A DNA stretch of 64,000 nt from Methanotorris igneus Kol 5 (GTDB taxonomy: Archaea > AGJL01 > Methanococci > Methanococcales > Methanococcaceae). Shown here piece after piece: positions 1-64,000 of the stretch; within the stretch, counting starts at the first letter, position 1; each line of letters opens with the position of its first letter. The notes under the pieces were generated by a model. The model was not told the DNA's origin and ran no database searches. It was given only the letters and a program-made list of their open reading frames with translations. Both the position numbers and the translations under genes were made by a program. Location of the stretch: NCBI RefSeq assembly GCF_000214415.1, contig NC_015562.1, positions 310,001 through 374,000 on the forward strand, written 5' to 3'.

Positions 1-402
1 CGCCTCTATGCCAAGTTGTTTTAATGCATCCAATAAAGGTTGCATGGGTCTTCTTCTTATGGAATCATCTCCAGTTAAAATTGCGTATCCTTTTGGAATT
101 TGGGAAGAGATACCAGTTAAAATCCTTAAGGTGGTTCCACTATTTCCAATATCTATTATGTTGTCTGGTGTTTGTGGAGAAGTTCCTTTAACAATCCAGT
201 ATTCTTCATTTAATTCAATCTCTGCTCCTAACATTCTGCATCCATGAACAGATGAGAGGCAGTCCGCTCCATTTAGAGGGTTTTTTATTCTTGATGTTCC
301 CTCTGCCAAAGATGCTCCTATAACTGCCCTATGCGTATATGATTTTGACGGTGGAGCATTAACAACTCCTTCAATCCTATCAGTTTTCCTAACAATTAGC
401 AT
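1..402 (-). CDS. aroA: 3-phosphoshikimate 1-carboxyvinyltransferase (EPSP synthase), N-terminal part
   Basis: Runs off the left edge, so only the first 134 codons are present. The enzyme joins PEP to shikimate-3-phosphate in the shikimate pathway for aromatic amino acids, in the cytoplasm. The start is an ATG at 402 behind GGTGGTGATT. Near the N-terminus it reads APPSKSYTHRA, the phosphate-binding PPSKS motif of EPSP synthases; further on come NSGTT and the GDDSIRRRPM motif typical of the family. aroD of the same pathway lies at 27.6 kb, but the two are not in one operon. Family assignment is secure; nothing can be said of the missing C-terminal lobe. Confidence 0.95.
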   Translation of the reverse strand, partial: MLIVRKTDRIEGVVNAPPSKSYTHRAVIGASLAEGTSRIKNPLNGADCLSSVHGCRMLGAEIELNEEYWIVKGTSPQTPDNIIDIGNSGTTLRILTGISSQIPKGYAILTGDDSIRRRPMQPLLDALKQLGIEA

Positions 403-442
403 AATCACCACCAATAAAATTAATGAAAAACAAAAAATAAAA

Positions 443-504
443 AATGTCTCAGTTACCCCAGGTCTCCTCACGAATCAGGAGGGATGACTCTCATCATCGA
501 CATT
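443..504 (-). ncRNA. C/D box sRNA (2'-O-methylation guide)
   Basis: On the minus strand all parts of an archaeal double-guide C/D sRNA can be read: terminal stem AATGTC/GACATT, box C GATGATGA (491-498), 12-nt guide GAGTCATCCCTC, box D' CTGA (475-478), short spacer, box C' GTGAGGA (465-471, one mismatch to RUGAUGA), 12-nt guide GACCTGGGGTAA, box D CTGA (449-452). Two guides of exactly 12 nt and the kink-turn boxes are the known architecture bound by L7Ae, Nop5 and fibrillarin. It lies just upstream of aroA on the same strand and may be co-transcribed with nothing or with its own promoter. I could not identify the rRNA or tRNA targets. Confidence 0.8.
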
Positions 505-557
505 TTTTAAATAAAGGTTTTAGGTATATTAATGTTATTGCAATTGGTGGAGGGATT

Positions 558-2465
558 ATGGAAAAGGAAGTTATAACAAACAAGGAGTTTATTGACAAAT
601 TTGTTGAATGCTTAAAAAAAGGAAAAAATTTTAAGTTAGAAAATTGTATTATTGAGGGAGATGTTGATATTAGAGATATTTATAATAGAATTAAAGATGA
701 TGAAAAATTAAAAAAGCTAATTTCTGAACAAAAAGATAAAGAAAGTGCAATCGTAGATAAAAATGTGATAACTATAAATGCAGGTATAAACCTTAGTTTC
801 CATAACGTTGAATTCAATGGTAACTTTCAAATGTTCAACAACAAAATAGAGACTGTGGAAACAATTAAGAAAATACCTATTAAAATACTATTGGAAGATG
901 TAAATTTTATAGAATCTACATTTAAAGGAAAAGTTGATTTTAGTTGTTCAGAAATTCAGGGAGAAGTTAATATTATAGATTCAACATTTATGGAAGATGT
1001 TATTTTTCGGAAATCAACATTTAAAAAGGATGTCTATTTTGAAAAATCTGACACATCTGAAGATAATTTGTCAATATCAAGTAAATTTAAAAATAATTTG
1101 GTAATTAAAGGTGAAATTAATTTTACTGACTCAATATTTGAGAAAAATGTTTATTTTATGGGTTTGATAGTATTTAAAAAGAAAGTTAATTTTAATAACT
1201 CAACTTTTAAAGGAAATGTGTATTTTGAGAATTTAGTATTTGAAAAAATATTGGATTTTAGTAGTTCAACTTTTAAGGGAAAAATCAATTTTGAAAAATT
1301 AGTATTTAAGGAAAATGTTTATTTCAATGGTTCAACGTTTGAAAAAGATGCTAATTTTAGTAGTTCAGTATTTAAGGAATACATTGATTTTAGGGGTTTA
1401 ACATTTGAAAATGATGTTGCATTCATGGATTTAACATTTGAAAAAGTATGTATTTTCTATGATACGACATTTAAAGGAAAAGTTGATTTTAGTAACACAG
1501 TATTCAAAAATACTGTTGCATTTACATCGATATTTAAAGAAAAAACTTTTTTTAGAAATTCCAAATTTAAAAAAGAACTGGTGTTCATTAATACTATATT
1601 TGAAGGAGAGCCAATTTTTTTAGAATCTATTATCAATAAAGCAAAATTTTTCAATGCAACCTTTAAATCTCGTGCAGATTTTAGAGAAATTTGTTTTGTG
1701 TTGTTATCTTTTGTTGATTGCACATTTGAAGATTTAGCATTATTTAGAAAAGGTAAAATTAAGTTTGAAAAATATAAAAGAAATAATATTAGTTTAGAAA
1801 AACCTAATGATCAATGGATGCATACAATAATTAATATAATTAAAGATGAATGCTTAGCAATCTTTCTTAATGTCCAATTTCTAAACAAACACACAAAAAT
1901 AGAAAACTTCTCATTATCAAAAACATCTTTTTTAAAAACAGATGTTAGAGAAGTAATGCTATTATGCGATATTAAAAAAGAAGAGATTTTAAGCCATAAA
2001 CTTAATAAAAGAATATACGAAGAAGCATATAATATCCTTAAAAACCACTTAGGTTATAAATCAATCCTTGCAGAATATAGGAATTTAAGAATATCTATTG
2101 AAAACAATAGAACTTACGAAGAAGCATCTGATTTATATAAAATGGAAATGGAATTTAAAAAGAAATATTCAAAAAATGATTTTGAAAAAGGGGTTATTTG
2201 GTTATATGGTGCAATATCTGACTACGGAGAATCAATATTTTTACCAATATTTTGGTTAGTCTTATTAATATTTACAACACCGTTTGTTTTAACACTTGTT
2301 CATTATTTTAATTCTTTTATAAATACCCAAATTCCGAATAGAATTCCAGAATTTTTATTATTGTATGTAGAATACTTAAAATCAGTATTGGGAGCTAAAT
2401 TCTACACAGGAAACAGCAAATCTTTATTAGAAATAATAATATATTGCCTATATAGTGTTTTTTAA
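558..2465 (+). CDS. pentapeptide-repeat membrane protein, possible ion-channel-like C-terminus; frame broken near the end
   Basis: 635 residues from ATG 558, chosen for the ribosome site GGTGGAGGGATT; the longer reading frame from 444 runs through the sRNA and is rejected. From about residue 85 to 410 it carries tandem 20-residue units such as STFKGKVDFSNS with Phe every fifth position, the right-handed beta-helix pentapeptide pattern. A charged helical stretch follows, then two membrane segments around residues 570-595 and 620-640, spaced as in two-helix channel proteins. The frame ends at YSVF, but the next bases in the -1 frame continue naturally (see 2458-2521). Function unknown. AT-rich even for this genome. 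Confidence 0.75.
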   Translation: MEKEVITNKEFIDKFVECLKKGKNFKLENCIIEGDVDIRDIYNRIKDDEKLKKLISEQKDKESAIVDKNVITINAGINLSFHNVEFNGNFQMFNNKIETVETIKKIPIKILLEDVNFIESTFKGKVDFSCSEIQGEVNIIDSTFMEDVIFRKSTFKKDVYFEKSDTSEDNLSISSKFKNNLVIKGEINFTDSIFEKNVYFMGLIVFKKKVNFNNSTFKGNVYFENLVFEKILDFSSSTFKGKINFEKLVFKENVYFNGSTFEKDANFSSSVFKEYIDFRGLTFENDVAFMDLTFEKVCIFYDTTFKGKVDFSNTVFKNTVAFTSIFKEKTFFRNSKFKKELVFINTIFEGEPIFLESIINKAKFFNATFKSRADFREICFVLLSFVDCTFEDLALFRKGKIKFEKYKRNNISLEKPNDQWMHTIINIIKDECLAIFLNVQFLNKHTKIENFSLSKTSFLKTDVREVMLLCDIKKEEILSHKLNKRIYEEAYNILKNHLGYKSILAEYRNLRISIENNRTYEEASDLYKMEMEFKKKYSKNDFEKGVIWLYGAISDYGESIFLPIFWLVLLIFTTPFVLTLVHYFNSFINTQIPNRIPEFLLLYVEYLKSVLGAKFYTGNSKSLLEIIIYCLYSVF

Positions 2466-2521
2466 TGATTGCAATGGGAAATCTTTACATAGCACTTAGG
2501 AGGAAGTTAAGCAGAAAATAA
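2458..2521 (+). other. frameshifted C-terminal tail of the pentapeptide-repeat protein
   Basis: A run of six T (2458-2463) followed by AA ends the main frame. Reading one base back gives FLMIAMGNLYIALRRKLSRK and a TAA at 2519-2521. That tail completes the second membrane helix and ends in the basic ALRRKLSRK type of sequence common at the end of two-helix channel-like proteins. Either a one-base change in the T run broke the gene, or the run T TTT TTA acts as a -1 slippery site, or it is a sequencing error. The sequence alone cannot separate these. Confidence 0.65.
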
Positions 2522-2548
2522 TGTTATTCTTTTTCATGGGGTGAATTC

Positions 2549-3505
2549 ATGAATGAACTCGAGATAATAAACCTCATCTCAAAAAACCTAACCTATAAAG
2601 GAAATGCTATAAAATCAATTGGAGATGACTGTGCAGTTTTTAAAATAAATAACACCTATTTAGTAATAACAACAGATATGATGTTTAAGTCTACCCATTT
2701 TCCAGATATATTAACTCCATTTCAAATAGGTGGGAGATTAATTACTGCAAATGTCTCAGATATTGCGGCAATGTGTGCAAAGCCATTGGGGATTGTGGTC
2801 TCTATTGGAATTAGTAAAGAATATGCAAACAAAAAATTTATAGATGAGTTGTCAAAAGGATTAAACTTCATGGCAGAAAAATACAAATGCCCCGTAGTTG
2901 GGGGAGATACAAACAAATCAAATGAACTAACCTTATGCGGGACTGCATTTGGTTTAACAGATAACCCAATATATAGAAGGGCAGAGGTTGGAGATGACAT
3001 ATGCATAACTAATGATTTAGGGAGAGTATTTTGTGCATTGAAGATGATTGAGATGAGAGATAATGGTATAATAAATAAAAATCAATTTAACAAACTTATG
3101 GAAAAATATCCAAATATAATGAAAAAACTCTGTGAACCAGAGGCGAGGGTGGAAGAGGGTATTTTAATGAATGAATTGGTAAATTCTTGTTGTGACATTT
3201 CCGATGGATTGGCAAAGGATTTGTTTTATATTGGAGGATTTGAAATATACTCAGAGGATTTATTAAAAGCAGTTCCAGAGGATGTTTTAGAATTTTGTGA
3301 GGAATTCAATATAAACCCAATAGAGGCAGTGTTAAATAGTGGGGAAGAGTTTGAGCTATTATTTACAACAAAGAAATACTTGAAAGTAAAGGAGATATTA
3401 AAAAAAACAGACACAAAGGTTATTAAGATTGGAAAGGTTATTGAAGATGGAAAGTATTTAGATGGCAATATTTTTAAGTTTGGTGGTTACATACATAGGT
3501 GGTAA
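2549..3505 (+). CDS. thiL: thiamine-monophosphate kinase
   Basis: Phosphorylates thiamine monophosphate to the active cofactor thiamine diphosphate. 318 residues, the usual size. The N-terminal IGDDCAVF, the TTDMM segment, NVSDIAAMCAKP and VGGDT are the metal- and ATP-binding motifs of the ThiL/PurM-like kinases; CDISDGLAKDL in the second half is also a family signature. ATG start with GGGGTGAATTC upstream. Its TAA overlaps the ribosome site of the archaeosortase gene behind it, so the two are probably co-transcribed, although no functional link is evident. Confidence 0.95.
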   Translation: MNELEIINLISKNLTYKGNAIKSIGDDCAVFKINNTYLVITTDMMFKSTHFPDILTPFQIGGRLITANVSDIAAMCAKPLGIVVSIGISKEYANKKFIDELSKGLNFMAEKYKCPVVGGDTNKSNELTLCGTAFGLTDNPIYRRAEVGDDICITNDLGRVFCALKMIEMRDNGIINKNQFNKLMEKYPNIMKKLCEPEARVEEGILMNELVNSCCDISDGLAKDLFYIGGFEIYSEDLLKAVPEDVLEFCEEFNINPIEAVLNSGEEFELLFTTKKYLKVKEILKKTDTKVIKIGKVIEDGKYLDGNIFKFGGYIHRW

Positions 3506-3507
3506 AT

Positions 3508-4014
3508 TTGGACAAGTGGATAAGGACAATTTTGAAGTTTTTCATCTTAACACCTATTGTATATGTTATTATGAAACCCCTTGAAGATTTTTTGATAAAG
3601 TATGTTGCCTTTCATAGCTATTTGATTTTGAAAATGTTTGAGCCGTGTTATTTGGAGGATAGTGTAATCCATTTAAGTAATTTGTCGATTGAAATTATTG
3701 GCGTATGCACAGGAGTTACTCTAATGGCAATATACATTTCATTGGTTGTCGTTACCGCAAAAAACTTTAAAGAATTTTTTATAGGTTCTTTAGTAGGTTT
3801 ATTTTTAATTTATCTTGGAAATGTCCTTAGAATATGTTTAATTGCCTTTATTGGGACTCATGAAAGTTATAACATTCAAACAATACACGACATAATTAGT
3901 TATATAGACGTTCCAATAACTGTATTTGCTTCAATACTTTGGTTAAAAATACAAAATTTAATGGATAAAAGCAACAAAATATCAAAAAAAATAAAAAAGA
4001 TAAAAGAAGATTAG
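3508..4014 (+). CDS. archaeosortase/exosortase family transpeptidase-like membrane protein (small, ArtE-like)
   Basis: About 168 residues, mostly membrane helices. It has the three features of the exosortase/archaeosortase superfamily: a Cys in GVCTG after a helix, an Arg in the GNVLRI motif, and a later His in TIHDI. These enzymes cleave C-terminal sorting signals of surface proteins and probably attach a lipid. I prefer the TTG start at 3508 because AGGTGG lies just before it; a GTG at 3499 would overlap that site and thiL. The size fits the short methanogen ArtE type, but the subtype is a guess. No target protein with a clear sorting tail is seen in the window. The C-terminus is Lys-rich and the gene ends against a converging membrane gene. 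Confidence 0.75.
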   Translation: MDKWIRTILKFFILTPIVYVIMKPLEDFLIKYVAFHSYLILKMFEPCYLEDSVIHLSNLSIEIIGVCTGVTLMAIYISLVVVTAKNFKEFFIGSLVGLFLIYLGNVLRICLIAFIGTHESYNIQTIHDIISYIDVPITVFASILWLKIQNLMDKSNKISKKIKKIKED

Positions 4015-4340
4015 ATAAATAGATTTCCAATTGCAAGAATAAACAACATTCCCATCAACGCCAAATGGGATGAATAGATTCCCGTATTTTGGAATTGGGT
4101 TTTTAAGATATTACATATTGTCCCACAGATTGTAATTGGAGCAATTATTTGAAATGCAATTGCTGAATAGAATACAATGTTATTATCTACAAATAATGAT
4201 GCCAATGTCAATATAAATGCAATTATCAAAGATGCAAAGTGAGGCATCAACCTCATCCCTGTCATCCTAAATGTAGCAAATCCTGATAACATAGCACCAA
4301 ATATAACTGATAAAGATACAAGCATTATAACTTCATTCAT
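4011..4340 (-). CDS. small membrane protein conserved in methanogens (DUF5400-like, uncertain)
   Basis: 109 residues with three to four hydrophobic helices and very few charged residues. ATG start behind GGTGATGAACT. The text FATFRMTGMRLMPHF between the first two helices is distinctive and, from memory, resembles an uncharacterised Methanococcales membrane family. It overlaps the 3' end of the archaeosortase by four bases on the opposite strand, so the two are convergent. No function can be proposed. Confidence 0.65.
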   Translation of the reverse strand: MNEVIMLVSLSVIFGAMLSGFATFRMTGMRLMPHFASLIIAFILTLASLFVDNNIVFYSAIAFQIIAPITICGTICNILKTQFQNTGIYSSHLALMGMLFILAIGNLFI

Positions 4341-4420
4341 AGTTCATCACCTTTTTTGTACAAAGTTATGATTATAATCCTCCAAGATAAAATTAAAGAG
4401 AAGTACTACTTAATCCTAAG

Positions 4421-5239
4421 TTATAACCAGACTGGCCTTACATTAGGTTTTGATAAGTAGTTTAAGAATGTTGGAGCTCCTGCAATTTCAAATCCATCTT
4501 CAAGATTCTTCTCATTGATTCCTCTAAACTTAGCACTCAATTCACAAACATAAACTTTTATTCCATTCTTTATTGCCATTCTCACTAAGTCCCCCAATTT
4601 TGGGAAATCAGGATGTTTAACTTTATCACACTCTCCCTTCAATGCCAAACTTGCGCCATCCATCATTAAGAAGATTGTTGGCTTTAAGTTCATTTTTTTA
4701 GCAATGTCTGCCATCATGAATGTAGCATAGGCCTTTTCTGCATTCCCTGTTCCAGTTGTGTTTATGATGAACAATTCATCAATAGTCACTGATGCAACTG
4801 CTTCTGCTTTTTTCTCTCCTTTTTTAATCAATATTCTATAATTCCCATCTCCAAGTTCCTCAACAGATAAAACCTCGTGTCCAGCCCCTTTCAATCCCTC
4901 TGTTAAATCAGTTAAGGCATTTTTCCCAGCAATTATCTCCAATACTTCCCCAACGTTCATCTTATCCAACATGTCTGAAACCATCATAATTGGGCCTGGA
5001 CATGTAGCTCCTACGACATTTATTGTTTTGTCTGCCTTTATTTCCCCGACCATAATTTTCACCACGTTTCCATCTGTTTCCATTTTATAGCCAATCTTTT
5101 TCATTAAATTTTCAATATCTTTGATTTGTTCTTCTCCATCTGTCTCAATAACTAAAATTCCGTCCTTCATTTTTTCTAAAACTCTATCAACTAACAAAGA
5201 TGGACTTCTTAGCCCTTTAACTGATATTTCCCTTATCAT
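4421..5239 (-). CDS. TusA-TusA-DsrE fusion, sulfur (or selenium) carrier-like protein
   Basis: 272 residues in three domains. Residues 1-66 have a TusA-like fold signature, but the usual CPxP is replaced by RSPS, so the reactive Cys is lost. Residues 70-145 form a second TusA domain with intact ATCPGP (Cys80). The rest is a DsrE/DsrF-like domain with one Cys in VYVCELSAKFRGI. TusA proteins carry persulfide sulfur and DsrE proteins accept it, so a role in sulfur or selenium relay is likely; the substrate is unknown. The start overlaps the stop of the upstream small Cys protein (ATGA), which implies translational coupling. A thioredoxin gene precedes both. A degenerate first TusA next to an intact second one suggests duplication within the gene. 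Confidence 0.8.
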   Translation of the reverse strand: MIREISVKGLRSPSLLVDRVLEKMKDGILVIETDGEEQIKDIENLMKKIGYKMETDGNVVKIMVGEIKADKTINVVGATCPGPIMMVSDMLDKMNVGEVLEIIAGKNALTDLTEGLKGAGHEVLSVEELGDGNYRILIKKGEKKAEAVASVTIDELFIINTTGTGNAEKAYATFMMADIAKKMNLKPTIFLMMDGASLALKGECDKVKHPDFPKLGDLVRMAIKNGIKVYVCELSAKFRGINEKNLEDGFEIAGAPTFLNYLSKPNVRPVWL

Positions 5240-5418
5240 TCTACCACCCTTTTTAGAATTTCACAGTTCGGATAGGAAATTTTTTTAATTTCAAAATCTT
5301 CCTTCAGCAATTCAATTTCGGTTTTTAAATCCCTCCCCCCACAGAACTCACAGATAACATGAATATTGTCCCCATTTTCTGAAAATTTAGAATGCTTACA
5401 AATGATTTTTAATTCCAT
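5236..5418 (-). CDS. small cysteine-rich protein, coupled to the TusA-DsrE gene
   Basis: 60 residues from ATG 5418, chosen over an upstream ATG because GTGATAAAA precedes it. It has Cys in IICKH, a CEFC pair in the middle and a Cys near the end (YPNCEIL), which could bind zinc or take part in thiol exchange. I recognise no family. Its last codons overlap the next gene by four bases, so it is likely made together with the sulfur-carrier protein. Confidence 0.6.
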   Translation of the reverse strand: MELKIICKHSKFSENGDNIHVICEFCGGRDLKTEIELLKEDFEIKKISYPNCEILKRVVE

Positions 5419-5481
5419 TTTTATCACATATGTGCCATATTCATACACAACTATCTATAAAAATATTTTTAATGGCTAAAT

Positions 5482-5730
5482 TTACATTCTTTTTTTAATT
5501 TCCTCTATTAATGCCTCTTTTGTAGGAGCACCGATGAACGTAACTTCTCCATCAATAACAATTGTTGGCACTGCCATTATACCATATTTAGCCGCTCTCT
5601 CAGGTTCTTTCATGACATCGACATGTTCCACTTCAATCCCACTAACTTCTTTTGCTACTTCTTCAACGACTCTCTTTGCCGCTGGACAATGTGGACACAT
5701 TGGTGATGTAAATACTTCTACTTTAACCAT
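5482..5730 (-). CDS. small thioredoxin/glutaredoxin-like protein
   Basis: 82 residues with active site CPHC in TSPMCPHCPAAKRVV and the cis-Pro loop MAVPTIVI, then GAPTKEALIEEIKKR. It closely matches the small methanogen thioredoxin I recall from M. jannaschii (MJ0307), which reduces disulfides of metabolic enzymes. Start at the second Met because GGGTG is correctly spaced there. It precedes the Cys-rich and TusA-DsrE genes on the same strand with a gap of about 60 bases, so it may act on them. Confidence 0.9.
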   Translation of the reverse strand: MVKVEVFTSPMCPHCPAAKRVVEEVAKEVSGIEVEHVDVMKEPERAAKYGIMAVPTIVIDGEVTFIGAPTKEALIEEIKKRM

Positions 5731-5803
5731 AATAACACCCATCTAAATTTTTTTATATGGTTATTTTTGGATAGTTTCACTATTTATAATTTTTTATTTT
5801 TAT

Positions 5804-6825
5804 GAGGTTGTCGAAAAATTATTTCATCAATGAATTTAAATATTACTCTCTAATACTAATAACTCTCATTAGTGTTAAAATATTATGAACGATTGCTACT
5901 GCTAAAGTAGCTCTACATCTACTTTCAGGTAGTTTTTCATTTAGAGTTAATCTAAATTTAGTTTTTAGCCCTCCAAATATCGCTTCTATTACCCCTCTAA
6001 TTTTATACAGTTTCTTATCAAACAATTTTTTAACTTTCTTTCTGATTTTAGAAATACCGTAATCCCATTTAAACTCTTTTGTTTTAACTATTGGAATGAG
6101 GTCTATGGATAACAACTCTCTAAGTAAATCTTCATCATCGTAACCACCATCCAACAATATTATCGCACCTTTCACAAAATCTAAAGATTTTATCATTTTT
6201 AGTAAGTTTTTACTGTCTGAACTATATCCATTATCCCATTTTACCATAACAATCGAAATTAATCCATAATCTTTATAATAGCAAGCTAATACGTGCATTT
6301 TGTCAAAAACCCGATACTTTACCTTTTTTATTTCATTATTCACAACTCTGATTCTTTCACAATACACTCTTAATAAATGGACTCCAGTGGAATCAGCTAT
6401 GTAAATTATAACCGATGATTTTAACGAATTAGCAATAATTAAGTGTAATCCAACGATTATTTTAGTTAAATCGCTTATTTTAATCCTCTGAAAAGCTTTT
6501 CCGTATGTGGAGCTATCTATATGCTTTTTATGTAAATAATCGGAAAGAGTTTCTAAATCTCTTAAACTAATTCTAAAAATGTGTTTTATTATTAGAGTAG
6601 CTATATATTCATTGTAACTTATAGCTAAAGGCCTTCCTACTTTGCGTTTTTCTTTATATGGAAGTAAAATATTTATAATAAATGAAACAAAATCATAAGT
6701 GTACTTAATATTGAATATCTTAAACCTCTTATCGTAGGCTTTCCAGTATCCTTTTCTTTTGGTTTTTCTGCCGCTCATAATTATTATTACTATTATTTAT
6801 AGTATTCGTATTTTTCGACAACCTC
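5804..6825 (-). mobile_element. complete insertion sequence (IS5/IS4-like DDE element)
   Basis: About 1.02 kb bounded by perfect 15-bp inverted repeats GAGGTTGTCGAAAAA (5804-5818) and its complement (6811-6825). Both sides carry the same 9 bases TATTTTTAT (5795-5803 and 6826-6834), which fit a target-site duplication, although AT-rich DNA makes chance agreement easier. One transposase gene fills the element. A short relative with the same right end is at 55.4-55.5 kb. Confidence 0.88.
5843..6778 (-). CDS. DDE transposase of the insertion sequence
   Basis: 311 residues, unbroken. After a Lys/Arg-rich start comes VGRPLAISYNEYIATL and a helix-turn-helix-like segment, then the catalytic-type segments IADSTG (first Asp), LLDGGYDD (second Asp) and YKIRGVIEAIFGGLKTKF, where the Glu follows the Y-R spacing of IS4/IS5 transposases (Y-(2)-R-(3)-E). 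It appears intact and so may be active. It is transcribed toward the thioredoxin cluster. Confidence 0.9.
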   Translation of the reverse strand: MSGRKTKRKGYWKAYDKRFKIFNIKYTYDFVSFIINILLPYKEKRKVGRPLAISYNEYIATLIIKHIFRISLRDLETLSDYLHKKHIDSSTYGKAFQRIKISDLTKIIVGLHLIIANSLKSSVIIYIADSTGVHLLRVYCERIRVVNNEIKKVKYRVFDKMHVLACYYKDYGLISIVMVKWDNGYSSDSKNLLKMIKSLDFVKGAIILLDGGYDDEDLLRELLSIDLIPIVKTKEFKWDYGISKIRKKVKKLFDKKLYKIRGVIEAIFGGLKTKFRLTLNEKLPESRCRATLAVAIVHNILTLMRVISIRE

Positions 6826-6994
6826 TATTTTTATTCAAAAGGTAAATTGAGTATAGCTTGCGGAATTTTCTCATTATGTTTGAACATAAAAAATTTTTGA
6901 AGAAAGATGAATCGTTTGTGAAATTCCAAATAAATCATAATTCATCTTTTAATTTTATTGAAGACTATGACCACTCATAACGCAAACAAAAACT

Positions 6995-7678
6995 TTACCC
7001 CCAGACATTTTTGAAGTGTTCTAATGCCTCAATCACATTATCTAAGTCATCTGCTGGGAATGCAAAGATAACTTCTTTATCTGCGATTCCTGCATATTTT
7101 CTTGAACCGTTGCATCCAAATGTAGCGTTTGCAACTCCTCTAACTTTAACCGCTGCAACTGCATCAGCACACAATGACTGAATTCCAGAGAAATCTGCTT
7201 GGAATCTTCCTCCATTCTTGTATAATAACGCCTGTGCCAATCTTAAACCTTGCTTTGGTGTGCAGATAACAACTATTGAATCAGGAGTGAAGTCAGCTTC
7301 TTCCAATGGTGCATAAACGCTTGCATATATTTCTTCTTTGACCCTTGGAATTGCTTCAACTGTTCTTACTGCCCCCTCCTCTGTAGCAAAGTTTCCTAAT
7401 TTGTGGTATAATTTCCCAGTTTTCAATGGTTCCGGAGCATCTTGAACAACGCCAATTGCATAAGCCCCTCCCTTACAGGAATGCTTTTCTTTTGGAGCGT
7501 AGAACTTTTTCCCTTCTTTTCTTGCAATTTGTATCATTTCACAGTGTCTCTTCTCTTCCCCAAGTTCTTCATATCCTGCTGGAATTTCATCTTTTGTTTT
7601 TGCTAATTTTACAGCAACTGCTGAACCTTCTAAACCTAAAAGTTCTTTTAATTTTGCACCTTTTTCTTTTATACTCAT
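6995..7678 (-). CDS. DUF169 family protein
   Basis: 227 residues, ATG behind GAGGTGGTAAT. The family is common in methanogens and other anaerobes and has no proven function. Visible signatures are AVAVKLAKTKDEIP at the N-terminus, a Cys in EEKRHCEMIQ, HSCKGGAYAIG and GCNGSRKYAG near the end. The spaced Cys residues could bind a metal cluster, but this is inference. It is monocistronic and has its own promoter with a dyad symmetry over the likely transcription start (7703-7721), so expression is probably regulated. Confidence 0.82.
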   Translation of the reverse strand: MSIKEKGAKLKELLGLEGSAVAVKLAKTKDEIPAGYEELGEEKRHCEMIQIARKEGKKFYAPKEKHSCKGGAYAIGVVQDAPEPLKTGKLYHKLGNFATEEGAVRTVEAIPRVKEEIYASVYAPLEEADFTPDSIVVICTPKQGLRLAQALLYKNGGRFQADFSGIQSLCADAVAAVKVRGVANATFGCNGSRKYAGIADKEVIFAFPADDLDNVIEALEHFKNVWG

Positions 7679-7702
7679 ATTACCACCTCAGTAGTTATTG
7701 GA

Positions 7703-7748
7703 TGTGTATAATTTCTACACAATTATATTACATATCGGATATATAAAT
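7703..7748 (-). promoter_or_regulatory. promoter and candidate operator of the DUF169 gene
   Basis: On the minus strand TTTATATATCC (7738-7748) is an archaeal TATA box. Downstream of it, where transcription should start, is the dyad TGTGTA-7 nt-TACACA (7703-7721). A regulator bound there would block initiation. The regulator is not identified. Confidence 0.55.
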
Positions 7749-7771
7749 GTTTCGGTTTGTGTTCAGACCAT

Positions 7772-7793
7772 ACACAACCATAGGTTATTGTGT
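7772..7793. promoter_or_regulatory. second dyad between the divergent DUF169 and HIT genes
   Basis: ACACAA and TTGTGT form an inverted repeat 10 bases apart, with a nested AACC-ATA-GGTT. It shares the ACACA/TGTGT core with the dyad at 7703-7721, upstream of the same TATA box, so both may bind one regulator. The rest of the gap to 8018 holds only the HIT promoter. Confidence 0.45.
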
Positions 7794-7922
7794 CCAGAGT
7801 TTGTATTTAATATCATTTCTGAAAAATCAAGATAAATAATATAGTGACCCCCCATTTTGTAATTACTTAATAGTCAAAAATTTTTATGTTAATAATTCCA
7901 ATTAAAATATTGTTTGTATATG

Positions 7923-7930
7923 TTTATATA
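7923..7930 (+). promoter_or_regulatory. TATA box for the HIT gene
   Basis: TTTATATA about 90 bases before the ATG at 8019, in AT-rich DNA; placed by consensus only. Confidence 0.5.
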
Positions 7931-8018
7931 GGTTACTATTAACAGTTTTAAGTTAAGAATTTAAATTTTAGAGTTCATAATTTAAAACATAAAAAACATA
8001 AAAAAATTAGGTGATATC

Positions 8019-8408
8019 ATGTGTATATTTTGCAAAATAGTGAATAAAGAAATCCCTGCAAAGATTGTTTATGAGGATGAGGATACTATGGCGTTCTTAG
8101 ATATAAATCCAAGAAATAAGGGGCATACATTGGTAATTCCAAAAAAGCATTATGAAACTCTTGATGAGATGCCAGATGAAGAGTTAGCAAAGTTGATGAA
8201 AGCTGTCAAAAAAGTTGTTGAAATTTTAAAACCATTGAACTTTGATGGATACAACATAATAAACAATAACAAACCTGCTGCTGGTCAAGAAGTTCCACAT
8301 GTGCACTTCCACATCATCCCAAGATACCAAAATGATGGAGATGTTGTTAAGTTTGGGGAAGTTAAAAAGATAGATTTGGATGAAGTTGAAAAAATAATAA
8401 AACAATGA
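8019..8408 (+). CDS. HIT family nucleotide hydrolase (Hint-like)
   Basis: 129 residues. The histidine triad HVHFHI sits near residue 95 and the N-terminal CIFCKIV with GHTLVIPKKH is typical of Hint proteins, which hydrolyse AMP linked to amines or lysine. The Cys pair at the N-terminus probably binds zinc with a later His, as in some family members. ATG behind AGGTGATATC. Single gene between divergent and convergent neighbours. Physiological substrate unknown. Confidence 0.95.
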   Translation: MCIFCKIVNKEIPAKIVYEDEDTMAFLDINPRNKGHTLVIPKKHYETLDEMPDEELAKLMKAVKKVVEILKPLNFDGYNIINNNKPAAGQEVPHVHFHIIPRYQNDGDVVKFGEVKKIDLDEVEKIIKQ

Positions 8409-8430
8409 AAAAATGAAAAAATTAGCAAAA

Positions 8431-8554
8431 TATAGTTGTATGCGTTAGAGTTTGGAAATATGCTGCTGATGAATTTTTAATGACTGTAAGCCATTTCAAA
8501 TTATAACGGCAAAACTCCTGGGTTTTGCCACATATAATTCCGCACACAACTATA
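8431..8554. repeat. palindromic mobile repeat, family A, copy 1
   Basis: Begins TATAGTTGTATGCGTTAGA and ends CCGCACACAACTATA, so its ends are imperfect inverted repeats. The centre includes a GGCAAAA...TTTTGCC hairpin. Same family as 9905, 10434 and 14702. It has no coding content and fits a miniature inverted-repeat element or a stable RNA fold. Confidence 0.75.
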
Positions 8555-8604
8555 AATAAAGGATTATAGAAAATCCAAAAATAGGAGAATTTATAGAAGA
8601 ATAT

Positions 8605-8769
8605 TTATTTTCTTCTCCTACCTCTTTTTGCATTTATATCAAATGTCATTTCAGTGTTGCAGTTTTCACATTTTGGTATTGGGATTTGGGATGCCATGCA
8701 TGGGCAGACATCTAATTTAAGCGTCACTCTTCTTTTGCAATTTGGACATATTAAATTCCATACAATCAT
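8605..8769 (-). CDS. small zinc-ribbon protein
   Basis: 54 residues. ATG at 8769 has the strong site AAAGGTGATGCT. It reads ICPNC, then CPCMA and CENCNTEM, a set of CxxC/CxC knuckles suited to one or two zinc ions, and ends with a basic tail GRRRK. Such small proteins often bind nucleic acid or act as transcription or ribosome accessories. I do not recognise a named family. It lies just downstream of the permease gene on the same strand (gap about 25 bases) in the direction of transcription. Confidence 0.7.
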   Translation of the reverse strand: MIVWNLICPNCKRRVTLKLDVCPCMASQIPIPKCENCNTEMTFDINAKRGRRRK

Positions 8770-8794
8770 AGCATCACCTTTTTTAGAGTATTTT

Positions 8795-9871
8795 TTAGAG
8801 TATTAGGCCTGCAATTAAACCTGCAATAGTTGAGAATATAACAACAAGTCCCAAGTAAGTTAATGCCTTTTTAACCCCCAAGATTCTTGAGATTGTGAGG
8901 ACTGTAGGAATGCTTAAACTTGGACCTGCTAAAAGGAGAGCCATTGCAGGCCCAACACCCATACCCAATTCCATCAATGATTTTATGATTGGCACTTCGG
9001 TTAAAGTAGCGAAATACATCAAAGCCCCTATTAATGATGCCACAAAGTTTGCCATTATTGAATTTCCACCAACATACTGCCCAATTAATTCAGGTGGTAT
9101 AACTGCCTTCAAAATTCCCGCTATTGCTATACCAATCAACAACAACGGCACAACCATCCTTGTGAGAATGAAGGTTTCTCTTAACCATGCCTTTATCTCA
9201 TCTGTTTTGAACCATTTTTTTACAACTACTACAAGAACTACTGCAAAGATAATTGTTAATAAATGCTTAACCAAAAATCCACCATACAATGGAACACTTA
9301 AAATTGGCACTAACTTAGGTGAAGCGGTAATTATCAGAAGCATTGCAAGTTGTATTAGGAAGAAAATTGCAGTTTGATATCCAGGTCTTGTTGATATGCT
9401 ATTTGCTTTTCCTATTCTAAACCTTCTTTTATTTTCATGGGATTTGAATATGAGCTCCATTGATAGGCCTATCAGTATAGACAACAATATCGCAAACACA
9501 GCCCTTGTAAATCCAATCCCCCAGCCAAGCAATGCTGCTGAGTAGAATATCGCAAGGACATTTATTGCAGGCCCAGAAAACAAAAAGGTTGTTGCTGGAC
9601 CAATTCCTGCCCCTCTTTTGTATATCCCAGCGAATAAAGGCAAGATGGTGCATGAACACACTGCAAGTAAGCATCCACTTACAGATGCAACCAAGTAGGA
9701 TATGTGCTTTGGTGTATCTGGGCCGAAGTATTTTATTATGAAGTTTTTGTTTATCATTGATGCTATTCCACCCGCCATAAAGAAGGCAATTGTAAGTGCT
9801 ATAACCCTGTTTAAATTCAAATAATCAATTAAAGTTTGTATCGCCACATTTAGCAAATATATCGCATCCAC
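8795..9871 (-). CDS. ArsP/DUF318-type membrane permease
   Basis: 358 residues, about eight to ten helices. Signature CSCTILPLFAGIYKRGAG followed by GPATTFLFSGPAINVLA, and the internally repeated GVGPAMALLLAGPSLSIPT, define the COG0701 permease family, which includes exporters of organoarsenicals and an essentially uncharacterised archaeal group. The two related GP-rich hairpins suggest internal duplication. GTG start with GGTGGTTGT. A zinc-ribbon gene follows on the same strand. Substrate not predictable. Confidence 0.85.
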   Translation of the reverse strand: MDAIYLLNVAIQTLIDYLNLNRVIALTIAFFMAGGIASMINKNFIIKYFGPDTPKHISYLVASVSGCLLAVCSCTILPLFAGIYKRGAGIGPATTFLFSGPAINVLAIFYSAALLGWGIGFTRAVFAILLSILIGLSMELIFKSHENKRRFRIGKANSISTRPGYQTAIFFLIQLAMLLIITASPKLVPILSVPLYGGFLVKHLLTIIFAVVLVVVVKKWFKTDEIKAWLRETFILTRMVVPLLLIGIAIAGILKAVIPPELIGQYVGGNSIMANFVASLIGALMYFATLTEVPIIKSLMELGMGVGPAMALLLAGPSLSIPTVLTISRILGVKKALTYLGLVVIFSTIAGLIAGLIL

Positions 9872-10250
9872 ACAACCACCTTTTTTAAATTTTATGTGTC
9901 TATATATAGTCGTGTGCGTTAGAAATTGGAATATGCTGTTGGTAAATTTTTAACGATTGTAGAATTATTTCAAATTTTAAGGAAGAATAAAGATTATCTG
10001 AAAATTCATTGGCATATAAATAAGTTTAAAAATTAATGGCAAAACTATGTTTTGCCGTATATTAATTCCGCACACGACTATATTCCCTACTTATATTTAT
10101 AATTTTCGATATATCGATTAATTTCAATATTTTTCAAAAATATTTAAATATTCAAATATATAAATAAAACCTTTAAATAAAGATAAACGAAACTTTTAGA
10201 ACAAGTTCACAAAAATCTAAATATATAAATATAAATTCCTAAAATAAAAA
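9872..10250. other. intergenic region before tRNA-Val, mostly repeat family A
   Basis: Holds the family A repeat (9905-10082) and then about 170 bases of AT-rich DNA with no reading frame of note. Confidence 0.6.
9905..10082. repeat. palindromic mobile repeat, family A, copy 2
   Basis: Starts TATAGTCGTGTGCGTTAGAA and ends TTCCGCACACGACTATA, a near-perfect inverted repeat of the termini. Shares the internal text GGAATATGCTGTTGGTAAATT with the other copies and carries one GGCAAAA...TTTTGCC palindrome near its right end. Confidence 0.8.
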
Positions 10251-10326
10251 TGGTGGGCCCGGGGGGATTCGAACCCCCGACCTTCGCCTTGTGAGGGCGA
10301 CGTCATAGCCACTAGACCACGGGCCC
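10251..10326 (-). tRNA. tRNA-Val (anticodon CAC)
   Basis: Full cloverleaf of 76 nt including an encoded CCA (10251-10253). Acceptor stem GGGCCCG/CGGGCCC, anticodon arm TCGCC-CTCACAA-GGCGA with CAC, T arm GGGGGTTCGAATCCCCC. High GC against the AT-rich surroundings, as expected in a thermophile. Confidence 0.96.
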
Positions 10327-10894
10327 ACATATAGTCGTTGTGAATTTTTGCACTTATGGACATAAATAAAATTTAGCGTATAAACAATTTGTTGATAATC
10401 ATTACTGAAATTTTAGGAATATTTTATGTTATTTATAGTCGTGTGCGTTAGAAAGGTTTTTTGGCAAAACTGAAAGTTTTGCCGTATGTCTTTTGGCAAA
10501 ATCCAAGGGATTTTGCCGTATAATTTGGAAATATACTATTGATAAATTCTTAAAGATTTGTCCCTTATTTCAATTTTTTGGCAAAACCTTTTGGGTTTTG
10601 CCGTATATTTTAAGGAAGGATAAAGATTATTTAAAAATTCATTAATGCGTAAATACGTTTAAGAATCCACTGCAATCTTCGGTTGCAGGGAAGTTGAATA
10701 ATCGTAGGTTATTCAACTATTCCGCACACGACTATAATTGCTGGGTAACTGTATAAATACTACAACCAACAAAATAACTTCAAAACAATAATAAACAAAA
10801 ATTAGATTTTTAAGTTTTTCGGTGCAACATCCAAAAACAAAGGTAATAATAGTATTCAGTTCCAACTAAAATTTAACATCCTCTGGTGAAAATT
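10327..10894. other. intergenic region before DNA ligase, mainly repeat family A
   Basis: Contains the 303-bp family A repeat (10434-10736) and about 150 bases of leader before the ligase gene. No other gene seen. Confidence 0.6.
10434..10736. repeat. palindromic mobile repeat, family A, long copy 3 with nested hairpins
   Basis: Ends TATAGTCGTGTGCGTTAGAA / TTCCGCACACGACTATA. Inside are three GGCAAAA...TTTTGCC palindromes (about 10459, 10493, 10580) plus a CTGCAATCTTCGGTTGCAG hairpin and an AATAATCGTAGGTTATT hairpin. Copy 4 at 14702 has the same order, so the nested state is older than one of the transpositions. Confidence 0.85.
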
Positions 10895-12625
10895 ATGTTA
10901 TGGAAGGATGTCTGTGAGATATATAACAAAATAGAAAACACTACAAAAAGATTGGAGAAAAGGGACTATTTTATAAAATTAATTGACAAAGTTAAACATA
11001 GTGGAAAACCTAAAGATTTAAAGAAAATTTGTTATTTAACAATTGGAAGGGTTTTTCCAGAATATGATGAGAGAGAACTGGGAATAGGTTCAAAGTTATT
11101 AATTGGTGCTATAGTATCAACTGGTATAAAGGAGAAGGAATTATTGGAAAAAATAAAAGAAACTGGAGATATTGGTTTGGCAATAGAGAAATTGAAGTCA
11201 AGCATAAAGCAAGTATCTTTATTTACCAAGCCCCTCGAAGTTGATGAGGTTTATGAAACACTGAGAAAAGTTGCTGAAATTGAGGGGGAACAATCCCAAA
11301 AGAAGAAACTTAGACATATATCAAGTTTATTTTTGAGGGCGAGCCCTATTGAGAGTAGATATTTGGCAAGGGTAATTTTGGAGGATATGAGAATTGGAAT
11401 GAACATTCCAACAATTATTGAGGCATTATCGCTCTATTTCAATGTTCCAAAAGAAAAATTAGAGAGAATTTACGCAGTAACAAATGACATTGGATTGTTG
11501 GCAGAGAAGTTAATGGAAGAGGATTTGGATAGTGAAGAGTTGAAACTAAGGGTATTTAGACCTATAAAGCCAATGTTAGCTCAATTAGTGCCATCAATAA
11601 AGGATGCAATAAATGAGATGAAGATGCCCCAATTTGAGACAAAGTATGATGGTGCAAGGGTGCAAATCCACAAAAAAGATGGAAAAGTTAAGATTTACAG
11701 TAGGAGGTTAGAAGATGTTACAAACGCTATCCCAGAAATAAGAGAGGCAATTGAAAAATTGGAAGCAGATAACTTTATAATTGAAGGGGAGTGTGTAGCA
11801 ATTGATACATCAACTGGAAAACCAAGACCTTTCCAAGATATTTTAAGGAGGTTTAGGAGAAAGTATGATATTGATAAAATGATGAAGGAAATAAACTTGA
11901 GGGTTTATCTTTTTGATGTTTTATATTATAAGGGTAGAGAATTTATTGATTTGCCTCTAAGTGAAAGGAGGAAAACATTAGAAGAAATTTTAGGCATAGA
12001 GAATGATTGGAGAAAAGATAGAGAAAAGATTGAAAGAGAACTCAAATCCAAAAAAATCATCGATATATCATACAAATTGATAACTGATGACGTTGAGGAG
12101 GCAGAGGAATTTTATAAGTGGAGTTTAGGTATTGGTCATGAGGGTGTGATGATTAAGAATTTAGATGCCATCTACACTCCTGGGAGTAGGGTAAGGACGA
12201 TGTATAAATTTAAACCTACATTAGAGAATCTTGATGTTGTAATAACAAAGGCAAAGAGGGGAATGGGTAAAAGAAAGGATTGGTTTGGTTCTTATGAAAT
12301 ATCTGTTAGGGATGAGGAGGGGAATTTATATTCAATTGGGCATGTTGGGACTGGTTTAACGGAGGACGATCTGGAGAGATTAACGAAGATGATCAACGAA
12401 ATAATTATTGAGGATTTAGGAGAGGAGGTTGTCGTTGAGCCAAAGATTGTTGTTGAAGTTGCTTATGAGGAGATTCAAAAATCAGATAAGTATCCCTGTG
12501 GTTATGCTTTAAGATTCCCAAGAATCGTTAGGTTTAGAGAAGATAAATCTGTAAATGATATAAACACATTAGATGACGTCAAGAGAATTTATGAAATTCA
12601 ACATAAAGCCGTTGAGACTGTTTAA
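10895..12625 (+). CDS. lig: ATP-dependent DNA ligase
   Basis: 576 residues, the usual archaeal length. Seals nicks in DNA during replication and repair. The adenylation motif KYDGAR places the nucleophilic Lys at residue 250; further nucleotidyltransferase motifs are EGECVAID, LFDVLYYKG, EGVMIKNLDA and YKFKP. The N-terminal 220 residues form the helical DNA-binding domain and the C-terminal part the OB fold. ATG 10895 is chosen since CTGGTGA precedes it; a GTG nine bases earlier lies inside that site. Stands alone, downstream of a long repeat. Confidence 0.97.
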   Translation: MLWKDVCEIYNKIENTTKRLEKRDYFIKLIDKVKHSGKPKDLKKICYLTIGRVFPEYDERELGIGSKLLIGAIVSTGIKEKELLEKIKETGDIGLAIEKLKSSIKQVSLFTKPLEVDEVYETLRKVAEIEGEQSQKKKLRHISSLFLRASPIESRYLARVILEDMRIGMNIPTIIEALSLYFNVPKEKLERIYAVTNDIGLLAEKLMEEDLDSEELKLRVFRPIKPMLAQLVPSIKDAINEMKMPQFETKYDGARVQIHKKDGKVKIYSRRLEDVTNAIPEIREAIEKLEADNFIIEGECVAIDTSTGKPRPFQDILRRFRRKYDIDKMMKEINLRVYLFDVLYYKGREFIDLPLSERRKTLEEILGIENDWRKDREKIERELKSKKIIDISYKLITDDVEEAEEFYKWSLGIGHEGVMIKNLDAIYTPGSRVRTMYKFKPTLENLDVVITKAKRGMGKRKDWFGSYEISVRDEEGNLYSIGHVGTGLTEDDLERLTKMINEIIIEDLGEEVVVEPKIVVEVAYEEIQKSDKYPCGYALRFPRIVRFREDKSVNDINTLDDVKRIYEIQHKAVETV

Positions 12626-12719
12626 TTTTTCATAAATATTTCCAAATTTTTTATTATTTAGTGTTAATGTTAAATGTGGTAAATATAAATTCAAAAAATT
12701 GAGTAGGAGTAAGTAGTAT

Positions 12720-13679
12720 TTAGTTATGAAATAGTAGCAACCATATTATTATCAAAATGTCCAATAATAAAGTTATTGCCGCATTAATAATGACTATCTT
12801 AGTCCCTAATTTAGCTCCAAACAAAGAAACATGTAAAGGTAGGGAGTGTTTAGCATATCTACTTGAAAGGGTTATAACATTTCCAATAATTAGACCAATC
12901 AAAACTTCTTTTGAACTCAAAATTCCCTCATTTAAAAATCCACCAGCCATAACTATTGCTGCATGGACATTCATAATCTCAGTTAACGCTAAAATTCCAA
13001 CATTAGGATTCAGATGCAAAAAATTCGTTATTGGCTCAACGAATCTCTTAACATAATCAAAAAACCCAATTTTTGATAAATAGACAACCAATGTCATCAT
13101 AAAGAACATTACCGGAATCAACCTCTTAGCAAACCTCAAAGTGCTTTTAAACGACTTCTTTACATTTTCTTTTTTGTCCATTTTACCGATATTTGGCATC
13201 TCAAAATTACAATCTTTTGATATAATGGACAAATACAAAAACCCAATTATTGTTTTTGTGAATGCAACTCCTAACCTAATCAAAACAAACAAAACTCCAG
13301 TAATACCCAAAATTGGAATAACAACAGGAATAAAAAACGTGAATGTATGTGATAGCACAGATGGGAAAGAGTTTGCTAATGATGTTCCAATAATCTCTTT
13401 TTCATTTATTTTATTTTCTTTTAACCCCTCCGCTAAAATTGAATATCCAACAGTAGGACTAAAAAAGCATGCTAAGATTGAAGATATTGAAAGAGGGTTT
13501 ATTTTCAATCTTTTTAGAATTGGAGATAATAAATCACTAACTTTTTTCATAATGCCAGTGTTCATGATATAATTAACAATAAACATGGTTATTAAAACAA
13601 TAATGGATATTTTTACTGTGTAGAGTGTAGATATTTTTAAGGTGTTTATTAAAGCATTGAGATAAAACTCCAAATCCAT
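12720..13679 (-). CDS. nucleoside-recognition (gate) domain membrane protein
   Basis: 319 residues, eight or so helices. Two halves each with the gate-domain pattern: ACFFSPTVGYSILAEGLKENKINEKEIIG in the first and EIMNVHAAIVMAGGFL in the second. These proteins occur in methanogens near metal or cobamide genes (M. jannaschii has several) and probably form a channel or transporter; substrate unknown. ATG behind GGTGATGTT. The neighbour upstream on the same strand is cbiZ, so a link to cobinamide handling is possible but unproven. Confidence 0.75.
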   Translation of the reverse strand: MDLEFYLNALINTLKISTLYTVKISIIVLITMFIVNYIMNTGIMKKVSDLLSPILKRLKINPLSISSILACFFSPTVGYSILAEGLKENKINEKEIIGTSLANSFPSVLSHTFTFFIPVVIPILGITGVLFVLIRLGVAFTKTIIGFLYLSIISKDCNFEMPNIGKMDKKENVKKSFKSTLRFAKRLIPVMFFMMTLVVYLSKIGFFDYVKRFVEPITNFLHLNPNVGILALTEIMNVHAAIVMAGGFLNEGILSSKEVLIGLIIGNVITLSSRYAKHSLPLHVSLFGAKLGTKIVIINAAITLLLDILIIIWLLLFHN

Positions 13680-13702
13680 AACATCACCAAAGTGTTTTTA
13701 TA

Positions 13703-13770
13703 ATTTTGGCAAAATCCCTTAGATTTTGCCGTATAGATTAATGGCAAAACCCAAAGGGTTTTGCTGTATA
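13703..13770. repeat. two GGCAAAA palindromes
   Basis: Two ~28-bp palindromes in the gap between cbiZ and the gate-protein gene: TTTTGGCAAAATCCC...ATTTTGCCGTATA and ATGGCAAAACCCAAAGGGTTTTGC. They are the same units found nested in family A repeats, here free-standing. They may fold as hairpins in the cbiZ transcript and act as terminator or stability element. Confidence 0.7.
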
Positions 13771-13781
13771 ATAATCTTCAT

Positions 13782-14549
13782 TTACTTTTTTATTCCATCC
13801 TGCTTAATTAATGCCTCTATTACACTCCTCTTTACAGCTTTAGCTATCATCTCTCCCATCTTTGTATGCCCTCCAGTATAATCAACTCCCCTACCAAAAC
13901 CTTTGACAACCACAACATTATCTGTTCCAGTTCCAGTAGCTAAAAGCTCTGGATGTTTTGTGCTTCTTATATTTAGCTCTTGGAAGGCATTTGTTTTTGC
14001 TTCAGTTATTGTTATTATTGCTCTTACCATTGCCCCATCTGTTAGATTTGCATTGGTTATTAAAATTATATTAACTGTCCCTACCTTTTCTTTTGGTATT
14101 AGCTTTCCATCAACTATTTTGTATGTTTTAAAATCTTTCTCTATATAATCAGCTTCCTCATCCCCCAACCTTATTGCATTATATTTAGCTCCAGCGGTTG
14201 TAAAAGCAATAACATAAAATTCATCAAACTCTTCTTTTGCAACTGCTAAGTTATCCATATTTGCTCCAGTTGATAGTAATGCAATATCTTCTTTTTTTAT
14301 TCCAATTTCATTTAAAACATGGCTCTCATAATCTTTATAATTATGAACTTTATCCCAAAATGGAACTGGAACTGAATGATTTCCAACATATTTAACTTCC
14401 TTAAATCCTTCTCTTGTTGATAAAACCCTCCTTTTATTTTCAAACTCAATTATTAATGTTTTTGTTTTTTCAGCATCATTTTCAATTTCAACTGTATGGG
14501 AAATTTTATATGCCCTCCAATCATCCATATCTAAAACTTTCTCTTTCAC
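13782..14549 (-). CDS. cbiZ: adenosylcobinamide amidohydrolase
   Basis: 255 residues. CbiZ removes the aminopropanol side chain from adenosylcobinamide so that salvaged corrinoids re-enter cobamide synthesis as cobyric acid. Family signatures are LLSTGANMDNLAV, AFTTAGAKYNAIRLGDE, NANLTDGAMVRAIITITEAKT, TGTGTDNVVVV and YTGGHTKMGE. I place the start at GTG 14549, which has AAGGTGAAAATT in front; the ATG at 14582 has no ribosome site. Methanogens need cobamides for the MtrA methyltransferase. Confidence 0.9.
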   Translation of the reverse strand: MKEKVLDMDDWRAYKISHTVEIENDAEKTKTLIIEFENKRRVLSTREGFKEVKYVGNHSVPVPFWDKVHNYKDYESHVLNEIGIKKEDIALLSTGANMDNLAVAKEEFDEFYVIAFTTAGAKYNAIRLGDEEADYIEKDFKTYKIVDGKLIPKEKVGTVNIILITNANLTDGAMVRAIITITEAKTNAFQELNIRSTKHPELLATGTGTDNVVVVKGFGRGVDYTGGHTKMGEMIAKAVKRSVIEALIKQDGIKK

Positions 14550-14701
14550 AATTTTCACCTTAATAGTTTCTTTTCTACGCATAAATCCAAATTTTTTATG
14601 GCATTAATCCTCTTTAAATATTTTTTTAAAATTATTAAAGTTGATTTTTCCTTTGCCAATGCATAAAACTCCCCATTGTTATCGTATATATGGATGTGGG
14701 T

Positions 14702-15005
14702 TATAGTCGTGTGCGTTAGAAGGGTTTTTTGGCAAAACTGAAAGTTTTGCCGTATGTCTTTTGGCAAAATCCAAGGGATTTTGCCGTATATCTTTTGGCA
14801 AAAACCCTTTGGGTTTTGCCGTATAATTTGGAAATATGCTATTGATAAATTCTTAAAGATTTATGCCTTATTTCAAATTTTAAGGAAGAATTATTGCCAT
14901 TCAAAATTCATTAATGCATATATAAGTTTAAAAATCCACTGCAACCTTCGGTTGCAGGGAAGTTGAATAATCGTAGATTATTCAACTATTCCGCACACTA
15001 CTATA
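14702..15005. repeat. palindromic mobile repeat, family A, long copy 4
   Basis: Very similar to copy 3: TATAGTCGTGTGCGTTAGAA at the left, CCGCACACTACTATA at the right, three GGCAAAA...TTTTGCC palindromes in tandem (14730-14821), then the CTGCAACCTTCGGTTGCAG and AATAATCGTAGATTATT hairpins. It lies upstream of cbiZ. Confidence 0.85.
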
Positions 15006-15907
15006 TTTTATCAGAGATTTTAAAAAATCTAAGGCCGTAGTTGCTATTAAACATATAAATAATTAAGTTATCTCAAAATTCTTTAAATGTTATGGGTTTT
15101 GTGTTTTTTAATTGCTTTACAATGATTAAGAAGGTGATGAAGTTAATTCATACATATAAATATTTAAATATGAAGTAAAGGTTAAAATATTATTGCTTAA
15201 TGTTATTCTTTATAACTTTATTATTAACAAGAAAAAGATGAAAAAAAATCAGTTAATAATATTTAAATACGTGATGGGCATTAGGGTTAACTCTAAAGTA
15301 GTAAAAGGACTATTTTTAGATTTTTGATTTATCTTGTCCTTTACTATAATCATTATTTGAACATTGATATGGATAAGTTTAAAAGTTTTCTTTTTTAGTA
15401 GGAAGTAACCTTCCGTTTACCGAAAAGTTTATATATTATATTTACACAATTACAAAACCAGACCCAGATAGATATAGAGGGTGACATTATGACGAGAGCC
15501 GCAGTGTTTCTTATATTTGCTATTGTTGTGCTCTCAAGGTGTACAAGTAACCAACCAACAACAAAATAATAAATTGCAAGAAGGTTAATATTTGATAATA
15601 ATTAAAAAGATCATATTAAGGCGTTAGTAATACTTAATTGTGAATGTTTAAAGCATTTATAAAACACAACCTCTTACACAAGCCACTACATCCAAATTCT
15701 TCAATTATACACCACCCTCACTTTTTGTATTCTATTTTTAACTCACCATATTTAAATTTTTTAATTATGCACCACCCTCATATTTGTATAATATTTTTGA
15801 TTATTACTAAATATTAACTTTTTTATAGTTTGTTATGATGTTCGGAGATACTGACATAATACGAAGTTATGAAACCATTATGCTTAAATACTTTTTGTCT
15901 TAATCTT
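15006..15907. other. long noncoding stretch with fossils and hairpins
   Basis: No intact gene. It holds an imperfect hairpin with arms AGTAAAAGGAC/GTCCTTTACT (about 15300-15352), the truncated modA-operon copy (15392-15569), two copies of the family C text TTTAAATTTTTTAATTATGCACCACCC (about 15700-15790), and a segment at 15783-15850 that is repeated in pieces at 22.57 and 22.81 kb (TTTTTGATTATTACTAAATAT; TTTTTTATAGTTTGTTATGA). Confidence 0.65.
15392..15569 (+). pseudogene. truncated duplicate of the small ORF plus modA signal peptide
   Basis: Almost identical to 23150-23315. It contains the last ~30 codons of the small upstream gene, the GGGTGAC ribosome site, and an ATG (15489) followed by a signal peptide ending LSRCTSNQPTTK and TAA (15567). 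The lipobox Gly is changed to Arg. Everything after the 26th codon of modA is missing. The truncation point equals the site where the functional modA has its displaced C-terminal half inserted. Confidence 0.85.
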
Positions 15908-15964
15908 ATGTAGTAACACATTTATATAAGGATTAATTTTAGTAAGTAACGTAAATTACTACAT
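15908..15964 (+). promoter_or_regulatory. promoter of the formylmethanofuran dehydrogenase operon with inverted repeats
   Basis: TATA box TTTATATAA at 15921-15929. It is bracketed by a perfect 9-bp inverted repeat ATGTAGTAA (15908-15916) and TTACTACAT (15956-15964); a shorter AGTAA-TTACT repeat lies inside. This could be an operator for a metal-responsive regulator of the ModE type, which is inference. Confidence 0.5.
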
Positions 15965-16012
15965 AATATAAATACGAAACCATTTTTAATTAACTCCGCT
16001 TGGAGGTAAATT

Positions 16013-16594
16013 ATGAATATTTCTGAAATGAGCAAAAGGGTTGGTATTAAGAAAGAGGATTTTGAAAAAGTTTTGGATTTTCATGGGTGTTTAAGTCCCG
16101 GCGTGCTTATAGGTATGCAGATGTTCAGTTTGGCAAAAAAAGTCCTTGATATTGATGAGAAAGATAGAATATATGTAACATGTGAAACACAAAATTGCCT
16201 TCCTGATGCCTTTCAAGTTCTTGGGAAATGCACAACAGGAAACAAGGGATTGAGAATTGTTGATACTGGAAAGATGGCAGTTACCGTAAATAAATGGGGA
16301 AGAGAAGGGGAGATTATAAAAGGGGTTAGAATAATCCTTGACGCTAAAAAAACAAAAAAATTCCCAAAACTCCATGCGTGGTATTTGAATATTGAAAAAG
16401 TTCCTCATGATGAGGTTATTTTAGATATCTTAAATGCTGGAGAGGATGTTTATTCTTATGAGTTTGTGGATATTATTGTTCCAAAAAAATCAAAGAAAAA
16501 AATAAAGTTTTGTGAGATTTGCAATGAGCCATTTGTTCAGAAGGGAGATGAAACTATCTGCCTATCCTGTCAAGGTAGTGTGGTGATAACATGA
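16013..16594 (+). CDS. fmdE: FmdE family protein (formylmethanofuran dehydrogenase subunit E-like)
   Basis: 193 residues. The N-terminal domain begins with DFHGCLSPGVLIG, the FmdE His-Cys metal motif, and CETQNCLPDAFQVLGKCTTGN. A C-terminal zinc ribbon has CEICNEPF and CLSCQG. FmdE co-purifies with molybdenum formylmethanofuran dehydrogenase; a catalytic role is not proven. It is the first gene of an operon: its stop overlaps the fwdA start (ATGA). Ribosome site GGAGGTAAATT is unusually strong. A long leader with an inverted-repeat promoter suggests regulation. Confidence 0.9.
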   Translation: MNISEMSKRVGIKKEDFEKVLDFHGCLSPGVLIGMQMFSLAKKVLDIDEKDRIYVTCETQNCLPDAFQVLGKCTTGNKGLRIVDTGKMAVTVNKWGREGEIIKGVRIILDAKKTKKFPKLHAWYLNIEKVPHDEVILDILNAGEDVYSYEFVDIIVPKKSKKKIKFCEICNEPFVQKGDETICLSCQGSVVIT

Positions 16595-18336
16595 ATCTCA
16601 TAATAAAAAATGGTTATGTGTTTGACCCATTTAATGGGATTGATGGAGAAAAGATGGATATATTTGTTAAAGATGGAAAAATTGTTGAAGAATTCTCTCC
16701 AAATGAGGACAATGTAAAAGTTATTGATGCAAAAAATAAGACAATTATGCCTGGTGGAGTTGATTCTCACACACACGTTGCAGGTCCAAAGGTTACACAC
16801 GGTAGGATGATGTGTCCCGAGTTTCAATATAAACACCCTATAAAAAAGACAAACATAACACATAGCGGAAGCGGAAATGTTGTTCCTTCAAGTTATGTTA
16901 TGGGGTATAAATACACTTTAATGGGTTATACAACCGTTTGTGAGGCAGCAACACCGCCAATGCTTGCAAAACACACACATGAGGAGTTAAAGCATGTTCC
17001 TATTTTGAATAAATGTGCTTATTTGATGCTTGGAAACAATTGGTTTGTTATGAGATACTTAAAGGAAGGAGACATTGAAAAAGCCGCTGCTTATGTTGCG
17101 TGGATGCTTAAAATCCACAAAACATTTGGAATTAAGTGTGTAAATCCTGCTGGTGTAGAGAATTGGGGATGGGGTTTGAATATTAATTCATTGGATGAAC
17201 CAAACTTGCACTTTGAAATTACACCAAGAGATGTTATTAAAGGACTTGCAGAAGTTAATGAGATGTTAGGTTATCCAATGTCAATACATGTTCACGCAAA
17301 TGGTCTCGGACACCCGGGAAACTGGGAATTAGCAAGAGAAACCTTAAAAATACCAAAACATATAAAAGCAAATCAAAAAGTTGAGGTTGATGAAGAAATA
17401 AAGACAAAAGTTTCCTATGAAAGGGAGCAGAGTATTTATTTAACCCATGTTCAGTTTAACGCATTTGGTGGAACTTCTTGGAAGGACTTTGAATCAGGAA
17501 CACGTGGAATTATTGACTATGTGAATAAATCAAAGCATGTTGTTATTGATAGTGGGTGTGTTGTATTTGGTCCAGCAATTTGTATGACTGGGGATGGTCC
17601 AAATCTCTATGATTTGGCTGTTTTGACTGGAAATAAGTGGTCAAATGCTGATGTTGAGTTAGAATGCGGTTCAGGTATTGTGCCATTTGCATACAAGAAA
17701 AAAAATGGGGTTCATAGCGTCCAATGGGCAATGGGTTTGGAGTTATTGTTGGGTGTTGAAGACCCTTGGAAGGTTGTCATGACAACAGACAGCCCTAATG
17801 GTGGACCTTTCACAAATTACCCAAAAGTCATTGCATGGTTGATGAGTAGGAAGGCAAGAGAAGACACATTATTAGAATGCCACAGTTGGGCTTCTGAAAG
17901 AACAGACCTTCCAAGTATTGATAGAGAGATGACACTATACGAGATTGCAACAATAACAAGAGCAACACCAGCAAAAGCAGTAGGTTTAGCACCAATGAAG
18001 GGACATTTGGGTGTTGGCGCAGATGCAGATATTGCAATTTATGATATAAACCCAGAGACACTCAACACAAATGACTACAAAACCATAGAGAAGAAGTTCT
18101 CAGTTGCAGAATACACAATAAATGGAGGAAAAATTGTTGCACACAATGGAAAGATTGTTTCAACACCAGAAGGAAGAACATACTACTGTAACACCAAATT
18201 TAACGATGAAGAGATTTACAATGAGATGATTAAGGATGTTAAAGAGTGGTTTAAGTATTATACCTTTGATTTCACCAACTATCCAACATCAGAGCATTAT
18301 TTAACAAAACCAACGCCAATAAATGTGGGTGAATAA
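16591..18336 (+). CDS. fwdA: formylmethanofuran dehydrogenase subunit A
   Basis: 581 residues. This subunit hydrolyses formate and condenses it with methanofuran in the first step of CO2 reduction to methane; it is an amidohydrolase with a binuclear metal site. The metal motif DSHTHVAGPK is near residue 58, HVHANGLGHPGNW and HVQFNAFGG supply more ligands, and TTDSPNGGPFTNYP has the catalytic Asp. The family-specific RMMCPEFQ is present. It starts inside the fmdE stop codon and ends just before fwdCD, so all are one transcript. Confidence 0.97.
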   Translation: MNLIIKNGYVFDPFNGIDGEKMDIFVKDGKIVEEFSPNEDNVKVIDAKNKTIMPGGVDSHTHVAGPKVTHGRMMCPEFQYKHPIKKTNITHSGSGNVVPSSYVMGYKYTLMGYTTVCEAATPPMLAKHTHEELKHVPILNKCAYLMLGNNWFVMRYLKEGDIEKAAAYVAWMLKIHKTFGIKCVNPAGVENWGWGLNINSLDEPNLHFEITPRDVIKGLAEVNEMLGYPMSIHVHANGLGHPGNWELARETLKIPKHIKANQKVEVDEEIKTKVSYEREQSIYLTHVQFNAFGGTSWKDFESGTRGIIDYVNKSKHVVIDSGCVVFGPAICMTGDGPNLYDLAVLTGNKWSNADVELECGSGIVPFAYKKKNGVHSVQWAMGLELLLGVEDPWKVVMTTDSPNGGPFTNYPKVIAWLMSRKAREDTLLECHSWASERTDLPSIDREMTLYEIATITRATPAKAVGLAPMKGHLGVGADADIAIYDINPETLNTNDYKTIEKKFSVAEYTINGGKIVAHNGKIVSTPEGRTYYCNTKFNDEEIYNEMIKDVKEWFKYYTFDFTNYPTSEHYLTKPTPINVGE

Positions 18337-18337
18337 C

Positions 18338-19573
18338 ATGCAAGTGATTTTAACTCCAAAAGAAACCCCAGATATTCCCATAGAAGCAGATGTTATAACA
18401 CCAGATAACTTTGCAAATAAGAGCAAAGAGGAAATTGAATCCTTAATGGTTTGGCAAGGTCCAAATACATATCCACTTTCAGAGTTTTTTGATGTTGAAG
18501 TAAGTTCAGACGATTCAGAGGATGTAACAATAATTATTGAAGGAGATGTTAAGAGGGTTAAATACATTGGCTATAAAATGACCTCTGGGAAAATCATAAT
18601 CAATGGAAATGTTGGAATTCAGTTAGGTTCTGAAATGAAAGGCGGAGAGATTGTTGTAAATGGAAATGCTGGAAATTGGGTTGGAAGGGAAATGAAAGGC
18701 GGATTAATAAAAATTAATGGAAACGCTGGGGACTATGTCGGTTCTGCTTACAGGGGCAGTTGGTACGGAATGAAAGGGGGAAAAATTATTGTTGAAGGAA
18801 ACGCTGGGAATAATGTTGGAGGAGGTTTATCTGGCGGAGAAATTATCATAAAAGGCAATGTTGGGCAGTTTTGTGGTATAAGGCAAAGTGGTGGATTCAT
18901 ATATATTGGAGGAAACGCAGAAAGGGCTGTTGGAGTAGAGATGTCAAAAGGAGATATTGTTGTTTGTGGGAGGATAAGGTTCTTTGCCCCGGGGTTTGAG
19001 TTTGCTAATGAAGAGGTTGATATAAACATCAATGGAATGCAAATTAACGGAGAATTCCTTAAATTTGTTGGAGATTATGCAATAAAAAGAAATCCAAAAG
19101 GAAAACTCTACGCTTTAAAAGAAAAAAACCTTGGTCTCATCGAACCTGAATTGTATGAATGCTATGAGAGTCATAGATACGATGGTGGGATAAAAGCCCT
19201 CCTTAACACAGGAAGTACCATTGTGCAAGGGGAAATTATTAAAGGAGGAAAAAAATTCACAGAAAAATACGTTAAAGAATGTGCTGTCTGCTACATCCAC
19301 CCAAAGGATTATGCATATCTTGGAAAGCCAAAGTATGTTAAAGTATTTAGCGAGGATAGAAAATCAGAGATATGTTTAAAGGCAATTCCAGACGATTCCT
19401 TGCAAGAAGGAACTGTCTTTATTCCAAGATCTATTTGGGCAAATGTTGTTATTAGCTCATACACAGAGGCTATGGGTTCTCCGCTTTATAAAGGTTGCTT
19501 TGTGTTTGTTGAGCCAGTAAAAGAGGCAAAGATATTGAGTGCAGAGGAAATTATGAAAAGAATATATGGGTGA
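18338..19573 (+). CDS. fwdCD: formylmethanofuran dehydrogenase subunits C and D fused
   Basis: 411 residues. Residues 1 to about 270 are FwdC, with repeating GGxIxxxGNAGxxVG units that form the beta-helix shared with glutamate synthase. From about residue 285, ALLNTGSTIVQGEI to the end is a FwdD-type molybdopterin-dinucleotide-binding domain. Such a C-D fusion is known for FmdC proteins; many relatives have separate genes. ATG 18338 follows GGGTGAATAAC; an ATG 15 bases upstream lies in the end of fwdA. The product would bridge FwdA and FwdB in the complex. Confidence 0.93.
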   Translation: MQVILTPKETPDIPIEADVITPDNFANKSKEEIESLMVWQGPNTYPLSEFFDVEVSSDDSEDVTIIIEGDVKRVKYIGYKMTSGKIIINGNVGIQLGSEMKGGEIVVNGNAGNWVGREMKGGLIKINGNAGDYVGSAYRGSWYGMKGGKIIVEGNAGNNVGGGLSGGEIIIKGNVGQFCGIRQSGGFIYIGGNAERAVGVEMSKGDIVVCGRIRFFAPGFEFANEEVDININGMQINGEFLKFVGDYAIKRNPKGKLYALKEKNLGLIEPELYECYESHRYDGGIKALLNTGSTIVQGEIIKGGKKFTEKYVKECAVCYIHPKDYAYLGKPKYVKVFSEDRKSEICLKAIPDDSLQEGTVFIPRSIWANVVISSYTEAMGSPLYKGCFVFVEPVKEAKILSAEEIMKRIYG

Positions 19574-19578
19574 GATTA

Positions 19579-20925
19579 ATGAAAGTTTTTAAGGGGATCA
19601 CTTGTCCCGTTTGTGGAATGGCATGTGATGATATCGAGGTTTTATATGATGAAGAGAACCAAAAAATAATTGTAAGAAATGTTTGTAGGGAAGGGGCACC
19701 AAAGTTCCAAGAAATTGTAAGCCCACACAGAATAAGAGAACCAATGATAAAGAAAAATGGAGAATTTGTTAAAGTTAGTTGGGAAGAAGCAATAAACAAG
19801 GCAGCAGAAATTTTGGCAAATGCAAAAAGACCACTCTTATTTATGGGTGCTGAAACTTCAGCAGAAGCACACATCGTTGGATTACACATGGCTGAGTATT
19901 TAGGAGGAGTTGCTGACTCAAACTCAACAATATGACACGGTCCAACATTAATGGGTGTTCAAGAGGCTGGACTTCCTGGCTGTACTGCTGGAGAAGTTAA
20001 AAACAGGGCTGATTTGATAATCTTCTGGGGATGCAACCCAATGCACTCACACCCAAGACACATGAGTAGATATTCAGTATTTGCAAGGGGCTATTGGACT
20101 GAAAGAGGAAGAAAAGATAGAAAAATTGTGGTTGTTGACCCAAGAAAAACCGACACTGCAAAGTTAGCGGACTTACATGTTCAATTAAAACCAAACACCG
20201 ACTATGAGATGTTCTCCGCACTCCTTACAGTATTGAGAGGAAAAAGACCACACCACAGCATTGAAAAAATAACAGGAGTTCCGATAGAAACAATAGAAGA
20301 AATGGTTGAGTTGATGAAAAATTCAAAATTTGTAAAAATTTATGGTGGTTTAGGATTGCCTGCATCAAGAGGGGGACATAGAAACATTGAAATGGTTTTG
20401 AATTTAGTTAAAGAACTAAATAAATACACAAAATGTGCTATAGGGGCTTTAAGAGGACATTGCAATGTAAATGGATTTAACCAAATCGCATCTTACATGT
20501 ATGGCTATCCTTACGGTTTGGACTTTGCAAGGGGTTATCCAAGATACAACCCTGGAGAATTTACGTTTGCAGATCTTTTGAGAGAGAGGGAAATTGATGC
20601 AATATTGGTTGTTGCGGCAGGTATTGTGGAGCATACACCAAAGGACTGTGCAAAATATTTAAATGAGATTCCAATGGTTTGTATTGATATTGCCCCAGGA
20701 CCAACGCCTTATGCATCAGATGTTGTATTGCCTGGAGTTATTGATGGAATGGAGTGCGGAGCAACATTTTATAGATTTGATGGATTAACCCTTTATGCAA
20801 AACCATTCACAAAATCACCATTCCCATTCACAAAAAGCAATGAAGACACATTAAAACAAATATTCAACAAAATTAAGGAAATTAAAGAAGAAAAGAAAAT
20901 AAATAAACATAATCAGCCCAAATAA
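19579..20925 (+). CDS. fwdB: formylmethanofuran dehydrogenase subunit B, selenocysteine-containing
   Basis: Catalytic tungsto/molybdopterin subunit that reduces CO2 to formate. 448 residues when the in-frame TGA at 19933 is read as selenocysteine (residue 119). N-terminal CPVCGMACDD binds a 4Fe-4S cluster. The Sec lies in NSTI-U-HGP, where other FwdB/FmdB proteins have Cys before HGP, so it is the metal ligand. GCNPMHSHPRHMSRYS and DPRKTDTAKLADLH are pterin-binding motifs. Sequence identity to the family continues without a break after the TGA, a SECIS lies downstream, and selB is in the window. ATG 19579 follows GGGTGAGATTA; the GTG at 19570 lies in the fwdCD stop. Confidence 0.95.
19933..19935 (+). 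other. UGA selenocysteine codon in fwdB
   Basis: In-frame TGA followed by CAC GGT CCA (HGP). It occupies the position of the metal-ligating Cys of this family. Recoding rather than termination is supported by the intact downstream frame and the SECIS at 20974. Confidence 0.95.
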
Positions 20926-20973
20926 AATAAATAGGCCAGGAAGTCCAGCCAGAAGTTAAACGCCTCTTAGAAA

Positions 20974-21002
20974 GGATGCCGAACCCATTACGGGAGGCAT
21001 CC
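20974..21002 (+). promoter_or_regulatory. archaeal SECIS element in the fwdB 3' untranslated region
   Basis: GGATGCC - GAA - CCC - ATTAC - GGG - A - GGCATCC: a 7-bp stem, an asymmetric internal loop GAA opposite A, a 3-bp GC stem and a small loop. This is the conserved methanogen SECIS form. It starts about 50 bases after the fwdB stop. The stem can extend outward with A-T pairs into the T-rich sequence that may end the transcript. Confidence 0.93.
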
Positions 21003-21090
21003 TATCTTTTATTTTATTTTTTTAATTTTTTAAGATTATTTTTTTAATTTTTTAAGATTTTAAGATTTATTAATTTTTAATTTAAATTAG

Positions 21091-21111
21091 ATGAAAACGC
21101 AAAGTTTTCAT
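21091..21111 (+). repeat. 8-bp perfect hairpin upstream of moeA
   Basis: ATGAAAAC-GCAAA-GTTTTCAT, 35 bases before the moeA start. It could be an operator or an mRNA hairpin between fwdB and moeA; no evidence favours either. Confidence 0.4.
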
Positions 21112-21145
21112 TATCCTCATAGTTGCAATCGGAGATGGTGATGTT

Positions 21146-22276
21146 ATGATTTCAGTCAGAGAAGCAGAGAAAATTTTAAGTAAATTTTATTTTAATAAAA
21201 CCGAATATATTAAAATAGAGGAGTCCTATGGTAGAGTTTTAGCAGAGGATATAATAAGCAACATTGACATCCCAAGGTTTGATAGGAGCGATATTGATGG
21301 CTATGCAGTTGCGGAAATTTTGGAGGAATATATTTTAATTGATGAGGTTTTTGCAGGGGATGATAAGGATTTGGAGATAAAAGGAAATGAATGCGTTTCA
21401 GTTGCTACTGGTGGAAAAGTTCCTAAAAATACAAAATATGTAATTCCAGTTGAGAATACAATAAAAATTGGTAATAAAATTGTTGTTATAAATTTTGATA
21501 GAATTGAAGGAATTTCAAAAAAGGGATGTGATGTTAAAAAAGGAGATATTATTTTAAAAAAAGGAACTTTAATAAATGAGAGGAATATTGGTGTTTTAGC
21601 ATGTTTGGGGATTGAAGAAGTAAAGGTTTATAAAACTCCAAAAGTTGGGATTATCTCAACCGGAAATGAGTTATTTAAAATGACAAAGGATATAAATTCA
21701 AAAACAATCGCATCTATTGTAAAGAAAGCAGGTTGCGAGCCAATATTTTTGGGAATTGCAAGAGATGATCCCAATGAAATAAAAGAACATATAATTGAAG
21801 CGTCAAAGAAATGCGATATTATTGTAACTTCTGGTGGTGTTTCCATTGGGAAGAAGGATTTTCTTCCAAGGATTGTTGATGAGTTAGGGGAAATATTATT
21901 TCATAAAGTTAAGATGCGCCCGGGAATGCCAATATTATTTGGAAAAATTGATAAAAAACCAATATTCTGTATGCCAGGGAATATTGTTTCATGTTTAGTT
22001 TGTAGTTATGTGTTTTTGCTCCCATTATTGATGAAAATGGCACATAAACCATATAGAAGAAAGATTATTAAAGCAAAACTATCTGAAAAAATAATATCTG
22101 AACCTGATTTTTTATATCTATGGCCTGTAAAATTAAAAAATGGCATAGCATATCCAACATTTAAGGGTTCTAACATGTTAACCTCAATATTGAATGCGGA
22201 TGGACTATCTGTAATAAAAGAACATGAGTTAAAAAAAGATGAAGGGGATATGGTAGATGTTTGGATTTTTGAATAG
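21146..22276 (+). CDS. moeA: molybdopterin molybdotransferase
   Basis: 376 residues, slightly shorter than bacterial MoeA. Inserts molybdate (or here perhaps tungstate) into adenylated molybdopterin. The N-terminal VREAEKILSKF, then RFDRSDIDGYAV, and GNECVSVATGGKVPKN are MoeA domain motifs; the MoCF-binding domain has ISTGNELF, TSGGVSIGKKDF, KVKMRPGMP and MPGNIVS. ATG behind GGTGATGTT. Placed after fwdB and before the molybdate/tungstate transporter, so it most likely serves the formylmethanofuran dehydrogenase encoded upstream. Confidence 0.95.
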   Translation: MISVREAEKILSKFYFNKTEYIKIEESYGRVLAEDIISNIDIPRFDRSDIDGYAVAEILEEYILIDEVFAGDDKDLEIKGNECVSVATGGKVPKNTKYVIPVENTIKIGNKIVVINFDRIEGISKKGCDVKKGDIILKKGTLINERNIGVLACLGIEEVKVYKTPKVGIISTGNELFKMTKDINSKTIASIVKKAGCEPIFLGIARDDPNEIKEHIIEASKKCDIIVTSGGVSIGKKDFLPRIVDELGEILFHKVKMRPGMPILFGKIDKKPIFCMPGNIVSCLVCSYVFLLPLLMKMAHKPYRRKIIKAKLSEKIISEPDFLYLWPVKLKNGIAYPTFKGSNMLTSILNADGLSVIKEHELKKDEGDMVDVWIFE

Positions 22277-22313
22277 ATAATAAAATTTTTTGAAATTAAA
22301 AATAAATTTTCAA

Positions 22314-22505
22314 TTAGAATTCCCTTTTCGTTGAGAACTTAACTTCTCCCTCCCCAAACAATTTATTCACCATCCAATCTACATCAAATTCAATTAAATC
22401 CTCATATCTCTGTCCAACACCCAAATACAAAATTGGCTTTCCAATAGCATAGGTAATAGATAACGCAGTCCCTCCTTTGCATCTGCATCGACTTTGGTTA
22501 ACGGT
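22314..22505 (-). pseudogene. C-terminal fragment of ftsY (SRP receptor), frameshifted
   Basis: Minus-strand translation gives TKVDADAK, then with a one-base shift [21 protein letters not shown], then [19 protein letters not shown] and a stop at 22314. This is the end of the FtsY GTPase domain. The shift lies in a GCAAAGG run that has one A too few. No N-terminal part is present. A dead fragment left by recombination; the working ftsY must be elsewhere. Confidence 0.85.
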
Positions 22506-23024
22506 ATCTACGGATATGCATTAGATATGCACAATCGGGTATTGCTAATATTCATACATTCACCTGTGTAGAATATTTGTATAGTATTTTTGATTATTAC
22601 TAAATATTTTAGTCTTGGACATTAATAAGTGGAAATTATTGTTTGGAAAATTATTATTGGTTTTATATTCAAAACCAAAAATTTATGGCAAAACTTTGTT
22701 TTGTTGTATAATTTTGTTGGGATAGATAAACTTTTAGAAAATTTAATAATACCAATATTCCAAAATCTTTATGGCAAAACCTTGGGTTTTGCCGTTATAA
22801 TTTTTGTTCGAGATTATGACTTTTTTATAGTTTGTTATGATGTTCAGATACTGTAATATATTCAAATTCATAAACGTAGTTTATATAGTTTTTCACTTAA
22901 CACAAACAATCATATTTAAATACTATTTTAGTAATGATTTTAGATTAATTATTGTGTATAATAGTAACTAATATTAATTAACATAAAATTAACAATGCCA
23001 CAAATATCGTGGAGGTTTAGAAAT
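22506..23024. other. noncoding region with duplicated segments and palindromes
   Basis: Between the ftsY fragment and the modA operon. Holds two GGCAAAAC palindromes (about 22686 and 22771), segments shared with 15.78-15.85 kb, and a TATA box TTATATAG at 22881-22888 that may drive the transporter operon. No gene recognised. Confidence 0.6.
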
Positions 23025-23243
23025 ATGAAAAATATTGATGATGAGGCAATACAAATTTTAATCAACGCTCCACTAATGTCAAACGACGAATTGAAAGAAG
23101 CATTATCTTATTTTAAAAAATTAGCAATGAAAAAAGGAATAAAAAAGATGTTTTTAGCAGGAAGTAACCTTCCGTTTACCGAAAAGTTTATATATTATAT
23201 TTACACAATTACAAAACCAGACCCAGATAGATATAGAGGGTGA
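23025..23243 (+). CDS. small hypothetical protein leading the modA operon
   Basis: 72 residues from ATG 23025, which has the strong site GGAGGTTTAGAAAT. Mostly helical by eye, charged, with no Cys and no membrane segment; the end KPDPDRYRG is distinctive. Its stop lies just 4 bases before the modA start, and the modA ribosome site lies in its last codons, so translation is probably coupled. I do not recognise the family. Its C-terminal third is duplicated at 15.4 kb. Could be a leader or a regulator of the transporter. Confidence 0.6.
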   Translation: MKNIDDEAIQILINAPLMSNDELKEALSYFKKLAMKKGIKKMFLAGSNLPFTEKFIYYIYTITKPDPDRYRG

Positions 23244-23247
23244 CCTT

Positions 23248-24057
23248 ATGAAAAAATCTGTGGTGTTTCTTATATTTGCTATTGTTGTGCTCTCAGGGTG
23301 CACAAGTAACCAACCAACAACAAAAATAGAAAAATTTGAAGATTTGGGAAATGATGGGGTGACAATATCCATAGGAAACCCAGAACATGTCCCAGCTGGA
23401 AGGTATGCAATGGAAGTTTTAGACAACTTAAGAAAATCAAATCCAAAACTTACAGATAAAATAATAAAAAATATTGTCTCAAAAGAATCCAATGTTAGGG
23501 CTGTTTTAGATAAAGTCGTTTCAAAAGAAGTGGATGCAGGGTTTGTTTATAGAACCGATGCATATATGGAAAAAGACAAGGTGAAAATCATCAAAATCCC
23601 AAAAGAAATTAATGTAGTTCCCGAATATCCTATTGCAGTACTAAAGGATAGTGACGATAAAGAGAGAGCAGAAGAGTTTGTTAAATTCGTCCTTTCAAAA
23701 GAAGGGCAGGAAATATTGGAAAAATATGGGTTTATTCCAATAAAGAACCCACAATCTTACGAACCAAAGAAAATTGGTGGAGAAATTATTGTTTATGCTG
23801 CTGCATCATTAACAGATGCGTTTAAAGAAATATCTAATGAATTTGAGAAAAAAACTGGATGCAAAGTAAAATTATTATTTGCAAGTTCAGGTTCTTTGAG
23901 ACAAAGAATAGAAGGTGGGGCAGTAGGTGGGGAAAGTGGAGCAGATGTTTTTGCTTCAGCAAGCTTGAAACACATGAACATTCTCAAAAAAGAAGGATTT
24001 GTGGACAATTACAGCATATTCGCAAAGAATGAACTTGTAGTTATAACTCCAAAATAA
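23248..24057 (+). CDS. modA: molybdate/tungstate-binding lipoprotein, circularly permuted ModA
   Basis: 269 residues. A signal peptide ends in LSGC (lipobox Cys18), so the mature protein is lipid-anchored outside the cell. ModA normally reads IIVYAAASLTDAF...ELVVITPK then FEDL...IGNPEHVPAGRY...YGFIPI. Here the order is reversed: residues 27-165 are the C-terminal half (IGNPEHVPAGRY, VYRTDA, VPEYPIAVLK, KYGFIPI) and residues 179-269 are the N-terminal half (IIVYAAASLTDA, FASSGSL, ADVFASAS, ending VVITPK and TAA). Both sets of oxyanion-binding residues seem kept: the Ser of AAASL and FASS, and the Tyr of VYRTDA. The joint KNPQSYEPKKIGGE looks like a post-lipobox linker. First component of modABC. 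Confidence 0.88.
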   Translation: MKKSVVFLIFAIVVLSGCTSNQPTTKIEKFEDLGNDGVTISIGNPEHVPAGRYAMEVLDNLRKSNPKLTDKIIKNIVSKESNVRAVLDKVVSKEVDAGFVYRTDAYMEKDKVKIIKIPKEINVVPEYPIAVLKDSDDKERAEEFVKFVLSKEGQEILEKYGFIPIKNPQSYEPKKIGGEIIVYAAASLTDAFKEISNEFEKKTGCKVKLLFASSGSLRQRIEGGAVGGESGADVFASASLKHMNILKKEGFVDNYSIFAKNELVVITPK

Positions 24058-24078
24058 TGCAGTAAATACGTGGTAAGT

Positions 24079-24849
24079 ATGCAACCAATAACATTTAGAT
24101 TTTTGATTGGATTTAGCATAACTGTGTTTATTTTGCTGATTATCATGCCATTTGTGGCTTTATTATTTAATATACTTTCAAATCCTTTGGAAGAACTCAT
24201 TGATTACAAATCTATACTGAATCCCCTAATTTTAAGCGTTACAACCTCTCTTGTATCAACAATAATTTCGCTATGCGTTGGAATTCCATTGGCATATATC
24301 CTAACTTACAAAAAGTTCCCACTAAAGGATGTATTTGATACTATTGTTAATTTACCACTTGTAGTACCTCCAACTGTTGCTGGATATTTACTTTTAATAA
24401 CCTTTGGAAGATACGGGTTGATTGGTTACCCATTGCATTTATTGGGCATCACAATAATGTTTACGACCTTTGCAATTGTTATAGCTCAGACATTTGTTGC
24501 TCTCCCATTTATGGTAAGAAGTATTAGGGCATCACTCCAAGATATTCCATCCTCATTAGTTGATGCCGCAAAAACACTTGGGGCAAGTGAATATGAGATA
24601 TTCAAGGAAATAATTTTGCCCCTATCAAAAACTGGAATCATATCAGGAATAATATTAACCTATGCGAGGGCTATGGGAGAATTTGGAGCTACGGTAATGG
24701 TTTGTGGACTTTTAGAGACCTTACCAATTGCAATATTCAACAGTGCGATGGGGGGAAATAGAGAAATTGCAAACATTCTGTCTTTGATTTTGATTGTAAT
24801 ATCATTTGGAATTTTAACATTATTCAAAAGAATTGCCGCAAAGGGATGA
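24079..24849 (+). CDS. modB: molybdate/tungstate ABC transporter permease
   Basis: 256 residues with about five to six helices. Channel subunit of the importer. The cytoplasmic EAA loop that contacts the ATPase reads DAAKTLGASEYEIFKEIILPLSKTGIISG; ARAMGEFGATVMVCG is the typical ModB/WtpB segment near the pore. ATG 24079 has CGTGGT before it and is preferred over GTG 24070. It overlaps the leader of modC by a few bases, so the three genes form one operon. Confidence 0.95.
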   Translation: MQPITFRFLIGFSITVFILLIIMPFVALLFNILSNPLEELIDYKSILNPLILSVTTSLVSTIISLCVGIPLAYILTYKKFPLKDVFDTIVNLPLVVPPTVAGYLLLITFGRYGLIGYPLHLLGITIMFTTFAIVIAQTFVALPFMVRSIRASLQDIPSSLVDAAKTLGASEYEIFKEIILPLSKTGIISGIILTYARAMGEFGATVMVCGLLETLPIAIFNSAMGGNREIANILSLILIVISFGILTLFKRIAAKG

Positions 24850-24853
24850 TACC

Positions 24854-26008
24854 ATGATAGAAATTAACAACATATCAAAAAGAATAGATGGGCAAGAAAT
24901 TCTGAATGATGTAAGTTTTAGTGTAAATGATAGTGAGATTATGGTTTTGTTAGGGCCGAGTGGTTGTGGAAAAACTACGCTCCTAAAAATTATAGCAGGA
25001 TTGTTGAAGCAGGATTATGGAGATGTGGTAATTAATGGCAAAGTAATAAACGACTTACCCCCACAAAAAAGGAATGTAGGGTTTGTTTTTCAGGATTATG
25101 CCCTTTTCCCACACAAAAATGTTTTTGAAAACATAGCATTTGGATTAAAAATTAGAAAAATACCTGAAAATGAGATTAAAAAAAGAGTATATGAAATACT
25201 GGAAATCCTTGAGATCACACACTTAAAAGATAAAAAAATCCCTCAGTTAAGTGGGGGGCAAAAGCAGAGGGTTGCATTGGCAAGGGCTTTAGTTATTAAT
25301 CCTGATGTTCTATTATTGGATGAGCCGTTGAGTGCTTTAGACCCAGTTTTAAGGGAGAAATTAAGGGAGGAGTTAAAGGCCATACTAAAAAATTTAGGAG
25401 TTACAGGAATTTATGTAACCCACGACTTAACAGAGGCTATGTTGTTGGGGGATAGTGTTGCAGTGATGAATAAAGGAGAGATCCAGCAAATTGGAAAGCC
25501 AGATGAAATCTTTTATCATCCAAAAAATGAATTTGTCGCAAAGTTCGTTGGCGTAAAGAACATTTTAAAAGGAAATATAAAAGAACTTAAAGATGATATA
25601 GCAACAGTAGAGGTAGTTAATGAGGGGCTGAAATCACCATTCACAATAAAAGTTAAAAAATACCCTATCTTTGAAAGAAAACATAACAATAATATCTCTC
25701 TATGTATTCACCCAGAAGATATTATATTAGATAAAACAAAAAAATATGAAAATGCCATAAAAGGAAAAATCATCAACATAATTCCAAATGGTTCTGTATT
25801 GAAGGTTGTTGTGGATATTGGTGGTTTGGAAATTTATGCAGTTACAACAAGGCACCTTTTAAAATACGATGTGAATGATGAAGTTTGGGTTTCATTTAGC
25901 AGAGAAGCCCCCCACCCAATGTGTGGTAAAAAATGCAAATCTCCAAACCAAGAAGCATTATGTAAATGCAAAGCACTTAAAAACACAATTGAGGAAATTG
26001 AATATTAA
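24854..26008 (+). CDS. modC: molybdate/tungstate ABC transporter ATPase with regulatory C-domain and cysteine tail
   Basis: 384 residues. Walker A GPSGCGKT, signature LSGGQKQR, Walker B VLLLDEPLSALD and the switch HD are intact. After about residue 230 comes a Mop/TOBE-type domain that in related WtpC/ModC proteins binds oxyanion and inhibits transport. The last 30 residues hold PMCGKKCKSPNQEALCKCK, a cluster of Cys residues that I do not expect in ModC; it might bind a metal or FeS cluster or sense redox state (inference). ATG 24854 follows GGGATGATACC inside the end of modB. Confidence 0.93.
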   Translation: MIEINNISKRIDGQEILNDVSFSVNDSEIMVLLGPSGCGKTTLLKIIAGLLKQDYGDVVINGKVINDLPPQKRNVGFVFQDYALFPHKNVFENIAFGLKIRKIPENEIKKRVYEILEILEITHLKDKKIPQLSGGQKQRVALARALVINPDVLLLDEPLSALDPVLREKLREELKAILKNLGVTGIYVTHDLTEAMLLGDSVAVMNKGEIQQIGKPDEIFYHPKNEFVAKFVGVKNILKGNIKELKDDIATVEVVNEGLKSPFTIKVKKYPIFERKHNNNISLCIHPEDIILDKTKKYENAIKGKIINIIPNGSVLKVVVDIGGLEIYAVTTRHLLKYDVNDEVWVSFSREAPHPMCGKKCKSPNQEALCKCKALKNTIEEIEY

Positions 26009-26018
26009 GGTGATTATT

Positions 26019-26513
26019 ATGGCAGTGATAACAATTAAAAAGGATTTTGTGGAAATTAAAAGAAAATTAATGGAGAAAAACGTTAAAACTGTAATGGTAA
26101 TAGGTTGTGGCATATGTGCGAAGAGTAGCAAAACAGGAGGTCCAGAAGAGGTAAAAGAAATGAAAAAAATGCTTATTGAGGAAGGATTTAGAATATTTGA
26201 AGATGAAAATTTACCAGATTCTTTAGAGGATGGGTTATGTAGATATAGTGCTGTTGAAAAGTTGGCAAAAAGTGTAGATGTGGATTCATTCGATTCCATA
26301 TTGGTACTTGCATGTGGGGCAGGGTTAAAGTGTATTGCTGATAATTTTAAAGACAAAAAGATAATTTCTGGAGTAAACACAATAGGAATTGGTATTAAGG
26401 AGAAACTTGTATGCCTTGCATGTGGGGATTGTGGATTTGATGATGGTGTTTGCAAGAGATTAGCGATAATTGAGGAGATAAACAAACATTTAAAAAGGTC
26501 ATATAATACATAA
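26019..26513 (+). CDS. MetV-like / MTHFR C-terminal-type cysteine protein
   Basis: 164 residues. VMVIGCGICAKSSKTGG, VLACGAGLKC and CLACGDCGFDDGVC match what I recall of the MetV-like domain found with methylene-tetrahydrofolate reductases in acetogens, where it helps form an FeS electron-transfer module. Here it follows modC by ten bases in the same direction, ATG behind AAGGTGATTATT, and no MetF is near. A role in electron delivery or metal handling for the island is inference. The longer frame starting inside modC is rejected. Confidence 0.7.
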   Translation: MAVITIKKDFVEIKRKLMEKNVKTVMVIGCGICAKSSKTGGPEEVKEMKKMLIEEGFRIFEDENLPDSLEDGLCRYSAVEKLAKSVDVDSFDSILVLACGAGLKCIADNFKDKKIISGVNTIGIGIKEKLVCLACGDCGFDDGVCKRLAIIEEINKHLKRSYNT

Positions 26514-26615
26514 AAAATTTAAAATTTTAATAAATTATAAAATTTTAATAAATTAGTGTTATAATATTTAAATAAACATCATATAGTATTGTATCATTTT
26601 CGTTGGTGATGGAAA

Positions 26616-27344
26616 ATGTATGATGTAATATATGAAAAAGCAATGGAAACTCTAAAACCAATATTAAATAAAACAGTTGTTATAAAAACATTAGCACCAA
26701 AAGAAGCTATTGGAAATGTAGATAGAGAAGATTATCCAATAATAAAAGGAAAAGAAATTATGATTGAGGCGGATATAGAAGGAAAAAGAGGACAAGCATT
26801 TACTTCCTACCCAATAAACACTAAAGGGACACTAAAAGAGTTTATTGAAAAAATTAAAGGCGATGAAAGAGATAGAGCAATAGCAATAGCATCAATAAAT
26901 GCTGGGATGAATTATCTTGGCTTATTGGATAGATGCGTACATTGTAAGGATGATAAGCCAAAAGAATGTGGTAAAAGACTGGCATTGAAGATATTGAGGG
27001 AATTTGGTGGGGACGCTATTGTGGCACATATTGGCTTTCAACCCGGACACATAGAGGCAACTTCAAAATTATTTAAAGTGTATATTACCGATTTAAATCC
27101 AGAGAACATTGGAAAAGAAAAATTTGGAACTGTTGTTTTAGATGGAAAGGAATGCAACGATAAGATTATAAAGAAATCAGATATTGCGTTAATTACTGGG
27201 AGTACAATAGTAAATGGAACATTTTGGGAATTATTAAAAACCTGCGAAAAATACGACACAATACCAATTATTTACGGAGTTACAGTGCAAGGTGTTGCTA
27301 AGTTGCTTGGAATGGATGTCTATTGTCCATTTGCTGGAAGATAA
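26616..27344 (+). CDS. DUF364 putative heavy-metal chelation/Rossmann-like protein
   Basis: 242 residues. The C-terminal half, with VAHIGFQPGHIEA, KVYITDLNPENIG, DIALITGSTIVNGT and YGVTVQGVAKLLG, fits the DUF364 domain that has been linked to metal binding; the N-terminal part adds RCVHC...CGKR Cys residues. Members are often found near nickel or molybdate genes in anaerobes, which agrees with its place at the end of the island. It has its own leader (about 100 bases) and ATG behind GGTGATGGAAA. No reaction is known. Confidence 0.75.
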   Translation: MYDVIYEKAMETLKPILNKTVVIKTLAPKEAIGNVDREDYPIIKGKEIMIEADIEGKRGQAFTSYPINTKGTLKEFIEKIKGDERDRAIAIASINAGMNYLGLLDRCVHCKDDKPKECGKRLALKILREFGGDAIVAHIGFQPGHIEATSKLFKVYITDLNPENIGKEKFGTVVLDGKECNDKIIKKSDIALITGSTIVNGTFWELLKTCEKYDTIPIIYGVTVQGVAKLLGMDVYCPFAGR

Positions 27345-27406
27345 AATTAATTTAATTAATTTTTATTTTTACCTTTGGATATGTTAAAAGTCCAAAAGAT
27401 AAGACA

Positions 27407-27492
27407 TATAGTCAGTGACAAAAGGGAAGATAGTCGAATATTCCTTTAATTTAATATAATTTATTATTATAGAAAGTTTTATCACTAACATA
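27407..27492. repeat. repeat family B, degenerate copy
   Basis: Left end TATAGTCAGTGACAAAAGG, right end AAAGTTTTATCACTAACATA, an imperfect inverted repeat of the 41.3-kb copy. A family C piece (AATTATGCACCACCC) follows at about 27508. Together they fill the gap between the DUF364 gene and aroD. Confidence 0.65.
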
Positions 27493-27572
27493 AACTCAGA
27501 TACATAAATTATGCACCACCCTTTTTTTGTCTTTTATATTTTTTAAAACTTTAAATTTTGTCGGGTGAAAAT

Positions 27573-28229
27573 ATGATATGCATCCCAATAGTTGATAACA
27601 ATATAGACGATGCATTAAAGAACGCTGAGAAGGCGTTAAAAGAAGCAGATATTGTTGAATTTAGAGTGGATATGTTAGATGATGTTAATGAAAGTGCTAT
27701 TGAAGAGATGGTAAAGTATCCTTGTATAATAACAGTTAGAGCAGATTGGGAAGGTGGATTTTGGAAAAAAAGCAATGATGAAAGAATAAACTTAATAAAG
27801 AAAGCAATAGAATGCAATGCAAAGTTTGTAGATATTGAGTTAAAGGAGGAAAAAAATAAAGAACTCGTGAAATTTAGGGACGAAATTGGTTCAAAAACAA
27901 AAATAATCATCTCTTACCATGATTTTGAAAAAACTCCATCCTGTGAGGAGTTAATAAAAATCGTTGAAGAGGAGTTAAAGATTGGAGATATTGCAAAGTT
28001 TGCAGTTATGGCAAAAAGCAAAGAAGATGTTTTAAAAGTTTTGAATGTAATTAACAAGTATAATGGAAAAATAATAGGCATAGCCATGGGAGAAGAAGGA
28101 AAATTAACAAGAATTTTAGGGGTTCATTTTGGCTCTATCTTAACTTTTGCATCTATGGAAGGAAAAGCATCCGCTCCTGGACAAATTGATGTCAAAAAAT
28201 TGAAAGAAATCTGGAAACTTATCTTATAA
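27573..28229 (+). CDS. aroD: 3-dehydroquinate dehydratase, type I
   Basis: 218 residues. Third common step of the shikimate pathway. [31 protein letters not shown] (catalytic His), AKFAVMAKS (Schiff-base Lys) and [11 protein letters not shown] are the type I motifs. ATG 27573 has GGGTGAAAAT. Alone in its transcript; tRNA-Ala follows. Confidence 0.96.
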
Positions 28230-28362
28230 GATTATGTGATTTGGAAAAACGCCCCTCATTAAAATTGAAATTATTTTTTACAACGTCACTACTTAACTTC
28301 ATCATTATTTAACTTCGAAAATTTTATATATGGGTTATATTAATTATCTTAATGCCTACTAT

Positions 28363-28439
28363 GGGCTGGTAGCTCAGACTGGGAGAGCGCCGCATTGGCT
28401 GTGCGGAGGCCGCGGGTTCAAATCCCGCCCAGTCCACCA
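28363..28439 (+). tRNA. tRNA-Ala (anticodon GGC)
   Basis: 77 nt with encoded CCA. Acceptor GGGCTGG/CCAGTCC has the G3:U70 pair that marks alanine tRNA. Anticodon arm CCGCA-TTGGCTG-TGCGG; T arm GCGGGTTCAAATCCCGC. Confidence 0.96.
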
Positions 28440-28470
28440 TTTTTTAACTTTTTTATGTTTCTAATATTTT

Positions 28471-30384
28471 CTACATGCTTTTAATAACATTTATCTCTTC
28501 ATCCAAGTTTATTTCTCTAACATTTTTTACATTCATCTCTAAGGTATCTCTCTTTTTAATAACTCCATTAAACACAAATTCTTCTCCTAAAAGTTCTTCT
28601 ATTATGTCAATATCGCAATTAATTAACTCATCTCTGCTCTTTTTTGTTAATTTTTCAACGTTCCTATTGTATAATCTGCATGTTATTGTTCCAGTTCCAT
28701 CATCTACAACCAAAGTTAATGTTAAAACTTCATCTGGAGTTACATCTCCACACTCCGGGCATGAGTATCTGTCATCAACAACAACCACTTTCCTCCTACA
28801 ATTTGGACAGAGATACAAAACAAAACCCTGCTTTACATAATCTACTATAGTCCCTCTAATCTCGACATCTTCCCCATCTTCAACATCTGCAATAAATTTT
28901 CTATTTGATTTTATTGTTATGCCCTCTGGATTCACAATTATTCTTCCAAATCTTCCTATGTTCAAGTCAACATATTCTCCTCTTTCCCTAACATACCCAT
29001 AGACAACCTTTACAACATCCCCTTCTTTTATATCCAAATCTGCATTTTCATCCCACAAAACCAACCTAATCCTTCCAGTCTCATCTTCGATAATAACATT
29101 TCTAACCTTGCCTATGCCACCTTCTCTTTCAAATTCATTTACTTCAAATACCCTATAAACCCTCCCAATTACTGTAATGTCATTCTTATCAACATTCCCT
29201 TCAACTATATCTCTTATTTTGCAGAGGTTTTCTTTATATTCAGGGGCAGATATACTTTCATCTTTCACAATTTCAGTTTCAGCAGTCGCTATTAAATCAA
29301 CTCTTTGGTATCCTTCCCTATCTGTATATAACTTAACTTTACAATTCGTAACCTTTAACAAATCCCCCTCATTTATACCATTTAATGCATTGGTTTTACC
29401 TCTCCAAAATGATATTCTAACCCTTCCAGTTTCATCCTCTAAGTAAAGCTCTTGGACTTCTACAGTTGTATCTCCCAAATCAACAGTTTTTTTGTTACTT
29501 ATACCCATTACTCTGCCTCTAACAGTTACAATTTCATTTTCATAATTTGGAAGATTTTCTATATCCACTTCTTTACTTACTATTTTTTCTCCTTTTTTCA
29601 ATATTTCTATGGAGTTTGCACTTGCCTCTAAACCATAAGGTCCCTCCCTAACATATCCCTCAACCCTTACATAGTCTCCTCTATTTACTTCAATATCTGC
29701 CATGTCATCCCATAATGTAACTCTTATGCTTCCCGTGTTGTCCTTCAATATGAATGATTTTAATCTTCCCTTACTCCCATCTTTTCTATCAAATTCTCTA
29801 ATTCCATAGGATGCTACAACTTCTCCTTCAAATTTTGCTGTTATATTTGGGATTAGTTCTGAAATTTTGTATATATCTTTTATTTGTGGGTATTTTTCTT
29901 CATCGTAATCTGTAAGCTTATCTATTTTTGTGTCTGCACTACTGTTTAACTCAATCCTATCTCTCCATTTTCTTGAGTATGCATTTTCTACCTTAACAAC
30001 ATCTCCAACTTTTAAACCATCTGCTAACTCTACCTTATCATCCCACAATGTTAACCTTATAGTTCCAGTGTTGTCTGCTATTTCAATAGATCTCAACTTC
30101 CCTTCAGTTCCGTCTTTTCTTTTGAATGTTCTGATTTCGGAGATGTTCATTATCCTTCCAGTTACCTCTACGTTCCTTTGTCCCTCTGTTATATCATTTA
30201 TTGTAAATTCGTAATCTTCCTCCTCTAAATCAAACTCAATTCCCATTTCTTTTGCAATTAATGAAATTGCTCCTTCCTCATTTAACAATCCGCCAAATTC
30301 CTCTATCTTTTCACGCACTAATTTATTTAATTCTTCTTCTGAAATTTTTGATAGTATTTTTGCTTTTAGTTCATTTACATCCAT
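28471..30384 (-). CDS. rpa: replication protein A (single-stranded DNA-binding, multi-OB-fold)
   Basis: 637 residues. Coats single-stranded DNA in replication, repair and recombination. Four OB folds can be read from the recurring pattern GRIRLTLWDDxADL...GDVVKV (near residues 75-180, 190-280, 290-380, 400-500), then a zinc finger CPNCRRKV...YSCPECG and a last OB-like part. This matches the large single-subunit RPA known from M. jannaschii. ATG 30384 follows GGTGAATAAA. Placed two genes from rad50/mre11 on the same strand, but a mobile-like element separates them. Confidence 0.95.
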   Translation of the reverse strand: MDVNELKAKILSKISEEELNKLVREKIEEFGGLLNEEGAISLIAKEMGIEFDLEEEDYEFTINDITEGQRNVEVTGRIMNISEIRTFKRKDGTEGKLRSIEIADNTGTIRLTLWDDKVELADGLKVGDVVKVENAYSRKWRDRIELNSSADTKIDKLTDYDEEKYPQIKDIYKISELIPNITAKFEGEVVASYGIREFDRKDGSKGRLKSFILKDNTGSIRVTLWDDMADIEVNRGDYVRVEGYVREGPYGLEASANSIEILKKGEKIVSKEVDIENLPNYENEIVTVRGRVMGISNKKTVDLGDTTVEVQELYLEDETGRVRISFWRGKTNALNGINEGDLLKVTNCKVKLYTDREGYQRVDLIATAETEIVKDESISAPEYKENLCKIRDIVEGNVDKNDITVIGRVYRVFEVNEFEREGGIGKVRNVIIEDETGRIRLVLWDENADLDIKEGDVVKVVYGYVRERGEYVDLNIGRFGRIIVNPEGITIKSNRKFIADVEDGEDVEIRGTIVDYVKQGFVLYLCPNCRRKVVVVDDRYSCPECGDVTPDEVLTLTLVVDDGTGTITCRLYNRNVEKLTKKSRDELINCDIDIIEELLGEEFVFNGVIKKRDTLEMNVKNVREINLDEEINVIKSM

Positions 30385-30949
30385 TTTATTCACCATTATT
30401 TGTTGTTAAGGAAGCTCCGCTCTTTAGAGCGGAGGGGATTTGGTATCGATGAATTTATATACAAGTTATTTCATAAATTATACGGCAAAATCCAAAGGAT
30501 TTTGCCATTATATTCTTCGAAGGCTGTCTGACCCAGCCTGATGAACATAACCTGCCCAATGACGCCTCGGCGACGAGGATGAGAGGGTGTTCCCTATGGG
30601 AACCTCCGTCCTTTAGAGCGGAGAGGAGGTCAGCACGAAGTAACCAACTATTAACTGCAAAGCAATAAAAAAGCAATAAAAAACTGTAAAATTTTGTGCT
30701 CAATACTTTGGGAGCACTCTATACTTCAACATATATAAATCTTTCTAAGGATTAAATTTGAAAAATTAAGTAAAATTGAAGCCCAAATTAAAATTTAAGT
30801 AAAATACATAAGTTGTTTGTAAAAATTCTCTACAATTTATTTAGTCATAACAAATTTTTTGAAAGAATAAAAATCATTAGTATAAAATTTTAAATAAAGC
30901 ATAATTTATTCCCTTTAATCTCATTTAGGTAACAATTATAATGCTGAAC
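30385..30949. other. intergenic region between rad50 and RPA genes
   Basis: 565 bases without a gene. Contains the IS605-like hairpin element (30411-30640) that replaces the expected RPA promoter region, then AT-rich DNA with no feature seen. Confidence 0.6.
30411..30640 (+). mobile_element. IS200/IS605-like end remnant or miniature element with structured RNA
   Basis: Two related hairpins bound it: CTCCGCTC-TTTA-GAGCGGAG (30415-30434) and CTCCGTCC-TTTA-GAGCGGAG (30604-30623). Between them are CCTCGGCGACGAGG and GTTCCCTATGGGAAC hairpins and one GGCAAAATCC palindrome. Subterminal hairpins with no target duplication fit IS605-type elements, whose right ends also encode a guide RNA. GC is far above the surroundings. 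Assignment is by structure only. Confidence 0.5.
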
Positions 30950-33949
30950 TTAACCATTAATAGATACCTTTGAGATTCCTCCTTCTTTTCTTACAGTTAT
31001 TAGCGTATCTGCTATTTGTTCCAATTCTGAGTGGTGTGTAATGAGTATCATTTGTGGAATGGTTCTTATGTTTTTAAATATCTCCACGAGTTTCTTTCTC
31101 CTCTCTTCATCAAGATAAACGGTTGGTTCGTCTAATATTATGCACTCTATTCGGCCTCCAATTAGAACCTTTGCTATTCCAAGCCTTAAAGCGAGGGCAA
31201 CTGCTATCTGCTCCCCGCCACTTAAATTATTAACACTTAAAACCCCATTTGGGGAATGGACTTTTATATCAAAGTCGTGCGTTAGTTCTATATGTGTGTA
31301 TGGTAAATCAAACTCCTCAAATGCTTCATTTGTGTATTTTTGGATTAGTGGTTTATACTTCTCCCTCAAATATTTTTGGAACCCTTCTCTTGAAAATACT
31401 TCCCTAACCTTGCCTAAATATTCAATGAATTTTGAGAGTTTCTCTTTTTCTTTTTCTTTTTCCTTTAACTCATCTAAATATTTATTTAGTTCTTCTAAAT
31501 GTTGGGTTATGTTTTCTATTTTTGTTTTACATTCTACAAGTTCTTTTTCTTTATTTCTTATAGTTTCTTCTAATTTTTTATAATCTTCTCTAATTTTTTC
31601 GTGAGTTCCCTCATCATAATTTAAGTCCTTCAACCTATTATTTAACACCTCTATTCTTTCCAAAAGTTCTGATTTTTCTTTTAATTTTTCATTTAACAAA
31701 TTTTCTACATGCTTTTTCAATTCTTTAATGTCAACATTGTATGACTTTGATAAGTTCTGCAATATTGCAAAGGCATTTTTGTATTTTTCATAGTATGCTT
31801 CGAGGTTCCCTAATTTCTCCTCTAATTCCTTAGATTTTGCTTCTTTTTCTTTATATTCCTCAATATGTCCAAGTAGTGCCAGGATTTTGTTTTCAATATC
31901 GTTTAACTCTCCTTTTAATTTTTCCTTTTCTTCAATTAACCTTATTAGTTCATTTATATTATTAATTTCTGTCCTAATGTTTTCTATGTTTGAGTTACAA
32001 GTGTCTAAATCATAATCCCCTTTTATGTTTTCTAATTTATTCTTCTCCTCTATCAATTTATTCTCATCAATACCCTTTAAATGCTCGCAAGCGGTTAAGT
32101 ATTTTGTGTAGGCATCGCTTAGGTTATTTAACTCATCTTTAACCTTTTTGTATCTCTTTTCTACATCCTCCCCATCGATAACAAATTTTGATAATTCTTC
32201 TTTAATAATTTTCATTTCATCCTTTTTCTTTTTAATTTCATCCATTACCTCATTAAGTTGATTTATTTTTTCCTTCAATGCACTCAGTTTTTCTTTTAAC
32301 CTTCCTCTATGTTTCAATTCCTTATTTATATTTTCAATCTCTTTGTTGCATTCTTCTAATTTTTTGCTAAGGTCTTTTAATCTTTCTTCCTCTTCTTTTA
32401 AATTTTTCGAATATTCTTCTTTTAACTCTTTTTTCTTCTCTTCGCTAATCTCTGAATTACAAACAGGACATCTTCCCTCAACTTTTTCAATCTCATTTAG
32501 TGCCTTTTTTAGTGCGTTTATTTTACTCCTAACTTCCCCAATGTTCTCTTGTATTTTGTTTTTCTTTTCATATATTTCATTTAGTTTTTTCTCTAAGTCA
32601 TTCATTTCTTTAACTTTTTCTTCCATTTCTTTAATGTTATGCTGGCTAATTTCATCCAATAGTTCATTTTTCTTTTTATCCAAGTTTTTTAGATCTTTTA
32701 CAATACTGTTGTATTTTTCCTTTAATGTTGCAAATTCATTAACCATTTTTTCTAAGTTATCCTTTTCTTTCTCAAGTTTTAGATATTTCTCATAAAGTTC
32801 TTTATTCTCATTAATTATCTTTTTATAGTTGTTTATTTCTTCTAATTTTTCATTTATTCTCTCTAAATCCTTTATTGCTTCTCTAATTTCTTCAAATTGT
32901 TTAATTTTTTCGTTTAAGGATTCCAATATTGAATTTAAATACTCTAAATCTTCTCCATATTTAAAATTGGAGATTTCAGTTTCTAATTTGTTTATTCTGT
33001 TTTCGATGTTCTCCTTTTGCCCAATGAGTTTGTTGTATTTATTAACACTTCCTTTTAATTCGTTTAGAGATTTTCTTATGTTTTCCAATTCTTCTTTTAT
33101 TGATAAATATTGCTTATAATTTTCTTCATTTTTTTCAATTATTGAGTAAGCATTTGAAATTGTTTGTAAATCGTCCTCATATTTCTTTATTTCATTCTCT
33201 ATACCTTTTAAATCAGATTCATACTTCTCAAGTTTTGACGTGAATTTTATAAACTTCTCCCTTATTTTATCCCAGTTCTCTAACTCTTTCCTCTTTTTTG
33301 TTAATTCTTTGTTGAGATTGGTAAGTTCCTCTTTTAGTTCTCTCAGTTTAACCTTTAACTTCTCTAACTCTTCAGTTTTTTCTTTAATATCTTTTTCAAT
33401 TCTTTCCTTATTTTTTAACTCTCCTTCAATTGAATTCAACTTCTCCCTAAATGCATTTATAACGTCCCTCATCATTTCCCAAGATTTCTGATATTCACCA
33501 ATGCCTAAAAGTTGGGCTATAATTCTTTCTCTTTCTGATGGGCGTGCATTGATAAGTTCCGCAATCTCTCCTTGCTTAATGTAAATTGAGTTTGTAAATA
33601 CCTTCTCGTCAATGCCTAAAATATTTTCTATCTCCTTTGTCACTTCTCTTGAACCCTTTGCTATGAGTTTGCCGTTAGCATATAACCTTTCATTCCCCCT
33701 TTCTCTAACAACCTTGTATGTCTTCCCCCCAACTTCAAATGTCAATTCAACAGATAAATCTTTTTTCCCTTTTGTAACCAAATCTTCATATCCAACTCTT
33801 GGTTTAAATAATGCATAATGCATAGCGTCAAAAATAGATGATTTTCCACTTCCATTATGCCCAATAATTACAGTAATTCCTTTGTTGAATGTTATTTCAC
33901 TATTAACATGGCTTTTGAAATTTCTCATTTTAATTTCTTTGATTATCAT
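30950..33949 (-). CDS. rad50: DNA double-strand break repair ATPase Rad50
   Basis: 999 residues. With Mre11 it tethers and processes DNA ends. Walker A GHNGSGKSS at the N-terminus, a long Glu/Lys-rich coiled coil with the zinc hook CPVC near residue 493, then the signature LSGGEQIAVALALRLG and Walker B CIILDEPTVYLD. ATG 33949 follows AAAGGGGATAATT; an ATG eleven codons upstream lacks a site. Gap to mre11 is about 80 bases; same strand. Confidence 0.97.
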   Translation of the reverse strand: MIIKEIKMRNFKSHVNSEITFNKGITVIIGHNGSGKSSIFDAMHYALFKPRVGYEDLVTKGKKDLSVELTFEVGGKTYKVVRERGNERLYANGKLIAKGSREVTKEIENILGIDEKVFTNSIYIKQGEIAELINARPSERERIIAQLLGIGEYQKSWEMMRDVINAFREKLNSIEGELKNKERIEKDIKEKTEELEKLKVKLRELKEELTNLNKELTKKRKELENWDKIREKFIKFTSKLEKYESDLKGIENEIKKYEDDLQTISNAYSIIEKNEENYKQYLSIKEELENIRKSLNELKGSVNKYNKLIGQKENIENRINKLETEISNFKYGEDLEYLNSILESLNEKIKQFEEIREAIKDLERINEKLEEINNYKKIINENKELYEKYLKLEKEKDNLEKMVNEFATLKEKYNSIVKDLKNLDKKKNELLDEISQHNIKEMEEKVKEMNDLEKKLNEIYEKKNKIQENIGEVRSKINALKKALNEIEKVEGRCPVCNSEISEEKKKELKEEYSKNLKEEEERLKDLSKKLEECNKEIENINKELKHRGRLKEKLSALKEKINQLNEVMDEIKKKKDEMKIIKEELSKFVIDGEDVEKRYKKVKDELNNLSDAYTKYLTACEHLKGIDENKLIEEKNKLENIKGDYDLDTCNSNIENIRTEINNINELIRLIEEKEKLKGELNDIENKILALLGHIEEYKEKEAKSKELEEKLGNLEAYYEKYKNAFAILQNLSKSYNVDIKELKKHVENLLNEKLKEKSELLERIEVLNNRLKDLNYDEGTHEKIREDYKKLEETIRNKEKELVECKTKIENITQHLEELNKYLDELKEKEKEKEKLSKFIEYLGKVREVFSREGFQKYLREKYKPLIQKYTNEAFEEFDLPYTHIELTHDFDIKVHSPNGVLSVNNLSGGEQIAVALALRLGIAKVLIGGRIECIILDEPTVYLDEERRKKLVEIFKNIRTIPQMILITHHSELEQIADTLITVRKEGGISKVSING

Positions 33950-34026
33950 AATTATCCCCTTTGTGGTTGTTTGTATTAACAATAAAAAAACATTTTTTAA
34001 AAATTCGAGTTTTGTAAATCAAATTT

Positions 34027-35115
34027 TTATTCAAACTTGTTGTAATATTCCTTTACAAATTCTTCCCACCCTTCGTTATTTATCAACTTCCTATGTAAAT
34101 TCAAGACAAAATCTGCATCTAACCCTTTACTTTTAACGTACTCTGCAAATAGTTTTTCAATGCTTGAATGCTCTGGGATGTCATATTCAATATCCTCGTC
34201 ATCAACAATCCTAATATTATACCAGAGTGCATTACTCTTCAATATCCCCAAAAGCATTACGAATTCTCTCTTAATTACTCCATGAACAATGGGCTTTGAT
34301 GTATTTGAGAGAGCATTGAGAAATTCCTCAAATTTCTCCTTTGAATCTATGAATATCTCAAAAAAATCCCTACATTTTACATTGACACTTTCAACTTTAA
34401 CAAAATCAACATCATTCTTATCAAAATCTCCACTCATATCAACAACATAAAACCCCTTTCCATTCTTTTTGTAATCTTTATACTCATCTTTTCTCATAAT
34501 TTCCGTTGAACCACTATATGCCAAAACTCCTCCATTCTCCAACCTATCAATTATTCTATTGTGTATATGCCCCATTGCATAATAACTAAACTCTGGAAGT
34601 TCACTCTTTTCCAATTCATATTCGGGCACATAGGGGTTTATTCCTTGATGCATAATGAGAATTTTTTTCCTGTATTCTTTTGATGCATTCTCCAATATTT
34701 TGAGTCTTTCTATGAGATTTTCTTTACCTATTTTTGAGTGGTAATTAGCTCCCCCTATAAATACATCTCCGTGGATGTGATAAGGTTTATTTACAAATGT
34801 CCTTATATAATTCTTCAACAAAACCAGTGGGGTTTCTTGAAACCTTCTTTTTGGAATATCATGGTTTCCCATAACTATATAAATTGGAATGCCCTTTTCC
34901 TTTAACCTTGAAAATCCCCTCATTGCTGTTGATAGTGCCTTTATTGGTGGCCTTATATCTTCAAATAAATCTCCACTATGGACAACAAAATCGGGCCTTA
35001 TTTCCAAAATTTTCTCTATACATTCATTAAAAGAGTTATAAATGTCATTTTCTCTCTCATCTAAATTATATTGCCTATAACCTAAGTGATTGTCTCCAAT
35101 ATGAACAAATTGCAT
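34027..35115 (-). CDS. mre11: DNA double-strand break repair nuclease Mre11
   Basis: 362 residues. Manganese nuclease partner of Rad50. Phosphoesterase motifs GDNHLG, HSGDLFE, MGNHD, MHQG and MGHIH are all present in order. Start at ATG 35115, after AGGTGTCTAAT. It lies between the hydrogenase protease gene upstream and rad50 downstream on the same strand. Confidence 0.97.
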   Translation of the reverse strand: MQFVHIGDNHLGYRQYNLDERENDIYNSFNECIEKILEIRPDFVVHSGDLFEDIRPPIKALSTAMRGFSRLKEKGIPIYIVMGNHDIPKRRFQETPLVLLKNYIRTFVNKPYHIHGDVFIGGANYHSKIGKENLIERLKILENASKEYRKKILIMHQGINPYVPEYELEKSELPEFSYYAMGHIHNRIIDRLENGGVLAYSGSTEIMRKDEYKDYKKNGKGFYVVDMSGDFDKNDVDFVKVESVNVKCRDFFEIFIDSKEKFEEFLNALSNTSKPIVHGVIKREFVMLLGILKSNALWYNIRIVDDEDIEYDIPEHSSIEKLFAEYVKSKGLDADFVLNLHRKLINNEGWEEFVKEYYNKFE

Positions 35116-35132
35116 ATTAGACACCTTTAATT

Positions 35133-35621
35133 TTAATTTGATTTATAAATTTCCTCTAAAACCATCTCTACTGCTTTATCTACTGCATTTTTAACCTCTT
35201 CACTCAAACCTATCTTAATTTCCGGCATTGAAATTTCCTTTGCTTGGCATCCTATTATTACAACCTCAATTCCCTTTTTACTTGCATCTATTAAGTAGGG
35301 TGCTAATGGTGTACCATGTGCATCAAAGGTATATTTGTTTATTTTTGGGAGTTCATCAACATCCACTTTTTTCAAAGTTCCAGGTTCTAAACCAAAATCA
35401 ATAACATCAACAATAATAATCTTCTTTACCTTTGCTTCCTCATCCATAATGGACATTAAGTAGTATGGTGCCCCAGTCCCAGCATCTATTATTTCCACGT
35501 TTTCTGGCAAATCCATCTTTTCTAATCTTGATATAACCTCATATCCAAACCCATCATCTGCAAACAATAAATTCCCACATCCAAAAACCAAAATTTCCTT
35601 CTGTAGTGATTTTGGAAGCAT
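35133..35621 (-). CDS. hydrogenase maturation endopeptidase (HyaD/HycI/FrhD type)
   Basis: 162 residues. Cleaves the C-terminal peptide of a [NiFe]-hydrogenase large subunit after nickel insertion. FGCGNLLFADDGFGYEV holds the first nickel-sensing acid, DAGTGAPYYL and VDVIDFG the second, and FDAHGTPLA a His. It is most like the F420-reducing hydrogenase protease FrhD, but the specific partner is not proven and no complete hydrogenase is in the window. ATG behind GGTGATACA; only 17 bases separate it from mre11, so the two share a transcript without an obvious functional tie. Confidence 0.9.
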   Translation of the reverse strand: MLPKSLQKEILVFGCGNLLFADDGFGYEVISRLEKMDLPENVEIIDAGTGAPYYLMSIMDEEAKVKKIIIVDVIDFGLEPGTLKKVDVDELPKINKYTFDAHGTPLAPYLIDASKKGIEVVIIGCQAKEISMPEIKIGLSEEVKNAVDKAVEMVLEEIYKSN

Positions 35622-35728
35622 TGTATCACCAATTTTTTATGATTCATAACCCATTATGGAAAGAAAAACTATATATTTTAAAAAATTTATAAAAATTTAT
35701 TAATTCTTTAATTTTTGGGGGTTGAAAT

Positions 35729-36121
35729 ATGATTGGAATTATATTTTACTTATCAGTATTTATATTCTCAACAATTATTGCTTATTTTGTTCCACTGAAT
35801 TTGGATGTACTTTACGTTTTAATATTATTTTTTCTAATTTTACATTCTTGCATTGTAGTTAGTTTTTTTAGGATTTTTAATAAAGTTTCTAAAAAAGATA
35901 TAAAAATGCTCACATTGTATATGGCCAGTATATTGATATACGGATGCATCTCATTGCATCTGTTATATTTATCAATTTTTAAAGGTTTTGATGATAAGAT
36001 CCCAAAGTTCATTAGTGTGTCTTTCATTTTGATATCTATATACATAGTCATCAGATATATTAAATTTCGTAAAGGAAAAAATATAAAGAGGCATTATTTA
36101 AAAATAAAACATAAAGGTTAA
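35729..36121 (+). CDS. hypothetical membrane protein
   Basis: 130 residues with four hydrophobic helices (about 3-22, 26-48, 60-82, 93-110) and a basic C-terminus RKGKNIKRHYLKIKHKG. ATG behind GGGGGTTGAAAT, a strong site. No family recognised. It is divergent from the hydrogenase protease gene and followed by a repeat fragment. Confidence 0.65.
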   Translation: MIGIIFYLSVFIFSTIIAYFVPLNLDVLYVLILFFLILHSCIVVSFFRIFNKVSKKDIKMLTLYMASILIYGCISLHLLYLSIFKGFDDKIPKFISVSFILISIYIVIRYIKFRKGKNIKRHYLKIKHKG

Positions 36122-36179
36122 CTATCCAAACTTTTTAAAATTATTTTTGCAATTAGGTTGTAATTTTCCACTTATTAAT

Positions 36180-36254
36180 GTCCGAGACTATAACCAGTAT
36201 TTTAAAAATTTTTGCAGTTATATTTCAAAATTTCCTTAACGCACACAACTATAT
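36180..36254. repeat. repeat family A fragment
   Basis: Right end CCTTAACGCACACAACTATATA matches the family A terminus; the left side has GAGACTATAACC only. Ends about 50 bases before selB, so it sits in that gene's promoter region. Confidence 0.55.
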
Positions 36255-36305
36255 ATTTTACAAATTTTACAAAATACACAAAATAAAAAATTTACGGTGA
36301 TTTTG

Positions 36306-37706
36306 ATGATAAATGTAAATCTTGGAATTTTTGGACATATAGACCACGGTAAAACATTACTCGCCAAACAACTAACTGAAATTGCCTCAACATCAGCATT
36401 AGATAAACCCCCAGAATCAAAGAGGAGAGGAATAACTATAGATATTGGGTTCTCATCATTTACCTTGGACAACTATAGAATTACATTGGTTGATGCTCCA
36501 GGACATGCGGATCTAATAAAAGCAGTCGTTGGGGCAGCGGATATTATTGATTTAGCTCTACTCGTTGTTGATGCGAGGGAAGGGCCAAAAACCCAAACAG
36601 GAGAGCATCTCTTAATTTTGGATTTATTTAATATCCCAACCATTGTTGTGATGAATAAGATTGATATTGCATCAGAGGATGAGATAAAAAATACCGAAAC
36701 GTTCATGAGGGCCATTTTAAATTCAACGAACAATTTAAAAAATGCAAAGATTGTCAAAATTTCTGCAAAAGAAGGTATTGGAATTGATGAATTAAAGAAG
36801 ACACTTAAAGAGACATTGGACAACATGGAAATTAAGAGAGACGTTGACAATTATTTCAAAATGCCAATAGACCATGCGTTTTCAATAAAAGGTGTAGGGA
36901 CGGTTGTCACTGGAACTATACACAAAGGAAAGGTTTCTGTTGGAGATGAGATGAGAACATTCCCAATAAATGTTGATGTTAAGGTTAAAGGTATCCAATG
37001 TTTTAAGAAGGATGTAAATGAAGCTTATGCAGGAGATAGAGTAGGGATAGCATTGCAGGGAGTTGAGCCAAAGCAAATTTTTAGGGGGTGTGTTTTAACC
37101 TCAAAAGATACAAAATTGGAAGTTGTGGATAAAATCGTCGCAAAGGTGAAAATTTCTGAAATCTTCAAATACAATATAACTCCAAAGATGAAGGTGCATT
37201 TGAACGTTGGGATGATGGTTGTTCCAGCAACTGTTGTTCCTTTCCAAAAGATGAATTTTGAAGGAAAAGAGGTGAATGTAATATTAAATGAAGTAAAGGG
37301 AGGGGACGAATGCTATTGTGCATTTGAGTTGGAAGAGAAGGTTGTTGCTGAAATTGGGGATAGGGTTTTAATAACGCGACTTGACTTACCTCCAACAACA
37401 TTAAGGATTTGTGGACATGGAGAGATCGTTGAATTTAAAGGAGTCAAAGAATTAAATATAAAGAAAATAGTCACCAGAGAAGGAAAAGTTGTGGCAAAAA
37501 AGGACAAACTATTTGTCGAGGGTTTGGCATCCTCAAAAACATCAGCGGAGAAACTTATTGGAGAGGTTGTTTATGTTCCTTCAAAGAATATAAAGGGAGT
37601 TATAAAAGGAACATTTGGAACCAAGGGGCATTTGGTTGTGGAATTTGATGGGGATGTGGAAAAGGGGGACACAGTTATTCTAAGGAGATTGAGAAATTGG
37701 GGATAA
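36306..37706 (+). CDS. selB: selenocysteine-specific elongation factor SelB
   Basis: 466 residues. Delivers selenocysteyl-tRNA to UGA codons. GTPase motifs GHIDHGKT, RRGITIDIGF, DAPGHADLI, MNKIDIA. The selenocysteine-type discriminators are the short switch region and absence of EF-1alpha inserts; domains II to IV follow with VKGIQCFKKDVNEAYAGDRV and a small C-terminal domain ending RRLRNWG. Archaeal SelB lacks the long SECIS-binding domain of bacteria, consistent with this length. ATG 36306 follows ACGGTGATTTTG. It should act on the fwdB transcript in this window. Confidence 0.95.
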   Translation: MINVNLGIFGHIDHGKTLLAKQLTEIASTSALDKPPESKRRGITIDIGFSSFTLDNYRITLVDAPGHADLIKAVVGAADIIDLALLVVDAREGPKTQTGEHLLILDLFNIPTIVVMNKIDIASEDEIKNTETFMRAILNSTNNLKNAKIVKISAKEGIGIDELKKTLKETLDNMEIKRDVDNYFKMPIDHAFSIKGVGTVVTGTIHKGKVSVGDEMRTFPINVDVKVKGIQCFKKDVNEAYAGDRVGIALQGVEPKQIFRGCVLTSKDTKLEVVDKIVAKVKISEIFKYNITPKMKVHLNVGMMVVPATVVPFQKMNFEGKEVNVILNEVKGGDECYCAFELEEKVVAEIGDRVLITRLDLPPTTLRICGHGEIVEFKGVKELNIKKIVTREGKVVAKKDKLFVEGLASSKTSAEKLIGEVVYVPSKNIKGVIKGTFGTKGHLVVEFDGDVEKGDTVILRRLRNWG

Positions 37707-37789
37707 AGTTTAAATTTGTGAACCAATATATACCATTAAATAGCATTGTAAATTACTTCTGTATATTCAGGTGGTAAGTGAGGGGTAAA

Positions 37790-38206
37790 ATGTTTACAAT
37801 GGGTATTAAAGAAAAGACGTTATCTGTTAAATGTGTTGAGGGAAATATTGTACTGGAATTAAAGAAAGAGGATGGGGAAGAAATAAGCTCTATAACATTA
37901 GATAAAGAATCAGCATCATTGTTTGTTGTGTTGTTAAATGAGGGTATTGTTGTCGCAGAAAAGATAAATAAAGATTTTAAAAAAGAAGGAATAATGTTGA
38001 AAAAGATACAAGACGTAGGAACATGTTTTGCAAGCGATGGGAGGCTTTCAATAGCAGTTCTTCCAGCAGATGAAAAAAGGACAGCATCTATGATAATAGG
38101 CATGCATAAAGAAAATGGGCATACATCAATTGTTATGAAACCTAAAAAAGCAGCATATTTGGGTTTAGCAATTACAGAAATAATAAAATCGCTCATTAAT
38201 AATTAA
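37790..38206 (+). CDS. conserved hypothetical protein next to selB
   Basis: 138 residues from ATG 37790, preceded by GAGGGGTAAA. Soluble, mixed alpha/beta by eye; segments ITLDKESASLFVVLLNEGI, DVGTCFASDGRLSIAVLPADEKRTASMIIG and KPKKAAYLGLAITEII are compact and well formed, so it looks like a real folded protein. No motif of known function. I recall a similar gene beside selB in M. jannaschii, hinting at conserved order. Link to selenium is not shown. Confidence 0.65.
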   Translation: MFTMGIKEKTLSVKCVEGNIVLELKKEDGEEISSITLDKESASLFVVLLNEGIVVAEKINKDFKKEGIMLKKIQDVGTCFASDGRLSIAVLPADEKRTASMIIGMHKENGHTSIVMKPKKAAYLGLAITEIIKSLINN

Positions 38207-38385
38207 ACTAAAAATGAGCAATATAATCATTTGCATTATAAGTGGTTAAAAATCCAATAAAATTAAATGAAGAATTGTGCTTTATTTTAGAATTCATTTT
38301 AACTTCTTTCAAAAATTTTGTTATGTAAAATAAATGCAAAAATCCACAAATGGTTATAAAAAATAAAATAAAAAATTAGATAATT

Positions 38386-38775
38386 TCATTCGAACTTAAC
38401 TTGCTTTCCTTCTCCTACAAGTTCTTTGAAATCTATGGCAATAACTTGTATTTTTTTATATTCTAAGGCGTAATTTTTTCCATCCGTATGCAATAGATAG
38501 GGGTTTATAAATAACCACTTTCCTTTAATTTTTAATGCAAGGTATGGTTTTCCCCCAAAGGTTTCTGAGAATGATATCAGCTTATCAATATCTTCTTTTT
38601 TAACATAAAATTTTTCTTTTGATGTTGATTTACATTCAAATATATAAATATTTCCATTTTTTCCAGCAATTATATCTACCCCATGACTCCCCGCGCTCCT
38701 CACTACAGCAAAACCTTTTTTCTCAAGAGCCCTTTTTAATTCCCTCTCAAAATTACTCCCTTTCCTATACATCAT
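38386..38775 (-). CDS. hjc: Holliday junction resolvase
   Basis: 129 residues. Cuts four-way DNA junctions as a dimer. The archaeal Hjc signature is complete: YRKGSNFERELKRALEKKGF (catalytic Glu), RSAGSHGVDIIAGK (Asp) and IFECKSTSKEKFY (Glu-x-Lys). I place the start at ATG 38775 behind GTGAGA; the ATG of the longer frame at 38799 lies inside the repeat element at 38791. The repeat has thus been inserted right against the 5' end and may supply or disturb the promoter. Confidence 0.93.
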   Translation of the reverse strand: MMYRKGSNFERELKRALEKKGFAVVRSAGSHGVDIIAGKNGNIYIFECKSTSKEKFYVKKEDIDKLISFSETFGGKPYLALKIKGKWLFINPYLLHTDGKNYALEYKKIQVIAIDFKELVGEGKQVKFE

Positions 38776-38790
38776 TCTCACGAATTTATA

Positions 38791-39052
38791 GCCGTTCAAA
38801 ACTGTTTAGTTTTTTGTGAGTATTTGTGAGGATATGTGTGTTTAATGAGTTTTCGATATATTTATATAGAACTTTATAAAGATAAAAAGATAGATGGGTG
38901 GAGCTTGGGGTCATCTCGGAGCGAAGCGACGAGAACTTAAAAACCGTTAGGTTTTTATGTCCACGACAGGGGTAGAGACACTCTTGTGTGGTTGATGACG
39001 CCCAAGTCCAATATGGGTATTTACTCACCAATACTCATATTGGACAGACCCC
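38791..39052 (-). repeat. repeat family D, copy 1 (inverted relative to 56.9 kb copy)
   Basis: 262 bases nearly identical to 56917-57176 read on the other strand. Termini are GGGGTCTGTCCAATATG and GTTTTGAACGGC. Inside: a long hairpin GTCCAATATGGGTATT/AATACCCATATTGGAC-type, a palindrome AAAAACCTAACGGTTTTT and CTCGTCGCTTCGCTCCGAG. High GC against surroundings. Its inner end abuts hjc. Confidence 0.85.
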
Positions 39053-39301
39053 AGTAGCAAAACTTTCTGAATTGAATTAAGTTATAAATTTAAGTTGTAA
39101 ATTGCTAATATATGTAGTTATAATTGAGAAAAAATCTTTTATATTTATTCAGAATTTGCTCATAATCTGGTTTTTTATTATTGAATTTAAATGCTCATTC
39201 GTTCTCCCGAATCTGTTTACACACTTTTTGTATTCTATTTTTTACCCTACCGTGTTTAAATTTTTTAATTGTGCATTACCCTTCGTCTAAATAACTCTCA
39301 T
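39053..39301. other. intergenic, with a family C repeat piece
   Basis: AT-rich; around 39222-39285 it repeats CACTTTTTGTATTCTATTTT and TTTAAATTTTTTAATTGTGCA seen at 15.7 kb. No gene. Confidence 0.5.
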
Positions 39302-39940
39302 TTAATCTATATGTTTTAAAATTTCCCTTAAGTCCTTTTTTTCAATGCAAATATCCGCCTTTTCTTTTAAAATTTCTTTTGCACAAAATGCTATTTTTAA
39401 GCCCGCCTTATTAAACATGCTAATATCATTTGCACCATCACCAACAACAACAGTATCTTTTAAATCCACACCTTCTTTTCTTGCAATCTCTTCCAATATG
39501 TCCCCTTTTGCAGTTTCAGACATTACTGGACCCCTAACTTCTCCAGTCAATATACCATCTTTCTCTATGAGTTCATTTGCATAGGCATAATCGAGTCCAA
39601 GTTTTTCCTTTATTCTATTAACCGCTATATCAAAACCTCCGCTAACAACACCAATAACATAACCTCTCTTTTTTAGTTCTTTAATTGTCTCTTCTGCACC
39701 GTTCATTAACTTTATATTGGACACTGCTTTCTCTACTTTCTCAACTGGAAGACCTTTTAAAAGAGATACTCTTTTTCTCAGTGATTGTTCAAAGTTTAAT
39801 TTTCCTTCCATGGCTTCTTTGGTTATTTTCTTTACTTCTTCCTCAACACCAGCCTCTTTTGCAATTTCATCTATAGTCTCACAATCTACCAAAGTACTAT
39901 CAAAATCAAATAGTATTATTTTTTTCTTTTTCCCTTCCAT
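39302..39940 (-). CDS. serB: phosphoserine phosphatase
   Basis: 212 residues. Last step of serine synthesis. HAD motifs: LFDFDSTLVDCE with the nucleophile Asp, VVSGGFDIAV (Ser-Gly-Gly), and VVGDGANDISMF for the magnesium site; Lys in ETAKGDILEEI. Same length as the M. jannaschii enzyme of known structure. ATG behind GGTGGTTAA. Confidence 0.96.
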   Translation of the reverse strand: MEGKKKKIILFDFDSTLVDCETIDEIAKEAGVEEEVKKITKEAMEGKLNFEQSLRKRVSLLKGLPVEKVEKAVSNIKLMNGAEETIKELKKRGYVIGVVSGGFDIAVNRIKEKLGLDYAYANELIEKDGILTGEVRGPVMSETAKGDILEEIARKEGVDLKDTVVVGDGANDISMFNKAGLKIAFCAKEILKEKADICIEKKDLREILKHID

Positions 39941-40007
39941 TTAACCACCAAAGGGGTTATTTTAAATTTTTAATCAATTCGTGCTTAGTCTGTTGTATGG
40001 TGGAATA

Positions 40008-40141
40008 TATAGTTGTTCGCCTTACAAATGCACTAAAATAAAATGGCAAAACAAAGTTTTGCCATAAAATAATGACTACCTTCATTAAGGGGATAGTCAA
40101 ACATTCCTTATTTAATTCAGAAAGTTTTGTCACTGACTATA
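40008..40141. repeat. repeat family B/A chimera, copy at the 3' end of the ATPase gene
   Basis: The right 70 bases, AATGACTACCTTCATTAAGG to GTCACTGACTATA, match the copy at 41269-41377. The left side instead has TATAGTTGTTCGCC and a GGCAAAAC palindrome as in family A. The right terminus supplies the ATPase stop codon on the minus strand. Confidence 0.75.
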
Positions 40142-41227
40142 AACCACTTTCTTAATAGCATTCCATACTAAGAATGATTGTGGTTTTAATGTTCCTTCCT
40201 GTGGGTTAAGAAAGAGTATGTTTTCTTTAATTAAAAATTCCTTAGTATCTTCATCTATTGTGTATTCATCTATTAAATATTCTTTTTTAAATAAAGAAAG
40301 TGCATTTACTACTTTATTATAGTCTATTCCTTTGAATTTATTATTTTTTATTCTAATGAGTAATTTTTTTAGTTTAGAGACCTCTATTTTAATCATTTCA
40401 TCTAAAATAGTATTTAACTCTTTATACCTCATTTTATCAATAACTTTATGAATTAATATGGGTTTTCCACCAACTGTGGAATAGATTAACTCTTTTTGTT
40501 CTTCTGATAGGGGTTTATTTAATAATTCTTCTGCTAAAAAATCCATAAATCTTAAAGCCATCTCTTTATCAAAATCATCTACCAGGATATAGTCAGACCT
40601 ATCCTTTAACTCCCCAGTATTATAAACATACTCAATAAATAAACTATCGGAGGTTAGACATAGACAGTGAGCTAAATGCCGCTCTTTTGTAAGAGATACT
40701 AAAAATTGAAATAAACTTTTTAGTAATGGTCTTTCACCATTCATTACAATGTCTTTAATCATTTGGAGTTCATCTAAAATAAATACTGGTTGTATGCCTT
40801 TGTTGTTTAAACTTATAAATAAATCTCTTATAAATTTGAAAACCAATCTCCCTTTTTCCTTTTCTCCAAACAATCTATCCAATAATGGTTCTGAAATTTT
40901 TATACCATAAGAGATATTTATAATATCATTTAATCCTTTTGTAAAATATTCAATATATTCTCTCATTTTATTTGATTTGCTACTTTCATCTACCTCAAAT
41001 AATGCTTCTACAAAGTTATTCATTGACGAAATATCATACTCTCTGAAATTAACATAAAAGACAGCATATTTCTTATTTGATTTTTTTAATTCATTGTTTA
41101 TTATGTGATTTATTAAAGTAGTTTTACCACTGTTTATAGGACCATATATAAAATATATTAAATTAGGTTCTCCCTCTATGATTACTGAGATTTCTTTAAT
41201 TTCTTTTTCTCTATTGAAGAATTTCAT
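40130..41227 (-). CDS. archaeal ATPase of the STAND-like Arch_ATPase family
   Basis: 365 residues. Walker [13 protein letters not shown], Walker [12 protein letters not shown], then sensor-like LCLTSDSLF and the family segment [12 protein letters not shown], with a C-terminal winged-helix-like part. These ATPases occur as many paralogs in Methanocaldococcus and are thought to be mobile or defence related; role unknown. ATG 41227 follows GGTGAAATC. The last codons (VVYSQ and TGA) come from the repeat TATAGTCAGTGAC, and another copy of the same repeat lies just upstream of the start, so the gene is framed by direct repeats. Confidence 0.85.
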
Positions 41228-41268
41228 GATTTCACCATTAGTATATAATGTGGAGAGCATATTAAAAT

Positions 41269-41377
41269 TATAGTCAGTGACAAAAGGTATTAAAATTAAT
41301 AAGGTAAAAATGACTACCTTCATTAAGGGGATAGTCAAATTCCTTATTTAATTCAGAAAGTTTTGTCACTGACTATA
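41269..41377. repeat. repeat family B, complete copy upstream of the ATPase gene
   Basis: 109 bases with inverted-repeat ends TATAGTCAGTGACAAAA and TTTTGTCACTGACTATA. Same orientation as the copy at 40071-40141, so the two are direct repeats around the ATPase gene. Confidence 0.85.
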
Positions 41378-41441
41378 AATACATTTTTAATAAAGTTCTT
41401 ACAATCCCAATATTAAAAACATTAAAAAAAGAGAAATAGAT

Positions 41442-41693
41442 TTATTCAATCTTTTCCAACTTAATCTCATAGTCATGAATTACAGGGTTTGCCAACAGTT
41501 TTCTGCACATTTCGTCAACTTTCTCCTTAATCTTCTCTTCATCATCCCCTTCAATCAACAACTCTATACTTTTGAAGGTTTTTGCATCTTTAACTTCATT
41601 ATATCCCAAAAAGTTCAAAGCCCTCAATATTGTCCTACCTTCTGGGTTCAAAACACCTTTTTTTAATTTGATAGTGACTATTGCTTTATACAT
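41442..41693 (-). CDS. purS: phosphoribosylformylglycinamidine synthase subunit PurS
   Basis: 83 residues. Small structural subunit that joins PurQ and PurL in purine synthesis. VTIKLKKGVLNPEGRTILRALNFLGY and the end DEMCRKLLANPVIHDYEIK are typical. ATG 41693 follows GGTGGGATTTTA. It follows purC by 19 bases in one transcript; purQ and purL are not in the window. Confidence 0.95.
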   Translation of the reverse strand: MYKAIVTIKLKKGVLNPEGRTILRALNFLGYNEVKDAKTFKSIELLIEGDDEEKIKEKVDEMCRKLLANPVIHDYEIKLEKIE

Positions 41694-41712
41694 TAAAATC
41701 CCACCTTTATTT

Positions 41713-42435
41713 TTATAGGCATCCAATTTTTTCAGCAACGATTCTATATTTTGCTATGACATCACCTAAATCTTTCCTAAATACATCCTTGTCAAGAACG
41801 TCTTTTGTTTCTTTGTCCCACAACCTCATTGTGTCTGGGCTTATTTCATCTGCAACGACAATTTTGCCATCTTTTGTTCTTCCAACCTCTATTTTGAAAT
41901 CAACCAAAATTATTCCCTTCTCATCAAAGAATTTCTTCAAAACCTCATTTACCTTCAAAGCTATATTTTTAATCTCCTCAAGTTCTTCTTTTGTTGCCAA
42001 GCCCAATGCAATGGCAATATCATCGTTTAACATTGGATCTCCGTATTCATCGTTTTTATAGTCAAATTGAACAATTGGTGGATTTAACTCTTGCCCTTCT
42101 TTGAATGGGTATCTTCTACATAAACTTCCTGCTGCAATGTTTCTAACTATAACCTCAATTGGAATGATCTCAACTTTCTTTGCAACCATGTACCTTGGCT
42201 CAATATATTCAATAAAGTGTGTTGGAACTCCATTTTCCTCCAAAACCTTAAACAACTTTGTAGATATTAATGCATTTAAAAATCCTTTATTTTCTTTTAC
42301 ATCGTGCTTTGCTCCATTTCCAGCAGTGATATCATCCCTAAACTCAATTAAAACCTTCTCATCATCTATCTCATAAACTGATTTTGCCTTTCCCTTGTGT
42401 ATTGGTGGGTTCTTTATTATCTCATTTACGTCCAT
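41713..42435 (-). CDS. purC: SAICAR synthetase
   Basis: 240 residues. Joins CAIR with aspartate in purine synthesis. HKGKAKSVYEID, FRDDITAGNGAKHD, EVIVRNIAAGSLCRRYPF, LVDFKIEVGR and ADEISPDTMRLWD are the family motifs. ATG 42435 follows TCTGGTGAAAGT. Confidence 0.97.
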   Translation of the reverse strand: MDVNEIIKNPPIHKGKAKSVYEIDDEKVLIEFRDDITAGNGAKHDVKENKGFLNALISTKLFKVLEENGVPTHFIEYIEPRYMVAKKVEIIPIEVIVRNIAAGSLCRRYPFKEGQELNPPIVQFDYKNDEYGDPMLNDDIAIALGLATKEELEEIKNIALKVNEVLKKFFDEKGIILVDFKIEVGRTKDGKIVVADEISPDTMRLWDKETKDVLDKDVFRKDLGDVIAKYRIVAEKIGCL

Positions 42436-42637
42436 ACTTTCACCAGATCTTGATTTTAGCAACCTTTATTTTAAGTTTTGATTTAAATAATTATCGTATG
42501 CATGGGAACAAAATAATATTTTTAATACATGTATGTTAAAGTTTATCAATAACAACAACAAAAATGAATGTGTGTCTTTTTTATATACAATTATACCATA
42601 TATGTAGTTTATTGAATAAGTGCATTGGTGGTAGTTA

Positions 42638-43876
42638 ATGGTAAAAATTGCGGAATTGACTTGTGGAGCAGAATACAGCGGAGTTCAGAAAGAAATTGAA
42701 AAGGCAGCTGCAGCTGTTGGCGGAGAAATTATCTTTCCAGAAGTTGATTTGGATTATATTGATAAGGTTGAGGAGTATTTAGGGTTTGAAGTTGCATCAG
42801 CAAATTTAAAATTGATGTTTGCAAGGGCAATGTCCATAATTGAGGGTAATACTGATGCAGAGGCAGTATTTATAGCGACATGCTTTAGATGTGCTGAAGG
42901 AGCATTGGTTAGGAATGAGGTTAGAAGATTGATTCAGCAACATACAGATTTGCCTGTGGTTATGTATTCATTCACCGAGAGAACAAAGGCATCTGAACTT
43001 TTAACAAGAATGGAAGCATTAGCAACAATTGTAGAGAGAAAATCATTATTGGCAAGGAAAAAGCAGGAGGGTATTAGCTTAGGTATTGATAGTGGTTCAA
43101 CAACAACAAAAGCAGTAGTGATGCAGGATAATGAGGTTGTGGGAACAGGATGGGTCTATACAAGGGATGTAATAGAATCTGCAAAAGAGGCCGTTGACAA
43201 TGCATTAAAAGAAGCAGGATTAAAAATAGAAGATATTGAGACCATTGGAACTACTGGATATGGTAGGCATACAATTGGAGAATACTTTAAGGCTGATTTG
43301 ATTCAGGAAGAGTTAACCGTAAACTCAAAAGGGGCTGCATTTTTGGCAGATAAGCAGGAAGGAGAGGCGACAGTTATTGATATTGGAGGAATGGATAACA
43401 AAGCAATATCACTAAACAATGCAATCCCAGACAGCTTTACAATGGGTGGTATCTGTGCTGGGGCAAGCGGTAGGTTCTTTGAAATTACTGCAAGAAGATT
43501 AGGAGTCTCAATCCAAGAACTTGGGGAGTTAGCAGCTAAAGGAGACTGGAGAAAAATAAACATGAATAGTTATTGTATCGTCTTTGGTATTCAGGATTTA
43601 GTCACTGCATTAGCAGAGGGGGCAAAAGCAGAGGATGTTGCTGCAGCAGCGGCACATTCAGTTGCAGAGCAGATTTATGAGCAACAGTTGCAAGAGGTTG
43701 ATGTTAGAGACCCAGTTATCTTGGTTGGGGGAAGTAGTTTGTTGAAGGGAATGGTTTTAGCATTAGAGGAAATTTTAGGTAGAAAAATTATTGTTCCACC
43801 ATACTCCCAACACATTGGGGCTGTTGGTGCTGCACTATTAGCATCAGGATTTAGATACATGAAGAAAAAGGATTAA
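42638..43876 (+). CDS. methanogenesis marker protein 15 (BadF/BcrA-type activator ATPase)
   Basis: 412 residues. After a methanogen-specific N-terminal domain of about 140 residues comes an ASKHA ATPase domain: [58 protein letters not shown] with Cys for a bridging 4Fe-4S cluster, and [11 protein letters not shown]. It resembles activators of 2-hydroxyacyl-CoA dehydratases and is thought to help activate methyl-CoM reductase, using ATP to inject electrons (inference from the family). ATG behind GGTGGTAGTTA. Marker 17 follows, as in other methanogens. Confidence 0.9.
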
Positions 43877-43924
43877 CATAACTTATTTTATTTTTTAATT
43901 TTTAAAAATTATATTGGGGATAAC

Positions 43925-44488
43925 ATGGCAGAAATATTTGTGGATTGTAAGGACGAGGCAGGAAAAAAAATATATACAAAAATAATTCAAACGAGTCTTG
44001 AGGATTTGATACTTGGAAAATCTATTTTGGAAGTAAGGATGATTATAAGGGAGGATGAGCCCTATTTTATAATAGGAGTGTTACCAAAGCAAACAACAAA
44101 ATTGATTAGGTTGAGGGATTTTGCAAATATTGAGGAAACAAAAAAGGTTGATGGGAAAACAATATACAAAATAAAAATAGAGGATGAAACATATTTACCT
44201 CAACTCCTTGAAAAGATAAACATTATTGACCAGCCATCAAGATTTGAAGTTGTGACAGATTCCCCAGTAGATTTGGATATGGTAGTTTATGACGCAAAAA
44301 AGGACTTCATAGCAAAGGTTCTTGATTTTATGAATAGAGTGTTCCCAGAAGGTATGAGGGTTAGGAAGACATTCTATGGAAAAGCAATAGCATCTATAGC
44401 ATCAGAAAAACCATTTAAAAAAGAATGGTTGGATGTAGCTTTGAAATTAAAAGAAGAGTTGGAAAATACCAAAATAATAGGATTCTAA
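43925..44488 (+). CDS. methanogenesis marker protein 17
   Basis: 187 residues. Assigned by its place directly after marker 15 and by segments such as LEVRMIIREDEPYFIIGVLPK and FEVVTDSPVDLDMVVYDAK that I associate with this family. It has been found in the activation complex of methyl-CoM reductase. No catalytic motif or Cys cluster is visible. ATG behind GGGGATAAC; 48 bases after marker 15. Confidence 0.85.
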   Translation: MAEIFVDCKDEAGKKIYTKIIQTSLEDLILGKSILEVRMIIREDEPYFIIGVLPKQTTKLIRLRDFANIEETKKVDGKTIYKIKIEDETYLPQLLEKINIIDQPSRFEVVTDSPVDLDMVVYDAKKDFIAKVLDFMNRVFPEGMRVRKTFYGKAIASIASEKPFKKEWLDVALKLKEELENTKIIGF

Positions 44489-44870
44489 ATTACATATAAA
44501 TCCAAATAAAAATTTTTTATGCTAATATTTCCAAATTTTAAATTAAGTTAAAAATAGTATCAATTTTTTCTAAAACAATTAAATAACAATTAAATAACAT
44601 TGAAAGTTTAAAATGTTTAAAATAACATAAAAAGTGGTGTCAGTTCGCCCATCTATCATCATGCATCAGCAGCTACTCCGGTCATCATCCACCGTTATTA
44701 TATTAGTGTGGAACATTATATAAATAGTTTTATAGTTTATGATACAAGGAGTTTATAAATTAATTTTACCATAATTTAATTTTCTGTGCTTAATGAATTT
44801 TAAGTACTTCACTAATTTATGAAAATTATCCAAATTATGTCTAAACTTAAATAAGATACAAAGTGGGAAT
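44489..44870. other. intergenic region holding a C/D box sRNA
   Basis: 382 bases; apart from the sRNA at 44636-44693 it is AT-rich with a TATA-like ACATTATATAAATAG just after the sRNA gene start (44713-44727), which on the minus strand reads CTATTTATATAATG and may be the sRNA promoter. Confidence 0.55.
44636..44693 (-). ncRNA. C/D box sRNA, predicted guide for the 23S peptidyl-transferase region
   Basis: Minus strand: stem GGTG/CACC, box C GATGATGA (44682-44689), 12-nt guide CCGGAGTAGCTG, box D' CTGA (44666-44669), box C' ATGATGA (44656-44662), 12-nt guide TAGATGGGCGAA, box D CTGA (44640-44643). All boxes are perfect. The first guide is complementary to AGCUACUCCGG and the second to UUCGCCCAU, which from memory occur in archaeal 23S rRNA near E. 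coli positions 2435-2445 and at the A-loop near 2554-2562. GC content is well above the surrounding DNA. Confidence 0.9.
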
Positions 44871-45953
44871 ATGTCATTGATAACAATTAACGAGAATGGA
44901 TTTTTAGATGAAATAAAGGGTAAAAAAGGATTGTTTTCTTGTGTTATCTCATCTATTGAAACAACAAAATATGTCCCTATCTCAGGTGTGCATAGGGATG
45001 TTATTGCCTACACTCCAGCTGCTGATATGGAGTTGGTGGTGTTGGGGAAAAGTATTTGTCTTCCCACTCCACCAATAGATGCAACTGGCTGCCCTTCCCC
45101 AGCAACAATTACAAGGGCATGCGTAGATTTAAAAAACATTCCCGCTCTAACCATTGATGCTGGATGTTTTGTTAAGCCAAACGTTCCATACATAAAGGTA
45201 AATGAAAACCCCACTGGAGATATAAGAAAAGGAAAGGCAATGAAAAATTCAAAAGAGTTATTTGAAAAGGGCTATACCCTCGGAAAAAATTTGATTTATG
45301 ATTGTTTGATTGTTGGAGAGAGTGTCCCAGGAGGAACAACAACTGCATTGGGAGTTTTGATTGGTTTGGGTTATGATGCAGAGGGGAAAGTAAGTTCTGG
45401 TTCAGTAAATAACCCACACGAGTTAAAAATGGAAGTTGTAAGGAGTGGATTAAAAAGTGCGAAAATAGAAATTGGGAAGAGCAGTGTTTTTGATGTTTTA
45501 AATGCTGTTGGAGATACTATGATGCCTACTGTTGCAGGTATGGCAATTGCAGCAGTGGAAAATAAAAAGCCAGTAATCTTGGCTGGTGGAACACAGATGG
45601 CAGCAGTTCTTGCGGTTATAAAGGAGATAAATAAAGATGCCATAAAAAGTGGATTAATTTCAATAGGAACAACAGAATTTGTATTAAATGACAAAAATGC
45701 TGATTTAAAGGGAATTGTTGAGCAGATCGGGGATGTTCCAATACTCGCATCAAAATTCTACTATGAAAAGGCAAAAATTGATGGTCTGAGGGCATATTGC
45801 AGAGGTTCTGTAAAAGAGGGTGTTGGTGCTGGAGGTATTGCTGCTTATGCGTATATAAATGGATTAAAGCCAGATGATGTTAGAAGATATGTAGAAAACA
45901 ACTATTATAGATGGTATAAAAATATAATAAATATGGAGATAAACAAAGAGTAG
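44871..45953 (+). CDS. CobT-like nicotinate-nucleotide-dimethylbenzimidazole phosphoribosyltransferase family protein (UPF0284)
   Basis: 360 residues. CPSPATITRACVDL, VGESVPGGTTTALGVLIGLG, DTMMPTVAGMAIAA and ILAGGTQMAAVLAVI are the archaeal CobT-like motifs. These proteins are proposed to activate the lower ligand for cobamide synthesis; biochemical proof for this subgroup is limited. ATG behind GTGGGAAT. The gene for marker protein 6 follows 23 bases later in the same direction. Confidence 0.9.
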   Translation: MSLITINENGFLDEIKGKKGLFSCVISSIETTKYVPISGVHRDVIAYTPAADMELVVLGKSICLPTPPIDATGCPSPATITRACVDLKNIPALTIDAGCFVKPNVPYIKVNENPTGDIRKGKAMKNSKELFEKGYTLGKNLIYDCLIVGESVPGGTTTALGVLIGLGYDAEGKVSSGSVNNPHELKMEVVRSGLKSAKIEIGKSSVFDVLNAVGDTMMPTVAGMAIAAVENKKPVILAGGTQMAAVLAVIKEINKDAIKSGLISIGTTEFVLNDKNADLKGIVEQIGDVPILASKFYYEKAKIDGLRAYCRGSVKEGVGAGGIAAYAYINGLKPDDVRRYVENNYYRWYKNIINMEINKE

Positions 45954-45976
45954 GTAAGAAATGTTAAGGTGAAAAA

Positions 45977-46429
45977 ATGAAGACAAAGGTAATTGTTTTA
46001 GCAGATAATGCAGAAACTACACCTTCAAAACTATTCAGATTTTTAAATTCATTGAATTATGACATAAATGTTAAGGAGACATGTTTTGGGGCATATATTG
46101 AAGGAGAAGATGATGTTGTTGATAAAGTGGCAAATATAGTTAGAAATCTTGAAAAAAATAGGATATTTTGTAAAGATAGAGGATTCCCAATTTGGGATAA
46201 GAGGAGATGTAGGGCATTTAGAGGAGGGGGTCCAAGAGAAGGTTTCCACCAATTAGAAGCAGAGCAAAAGATATTGGATAAAATTGCAAAGGCATTAGAT
46301 GAGATTGAGAAAGAAGGAATTCATCAAATAGATGAAATAGAAAAAGAAAAAGTAGATGACAAGACTAAAAAACTTGATGTTGAAACATTTAAAAAGATTA
46401 TTGATGAAGAATTTAAACATAATCAGTGA
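45977..46429 (+). CDS. methanogenesis marker protein 6, C-terminus altered by a repeat
   Basis: 150 residues. IFCKDRGFPIWDKRRCRAFRGGG..EGFHQLEAE is the family core, with conserved Cys and Arg residues; function unknown, found only in methanogens and relatives. The last ~45 residues are Lys/Glu-rich and look unstructured. The final codons AAT CAG TGA lie in a family B repeat end (ATAATCAGTGACAAAAGG), so the present stop was supplied by the repeat. ATG behind AAGGTGAAAAA. Confidence 0.88.
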   Translation: MKTKVIVLADNAETTPSKLFRFLNSLNYDINVKETCFGAYIEGEDDVVDKVANIVRNLEKNRIFCKDRGFPIWDKRRCRAFRGGGPREGFHQLEAEQKILDKIAKALDEIEKEGIHQIDEIEKEKVDDKTKKLDVETFKKIIDEEFKHNQ

Positions 46430-46484
46430 CAAAAGGTATTAAAATAACATAAAAGTGACAAAAATTTCTACAAACGACTATATT
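46419..46484. repeat. repeat family B, short degenerate copy
   Basis: ATAATCAGTGACAAAAGGTATTAAAATAA matches the left end at 41269. The right side ends CGACTATA. Lies between convergent marker 6 and hydantoinase B genes. Confidence 0.6.
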
Positions 46485-48160
46485 TAATGCCTCTCTTTAA
46501 AATCAACAATCAATTTATCTCCTTTTTTAATAATTTTTACTTTGTAATCACGATATGCGGAATCAATAGATATTTTTCCATCCTTCACATCTTCTAAAAT
46601 TAAATCTATATTCCTTTGGCTTGGGGAGCCGTAGCCTCCACCACCAGGCGTGTTTATAACAACAACATCTCCGCTGTTTAATGTTACTGTATCCTTTCCA
46701 GATAGTGGGATTTTTTTACCGTCCCTTATAATATAATGCTCTCCAGGAGAACCATTATAACCCCCATTAACCCCCCAAGGAGAAATTTTTATCCTTTCAG
46801 CAATTAAAGACAATGTGCAATCTGAAAGAACCTTATAAACTCTTCTTATCCCCAAACCACCCCTATACTTTCCAGCACCACCAGAATCTTCCCTCAGTGA
46901 GTATTCAAGAACTAAGATTGGATACTCGTTTTCTATAACCTCAATTGGAGTGTTTAGTGTGTTTGTCATGTTTGCATGTACTCCATCAACACCATCTTTA
47001 TTGTATCTTCCCCCAAATCCTCCTCCAATGGTCTCATAAAACGCCCATCCTTTGCCTCCAATAACCACGTTGTTCATACTCCCATTTGATGCTGCAGGAA
47101 CTTTGTCTGGGAAGATGTTGTATAATGCCTTAAAGATAACATCAACAATCCTTTGAGACGTTTCAACATTTCCAACTGCTACAGGAGCAGGTTTTTTTGG
47201 ATTAACTATTGTTTCTTCTGGAGCAATTATATCAACAACCCTAAAAATACCATGGTTCATTGGCATCTCTGGGTCTATGATGGATTTTAATGCAAATGAT
47301 GTTGATGCAACAGTAACTCCATAAACGGCATTTAATGGGGCATCAATTTGCTTGTGGGTTCCAGTGAAATCAACCCTTATTTTGCCTTTATTTATCTCAA
47401 TCTTTACATTTATATTTATTAATTTATCCTTATACTCGAGATAATCAACTCCCTCACAAGTGCATTGGATATCTCTAATCTTTGATTTTAGGTAATTTTC
47501 CGTATAGTCTAAGCTCCTTTTCCAGGATTCAACAACATCCCTGCAAGTGTATTTATCCATCAACTCTAAAATTCTCTCAACACCAATATTTAATGAGGAT
47601 ATTTGGGCTTTTAAATCCCCAATTGTAAATTTTGGAACTCTTACATTGGAAGTTATCAATTTTAGAAGTTCTTTGTTAAGTTCCCCATTTTCAACAAGTT
47701 TTGATGGGGGAATTATTAAGCCCTCTTGATAGAGTTCTTTTGCATCACTACTTATACTCCCCGGGACTTTTCCACCAACATCAACGTGATGGGCTTTATT
47801 TGCAACATATCCAACTATCTCATCATCATAAAATATTGGCTTTAAAAGAGTTATGTCATTCAAATGTGTCCCTGCTATGTATGGGTCGTTAACAATGATT
47901 ATATCATCTTTTTCAACATCAATGCCTTCCCTACTTAAATAATCAATTATATTCTTAACTCCAACAGCCATGCTTCCCAAATGCACTGGAATGTGCTCTG
48001 CCTGGGCTATTAATTCTCCGTTGGATGATAAAATAGCACAACTAAAATCCAACCTATCCTTAATATTTGGAGAATAAGATGTGTTCCTTAAAACAATCCC
48101 CATTTCTTCTGCAATGTATGATGTGGAATTCCTTATTACTTCAATGGTGATTGTATCCAT
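46484..48160 (-). CDS. hyuB: hydantoinase B / acetone carboxylase alpha-like (HyuB) protein
   Basis: 558 residues. ITIEVIRNSTSYIAEEMGIVLRNTSYSPNIKDR at the N-terminus, FSCAILSSNGELIAQAEHIPVHLGSM, VNDPYIAGTHLNDITLLKPIF, HHVDVGGKVPGS and INTPGGGGYG are the HyuB signatures. The family opens hydantoin or 5-oxoproline rings with ATP together with HyuA; in methanogens the substrate is not established. No hyuA is adjacent, though one may be elsewhere. ATG behind CTGTGATACT. Confidence 0.92.
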   Translation of the reverse strand: MDTITIEVIRNSTSYIAEEMGIVLRNTSYSPNIKDRLDFSCAILSSNGELIAQAEHIPVHLGSMAVGVKNIIDYLSREGIDVEKDDIIIVNDPYIAGTHLNDITLLKPIFYDDEIVGYVANKAHHVDVGGKVPGSISSDAKELYQEGLIIPPSKLVENGELNKELLKLITSNVRVPKFTIGDLKAQISSLNIGVERILELMDKYTCRDVVESWKRSLDYTENYLKSKIRDIQCTCEGVDYLEYKDKLININVKIEINKGKIRVDFTGTHKQIDAPLNAVYGVTVASTSFALKSIIDPEMPMNHGIFRVVDIIAPEETIVNPKKPAPVAVGNVETSQRIVDVIFKALYNIFPDKVPAASNGSMNNVVIGGKGWAFYETIGGGFGGRYNKDGVDGVHANMTNTLNTPIEVIENEYPILVLEYSLREDSGGAGKYRGGLGIRRVYKVLSDCTLSLIAERIKISPWGVNGGYNGSPGEHYIIRDGKKIPLSGKDTVTLNSGDVVVINTPGGGGYGSPSQRNIDLILEDVKDGKISIDSAYRDYKVKIIKKGDKLIVDFKERH

Positions 48161-48223
48161 AGTATCACAGAATTTTGTTGGTTATAGGTATTTACAACAA
48201 TCTTTTAGGTGGAAAATAAAAAT

Positions 48224-48943
48224 TTAGATTTTATCCAACTCTACAAACAACCCCGGGGCAAGGATGTCGTGAGTATATTTATATTCTTTTCCACCATGAG
48301 ACCTCGTCTCATTTATGAATTTTGGCAAGACATGCCCCAAAATCAAAGTTGGATACTTTAAGGAAGGGATTTCATATCTATAATCAACAATTGTCCAATA
48401 GCCAAGATGCTCAAACTTGTCAATGGTTATGCACTTCAATGTAGGAACTGTTATTGCCCTCCCTCCGCACTCACAAAAGTCCTTATCAGAAGGTAACAAA
48501 ATCCCGCAACTCTCACAGACGTTCCTTTCAGTTTCAATTATCTTTAAAACCCTCAAAGCAACATATCTTGATTCCTTTCTGTTTTCAATTTCGTTGTAGA
48601 AGAACTCTTCCTTTATTCCAGTTATAAATGGCTGTTGTAACGCTACTTTTTTCCATTCATTTATGGTTTTTTCATCAATTTCTGTTCTTTCAAATACGCT
48701 CTCCCTTGATAATTCTAAGATATTATTTTTTCCAATAAATGCTCCTTTTATTAAAAAGTCCCCAATTTCAGGTTTTTTTATTGTGAAAAAATGCCCTAAC
48801 CCTTGCTCAGATAAATAGATTCCTTTGTATGTTCTTCCATATTTAGTATTTAACACTATATATCCAAGAACTCTTGCTAACACTTGTTCTTCTGATAAAT
48901 CAATTTTTGGCACTTCAATATTTAGCAAATCCTCTAATCTCAC
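48224..48943 (-). CDS. conserved hypothetical protein with zinc ribbon
   Basis: 239 residues from GTG 48943, placed after GGGTGATAGTT. The middle has CESCG...DKDFCECGGRA, a zinc ribbon. The remainder is globular with LGHFFTIKKPEIGDFLIKGAFIG and YTHDILAPGLFVELDKI. I do not recognise the family; it may be methanogen-specific. It lies between the peptidase and hyuB genes on one strand, with short gaps, so they could form an operon. Confidence 0.65.
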   Translation of the reverse strand: MRLEDLLNIEVPKIDLSEEQVLARVLGYIVLNTKYGRTYKGIYLSEQGLGHFFTIKKPEIGDFLIKGAFIGKNNILELSRESVFERTEIDEKTINEWKKVALQQPFITGIKEEFFYNEIENRKESRYVALRVLKIIETERNVCESCGILLPSDKDFCECGGRAITVPTLKCITIDKFEHLGYWTIVDYRYEIPSLKYPTLILGHVLPKFINETRSHGGKEYKYTHDILAPGLFVELDKI

Positions 48944-48986
48944 AACTATCACCCTTAATTCTTAATTAATAAATTTTTTAAGGCCT

Positions 48987-49994
48987 TTAATATTTTGCAT
49001 TGCTCAATTTTTTAAAACCATTCTTTTTAACCAAATATAAATCCTCAATCCTAACTCCAAACTCATCCTTCAGATATATCCCTGGCTCGATAGTTAAAAC
49101 CATGCCCTCCTTTAAAACAACGTCTTCTTTTGCTTTAATGGATAAAGTTGGGCTCTCATGCACTTCAACGCCAACCCCATGACCAAGAGAGTGAATGAAA
49201 TATTCTTTATACTCTCCCATAAACTCCCTCGCAATTTCATCAAGTTCCTTTGCTGAAACACCCTCTTTTAAATGCTTTTCAACTTCCTTCTTAGCATTAG
49301 AAACAATATCATAAACTTCTTCCATTTTCTTTGAAGGATTTAATAAAAACGTCCTTGTTATATCTGAGCAATAACCCTCATATACTGCCCCAATATCAAC
49401 TAAAAGAATATTTTTTATTATTTCATTTGAGGGCAATTCATGAGGATAGGAAGTTTTTTTATCGGAGATAACTATGGTGTCAAAAGAAGGTCTGATACTC
49501 CCATTCTTTTTCATAACATATTCTATTTCTGCAGCAAGTTCGTTTTCGGTTTTATTACCTATGTTCTCAAGATTTTCCATAATATATTTTACTGCCTTAT
49601 CGCTAATCTCTGCTGCATTCTTTATTAGTTTTATTTCACTTTTATTTTTTATCATTCTCATTTCTTTGATTTTGTCTGAGATTATTTTGTAGTCCTTGCT
49701 AATGTGTTTTAGGAATTTTATTGGTAAGGTTTCTTCAATGCCGTCACAACCCTCAAAGATATCTTCCCACTTCTCAAAAATCTCCACTCTTAAATTATCT
49801 TTCTCATATTTCTTTGCCATTTCATAATCTAACTTAGGGACATATAAAATTCCCTCTTCCCCTTCAAAAACTAAAACTGAAAAATTTGGTGGATACCTCT
49901 CCAAAAAATAATTTATATTCTCTTTTTTTAAAATCACTGCCTTTTTTATTTCATTCTCATGCAAATATTCCACAAATACCTTAATTTTGTCCAT
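48987..49994 (-). CDS. pepQ: Xaa-Pro aminopeptidase-like M24 metallopeptidase
   Basis: 335 residues. N-terminal creatinase-like domain, then the pita-bread catalytic domain with metal ligands in LLVDIGAVYEGYCSDITRTF (two Asp), FIHSLGHGVGVEVHE (His), LTIEPGIYL (Glu) and GVRIEDL (Glu). Removes proline-containing N-terminal residues or dipeptides. ATG 49994 follows GGGGTGGATAGA. Confidence 0.95.
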   Translation of the reverse strand: MDKIKVFVEYLHENEIKKAVILKKENINYFLERYPPNFSVLVFEGEEGILYVPKLDYEMAKKYEKDNLRVEIFEKWEDIFEGCDGIEETLPIKFLKHISKDYKIISDKIKEMRMIKNKSEIKLIKNAAEISDKAVKYIMENLENIGNKTENELAAEIEYVMKKNGSIRPSFDTIVISDKKTSYPHELPSNEIIKNILLVDIGAVYEGYCSDITRTFLLNPSKKMEEVYDIVSNAKKEVEKHLKEGVSAKELDEIAREFMGEYKEYFIHSLGHGVGVEVHESPTLSIKAKEDVVLKEGMVLTIEPGIYLKDEFGVRIEDLYLVKKNGFKKLSNAKY

Positions 49995-50267
49995 TCTATC
50001 CACCCCAAAAATCGAAATCTTTATATTGCACTAATGTGTCTTAATTAACCAAATATTAATTTTTAATTTTTTATTATTTGTTCGTAATTGTTTATATGAA
50101 ATTTACATATGGATGTAGCATATAGTTGTTTTGTAATTAGGTAATGCCTTTAAATAAATGTTTAGAACATTACTAAACTGAGAATTTGAGCAGATTGTTC
50201 TGAACTCTCATAGATAAATTAGCTTTAAGCAAATTAAATTTAAAATTTAAAAAATGGAAGGGGTACT

Positions 50268-51029
50268 ATGAAATTACTTAGAAATTTAATACTGCCAGTG
50301 CTTGGGGTTGTTCTTTGGGAAGTATTTGCAATATATCTAAACAATCCAGTTATAATTCCAAAAGTTGAGAGTGTGCTAAATGTCTTACTTAATCCATGGA
50401 CGGGAATTTTAGGGACTGGAAATTTAATAGATAATACATTAATAAGCATAAAGAGAGTTATTTCTGGCTTTATTGTTGCAGCGCTTGTAGCAATTCCATT
50501 GGGTATTTTGATGGGATATTATTCTTTTGTTAATGATTTGTTTGATACGGTTATTGAGTTATTAAGACCTATCCCACCTCTTGCATGGGTTCCGTTGGCA
50601 TTAGCATGGTTTGGAATTGGAGAGACGTCAATGTTATTCATTATTTTCATAGGGGCGTTCTTTCCAATTCTAATAAACACCATATCGGGAGTTAAAGGTG
50701 TTCCAAAACCATTAATTGAAGCGGCTTTAACTCTGGGAGCAAAAGAAAAAGATATTTTAATGAAAGTTGTTATTCCTGCCTCATCGCCAAGCATCTTAAC
50801 TGGATTAAGAGTTGGGGCTGGGATTGCATGGATGTGTGTTGTTGCTGCTGAGATGTTGCCGGGTAGTGATGCGGGATTGGGGTATTTGATTATGTATGCA
50901 TATTCATTGAGTAGGATGGATGTAGTCATCGCTGCGATGGTCATTATTGGATTAATTGGGCTAATCTTAGATAGAGGGCTTAGATTTATTGAAAACAGAT
51001 ATTTCAAATGGAGAACCATGATGAAATAA
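50268..51029 (+). CDS. ABC transporter permease, nitrate/sulfonate/taurine type
   Basis: 253 residues, six helices. The EAA loop reads EAALTLGAKEKDILMKVVIPASSPSILTGLRVGAGIAWMCVVAAEML, which defines the TauC/SsuC/NrtB family. Anion specificity (sulfonate, nitrate, bicarbonate, others) cannot be read. ATG behind GAAGGGGTACT. The ATPase gene follows in the same direction; no periplasmic binding protein gene is next to them. Confidence 0.92.
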   Translation: MKLLRNLILPVLGVVLWEVFAIYLNNPVIIPKVESVLNVLLNPWTGILGTGNLIDNTLISIKRVISGFIVAALVAIPLGILMGYYSFVNDLFDTVIELLRPIPPLAWVPLALAWFGIGETSMLFIIFIGAFFPILINTISGVKGVPKPLIEAALTLGAKEKDILMKVVIPASSPSILTGLRVGAGIAWMCVVAAEMLPGSDAGLGYLIMYAYSLSRMDVVIAAMVIIGLIGLILDRGLRFIENRYFKWRTMMK

Positions 51030-51084
51030 TTGATATTTAAAATTTTTTAATTTGATTTTGAATAAATGGAGAAAGGTGTAACTG

Positions 51085-51849
51085 ATGGCAAAACTGGAGT
51101 TAATAAATATCACAAAAAAATACATTACAGAAAAAAAGGAGATCCTTGCCGTGGATAATGTAAGTTTGTCTGTAGAGGAAAATGAATTTATATCCATTGT
51201 AGGGCCGAGTGGTTGTGGTAAATCAACATTATTGAGGATTATAGCAGGATTAGAAAAGCCCACAAGTGGAAAAGTGCTGTTGGATGGGAAAGAAGTTAAG
51301 GAGCCAAGTGCTGAAAGGGGGATGGTGTTTCAGCAATACACACTAATGCCATGGAGAACAGTATTAAAAAATGTAACATTTGGTTTGGAAATTAAAAAAA
51401 TTCCAAAGGAAGAGCAGATAAAAATTGCAAAGAAATTTATAAAGATGGTTGGATTAGAGGGCTTTGAGGATGCTTATCCATACCAACTTAGTGGAGGAAT
51501 GCAGCAAAGGGTAGCGATAGCAAGGACTCTTGCAAATGATCCAGAAATTGTATTAATGGATGAACCTTTTGGAGCGTTGGATACACAAACGAGGGCAATA
51601 CTTCAAAATGAACTTTTAAAGATCTGGCAAAAAGAGAAAAAAACTGTGCTTTTTGTTACACATAGTGTTGATGAGGCAGTGTATTTATCGGACAGGATTG
51701 TTGTAATGACTGCAAGACCTGGAAAAATAAAGAAAATAATACCCATTGAACTAAAAAGGCCAAGAGATAGAACAAGTATAGAGTTTTTGGAATACAAAAA
51801 GAAAATTGTTGATGAATTAAAGGATGAGGTTTTAAAAGCAATGAAATAA
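51085..51849 (+). CDS. ABC transporter ATPase, nitrate/sulfonate/taurine type
   Basis: 254 residues. Walker [11 protein letters not shown]-loop [15 protein letters not shown] typical of SsuB/TauB, signature LSGGMQQR, Walker [13 protein letters not shown], switch His in VTHSVDEA, and MTARPGKI after it. Partner of the permease 55 bases upstream. ATG behind AAAGGTGTAACTG. Confidence 0.95.
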
Positions 51850-52002
51850 AACCATAAGATCTATTGTTTTTTAAAATTTTATTATAAACTTAAAAAAATA
51901 ACCTAAATTCTATATTTAACTTCGTATATTCAAAAATTAATGTATTCAAATTAATAAATAATTTAGAAAAATAAAAAATTAAGAAAATTTAGTTAAGGGG
52001 AT

Positions 52003-53628
52003 TTAGAAGTCGCCTCCCATGTCTCCCATGTCTGAATCTCCTTTGTCTTTATCTTTGTCTAATTTCTCTGCTGCGATGACGTCGTCAATTCTCAACAACA
52101 TCTCTGTTGCCTCTGTTGCTGAGATGATTGCTTGTGTCTTGACTCTTAATGGTTCAACGACACCTTCCTCTAACATGTCAACGACTTCTCCAGTGAAGAC
52201 GTCTAATCCAAGTGTTACTCCGTCTCTTTCGTGTTTTGCTCTTAAGTTGACTAATGTGTCAATTGGATCTAATCCTGAGTTCTCTGCTAATGTTCTTGGA
52301 ATGACTTCTAATGCATCAGCGAATGCTTTGACTGCCAATTGTTCTCTTCCTTCAACAGTTTCAGCGAAGTCTCTGATTCTTCTAGCTAATTCAACTTCTG
52401 GTGCTCCACCACCAGCAACAATCTTACCGTCTTCAATTGTACATGCTACAACTCCAATTGCATCATCAATTGCTCTTGCAACTTCTTCCATTACATGTTC
52501 TGTTGTACCTCTGACTAATATTGTTACTGCTTTTGGATGTTTGCAGTCTTCAACGAATATCATTGCATCTCCAGCAACTTTTCTTTCTTCAACTAATCCA
52601 GCTTCACCTAAGTCTTCTGGTGTTAAGTCTTTGATGTTTGTGACTATTTTAGCACCAGTAGCTTTTGCTAATTTCTCCATGTCTGATTTCTTGACTCTTC
52701 TAACTGCTAAGATACCTGCTTTTGCTAAGTAGTGTTGTGCCAAGTCATCAATACCTTTTTGACAGAATACAACGTTTGCACCGGTTGCTTTAATCATGTC
52801 AACCATTTCTTTTAACATTTTCTCTTCTTGTTCAATGAATTCCATTAATTTTGCTGGGTCTGTAATTCTAATTTCTGCATCTGTTTCTGTTTCTTTGACT
52901 TCAATTGGGCAGTTTAACAATGCAATTTTTGCGTTTTCTACTTTCTTAGGCATTTGTGGGTTGACTCTCTCTTTGTCGATAACGACACCTTTGATTAATT
53001 CAGTTTTTTCAATTGGTGCACCTTCTTTCTTCTCAATCTTAATTAAGTCTTTGTCAACTTTACCGTTTTCGTCAATTACTGTTCTTACAGCTTCAACAAT
53101 AACTTCTGCTAATTTTTCTCTTGCTTTTTCAGCACCTTTTCCTGTAATTGCAGTCATTGCAATTTTCTTCAACATTTCAACGTCATCTGGTTTTATGTCA
53201 ATTGCAATGTTTTCTAATTCTTCTAATGCTTTTTTGAGTGCTAATTGGTATCCGTTGATGATTATTGTTGGGTGAACGTTTTGGTCTAATAATTCTTCAG
53301 CTTTTCTTAATAATTCACCAGCAATAACGACTGCTGTTGTTGTACCGTCACCAACTTCTTTTTCTTGTGTTTTTGCAACTTCAATTAACATTTTTGCTGC
53401 TGGGTGTTCAACACTCATTTCTTTTAAGATTGTAACACCGTCGTTTGTGATGACAATGTCACCTAAGTCATCAACTAACATTTTGTCCATTCCTTTTGGA
53501 CCTAATGTTGTTCTAACTGTTTCAGCAATAACTCTACCTGCTAAGATGTTCATTCTTTGAGCATCTCTACCAACGTATCTCTTAACATTTTCTGGTAATA
53601 CAATAACTGGTTGGCCCAATGTTGCCAT
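52003..53628 (-). CDS. thsA: thermosome subunit (group II chaperonin)
   Basis: 541 residues. Folds proteins in a double ring with [47 protein letters not shown], and [17 protein letters not shown] match; the end [12 protein letters not shown] is the flexible Gly/Met/Asp tail of thermosomes. Methanococcales generally have a single subunit type and this agrees. Strong ribosome site GAGGTGAGGGAGG. Codon use is strongly selected, in keeping with high expression. Confidence 0.98.
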
Positions 53629-53687
53629 CCTCCCTCACCTCACTATTTCTTTTGAACTTCGTCGGTATGTATATGATAATGAACTTC

Positions 53688-53697
53688 TATATAAATC
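53688..53697 (-). promoter_or_regulatory. thermosome TATA box
   Basis: Minus strand AGATTTATATAG, about 60 bases before the start codon, with purine-rich BRE-like AAAAG upstream. The close spacing gives a leader of roughly 30-40 bases. Confidence 0.6.
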
Positions 53698-53814
53698 TTT
53701 TGGTTTTGTTTATATTTGTGACACAATCATGAAAGAAATTAAAAAGAAATTAATAAATAAAGATTACAAAAAATAACAAAACAAAAAACACTGAAAAATT
53801 GTTAGGTGTCATCA

Positions 53815-55179
53815 ATGAAACTCTTTGGAACTTCAGGAATAAGGATGAAAAACCTTGATCCAGAAATTGCATACAAAGTAGGGTTTGCACTATCAAAAAA
53901 AGTGAACAATGTTGTTATTGGAAGGGATACAAGAACAACAGGAAAGTTAATAGAGAGTGCATTAATAGCAGGCCTGTTGAATGGAGGTAGCGAGGTAGTA
54001 ACAATAGGTATGGTTCCAACACCAGTTTTAGGATTTTCTGCGAGGGAATATGATGCAGGCGTTATGATCACCGCTTCTCACAACCCTCCAGAATATAATG
54101 GAATAAAGATTTTTAATAACGATGGAACCGCATATAGACCAAGTCAGGAAGAGGAGATTGAAAACATTGTTTTTAGCAATGGCTTTAAAAGGGCTTCATG
54201 GGATTGTGTGGGGGATGTTTGGGAGGATAAGAGAGCGTTGAAAAAATACATGGACTTTATTTTAAAAAATGTAAACATAGAGACAAAATTCAATGTGGTT
54301 GTAGATTGTTGCAATGCTTCTGGAAGTTTGGTCTCTCCATATTTATTTACTGATGTGGGATGTCATGTTATATCGGTAAATGCCCATGTGGATGGAAGAT
54401 TTATAGGAAGGATGCCAGAGCCAAATGAAAAGAATTTAAAGAACACAATGGCAATGATTAAAGGACTAAACAATAAAGATGGAAATTATATTGGTATTGC
54501 ACATGATGGTGATGCCGATAGGATGATTGCTATTGATGAAAAAGGTAGGATGACAGATTTTGATAAACTTTTGGCTGCATTTTCAAGATATATTGTTGAA
54601 AAAACTGGTAAAAAAATAATAATAACAACAGTTGATGCATCAATGGTTATTGATGAATATTTGGAAGATTTGAATGTTAAAGTTATTAGGACAAAAGTTG
54701 GAGATGTTGCGGTTTCAGAGGCAATGCAAAAATATAACGCATTATTTGGAGGAGAGCCGAGTGGAACATGGATTCATGGGGACATTCATCTAACACCAGA
54801 TGGAATTTTGAGTGGTTTGAGGATTTTGGAGATGATGGAGTTTTATGGTAAAAAATTATATGAGATAATGGACGAAATCCCATCCTATATAAATTTAAGA
54901 GAGAAAGTTTCATGTGAAGATGAGAAAAAGAAAAAAGTAATGGAGTATGTTATTGAGAAGGGAGAGAGTTTATTTAAAACAACCCCTGAAACCGTTGATG
55001 GAGCAAGATTTAATGTAGAGGGTGGGTGGGTTTTAATAAGACCTTCAGGAACTGAACCATACGTAAGGGTTAGAGTTGAGGCAAAAGACAATAAAACTGC
55101 AAAAGAACTTTTAGAAAAGGGAATAAAATTAGTAAATGAAGGTTTAAAATTGGGGTCTGTCCAATATGAGTATTGGTGA
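53815..55179 (+). CDS. glmM: phosphoglucosamine/phosphohexomutase, C-terminus extended by a repeat
   Basis: 454 residues. Interconverts glucosamine 6- and 1-phosphate for amino-sugar synthesis. Motifs: KLFGTSGIR, MITASHNPPEYNGIK with the phosphoserine, AHDGDADRM for the metal, GGEPSGTW, and RPSGTEPYVRVRVEA for phosphate. ATG 53815 has AGGTGTCATCA. The last eight residues GSVQYEYW and the TGA come from the family D repeat that starts at 55152, so the original end of the gene was lost or overwritten. glmU follows as in M. jannaschii. Confidence 0.94.
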   Translation: MKLFGTSGIRMKNLDPEIAYKVGFALSKKVNNVVIGRDTRTTGKLIESALIAGLLNGGSEVVTIGMVPTPVLGFSAREYDAGVMITASHNPPEYNGIKIFNNDGTAYRPSQEEEIENIVFSNGFKRASWDCVGDVWEDKRALKKYMDFILKNVNIETKFNVVVDCCNASGSLVSPYLFTDVGCHVISVNAHVDGRFIGRMPEPNEKNLKNTMAMIKGLNNKDGNYIGIAHDGDADRMIAIDEKGRMTDFDKLLAAFSRYIVEKTGKKIIITTVDASMVIDEYLEDLNVKVIRTKVGDVAVSEAMQKYNALFGGEPSGTWIHGDIHLTPDGILSGLRILEMMEFYGKKLYEIMDEIPSYINLREKVSCEDEKKKKVMEYVIEKGESLFKTTPETVDGARFNVEGGWVLIRPSGTEPYVRVRVEAKDNKTAKELLEKGIKLVNEGLKLGSVQYEYW

Positions 55180-55327
55180 GTAAATACCCATATTGGACTT
55201 GGGCGTCATCAGCCACACAAGAGTGTCTCTGCCCCTGTCGTGGGGACCCCAAGCTCCACCCATCAGGTAAGCAACCAATCCCCGCCCCTTGTCGGGACTC
55301 CAACAACTCCCCCATCTGAGGCGGTTC
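55152..55327 (+). repeat. repeat family D, divergent copy 3 at the glmM 3' end
   Basis: First 113 bases match the 56917 copy (GGGGTCTGTCCAATATG, long hairpin, CACAAGAGTGTCTCTGCCCC) but lack its 50-base middle segment; GTGGGGACCCC joins directly to AAGCTCCACCC. Beyond 55264 the sequence differs, with further GC-rich palindromic text CCCCGCCCCTTGTCGGGACT. Overlaps the end of glmM. Confidence 0.8.
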
Positions 55328-55383
55328 ATCTTATAAGTTAACTTTATGTAATAAAACCATATATAAATTTTTACTAAAATAAG

Positions 55384-55548
55384 GGATTGTCGAATAATTA
55401 TCAAAGGTGGATGTGTGGGAATTATTCACAACTGTAAAATCCCAACATTTCGCGTTTATGAGGCAAAATTTTACACTTTTTATTATCCAAATAACATTAA
55501 CATTTAGTAATAACCTACTACAATGACTTCGTATTTTTCGACAACCTC
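55384..55548. mobile_element. miniature derivative or relic of the 5.8-kb insertion sequence
   Basis: Its right end TTCGTATTTTTCGACAACCTC (55528-55548) is identical to the right end of the IS at 6805-6825. The left side GATTGTCGAATAATTATC resembles the IS left end with a few changes. About 165 bases, no transposase. It could be mobilised by the intact IS or be a deletion relic. It lies in the glmM-glmU gap. Confidence 0.7.
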
Positions 55549-55685
55549 CTAAAACAATAATCACTTTTACTCACTAAAAACCAACTGTTAATTACGGTAT
55601 AAAAAATAATTTCATGTTTTTATTTTATTTTAATTTATTTAATTTTTAATTAATTTTTAAATAATAGATGATAATAGGTGAAATA

Positions 55686-56948
55686 ATGGATGCAGTAATT
55701 TTATGCGCTGGAAAAGGGGAACGCCTAAGGCCTTTAACAGAAAACAGACCAAAACCAATGATACCAGTTGCAGGAAAGCCTATTTTAGAGCATATTATTG
55801 AGAAAGTTGAGAATTTGGTGGATAATATTTATTTGGTTGTTAAATATAAAAAAGAAGTTATCATTGAGCACTTCAAAAACCGCCCAAAAATCAAATTTTT
55901 AGAGCAAGGGGAGATAGATGGAACTGGACAGGCAGTTTTAACCGCAAAAGATTATGTTGATGGTGATTTTTTGGTTTTAAATGGGGATATTATTTTTGAA
56001 GATGATTTGGAAAAGTTTTTAAAATGCAAAAATGCCATGGCACTAACGGAGGTAAAAAACCCAGAGAACTTTGGAGTTGTCGTTTTGGATAAAGATAACA
56101 ACATCATAGAACTCCAAGAAAAACCAGAAAACCCAAAATCAAATTTAATAAATGCAGGTATTTACAAATTTGAGGATGAAATTTTTGAGATTTTAGAAGA
56201 TATTGAGCCATCTGAAAGGGGAGAGGTTGAATTAACCGATGCAATAAAGGAACTCATCAAAGATAGGAAAATAAAGGGCATTAAGTTGGATGGTTATTGG
56301 AACGACATAGGAAGACCATGGGACATTTTGGATGCAAATAAGCATTTATTGGGAAAAATAAAAACCAGTATTAAAGGAAAAGTTGAGGAAAATGTTGTTA
56401 TTAAGGGGGAAGTTATTATAGAAGAAGGAGCAACTATAAAAGCAAATTCTGTTATTGAGGGTCCAGCAATCATTAAAAAAGGTGCCGTAGTTGGACCTTT
56501 AGCGTATATAAGACCAAACACTGTTTTGATGGAGAATACTTTTGTTGGAAACTCTTCAGAGGTTAAAGGGAGCATAATAATGAAGAATACAAAAATTCCT
56601 CACCTTTCTTATGTTGGAGACAGCATTATTGGAGAGAACTGTAACTTTGGGTGTAATACAATAACGGCAAATTTAAGGTTTGATGACAAACCAGTTAAGG
56701 TGAATATAAAAGGAAAAAGAATTGGTAGCGTTAGAAAATTAGGGGTTATAATGGGCGATAATGTAAAAACAGGAATCCAAGTTTCATTTATGCCGGGAGT
56801 TAAAGTGGGAAGCAACTGCTGGATTGGAGCAAATTGTTTGATAGATAAGGATGTCGAAAGCAATACTTTTGTCTATAAAAAAGAGGAGAAAATAATAAAA
56901 ACTCTAAACACTATTGGGGGTCTGTCCAATATGGGTATTGGTGAGTAA
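55686..56948 (+). CDS. glmU: bifunctional sugar-1-phosphate nucleotidylyltransferase/acetyltransferase (GlmU-type)
   Basis: 420 residues. The N-terminal half is a nucleotidyltransferase (VILCAGKGERLRPLTENRPKPM, NGDIIFEDD, ELQEKPENP, GYWNDIGRPWD); the C-terminal half is a left-handed beta-helix with hexapeptide repeats (VVIKGEVIIEEGATI..., NFGCNTITANLRFD). Makes UDP-N-acetylglucosamine-type nucleotide sugars from the GlmM product. ATG 55686 follows AGGTGAAATA. The last residues GLSNMGIGE and the stop come from the family D repeat at 56917, as in glmM. Confidence 0.93.
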   Translation: MDAVILCAGKGERLRPLTENRPKPMIPVAGKPILEHIIEKVENLVDNIYLVVKYKKEVIIEHFKNRPKIKFLEQGEIDGTGQAVLTAKDYVDGDFLVLNGDIIFEDDLEKFLKCKNAMALTEVKNPENFGVVVLDKDNNIIELQEKPENPKSNLINAGIYKFEDEIFEILEDIEPSERGEVELTDAIKELIKDRKIKGIKLDGYWNDIGRPWDILDANKHLLGKIKTSIKGKVEENVVIKGEVIIEEGATIKANSVIEGPAIIKKGAVVGPLAYIRPNTVLMENTFVGNSSEVKGSIIMKNTKIPHLSYVGDSIIGENCNFGCNTITANLRFDDKPVKVNIKGKRIGSVRKLGVIMGDNVKTGIQVSFMPGVKVGSNCWIGANCLIDKDVESNTFVYKKEEKIIKTLNTIGGLSNMGIGE

Positions 56949-57176
56949 ATACCCATATTGGACTTGGGCGTCATCAGCCACACGAGAGTGTCTCTGCCCC
57001 TGTCGTGGACATAAAAACCTAACGGTTTTTAAGTTCTCGTCGCTTCGCTCCGAGATGACCCCAAGCTCCACCCATCTATATTTTTATCTTTCATAAAGTC
57101 CTATATAAATATATCGAAAACTCATAAACACATCCTCACAAATACTCACAAAAAACTAAAAACAGTTTTGAACGGC
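56917..57176 (+). repeat. repeat family D, copy 2 at the glmU 3' end
   Basis: 260 bases; ends GGGGTCTGTCCAATATG and GTTTTGAACGGC. Nearly identical to 38791-39052 on the opposite strand. The first 32 bases encode the end of glmU. Contains the hairpins listed there. Confidence 0.85.
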
Positions 57177-57317
57177 GTAGGATTTAAGAGATAAATTAAT
57201 AATAAAAAACACAATGCACAATAACAAATCCTAAAAAATAAAAAACAGCATTAAAACAAATTATTTTAAATTAGAATACTCAATATCTAAAATTAGAAAA
57301 TCTAATAGGTGAAATTA

Positions 57318-57788
57318 ATGCTTATTGGAGCAAAAATATCAAAAAATTTTGTCAAAGTTAAAGATAATATTCAAATCCAGCAGTGTGGAATTGATTTGAG
57401 AGTTGGAAAAATTTATAAAATTGTTGGGAAAGGAACCATTGATTTTACAAATGAAAAAAGGAAGCTTCCAGCATACATAGAGGTTTTTGACTCTGAAAAG
57501 GATGTGAAAATAGACTTAGAACCAGGGGTTTATATTGTAAAAACAGCAGATAAAATAAAAGTTCCTGAAAATGTTGCCGGATTTGCATATCCAAGAAGTT
57601 CTTTGTTAAGAATGGGAGCAACACTATATACCGCAGTTCATGATCCTGGATACGAGGGATATCCTGCTTACTTACTACACGTTCTAAATCCAATAACCAT
57701 TTATAAGCATGCAAGGATTGCTCAGATTGTTTTTGTTGAGTGCAGGGATGTTGCTGGATTGTATGAGGGCATATACAATGAAAGATAA
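57318..57788 (+). CDS. dut: dUTPase / dCTP deaminase-like nucleotide hydrolase
   Basis: 156 residues. CGIDLRVGKIY, LEPGVYIVKTADKIKVPENVAGFAYPRSSLLRMGATLYTAV, HDPGYEG and ARIAQIVFVE are motifs of the trimeric dUTPase/Dcd fold. The archaeal relatives (MJ1102 from memory) hydrolyse dUTP. It follows glmM and glmU in the order I recall for M. jannaschii. ATG 57318 follows AGGTGAAATTA. Confidence 0.9.
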   Translation: MLIGAKISKNFVKVKDNIQIQQCGIDLRVGKIYKIVGKGTIDFTNEKRKLPAYIEVFDSEKDVKIDLEPGVYIVKTADKIKVPENVAGFAYPRSSLLRMGATLYTAVHDPGYEGYPAYLLHVLNPITIYKHARIAQIVFVECRDVAGLYEGIYNER

Positions 57789-57948
57789 AAATTAATAAAA
57801 AAGTTGCATTAATAAAATAGTAAAAAGGTTATTCAAAAATTTAATATTCTTCCAAAAATTAGCATCAGTTGGGAAATAAGAAAATTAAGTTATAAAAATA
57901 ATATAAGTTATATAAAAATATAATTATTCTGTTGTGGAGGTAACATAT

Positions 57949-58521
57949 ATGTTAAAAATCGCATGGGGAATTACTGGATGCGGAGATAAACTGCCAGAAG
58001 TCGTTGAAATAATGAAGAAACTAAAAAATAAATACAATTTGGATGTGGATATCTACCTTTCAAAAAATGCAAAGATTGTTGTGAAGTGGTATAAGTTATG
58101 GGAAGTTTTGGAGGATGAATTTTATGATTTGAGAGTTGAGGTTAATTCAAATGCCCCATTTTTGGTTGGGAAATTGCAAACTGGCAAATATGATTTGTTT
58201 TTAGTCGCTCCTGCAACAGCAAACACAACGGCAAAGATTGCCTATGGGATTGCTGATACTCTAATAACCAACTCAGTTGCTCAAGCAATGAAGGCGAGAG
58301 TTCCAGTTTACATATTTCCACCAGATAACAAAAAAGGAAAAATAGAAACACTTTTGCCAGGAAATAAAAAATTAACCTTATATATAAGAGATGTTGATGT
58401 TGAAAATGTTGAGAAAATTAGAAGAATGGAAGGAATTGAGGTCTTAGATAACCCTGAGGATATAGAGAAGGTTATTTTAAAACATATAGAAATGAAAAAA
58501 CAAAAAGAAAACAAAAAATGA
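57949..58521 (+). CDS. archaeoflavoprotein (AfpA family)
   Basis: 190 residues. WGITGCGDKLPEVVEIM at the start, NSNAPFLVGKLQTGKYDLFLVAPATANTTAKIAYGIADTLITN and VPVYIFPPD are typical of the flavin-binding Ros-fold archaeoflavoproteins, which take electrons from ferredoxin. Cys in TGCGD is conserved in the family. ATG 57949 is taken because GGAGGTAACATAT precedes it. The neighbouring CO dehydrogenase operon is in the same direction but 290 bases away. Confidence 0.88.
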   Translation: MLKIAWGITGCGDKLPEVVEIMKKLKNKYNLDVDIYLSKNAKIVVKWYKLWEVLEDEFYDLRVEVNSNAPFLVGKLQTGKYDLFLVAPATANTTAKIAYGIADTLITNSVAQAMKARVPVYIFPPDNKKGKIETLLPGNKKLTLYIRDVDVENVEKIRRMEGIEVLDNPEDIEKVILKHIEMKKQKENKK

Positions 58522-58809
58522 ATTTTTATCATTTTTTCTATTTTTATCATAAAAGTTAATGTCTTTTAATGGAAAAATATTGTACTACTGCAACATTTAA
58601 TATAGATTTATATTTTGCTAATTTAAGTGCTATCCAATAAGATTTTGCCTAATTTTTTTACATAAAATCTATTAATTTAAATTTTTTATTTTAATGTGAA
58701 TATCGTTTTTAATGCAAAATTTGGGGACAATTTTCGCACCGTTAATAATATTTATTCGCTACTATATTAATGATTATCGTAAGTAATTATAAAAAATTAG
58801 GTGGTTTGC
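58522..58809. other. leader region of the CO dehydrogenase operon
   Basis: 288 bases, AT-rich, with the interrupted text TTTTCGCACCGTTAATAATATTTATTCG at 58730-58757 and a TATTAATGATTATCG run after it. A promoter must be here, but I cannot single out the box. Confidence 0.4.
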
Positions 58810-60684
58810 ATGAAGAGTTGTATTGCTGCTATACCTGAGATAAAGGAGATGGTTGAGAAGGCAAAGGAAAAAGGATTTGAGACACCACACACAAGGTTCC
58901 CAAACCAATTCCCAAAATGTCCTTACGGATTGAAGGGGGTTTACTGTATATTATGTGCTAACGGACCCTGCAGAATAACCGAAAAAACACCTTACGGGGT
59001 TTGTGGAGCAACAGCGGATGTTATTGTGGCAAGGAACTTATGTAGAGCAGTTGCTGCAGGGGCATCATGTTATGTCCACTGTGCTGAAAACGCTGCAAGG
59101 GCATTATTAGCAGCAGGAAAAGGAGAAGGTTCTTATGAAATAAAAAATGAGAATAAGTTAAGATTCTTAGCAAAAAAACTTGGCTTTGATGCAAATAAAG
59201 ATGCAAAGGAACTTGCTGTTGAAGTTGCAGAGTTCATATTAGAGGATATGTATAAACCAAGATGGGAAAAGAGCGAATTAGTTCCAAAACTCTGTCCAGA
59301 AAAAAGATTAAAAGTATTTAAGGAATTGGATATTCTTCCAGGAGGAGCAAAAGGGGAGATTGTTGATGCATTAACAAAAACCTCAACAAACTTAAACAGC
59401 AATCCAATGGATTTGTTAGTTCACTGCCTTAGATTAGGATTACATGCAGGATTTACAGGGCTTTTGATGACATGCTGGCTAAATGACATCTTGTTTGGCT
59501 CACCAAAAATTACAGTAGTTGAGAATGGATTTTCCTCAGTCAAACCAGAGAATGTAAACATTATGATTACTGGACACCAACATGCTTTAATACAACCATT
59601 ATGCGAGGCTGCGATGGAAGAGGATTTAATAAAAATGGCAAAAGAAGCAGGGGCAGAAGGAATAAAGATTATTGGAGCAACATGTAACGGGCAAGATATG
59701 GAGACAAGAATTGCCCACCTACCAGAGAGTTTTGTTGGATACATAGCAAATAACTTCACAACTGAACCATTGGTTGCAACGGGTTTAATTGATGCAATTG
59801 TATCAGAGTTCAACTGTACATTCCATGGATTGAAGTTCATAGCACAAGGATTAAAAACAAAGATGATTTGTGTTGATGACATGGCATTTGTTGAGGGGGC
59901 TGAATATATCCCATGGGAGCCAGAAAATGCAAAAGAAAAAGCAAGAGAAATAATTAAGAAAGCAATTGAAGCATTCAAGGAAAGAAAAGATATTCCAAGA
60001 GATTACTACGACAGCAAAGTTAAATCAGTTGTTGGTGTTGGGGAGGATTCATTAGTTGAATTCTTAGGAGGAAGTGTCAAGCCATTAATTGACTTAATTG
60101 CAAGTGGAAAGATTAAAGGGGTTGTTGGGGTTGTTGGATGTTCCAACATAGCAAGTGGAGGACACGACAATATAATTGTGACATTAACAAAAGAACTCAT
60201 CAAGAGAGATATCTTGGTCTTAGCGGGAGGTTGTGTAAACAGCCCATTGAAACACGCAGGCCTCTTTGACCCAGCAAGTGCAGAATTGGCAGGAGAGAAC
60301 TTAAAAGAAGTTTGTAAGAGCTTAGGAATTCCACCTGTCTTGAACTTTGGGGCATGTTTGAGTATTGCAAGAATTGAGCAAGTTGCAGTTGCAATTGCAG
60401 AGGAGTTAGGTGTTGATATTCCTGACTTACCTGTTGCTGCTTCTGCACCACAGTGGTTAGAGGAGCAAGCATTAGCAGATGCAACCTATGCAATAGATAT
60501 GGGGTTCACTGTTCACGTTTCACCAGTTCCATTTGTTACTGGCAGTGAATTGGTAACAAAAGTTTTAACAGAAGCAGTTGAAGGCTTAACAGGAGGAAAA
60601 CTCATTCCAGAACCAAATCCATACAAAGCTGCTGACATATTAGAGGAAGTAATTATGGAAAAGAGGAAAAAATTGGGCATCTAA
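58810..60684 (+). CDS. cooS: carbon monoxide dehydrogenase catalytic subunit (CooS type)
   Basis: 624 residues. Oxidises CO to CO2 at a Ni-Fe-S C-cluster. N-terminal CPYGLKGVYCILCANGPCRI and GVCGATADVIVARNLCR bind the B and D clusters; TGHQHALIQP, ATCNGQDM, VVGCSNIASGGHDN, LAGGCVNSP and FGACLSIARI hold C-cluster ligands and the catalytic His/Lys. This is the monofunctional bacterial-type enzyme, not the CdhA of the acetyl-CoA complex. ATG 58810 follows AGGTGGTTTGC. First gene of an operon with three F420-hydrogenase-like subunits. Confidence 0.96.
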   Translation: MKSCIAAIPEIKEMVEKAKEKGFETPHTRFPNQFPKCPYGLKGVYCILCANGPCRITEKTPYGVCGATADVIVARNLCRAVAAGASCYVHCAENAARALLAAGKGEGSYEIKNENKLRFLAKKLGFDANKDAKELAVEVAEFILEDMYKPRWEKSELVPKLCPEKRLKVFKELDILPGGAKGEIVDALTKTSTNLNSNPMDLLVHCLRLGLHAGFTGLLMTCWLNDILFGSPKITVVENGFSSVKPENVNIMITGHQHALIQPLCEAAMEEDLIKMAKEAGAEGIKIIGATCNGQDMETRIAHLPESFVGYIANNFTTEPLVATGLIDAIVSEFNCTFHGLKFIAQGLKTKMICVDDMAFVEGAEYIPWEPENAKEKAREIIKKAIEAFKERKDIPRDYYDSKVKSVVGVGEDSLVEFLGGSVKPLIDLIASGKIKGVVGVVGCSNIASGGHDNIIVTLTKELIKRDILVLAGGCVNSPLKHAGLFDPASAELAGENLKEVCKSLGIPPVLNFGACLSIARIEQVAVAIAEELGVDIPDLPVAASAPQWLEEQALADATYAIDMGFTVHVSPVPFVTGSELVTKVLTEAVEGLTGGKLIPEPNPYKAADILEEVIMEKRKKLGI

Positions 60685-60685
60685 T

Positions 60686-60708
60686 TGCAACCTTTAAAAA
60701 AGGTTGCA
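60686..60708 (+). repeat. perfect 10-bp hairpin behind cooS
   Basis: TGCAACCTTT-AAA-AAAGGTTGCA two bases after the cooS stop. It may protect the cooS message or reduce read-through into the downstream genes. A weaker TGCAAT/ATTGCA hairpin (61692-61707) occupies the same place after the next gene. Confidence 0.55.
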
Positions 60709-60794
60709 TCCAAACGGGATTTGCTTTGCTTGGCATCCTCTCGGCAACATCGTATAACTAATTTTTTACAAAAAACATTATTTTAGGTGGAATT

Positions 60795-61691
60795 ATGAGA
60801 ATTAGAGGGTTTGAGAGTTCTTTAATGGAAAAACCTTATGAATTTGCCCCTGTAGCATTGGCGAGATTATGTTGTAATACCGAGGTTTCTAATGCGTTGG
60901 CAAGTGTAATGGCAATTGAAGATGCATTTAAAGTTTCAGTTCCAAAAGAGGCAATAATTTTGAGGAAAATTGCAAATTTGGGGGAAATAATTGAGGGGAA
61001 TGCAATAAAGTTGAGACCATTTAGAGATACAGAGGAATTAATTGAAATTGGAGAAAAAATTAAGTTAATTGCTGGAAAAAAGGCAAAATACATTGTAGTT
61101 GGGGGTGTTTCTAAGAATATAAGCGAAAAGAGGAAAGAAAAATTAAAAGAGCTTGCAAAAGAAGGATTAAATTATATCAGCAGGGAATTTATCGAAATGG
61201 TTAATGAAAGAAAAAAGAAAATCCCACTTCCAGATTTAAATTTGGTCTCAGCAAACTCATTCAGTATAGAGGATGTTGAAGTTAATGGATTCCCAAAAAA
61301 TGCATTGTTTTATAAGAGGGCAGTTTATAGTGGGCCATTATCAAGAATGTATGAGAAAGGCGTTATAAACTCAAAAAATACATGGGATATTTTGATTGCG
61401 AGGGAATTAGAGATGGAGATGGCTTTAAAAGAAGTTTTTGAATTGCTTAATAAATTAACTCTAACTTACCCATACATTGAGCCAACTGTAAATGATGGAA
61501 AAGGAAAGGCAATTGTAGAAAGCCCTGAAGGATTGGTTTATCATGAAGTTGTGATAAAGAATGGAAGAATTGACGATTACACAATCATAAATGGAGAACA
61601 CTTTAACAAAGTAGTTTTAGATAGAATTGAGGAAAATAAGGAAGAAGCTGAGAGAATATTTGGATTTTGTGAGAGATGCTACTACTTATAA
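60795..61691 (+). CDS. hydrogenase large-subunit-like protein without the usual NiFe site
   Basis: 298 residues, about two thirds of FrhA. ALARLCCNTEVSNALASVMAIEDAF, RAVYSGPLSRMYEKGV, WDILIARELEMEMAL and the C-terminal PYIEPTVNDGKGKAIVESPEGLVYHEV are hydrogenase large-subunit text. The end is FCERCYYL, a CxxC, but the N-terminal RxCGxC ligand pair is absent (only CC near residue 26), so a normal NiFe centre is unlikely. I recall a matching gene behind cooS in M. jannaschii. Likely a structural or electron-transfer subunit for CO dehydrogenase. ATG behind AGGTGGAATT. Confidence 0.8.
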   Translation: MRIRGFESSLMEKPYEFAPVALARLCCNTEVSNALASVMAIEDAFKVSVPKEAIILRKIANLGEIIEGNAIKLRPFRDTEELIEIGEKIKLIAGKKAKYIVVGGVSKNISEKRKEKLKELAKEGLNYISREFIEMVNERKKKIPLPDLNLVSANSFSIEDVEVNGFPKNALFYKRAVYSGPLSRMYEKGVINSKNTWDILIARELEMEMALKEVFELLNKLTLTYPYIEPTVNDGKGKAIVESPEGLVYHEVVIKNGRIDDYTIINGEHFNKVVLDRIEENKEEAERIFGFCERCYYL

Positions 61692-61729
61692 TGCAATCTT
61701 TATTGCAATTAAAATTTTAGGTGATGCCT

Positions 61730-62341
61730 ATGGTTGAATGCGGTTCATGTGGAAGAATTGTTGATAAGATAATGAAAAAATACAACTTAAAGGATATTGC
61801 TCTCATAAGCGGGGCAGTTAATTTGGATGATGGGGAAGAAGTTGAGAAATTAAAGAAAATTAGAGAAAATAGCAAAATAGTAATAGCTGTTGGAAGTTGT
61901 GCTGTAAGCGGGGGATTCCATAGAATGCTTATTGGTTTGGAAAATGGATTTCCGCAGAGGTTCGTAAGGATTGGGGATGTTATTAAAGTAGATTATGCAA
62001 TAATTGGCTGTTATCCAGAAGAAAAGGAAGTTGAGAAAGTTGTTGAGGCAATTTTAAACAACGATGAGGAAACACTTAAACCATACAGAGTTATTGCAGG
62101 AGAACCAATTATAAAGCCATACATGACAGTTGATGAAGTTCTCTTAACTTCAAATAAGGAATTGTGTTTGGGATGTGACACAAGTCCAATAGAAAACACT
62201 TACTGCACTGGTTGTGGGACATGTGTTGCAAAATGCCCAGCAGATGCTTTAAACATTGATGAAAAGCCAACAGTCAATATGGATAAGTGTGTTAAGTGTG
62301 GAACATGCTTCTTCTCCTGTATAAAAGTTGGGGTGATGTAA
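61730..62341 (+). CDS. hydrogenase small-subunit (FrhG-like) iron-sulfur protein
   Basis: 203 residues. The N-terminal part ECGSCGRIVDKIM, VGSCAVSGGF and IIGCYPEEKEVEKVV match the proximal-cluster domain of F420-hydrogenase small subunits. The C-terminus has two 4Fe-4S ferredoxin motifs, CTGCGTCVAKCP and CVKCGTCFFSC. It would pass electrons between CooS and the FrhB-like flavoprotein. Start ATG 61730, since AGGTGATGCCT precedes it. The stop touches the next start codon. Confidence 0.88.
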   Translation: MVECGSCGRIVDKIMKKYNLKDIALISGAVNLDDGEEVEKLKKIRENSKIVIAVGSCAVSGGFHRMLIGLENGFPQRFVRIGDVIKVDYAIIGCYPEEKEVEKVVEAILNNDEETLKPYRVIAGEPIIKPYMTVDEVLLTSNKELCLGCDTSPIENTYCTGCGTCVAKCPADALNIDEKPTVNMDKCVKCGTCFFSCIKVGVM

Positions 62342-63118
62342 ATGAATATCCTATCTATAAAATCAAATTATGATGGACAGGATGGAGGTTTTGTGACTGC
62401 ATTAACTACCTACTGCTTAAAAGAGGGTATTTTAGATGCTGTTGTGGTTGTTGGGGCAAACAACTGGAAGCCATATCCTTTTATAGCAACAAAACCAGAG
62501 GATATTTTGAAGGCATCAAAAAGCAAATACTCAATCTCTCCAAATAACAAACTCCTTGAGTATGCAACAGAAAATTACGACAATGTAGGATTGGTTGGAG
62601 TACCATGCCAAATATTGGGAGGAAATAAGTTTGATTTAAAAATGAAGATTGGTTTGTTCTGCACAAAAAACTTTCCTTACGATGCAATAAAAAATATTGT
62701 TGATGGTTTGGGTATTCCAATTGACAGAGTAGAAAAAATGGATATTAAAAAAGGAAAATTCATTGTAAAAACATCAGAAATAGAAAATTTGATTAAAAAG
62801 AAGGAAATGGTTAAAGAAATTCCAATAAAGGAGATAGAGAAGTTCGCTAATCCTGCATGTAGGTTATGCTGCGATTTCAGTGCAGAATATGCAGATATTT
62901 CAGTTGGAAGTGTTGGAAGTGAGGACGGTTGGAATACAGTAATTATTAGAAATAATAACTGCAAGAAGATAATTGATGAAATGCATGAAAAAGGTTTAGT
63001 TGAGATTAAATTGGATGTCGATGTAAATGCAATACAGAAATTAGAAAATATTAAAAAGAGAAATCAGGAAATTAATAAATGCTCAGCATACTATGCAGTA
63101 TGTCCTTACATCTTCTAA
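62342..63118 (+). CDS. F420-reducing hydrogenase beta-subunit-like (FrhB) protein
   Basis: 258 residues. YDGQDGGFVTALTTYCLKEGILDAVVVV and VGVPCQILGG are the FrhB signatures for flavin and F420 binding; PACRLCCDFSAEYADISVGSVGS gives the Cys ligands of a 4Fe-4S cluster. With cooS and the two hydrogenase-like genes it would let CO oxidation reduce F420 or the reverse (inference from operon order). Starts directly at the previous stop codon. Confidence 0.88.
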   Translation: MNILSIKSNYDGQDGGFVTALTTYCLKEGILDAVVVVGANNWKPYPFIATKPEDILKASKSKYSISPNNKLLEYATENYDNVGLVGVPCQILGGNKFDLKMKIGLFCTKNFPYDAIKNIVDGLGIPIDRVEKMDIKKGKFIVKTSEIENLIKKKEMVKEIPIKEIEKFANPACRLCCDFSAEYADISVGSVGSEDGWNTVIIRNNNCKKIIDEMHEKGLVEIKLDVDVNAIQKLENIKKRNQEINKCSAYYAVCPYIF

Positions 63119-63192
63119 ATTAAAATTCTAAAACTTTTTTTGAATTATTATTTTTTTAATTTTGACAAACAACTAATATTTAAAAGGTTTCA

Positions 63193-63744
63193 TTATAAAA
63201 TTACGACCTTTCCATCCTTAACATCCAATTTAACCAATGTTTTAATTTTGTATCCTGTTTTTTCTTCAACAATTTTCTTTCCTTCCCCTCTTTCGATAAC
63301 ACATACTATATCCTTTATCTCTGCCCCCGCTTTTTTTAATGCATTTATTATTGCAATCATTGTACCTCCAGTTGATATAACATCATCAACTATCAAAACT
63401 CTATCTCCTTTTTCAATTCCATTTAGATAGAGTTGCCCTTTGCTGTATCCTGTTTCTTGATGAACGGGAATTTCCCCTTTTAATTTGTATTCTCTCTTTC
63501 TCATAATTACATAAGGAACGTCAGTATACAAAGACAGTGTTGTTACTAATGGAATCCCCATCGCCTCTGCAGTGACTATTTTATCAATATTTTCAAAATC
63601 GACCTCTTTTATAATCCGTGTGGCAACCTCTCTCAATAATTTTGGGTTTACAATAGGAACACCGTCAGATATTGGGTGGATGAAGTATTCATAGTCACCT
63701 CTTTTCACAGTTGGGCATGATTTTAATGTCTCTTCTAACAACAT
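63193..63744 (-). CDS. hpt: hypoxanthine/guanine phosphoribosyltransferase, archaeal type
   Basis: 183 residues. Salvages purine bases with PRPP. The PRPP loop is [27 protein letters not shown] and [16 protein letters not shown] are also typical of the archaeal Hpt/Apt-like family. ATG 63744 follows AGGTGAGACAA; a GTG three codons upstream is inside the ribosome site. Convergent with the CO dehydrogenase operon. Confidence 0.94.
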
Positions 63745-64000
63745 TTGTCTCACCTTTTTGAGTTGATAAATTATGTATATTAAGTGTTTGCGTTAAGGTA
63801 TGGATAAAGACACATTTAAATTTTTTCTATATTCAAAACTCATATTATCAAGGCAAAAAATAGAACACAAAAAGTGACAAAAATCATTAATTTTTTTAAA
63901 ATTAATAGTTTACAGAACATTCAACATTGATTTTCCAAAAAATCAAAAAAAAATAATTCATAATAAACTAAAAAACTAAAAAATAAAAATTTTTAGCAGG
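63745..64000. other. intergenic right edge
   Basis: 256 bases of AT-rich DNA upstream of hpt. No gene seen on either strand. A family B-like AAAAAGTGACAAAAATC lies at about 63869. Confidence 0.5.

Follow-up and report, generated by a model that had tools for sequence, protein, structure and literature searches.

A natural circular permutation of the molybdate-binding protein ModA, under selection in an intact mod operon of Methanotorris igneus

An open reading frame in the window (the whole 64,000-nucleotide stretch of Methanotorris igneus Kol 5 DNA that was analysed) appears to encode the molybdate-binding protein ModA with its two halves in reverse order, and the question raised by this locus is whether the order is genuine and whether the protein works. 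The answer reached here, which we hold with high confidence, is that the product serves a ModABC importer as its molybdate-binding lipoprotein, with a chain that was circularly permuted in a single origin and, in the archaea, a main role in supplying molybdenum to nitrogenase. The gene and its product are laid out as follows.

23248–24057, + strand: permuted modA open reading frame, 269-residue protein (from translation)
23248–23301, + strand: lipoprotein leader, residues 1–18, with lipobox LSGC and lipidated Cys18; the GC is invariant in six archaeal permuted proteins
23302–23322, + strand: short tether between the lipid anchor and lobe B, residues 19–25
23323–23742, + strand: old C-terminal part of ModA, residues 26–165, KIEKFEDLGNDGVTISIGNPEHVPAGRYA...KYGFIPI (from profile and structure matches)
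23743–23784, + strand: linker KNPQSYEPKKIGGE, residues 166–179, from the old C terminus to the old N terminus
23785–24054, + strand: old N-terminal part of ModA, residues 180–269, IIVYAAASLTDAF...ELVVITPK (from profile and structure matches)
23923–23937, + strand: five-residue insertion, about VGGES, residues 226–230, present in all permuted ModA and absent from normal ModA (from alignments)

Behind the leader, the product carries the normally last 60% of ModA, the 14-residue linker and the normally first 40%, followed by a stop. The old C-terminal part holds lobe B from helix 4, the predicted second hinge and the last strand and helices of lobe A, while the old N-terminal part holds the first part of lobe A, the predicted first hinge and the lobe-B strand LVVITPK. 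The Pfam family SBP_bac_11 (1.7e-57) and the NCBIfam modA family TIGR01256 (6.3e-51; 173.4 bits, against a curated cut-off of 62.5 bits) both match the protein in two stretches in swapped order, with residues 12–161 corresponding to TIGR01256 positions 76–217 and residues from about 180 to 269 to the profile start. Each of 13 solved ModA structures also matched in two swapped stretches, and chance is excluded as the source of such matches. Restoring the halves to the normal order gave a single TIGR01256 match covering positions 1–217 of 217 (189.2 bits) and a single match to E. coli ModA (1amf) covering 3–231 of 233, and a doubled copy of the natural chain gave a full-length TIGR01256 match across its junction. 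At the cut, just two or three residues, ‘GN(P)’, are missing in comparison with normal ModA of the same archaeal order. Alignment in both orders, two stretches in the natural one and one full-length match in the restored one, bears out the sequence-only reading that had placed two reversed ModA halves behind one lipoprotein signal, with the old ends joined by a linker. Taken together, both parts are homologous to one parent, stand in swapped order and are joined at the old termini, and the product is a complete circular permutation of ModA; with its C half before its N half, it is a permuted variant rather than a typical member of TIGR01256.

An assembly that had put the two halves of a normal modA together the wrong way round would look the same, and the oddity of the gene is the one point in favour of such an artefact. 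The window lies within a single contig of 1,854,197 bp. A search of related genomes for the swapped order, covering 36 genomes of the archaeal order Methanococcales, identified identical half order and junctions in six others, with identities of 89% (G035), 78% (G034), 74% (G023) and 64–65% (G031, G032 and G029). A wider search of 399 genomes of one bacterial phylum added one bacterium, G378, the only carrier among 26 genomes of its class, whose permuted ModA aligns over residues 10–269 in one stretch at about 52–53% identity (E 5e-87). The order and junctions thus recur in six archaea and one bacterium, at 52–89% identity and under purifying selection, and since independent genomes share the order, misassembly is excluded; the probability left to it is negligible. 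All of the permuted proteins have in common the five-residue insertion (GGAVGGExGADVF versus GGAPVDVF) and a recognisable linker.

The bacterial gene is surrounded by an AbrB-like gene, proC, purine-catabolism amidohydrolases, a molybdenum-hydroxylase 2Fe-2S subunit and a molybdopterin-binding protein, at a G+C content of 50%; since these neighbours are bacterial, the permuted modA is not stray archaeal DNA. It is followed by modB and then by the molybdopterin-binding protein. Its position (L120:8906-9763) beside molybdenum-hydroxylase and purine-catabolism genes rather than nif represents a second physiological setting. Beyond the archaeal order, sampling covered this one bacterial phylum, plasmids and viral contigs. 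No ModA, permuted or normal, was found in the viral contigs scanned, and a scan of genome contigs found just one distant protein, in a Megamonas MAG. On plasmids, each of the 15 best among 129 ModA records matched in two pieces, consistent with the normal order, and the plasmids contained no close match to the bacterial permuted ModA.

The location of the cut relative to the two lobes was derived from published structures. Lobe A of ModA comprises strands 1–4, strand 10 and the last helices, and lobe B comprises strands 5–9 (PMC11734730); the hinges of Pseudomonas aeruginosa ModA are at Gly104-Thr105 and His209-Ile212 (PMC9171197). Transferred to E. coli ModA, these hinges fall just before LVVVAPK and at KVEY, and the numbering offsets of ligand residues suggest hinges at about residues 261–262 and 124–127 of the permuted protein. 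This placement makes LVVITPK the first strand of lobe B and puts the cut in the loop after it. The new ends are therefore predicted to lie in a surface loop of lobe B (β5-α4), about seven residues past the hinge, with both hinge strands kept. An earlier claim that they fall exactly where the chain crosses between lobes is corrected by the literature topology, in which LVVITPK stands first in lobe B.

The five oxyanion contacts of E. coli ModA (listed in PMC7604516), Ser12, Ser39, Ala125, Val152 and Tyr170, align with Ser187, Ser214, Ala50, Val83 and Tyr101, respectively, in agreement with the earlier statement that both half-sites are kept. Four of the five are invariant across the six archaeal permuted proteins; the caveat is Ser187, which is replaced by Gly in three relatives (G029, G031 and G032). 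In the old N half of L008, L009 and L010 the oxyanion motif AAASL is changed to GGAGM, like the VGAGM of a separate, normal-order Methanococcales ModA family, a resemblance that may reflect convergence or gene conversion. AlphaFold models of the mature protein, built from its own sequence or with fragments of a distant binding protein added, two in number (one or three alignment rows), gave pLDDT values of 41 and 44. Since no strand, helix, hinge segment or oxyanion contact is missing, the two-lobed ModA trap should still fold, and it should close on molybdate and pass it to ModB. The old ends, both in lobe A, would be bridged by the linker, and the new ends would open the loop between the LVVITPK strand and the first helix of lobe B. 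The membrane anchor would thereby have moved from lobe A to lobe B, on a tether of about seven residues, as the sole plain mechanical change.

In the surroundings of the gene, the following features were found.

21146–22276, + strand: moeA, molybdopterin biosynthesis, upstream neighbour of the permuted modA
23160–23173, no strand assigned: exact NrpR-type operator GGAAN6TTCC, GGAAGTAACCTTCC, upstream of the permuted modA (0.57 expected per 64 kb)
23187–23197, + strand: putative TATA-like box of the archaeal modA promoter, read from the sequence
24070–24849, + strand: modB, molybdate ABC permease (TIGR02141, above cut-off)
24854–26008, + strand: modC-type ATPase with a TOBE domain
26019–26513, + strand: fourth cassette gene, about 160 residues, cysteine-rich (VIGCGxCA, LACGDC), 64–72% identity across carriers
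15392–15573, + strand: partial copy of the modA operator, promoter and leader, 182 bp, 92% identical to 23151–23332, with a stop after 25 codons

The mod operon is intact, as had been stated, with modB and modC following the permuted modA in the same direction. The same two genes follow it in the archaeal carriers, as does the conserved fourth gene where the sequence could be read far enough. The product of this fourth gene matched no Pfam or NCBIfam family and is a candidate partner in molybdenum handling. Side matches of modC and the fourth gene to Rad17, AAA and aspartate aminotransferase were considered and dropped. Elsewhere in the window, 15392–15846 is a mosaic copied from the moeA-modA intergenic region, which also contains two short pieces matching 22573–22608 and 22819–22848 and leaves a 25-codon leader ORF before an fmdE-like gene. 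In two loci from Methanococcus-type genomes (L112 and L114), a normal-order modA lies beside moeA and an fwdB-like gene, as around the permuted modA here, though modB is just ~41% identical.

The gene could instead be what remains of a tandem modA duplication, either in decay or without function. In G035, of the same genus, a two-base deletion in an A-run just after the leader (L005 positions 1495–1520) breaks the frame of a permuted modA that is otherwise intact at 89% identity, representing either decay to a pseudogene or a draft sequencing error. The truncated leader copy at 15392 would also suit a relic, as would the normal-order ModA encoded elsewhere in the M. igneus genome (C1:1047255–1047953; 36–40% identity). 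A nearby normal modA had been named as a possible objection to function; a normal copy does exist, but it lies ~714 kb away and is without adjacent modBC. Function is not thereby refuted, since no ModA other than the permuted one was found either in a complete archaeal genome (G029, a single contig, 99% complete, in which no WtpA was found) or in one bacterium (G378). Against decay, dN/dS between archaeal permuted modA genes is 0.08–0.24, down to ~60% identity and with some dS values saturated, similar to that of modB (0.06–0.17), and operon and operators are conserved. Together with the published induction described below, these findings make a relic highly improbable. The earlier impression that the gene looks functional is strengthened by purifying selection, by one clade for each half, by the conserved operon and operators and by the seven further genomes; the data support selection on a naturally permuted ModA whose mod operon is intact.

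Links to nitrogen fixation were found in the gene order and the promoters. The cassette lies directly behind the nif operon, after nifN, in four of the seven archaeal copies (G034, G029, G031 and G032), the order in G034 being nifH I1 I2 D K X E N and then modA (genes named by how their sequences resemble known ones and by nifD-family matches). A strong nifD match is present in each of the seven archaeal carriers, and genomes without nifD contained no permuted copies. The six archaeal promoters checked all carry an exact GGAAN6TTCC, 23–90 bp ahead of the start, and in two of these it is paired, 33 bp apart, as before nifH. This sequence is the operator of the Methanococcus repressor NrpR, found before nif and two molybdate operons (PMC2723118). 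Of three modA genes in Methanothermococcus thermolithotrophicus, the nif-adjacent one, within modABC, was induced on N2 in a transcriptome study (log2FC 5.5), while the two without modBC were not (PMC9765008). G034 likewise has three modA genes, two of them without modBC, and no WtpA was found in it; since it fits M. thermolithotrophicus in nif order, in the number and setting of modA and in the lack of WtpA, the induced gene is very probably the permuted gene of G034. The archaeal permuted ModA would then mainly supply molybdenum to nitrogenase, with its gene controlled by the nitrogen repressor NrpR.

A permuted ModA-like protein might also bind tungstate or another oxyanion, or have a specialised selectivity, in keeping with the Gly at position 187 in three members, with the reported insensitivity of M. 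thermolithotrophicus diazotrophy to tungstate (PMC9765008) and with the standing of the VGAGM-type ModA of the same order as a separate family. We judge this unlikely, given that the six archaeal proteins do not vary at the other four oxyanion contacts and that the nif and NrpR links point to molybdenum.

The origin of the permutation was investigated by constructing trees from each half. The seven intact permuted proteins form one group with the old N half (96/95), with the old C half (96/90) and with both (87/97), although in the N-half tree the divergent normal copy of M. igneus, G000n, is placed within it as a long branch. The simplest reading is a single origin. A joining of halves from two different ModA proteins would be consistent with the unequal identity to Methanococcus ModA, 52–59% in the N half versus 42–46% in the C half; this is improbable, however, since both halves group the permuted proteins among the same AAASL-type ModA and the restored chain is a single end-to-end match to one ModA model. 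A fusion of unrelated halves was also considered and dropped. Tandem duplication, in-frame fusion and trimming are the standard route to a permutation. Most simply, the permuted gene would have arisen once: a modA duplicated in tandem would have fused in frame with its copy, shed the outer parts, and either retained the original leader or acquired it again. Spread from one lineage to another would have followed, also between a bacterium and Methanococcales. The C-half tree places permuted ModA next to ModA of bacteria and not of Methanococcus, a hint, though no proof, that the gene entered the archaea from bacteria. Among the archaea the permuted gene is patchily distributed. The ModA of G023 is nearer to that of M. 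igneus (G000; 73%) than to that of G031 (56%), a member of its own genus, whereas the chaperonin shows the opposite (78% versus 84%), and this discord makes transfer or loss within archaea likely. The permuted form is a reworked version of a standard nutrient-uptake protein, and it is old and inherited.

The permuted protein was compared with known systems. By profile and PDB sequence matches it belongs to the type II ModA family and not to the type I sugar-binding fold. It resembles the ModA proteins of cluster D-IIIa (type II; TIGR01256, e.g. 1amf, 7tav and 4kd5) in all its secondary elements, five contacts, lipoprotein or secreted form and association with modBC, and differs from them in its swapped halves, linked old ends, new ends in the β5-α4 loop and the five-residue insertion in the old N half. 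TpMglB-2 (Tp0684; Type Ic/Cluster Bc) likewise serves an ABC importer as a lipid-anchored binding protein with a natural permutation; several lineages have inherited it, both its termini lie in one lobe, and this glucose-binding lipoprotein still binds and closes (PMC4990184). Unlike permuted ModA, it has a type I fold and a sugar ligand, and the permutation there shifts three strands inside a lobe and creates a fourth crossing (PMC4990184); its permuted part is 13% identical to the normal protein, whereas the halves of permuted ModA are plainly homologous by sequence. Circular permutation within the type II fold is also known for the glycine-betaine-binding proteins OpuAC and ProX, a relation that extends to the ModA structures 1ATG and 1AMF (CPSARST, PMC2395249). 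Those proteins are of different families, with <24% identity, and their permutation is seen by structure only; the ModA case lies within one family, and its unpermuted relatives still occur in the same archaeal order. Related Methanococcus-type ModA proteins (G015–G018) are in the normal order, and their ModB is just ~41% identical. As molybdenum importers with an NrpR operator, the modABC operons of Methanococcus maripaludis (MMP0205-0207 and MMP0504-0507) are similar to the cassette described here; they are NrpR-controlled and raised under nitrogen limitation (PMC2723118). In the literature searched, no permuted member of the ModA family was described, and such a member appears to be new, although permuted binding proteins as such are known.

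The finding is not a new principle, but it is well supported and of interest for protein evolution and for the supply of molybdenum to archaeal nitrogenase. Permuted ModA may further represent a separate, horizontally moving, lobe-B-anchored class in which the permutation itself alters selectivity or kinetics, a possibility that we regard as doubtful. Were it true, such proteins might discriminate against tungstate or release molybdate fast at high temperature, and this would underlie the reported tungstate-tolerant diazotrophy of thermophilic methanogens. For genome annotation, the gene serves as a warning that order-aware domain calls split permuted genes into two partial matches. With permuted and unpermuted ModA present in one archaeal order and even in one cell, as near relatives to compare, the family offers an inherited natural experiment. 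It makes testable both the effect of circular permutation on the closing, affinity, anchoring and docking of a Venus-flytrap protein and the reason why diazotrophic methanogens carry several ModA proteins.
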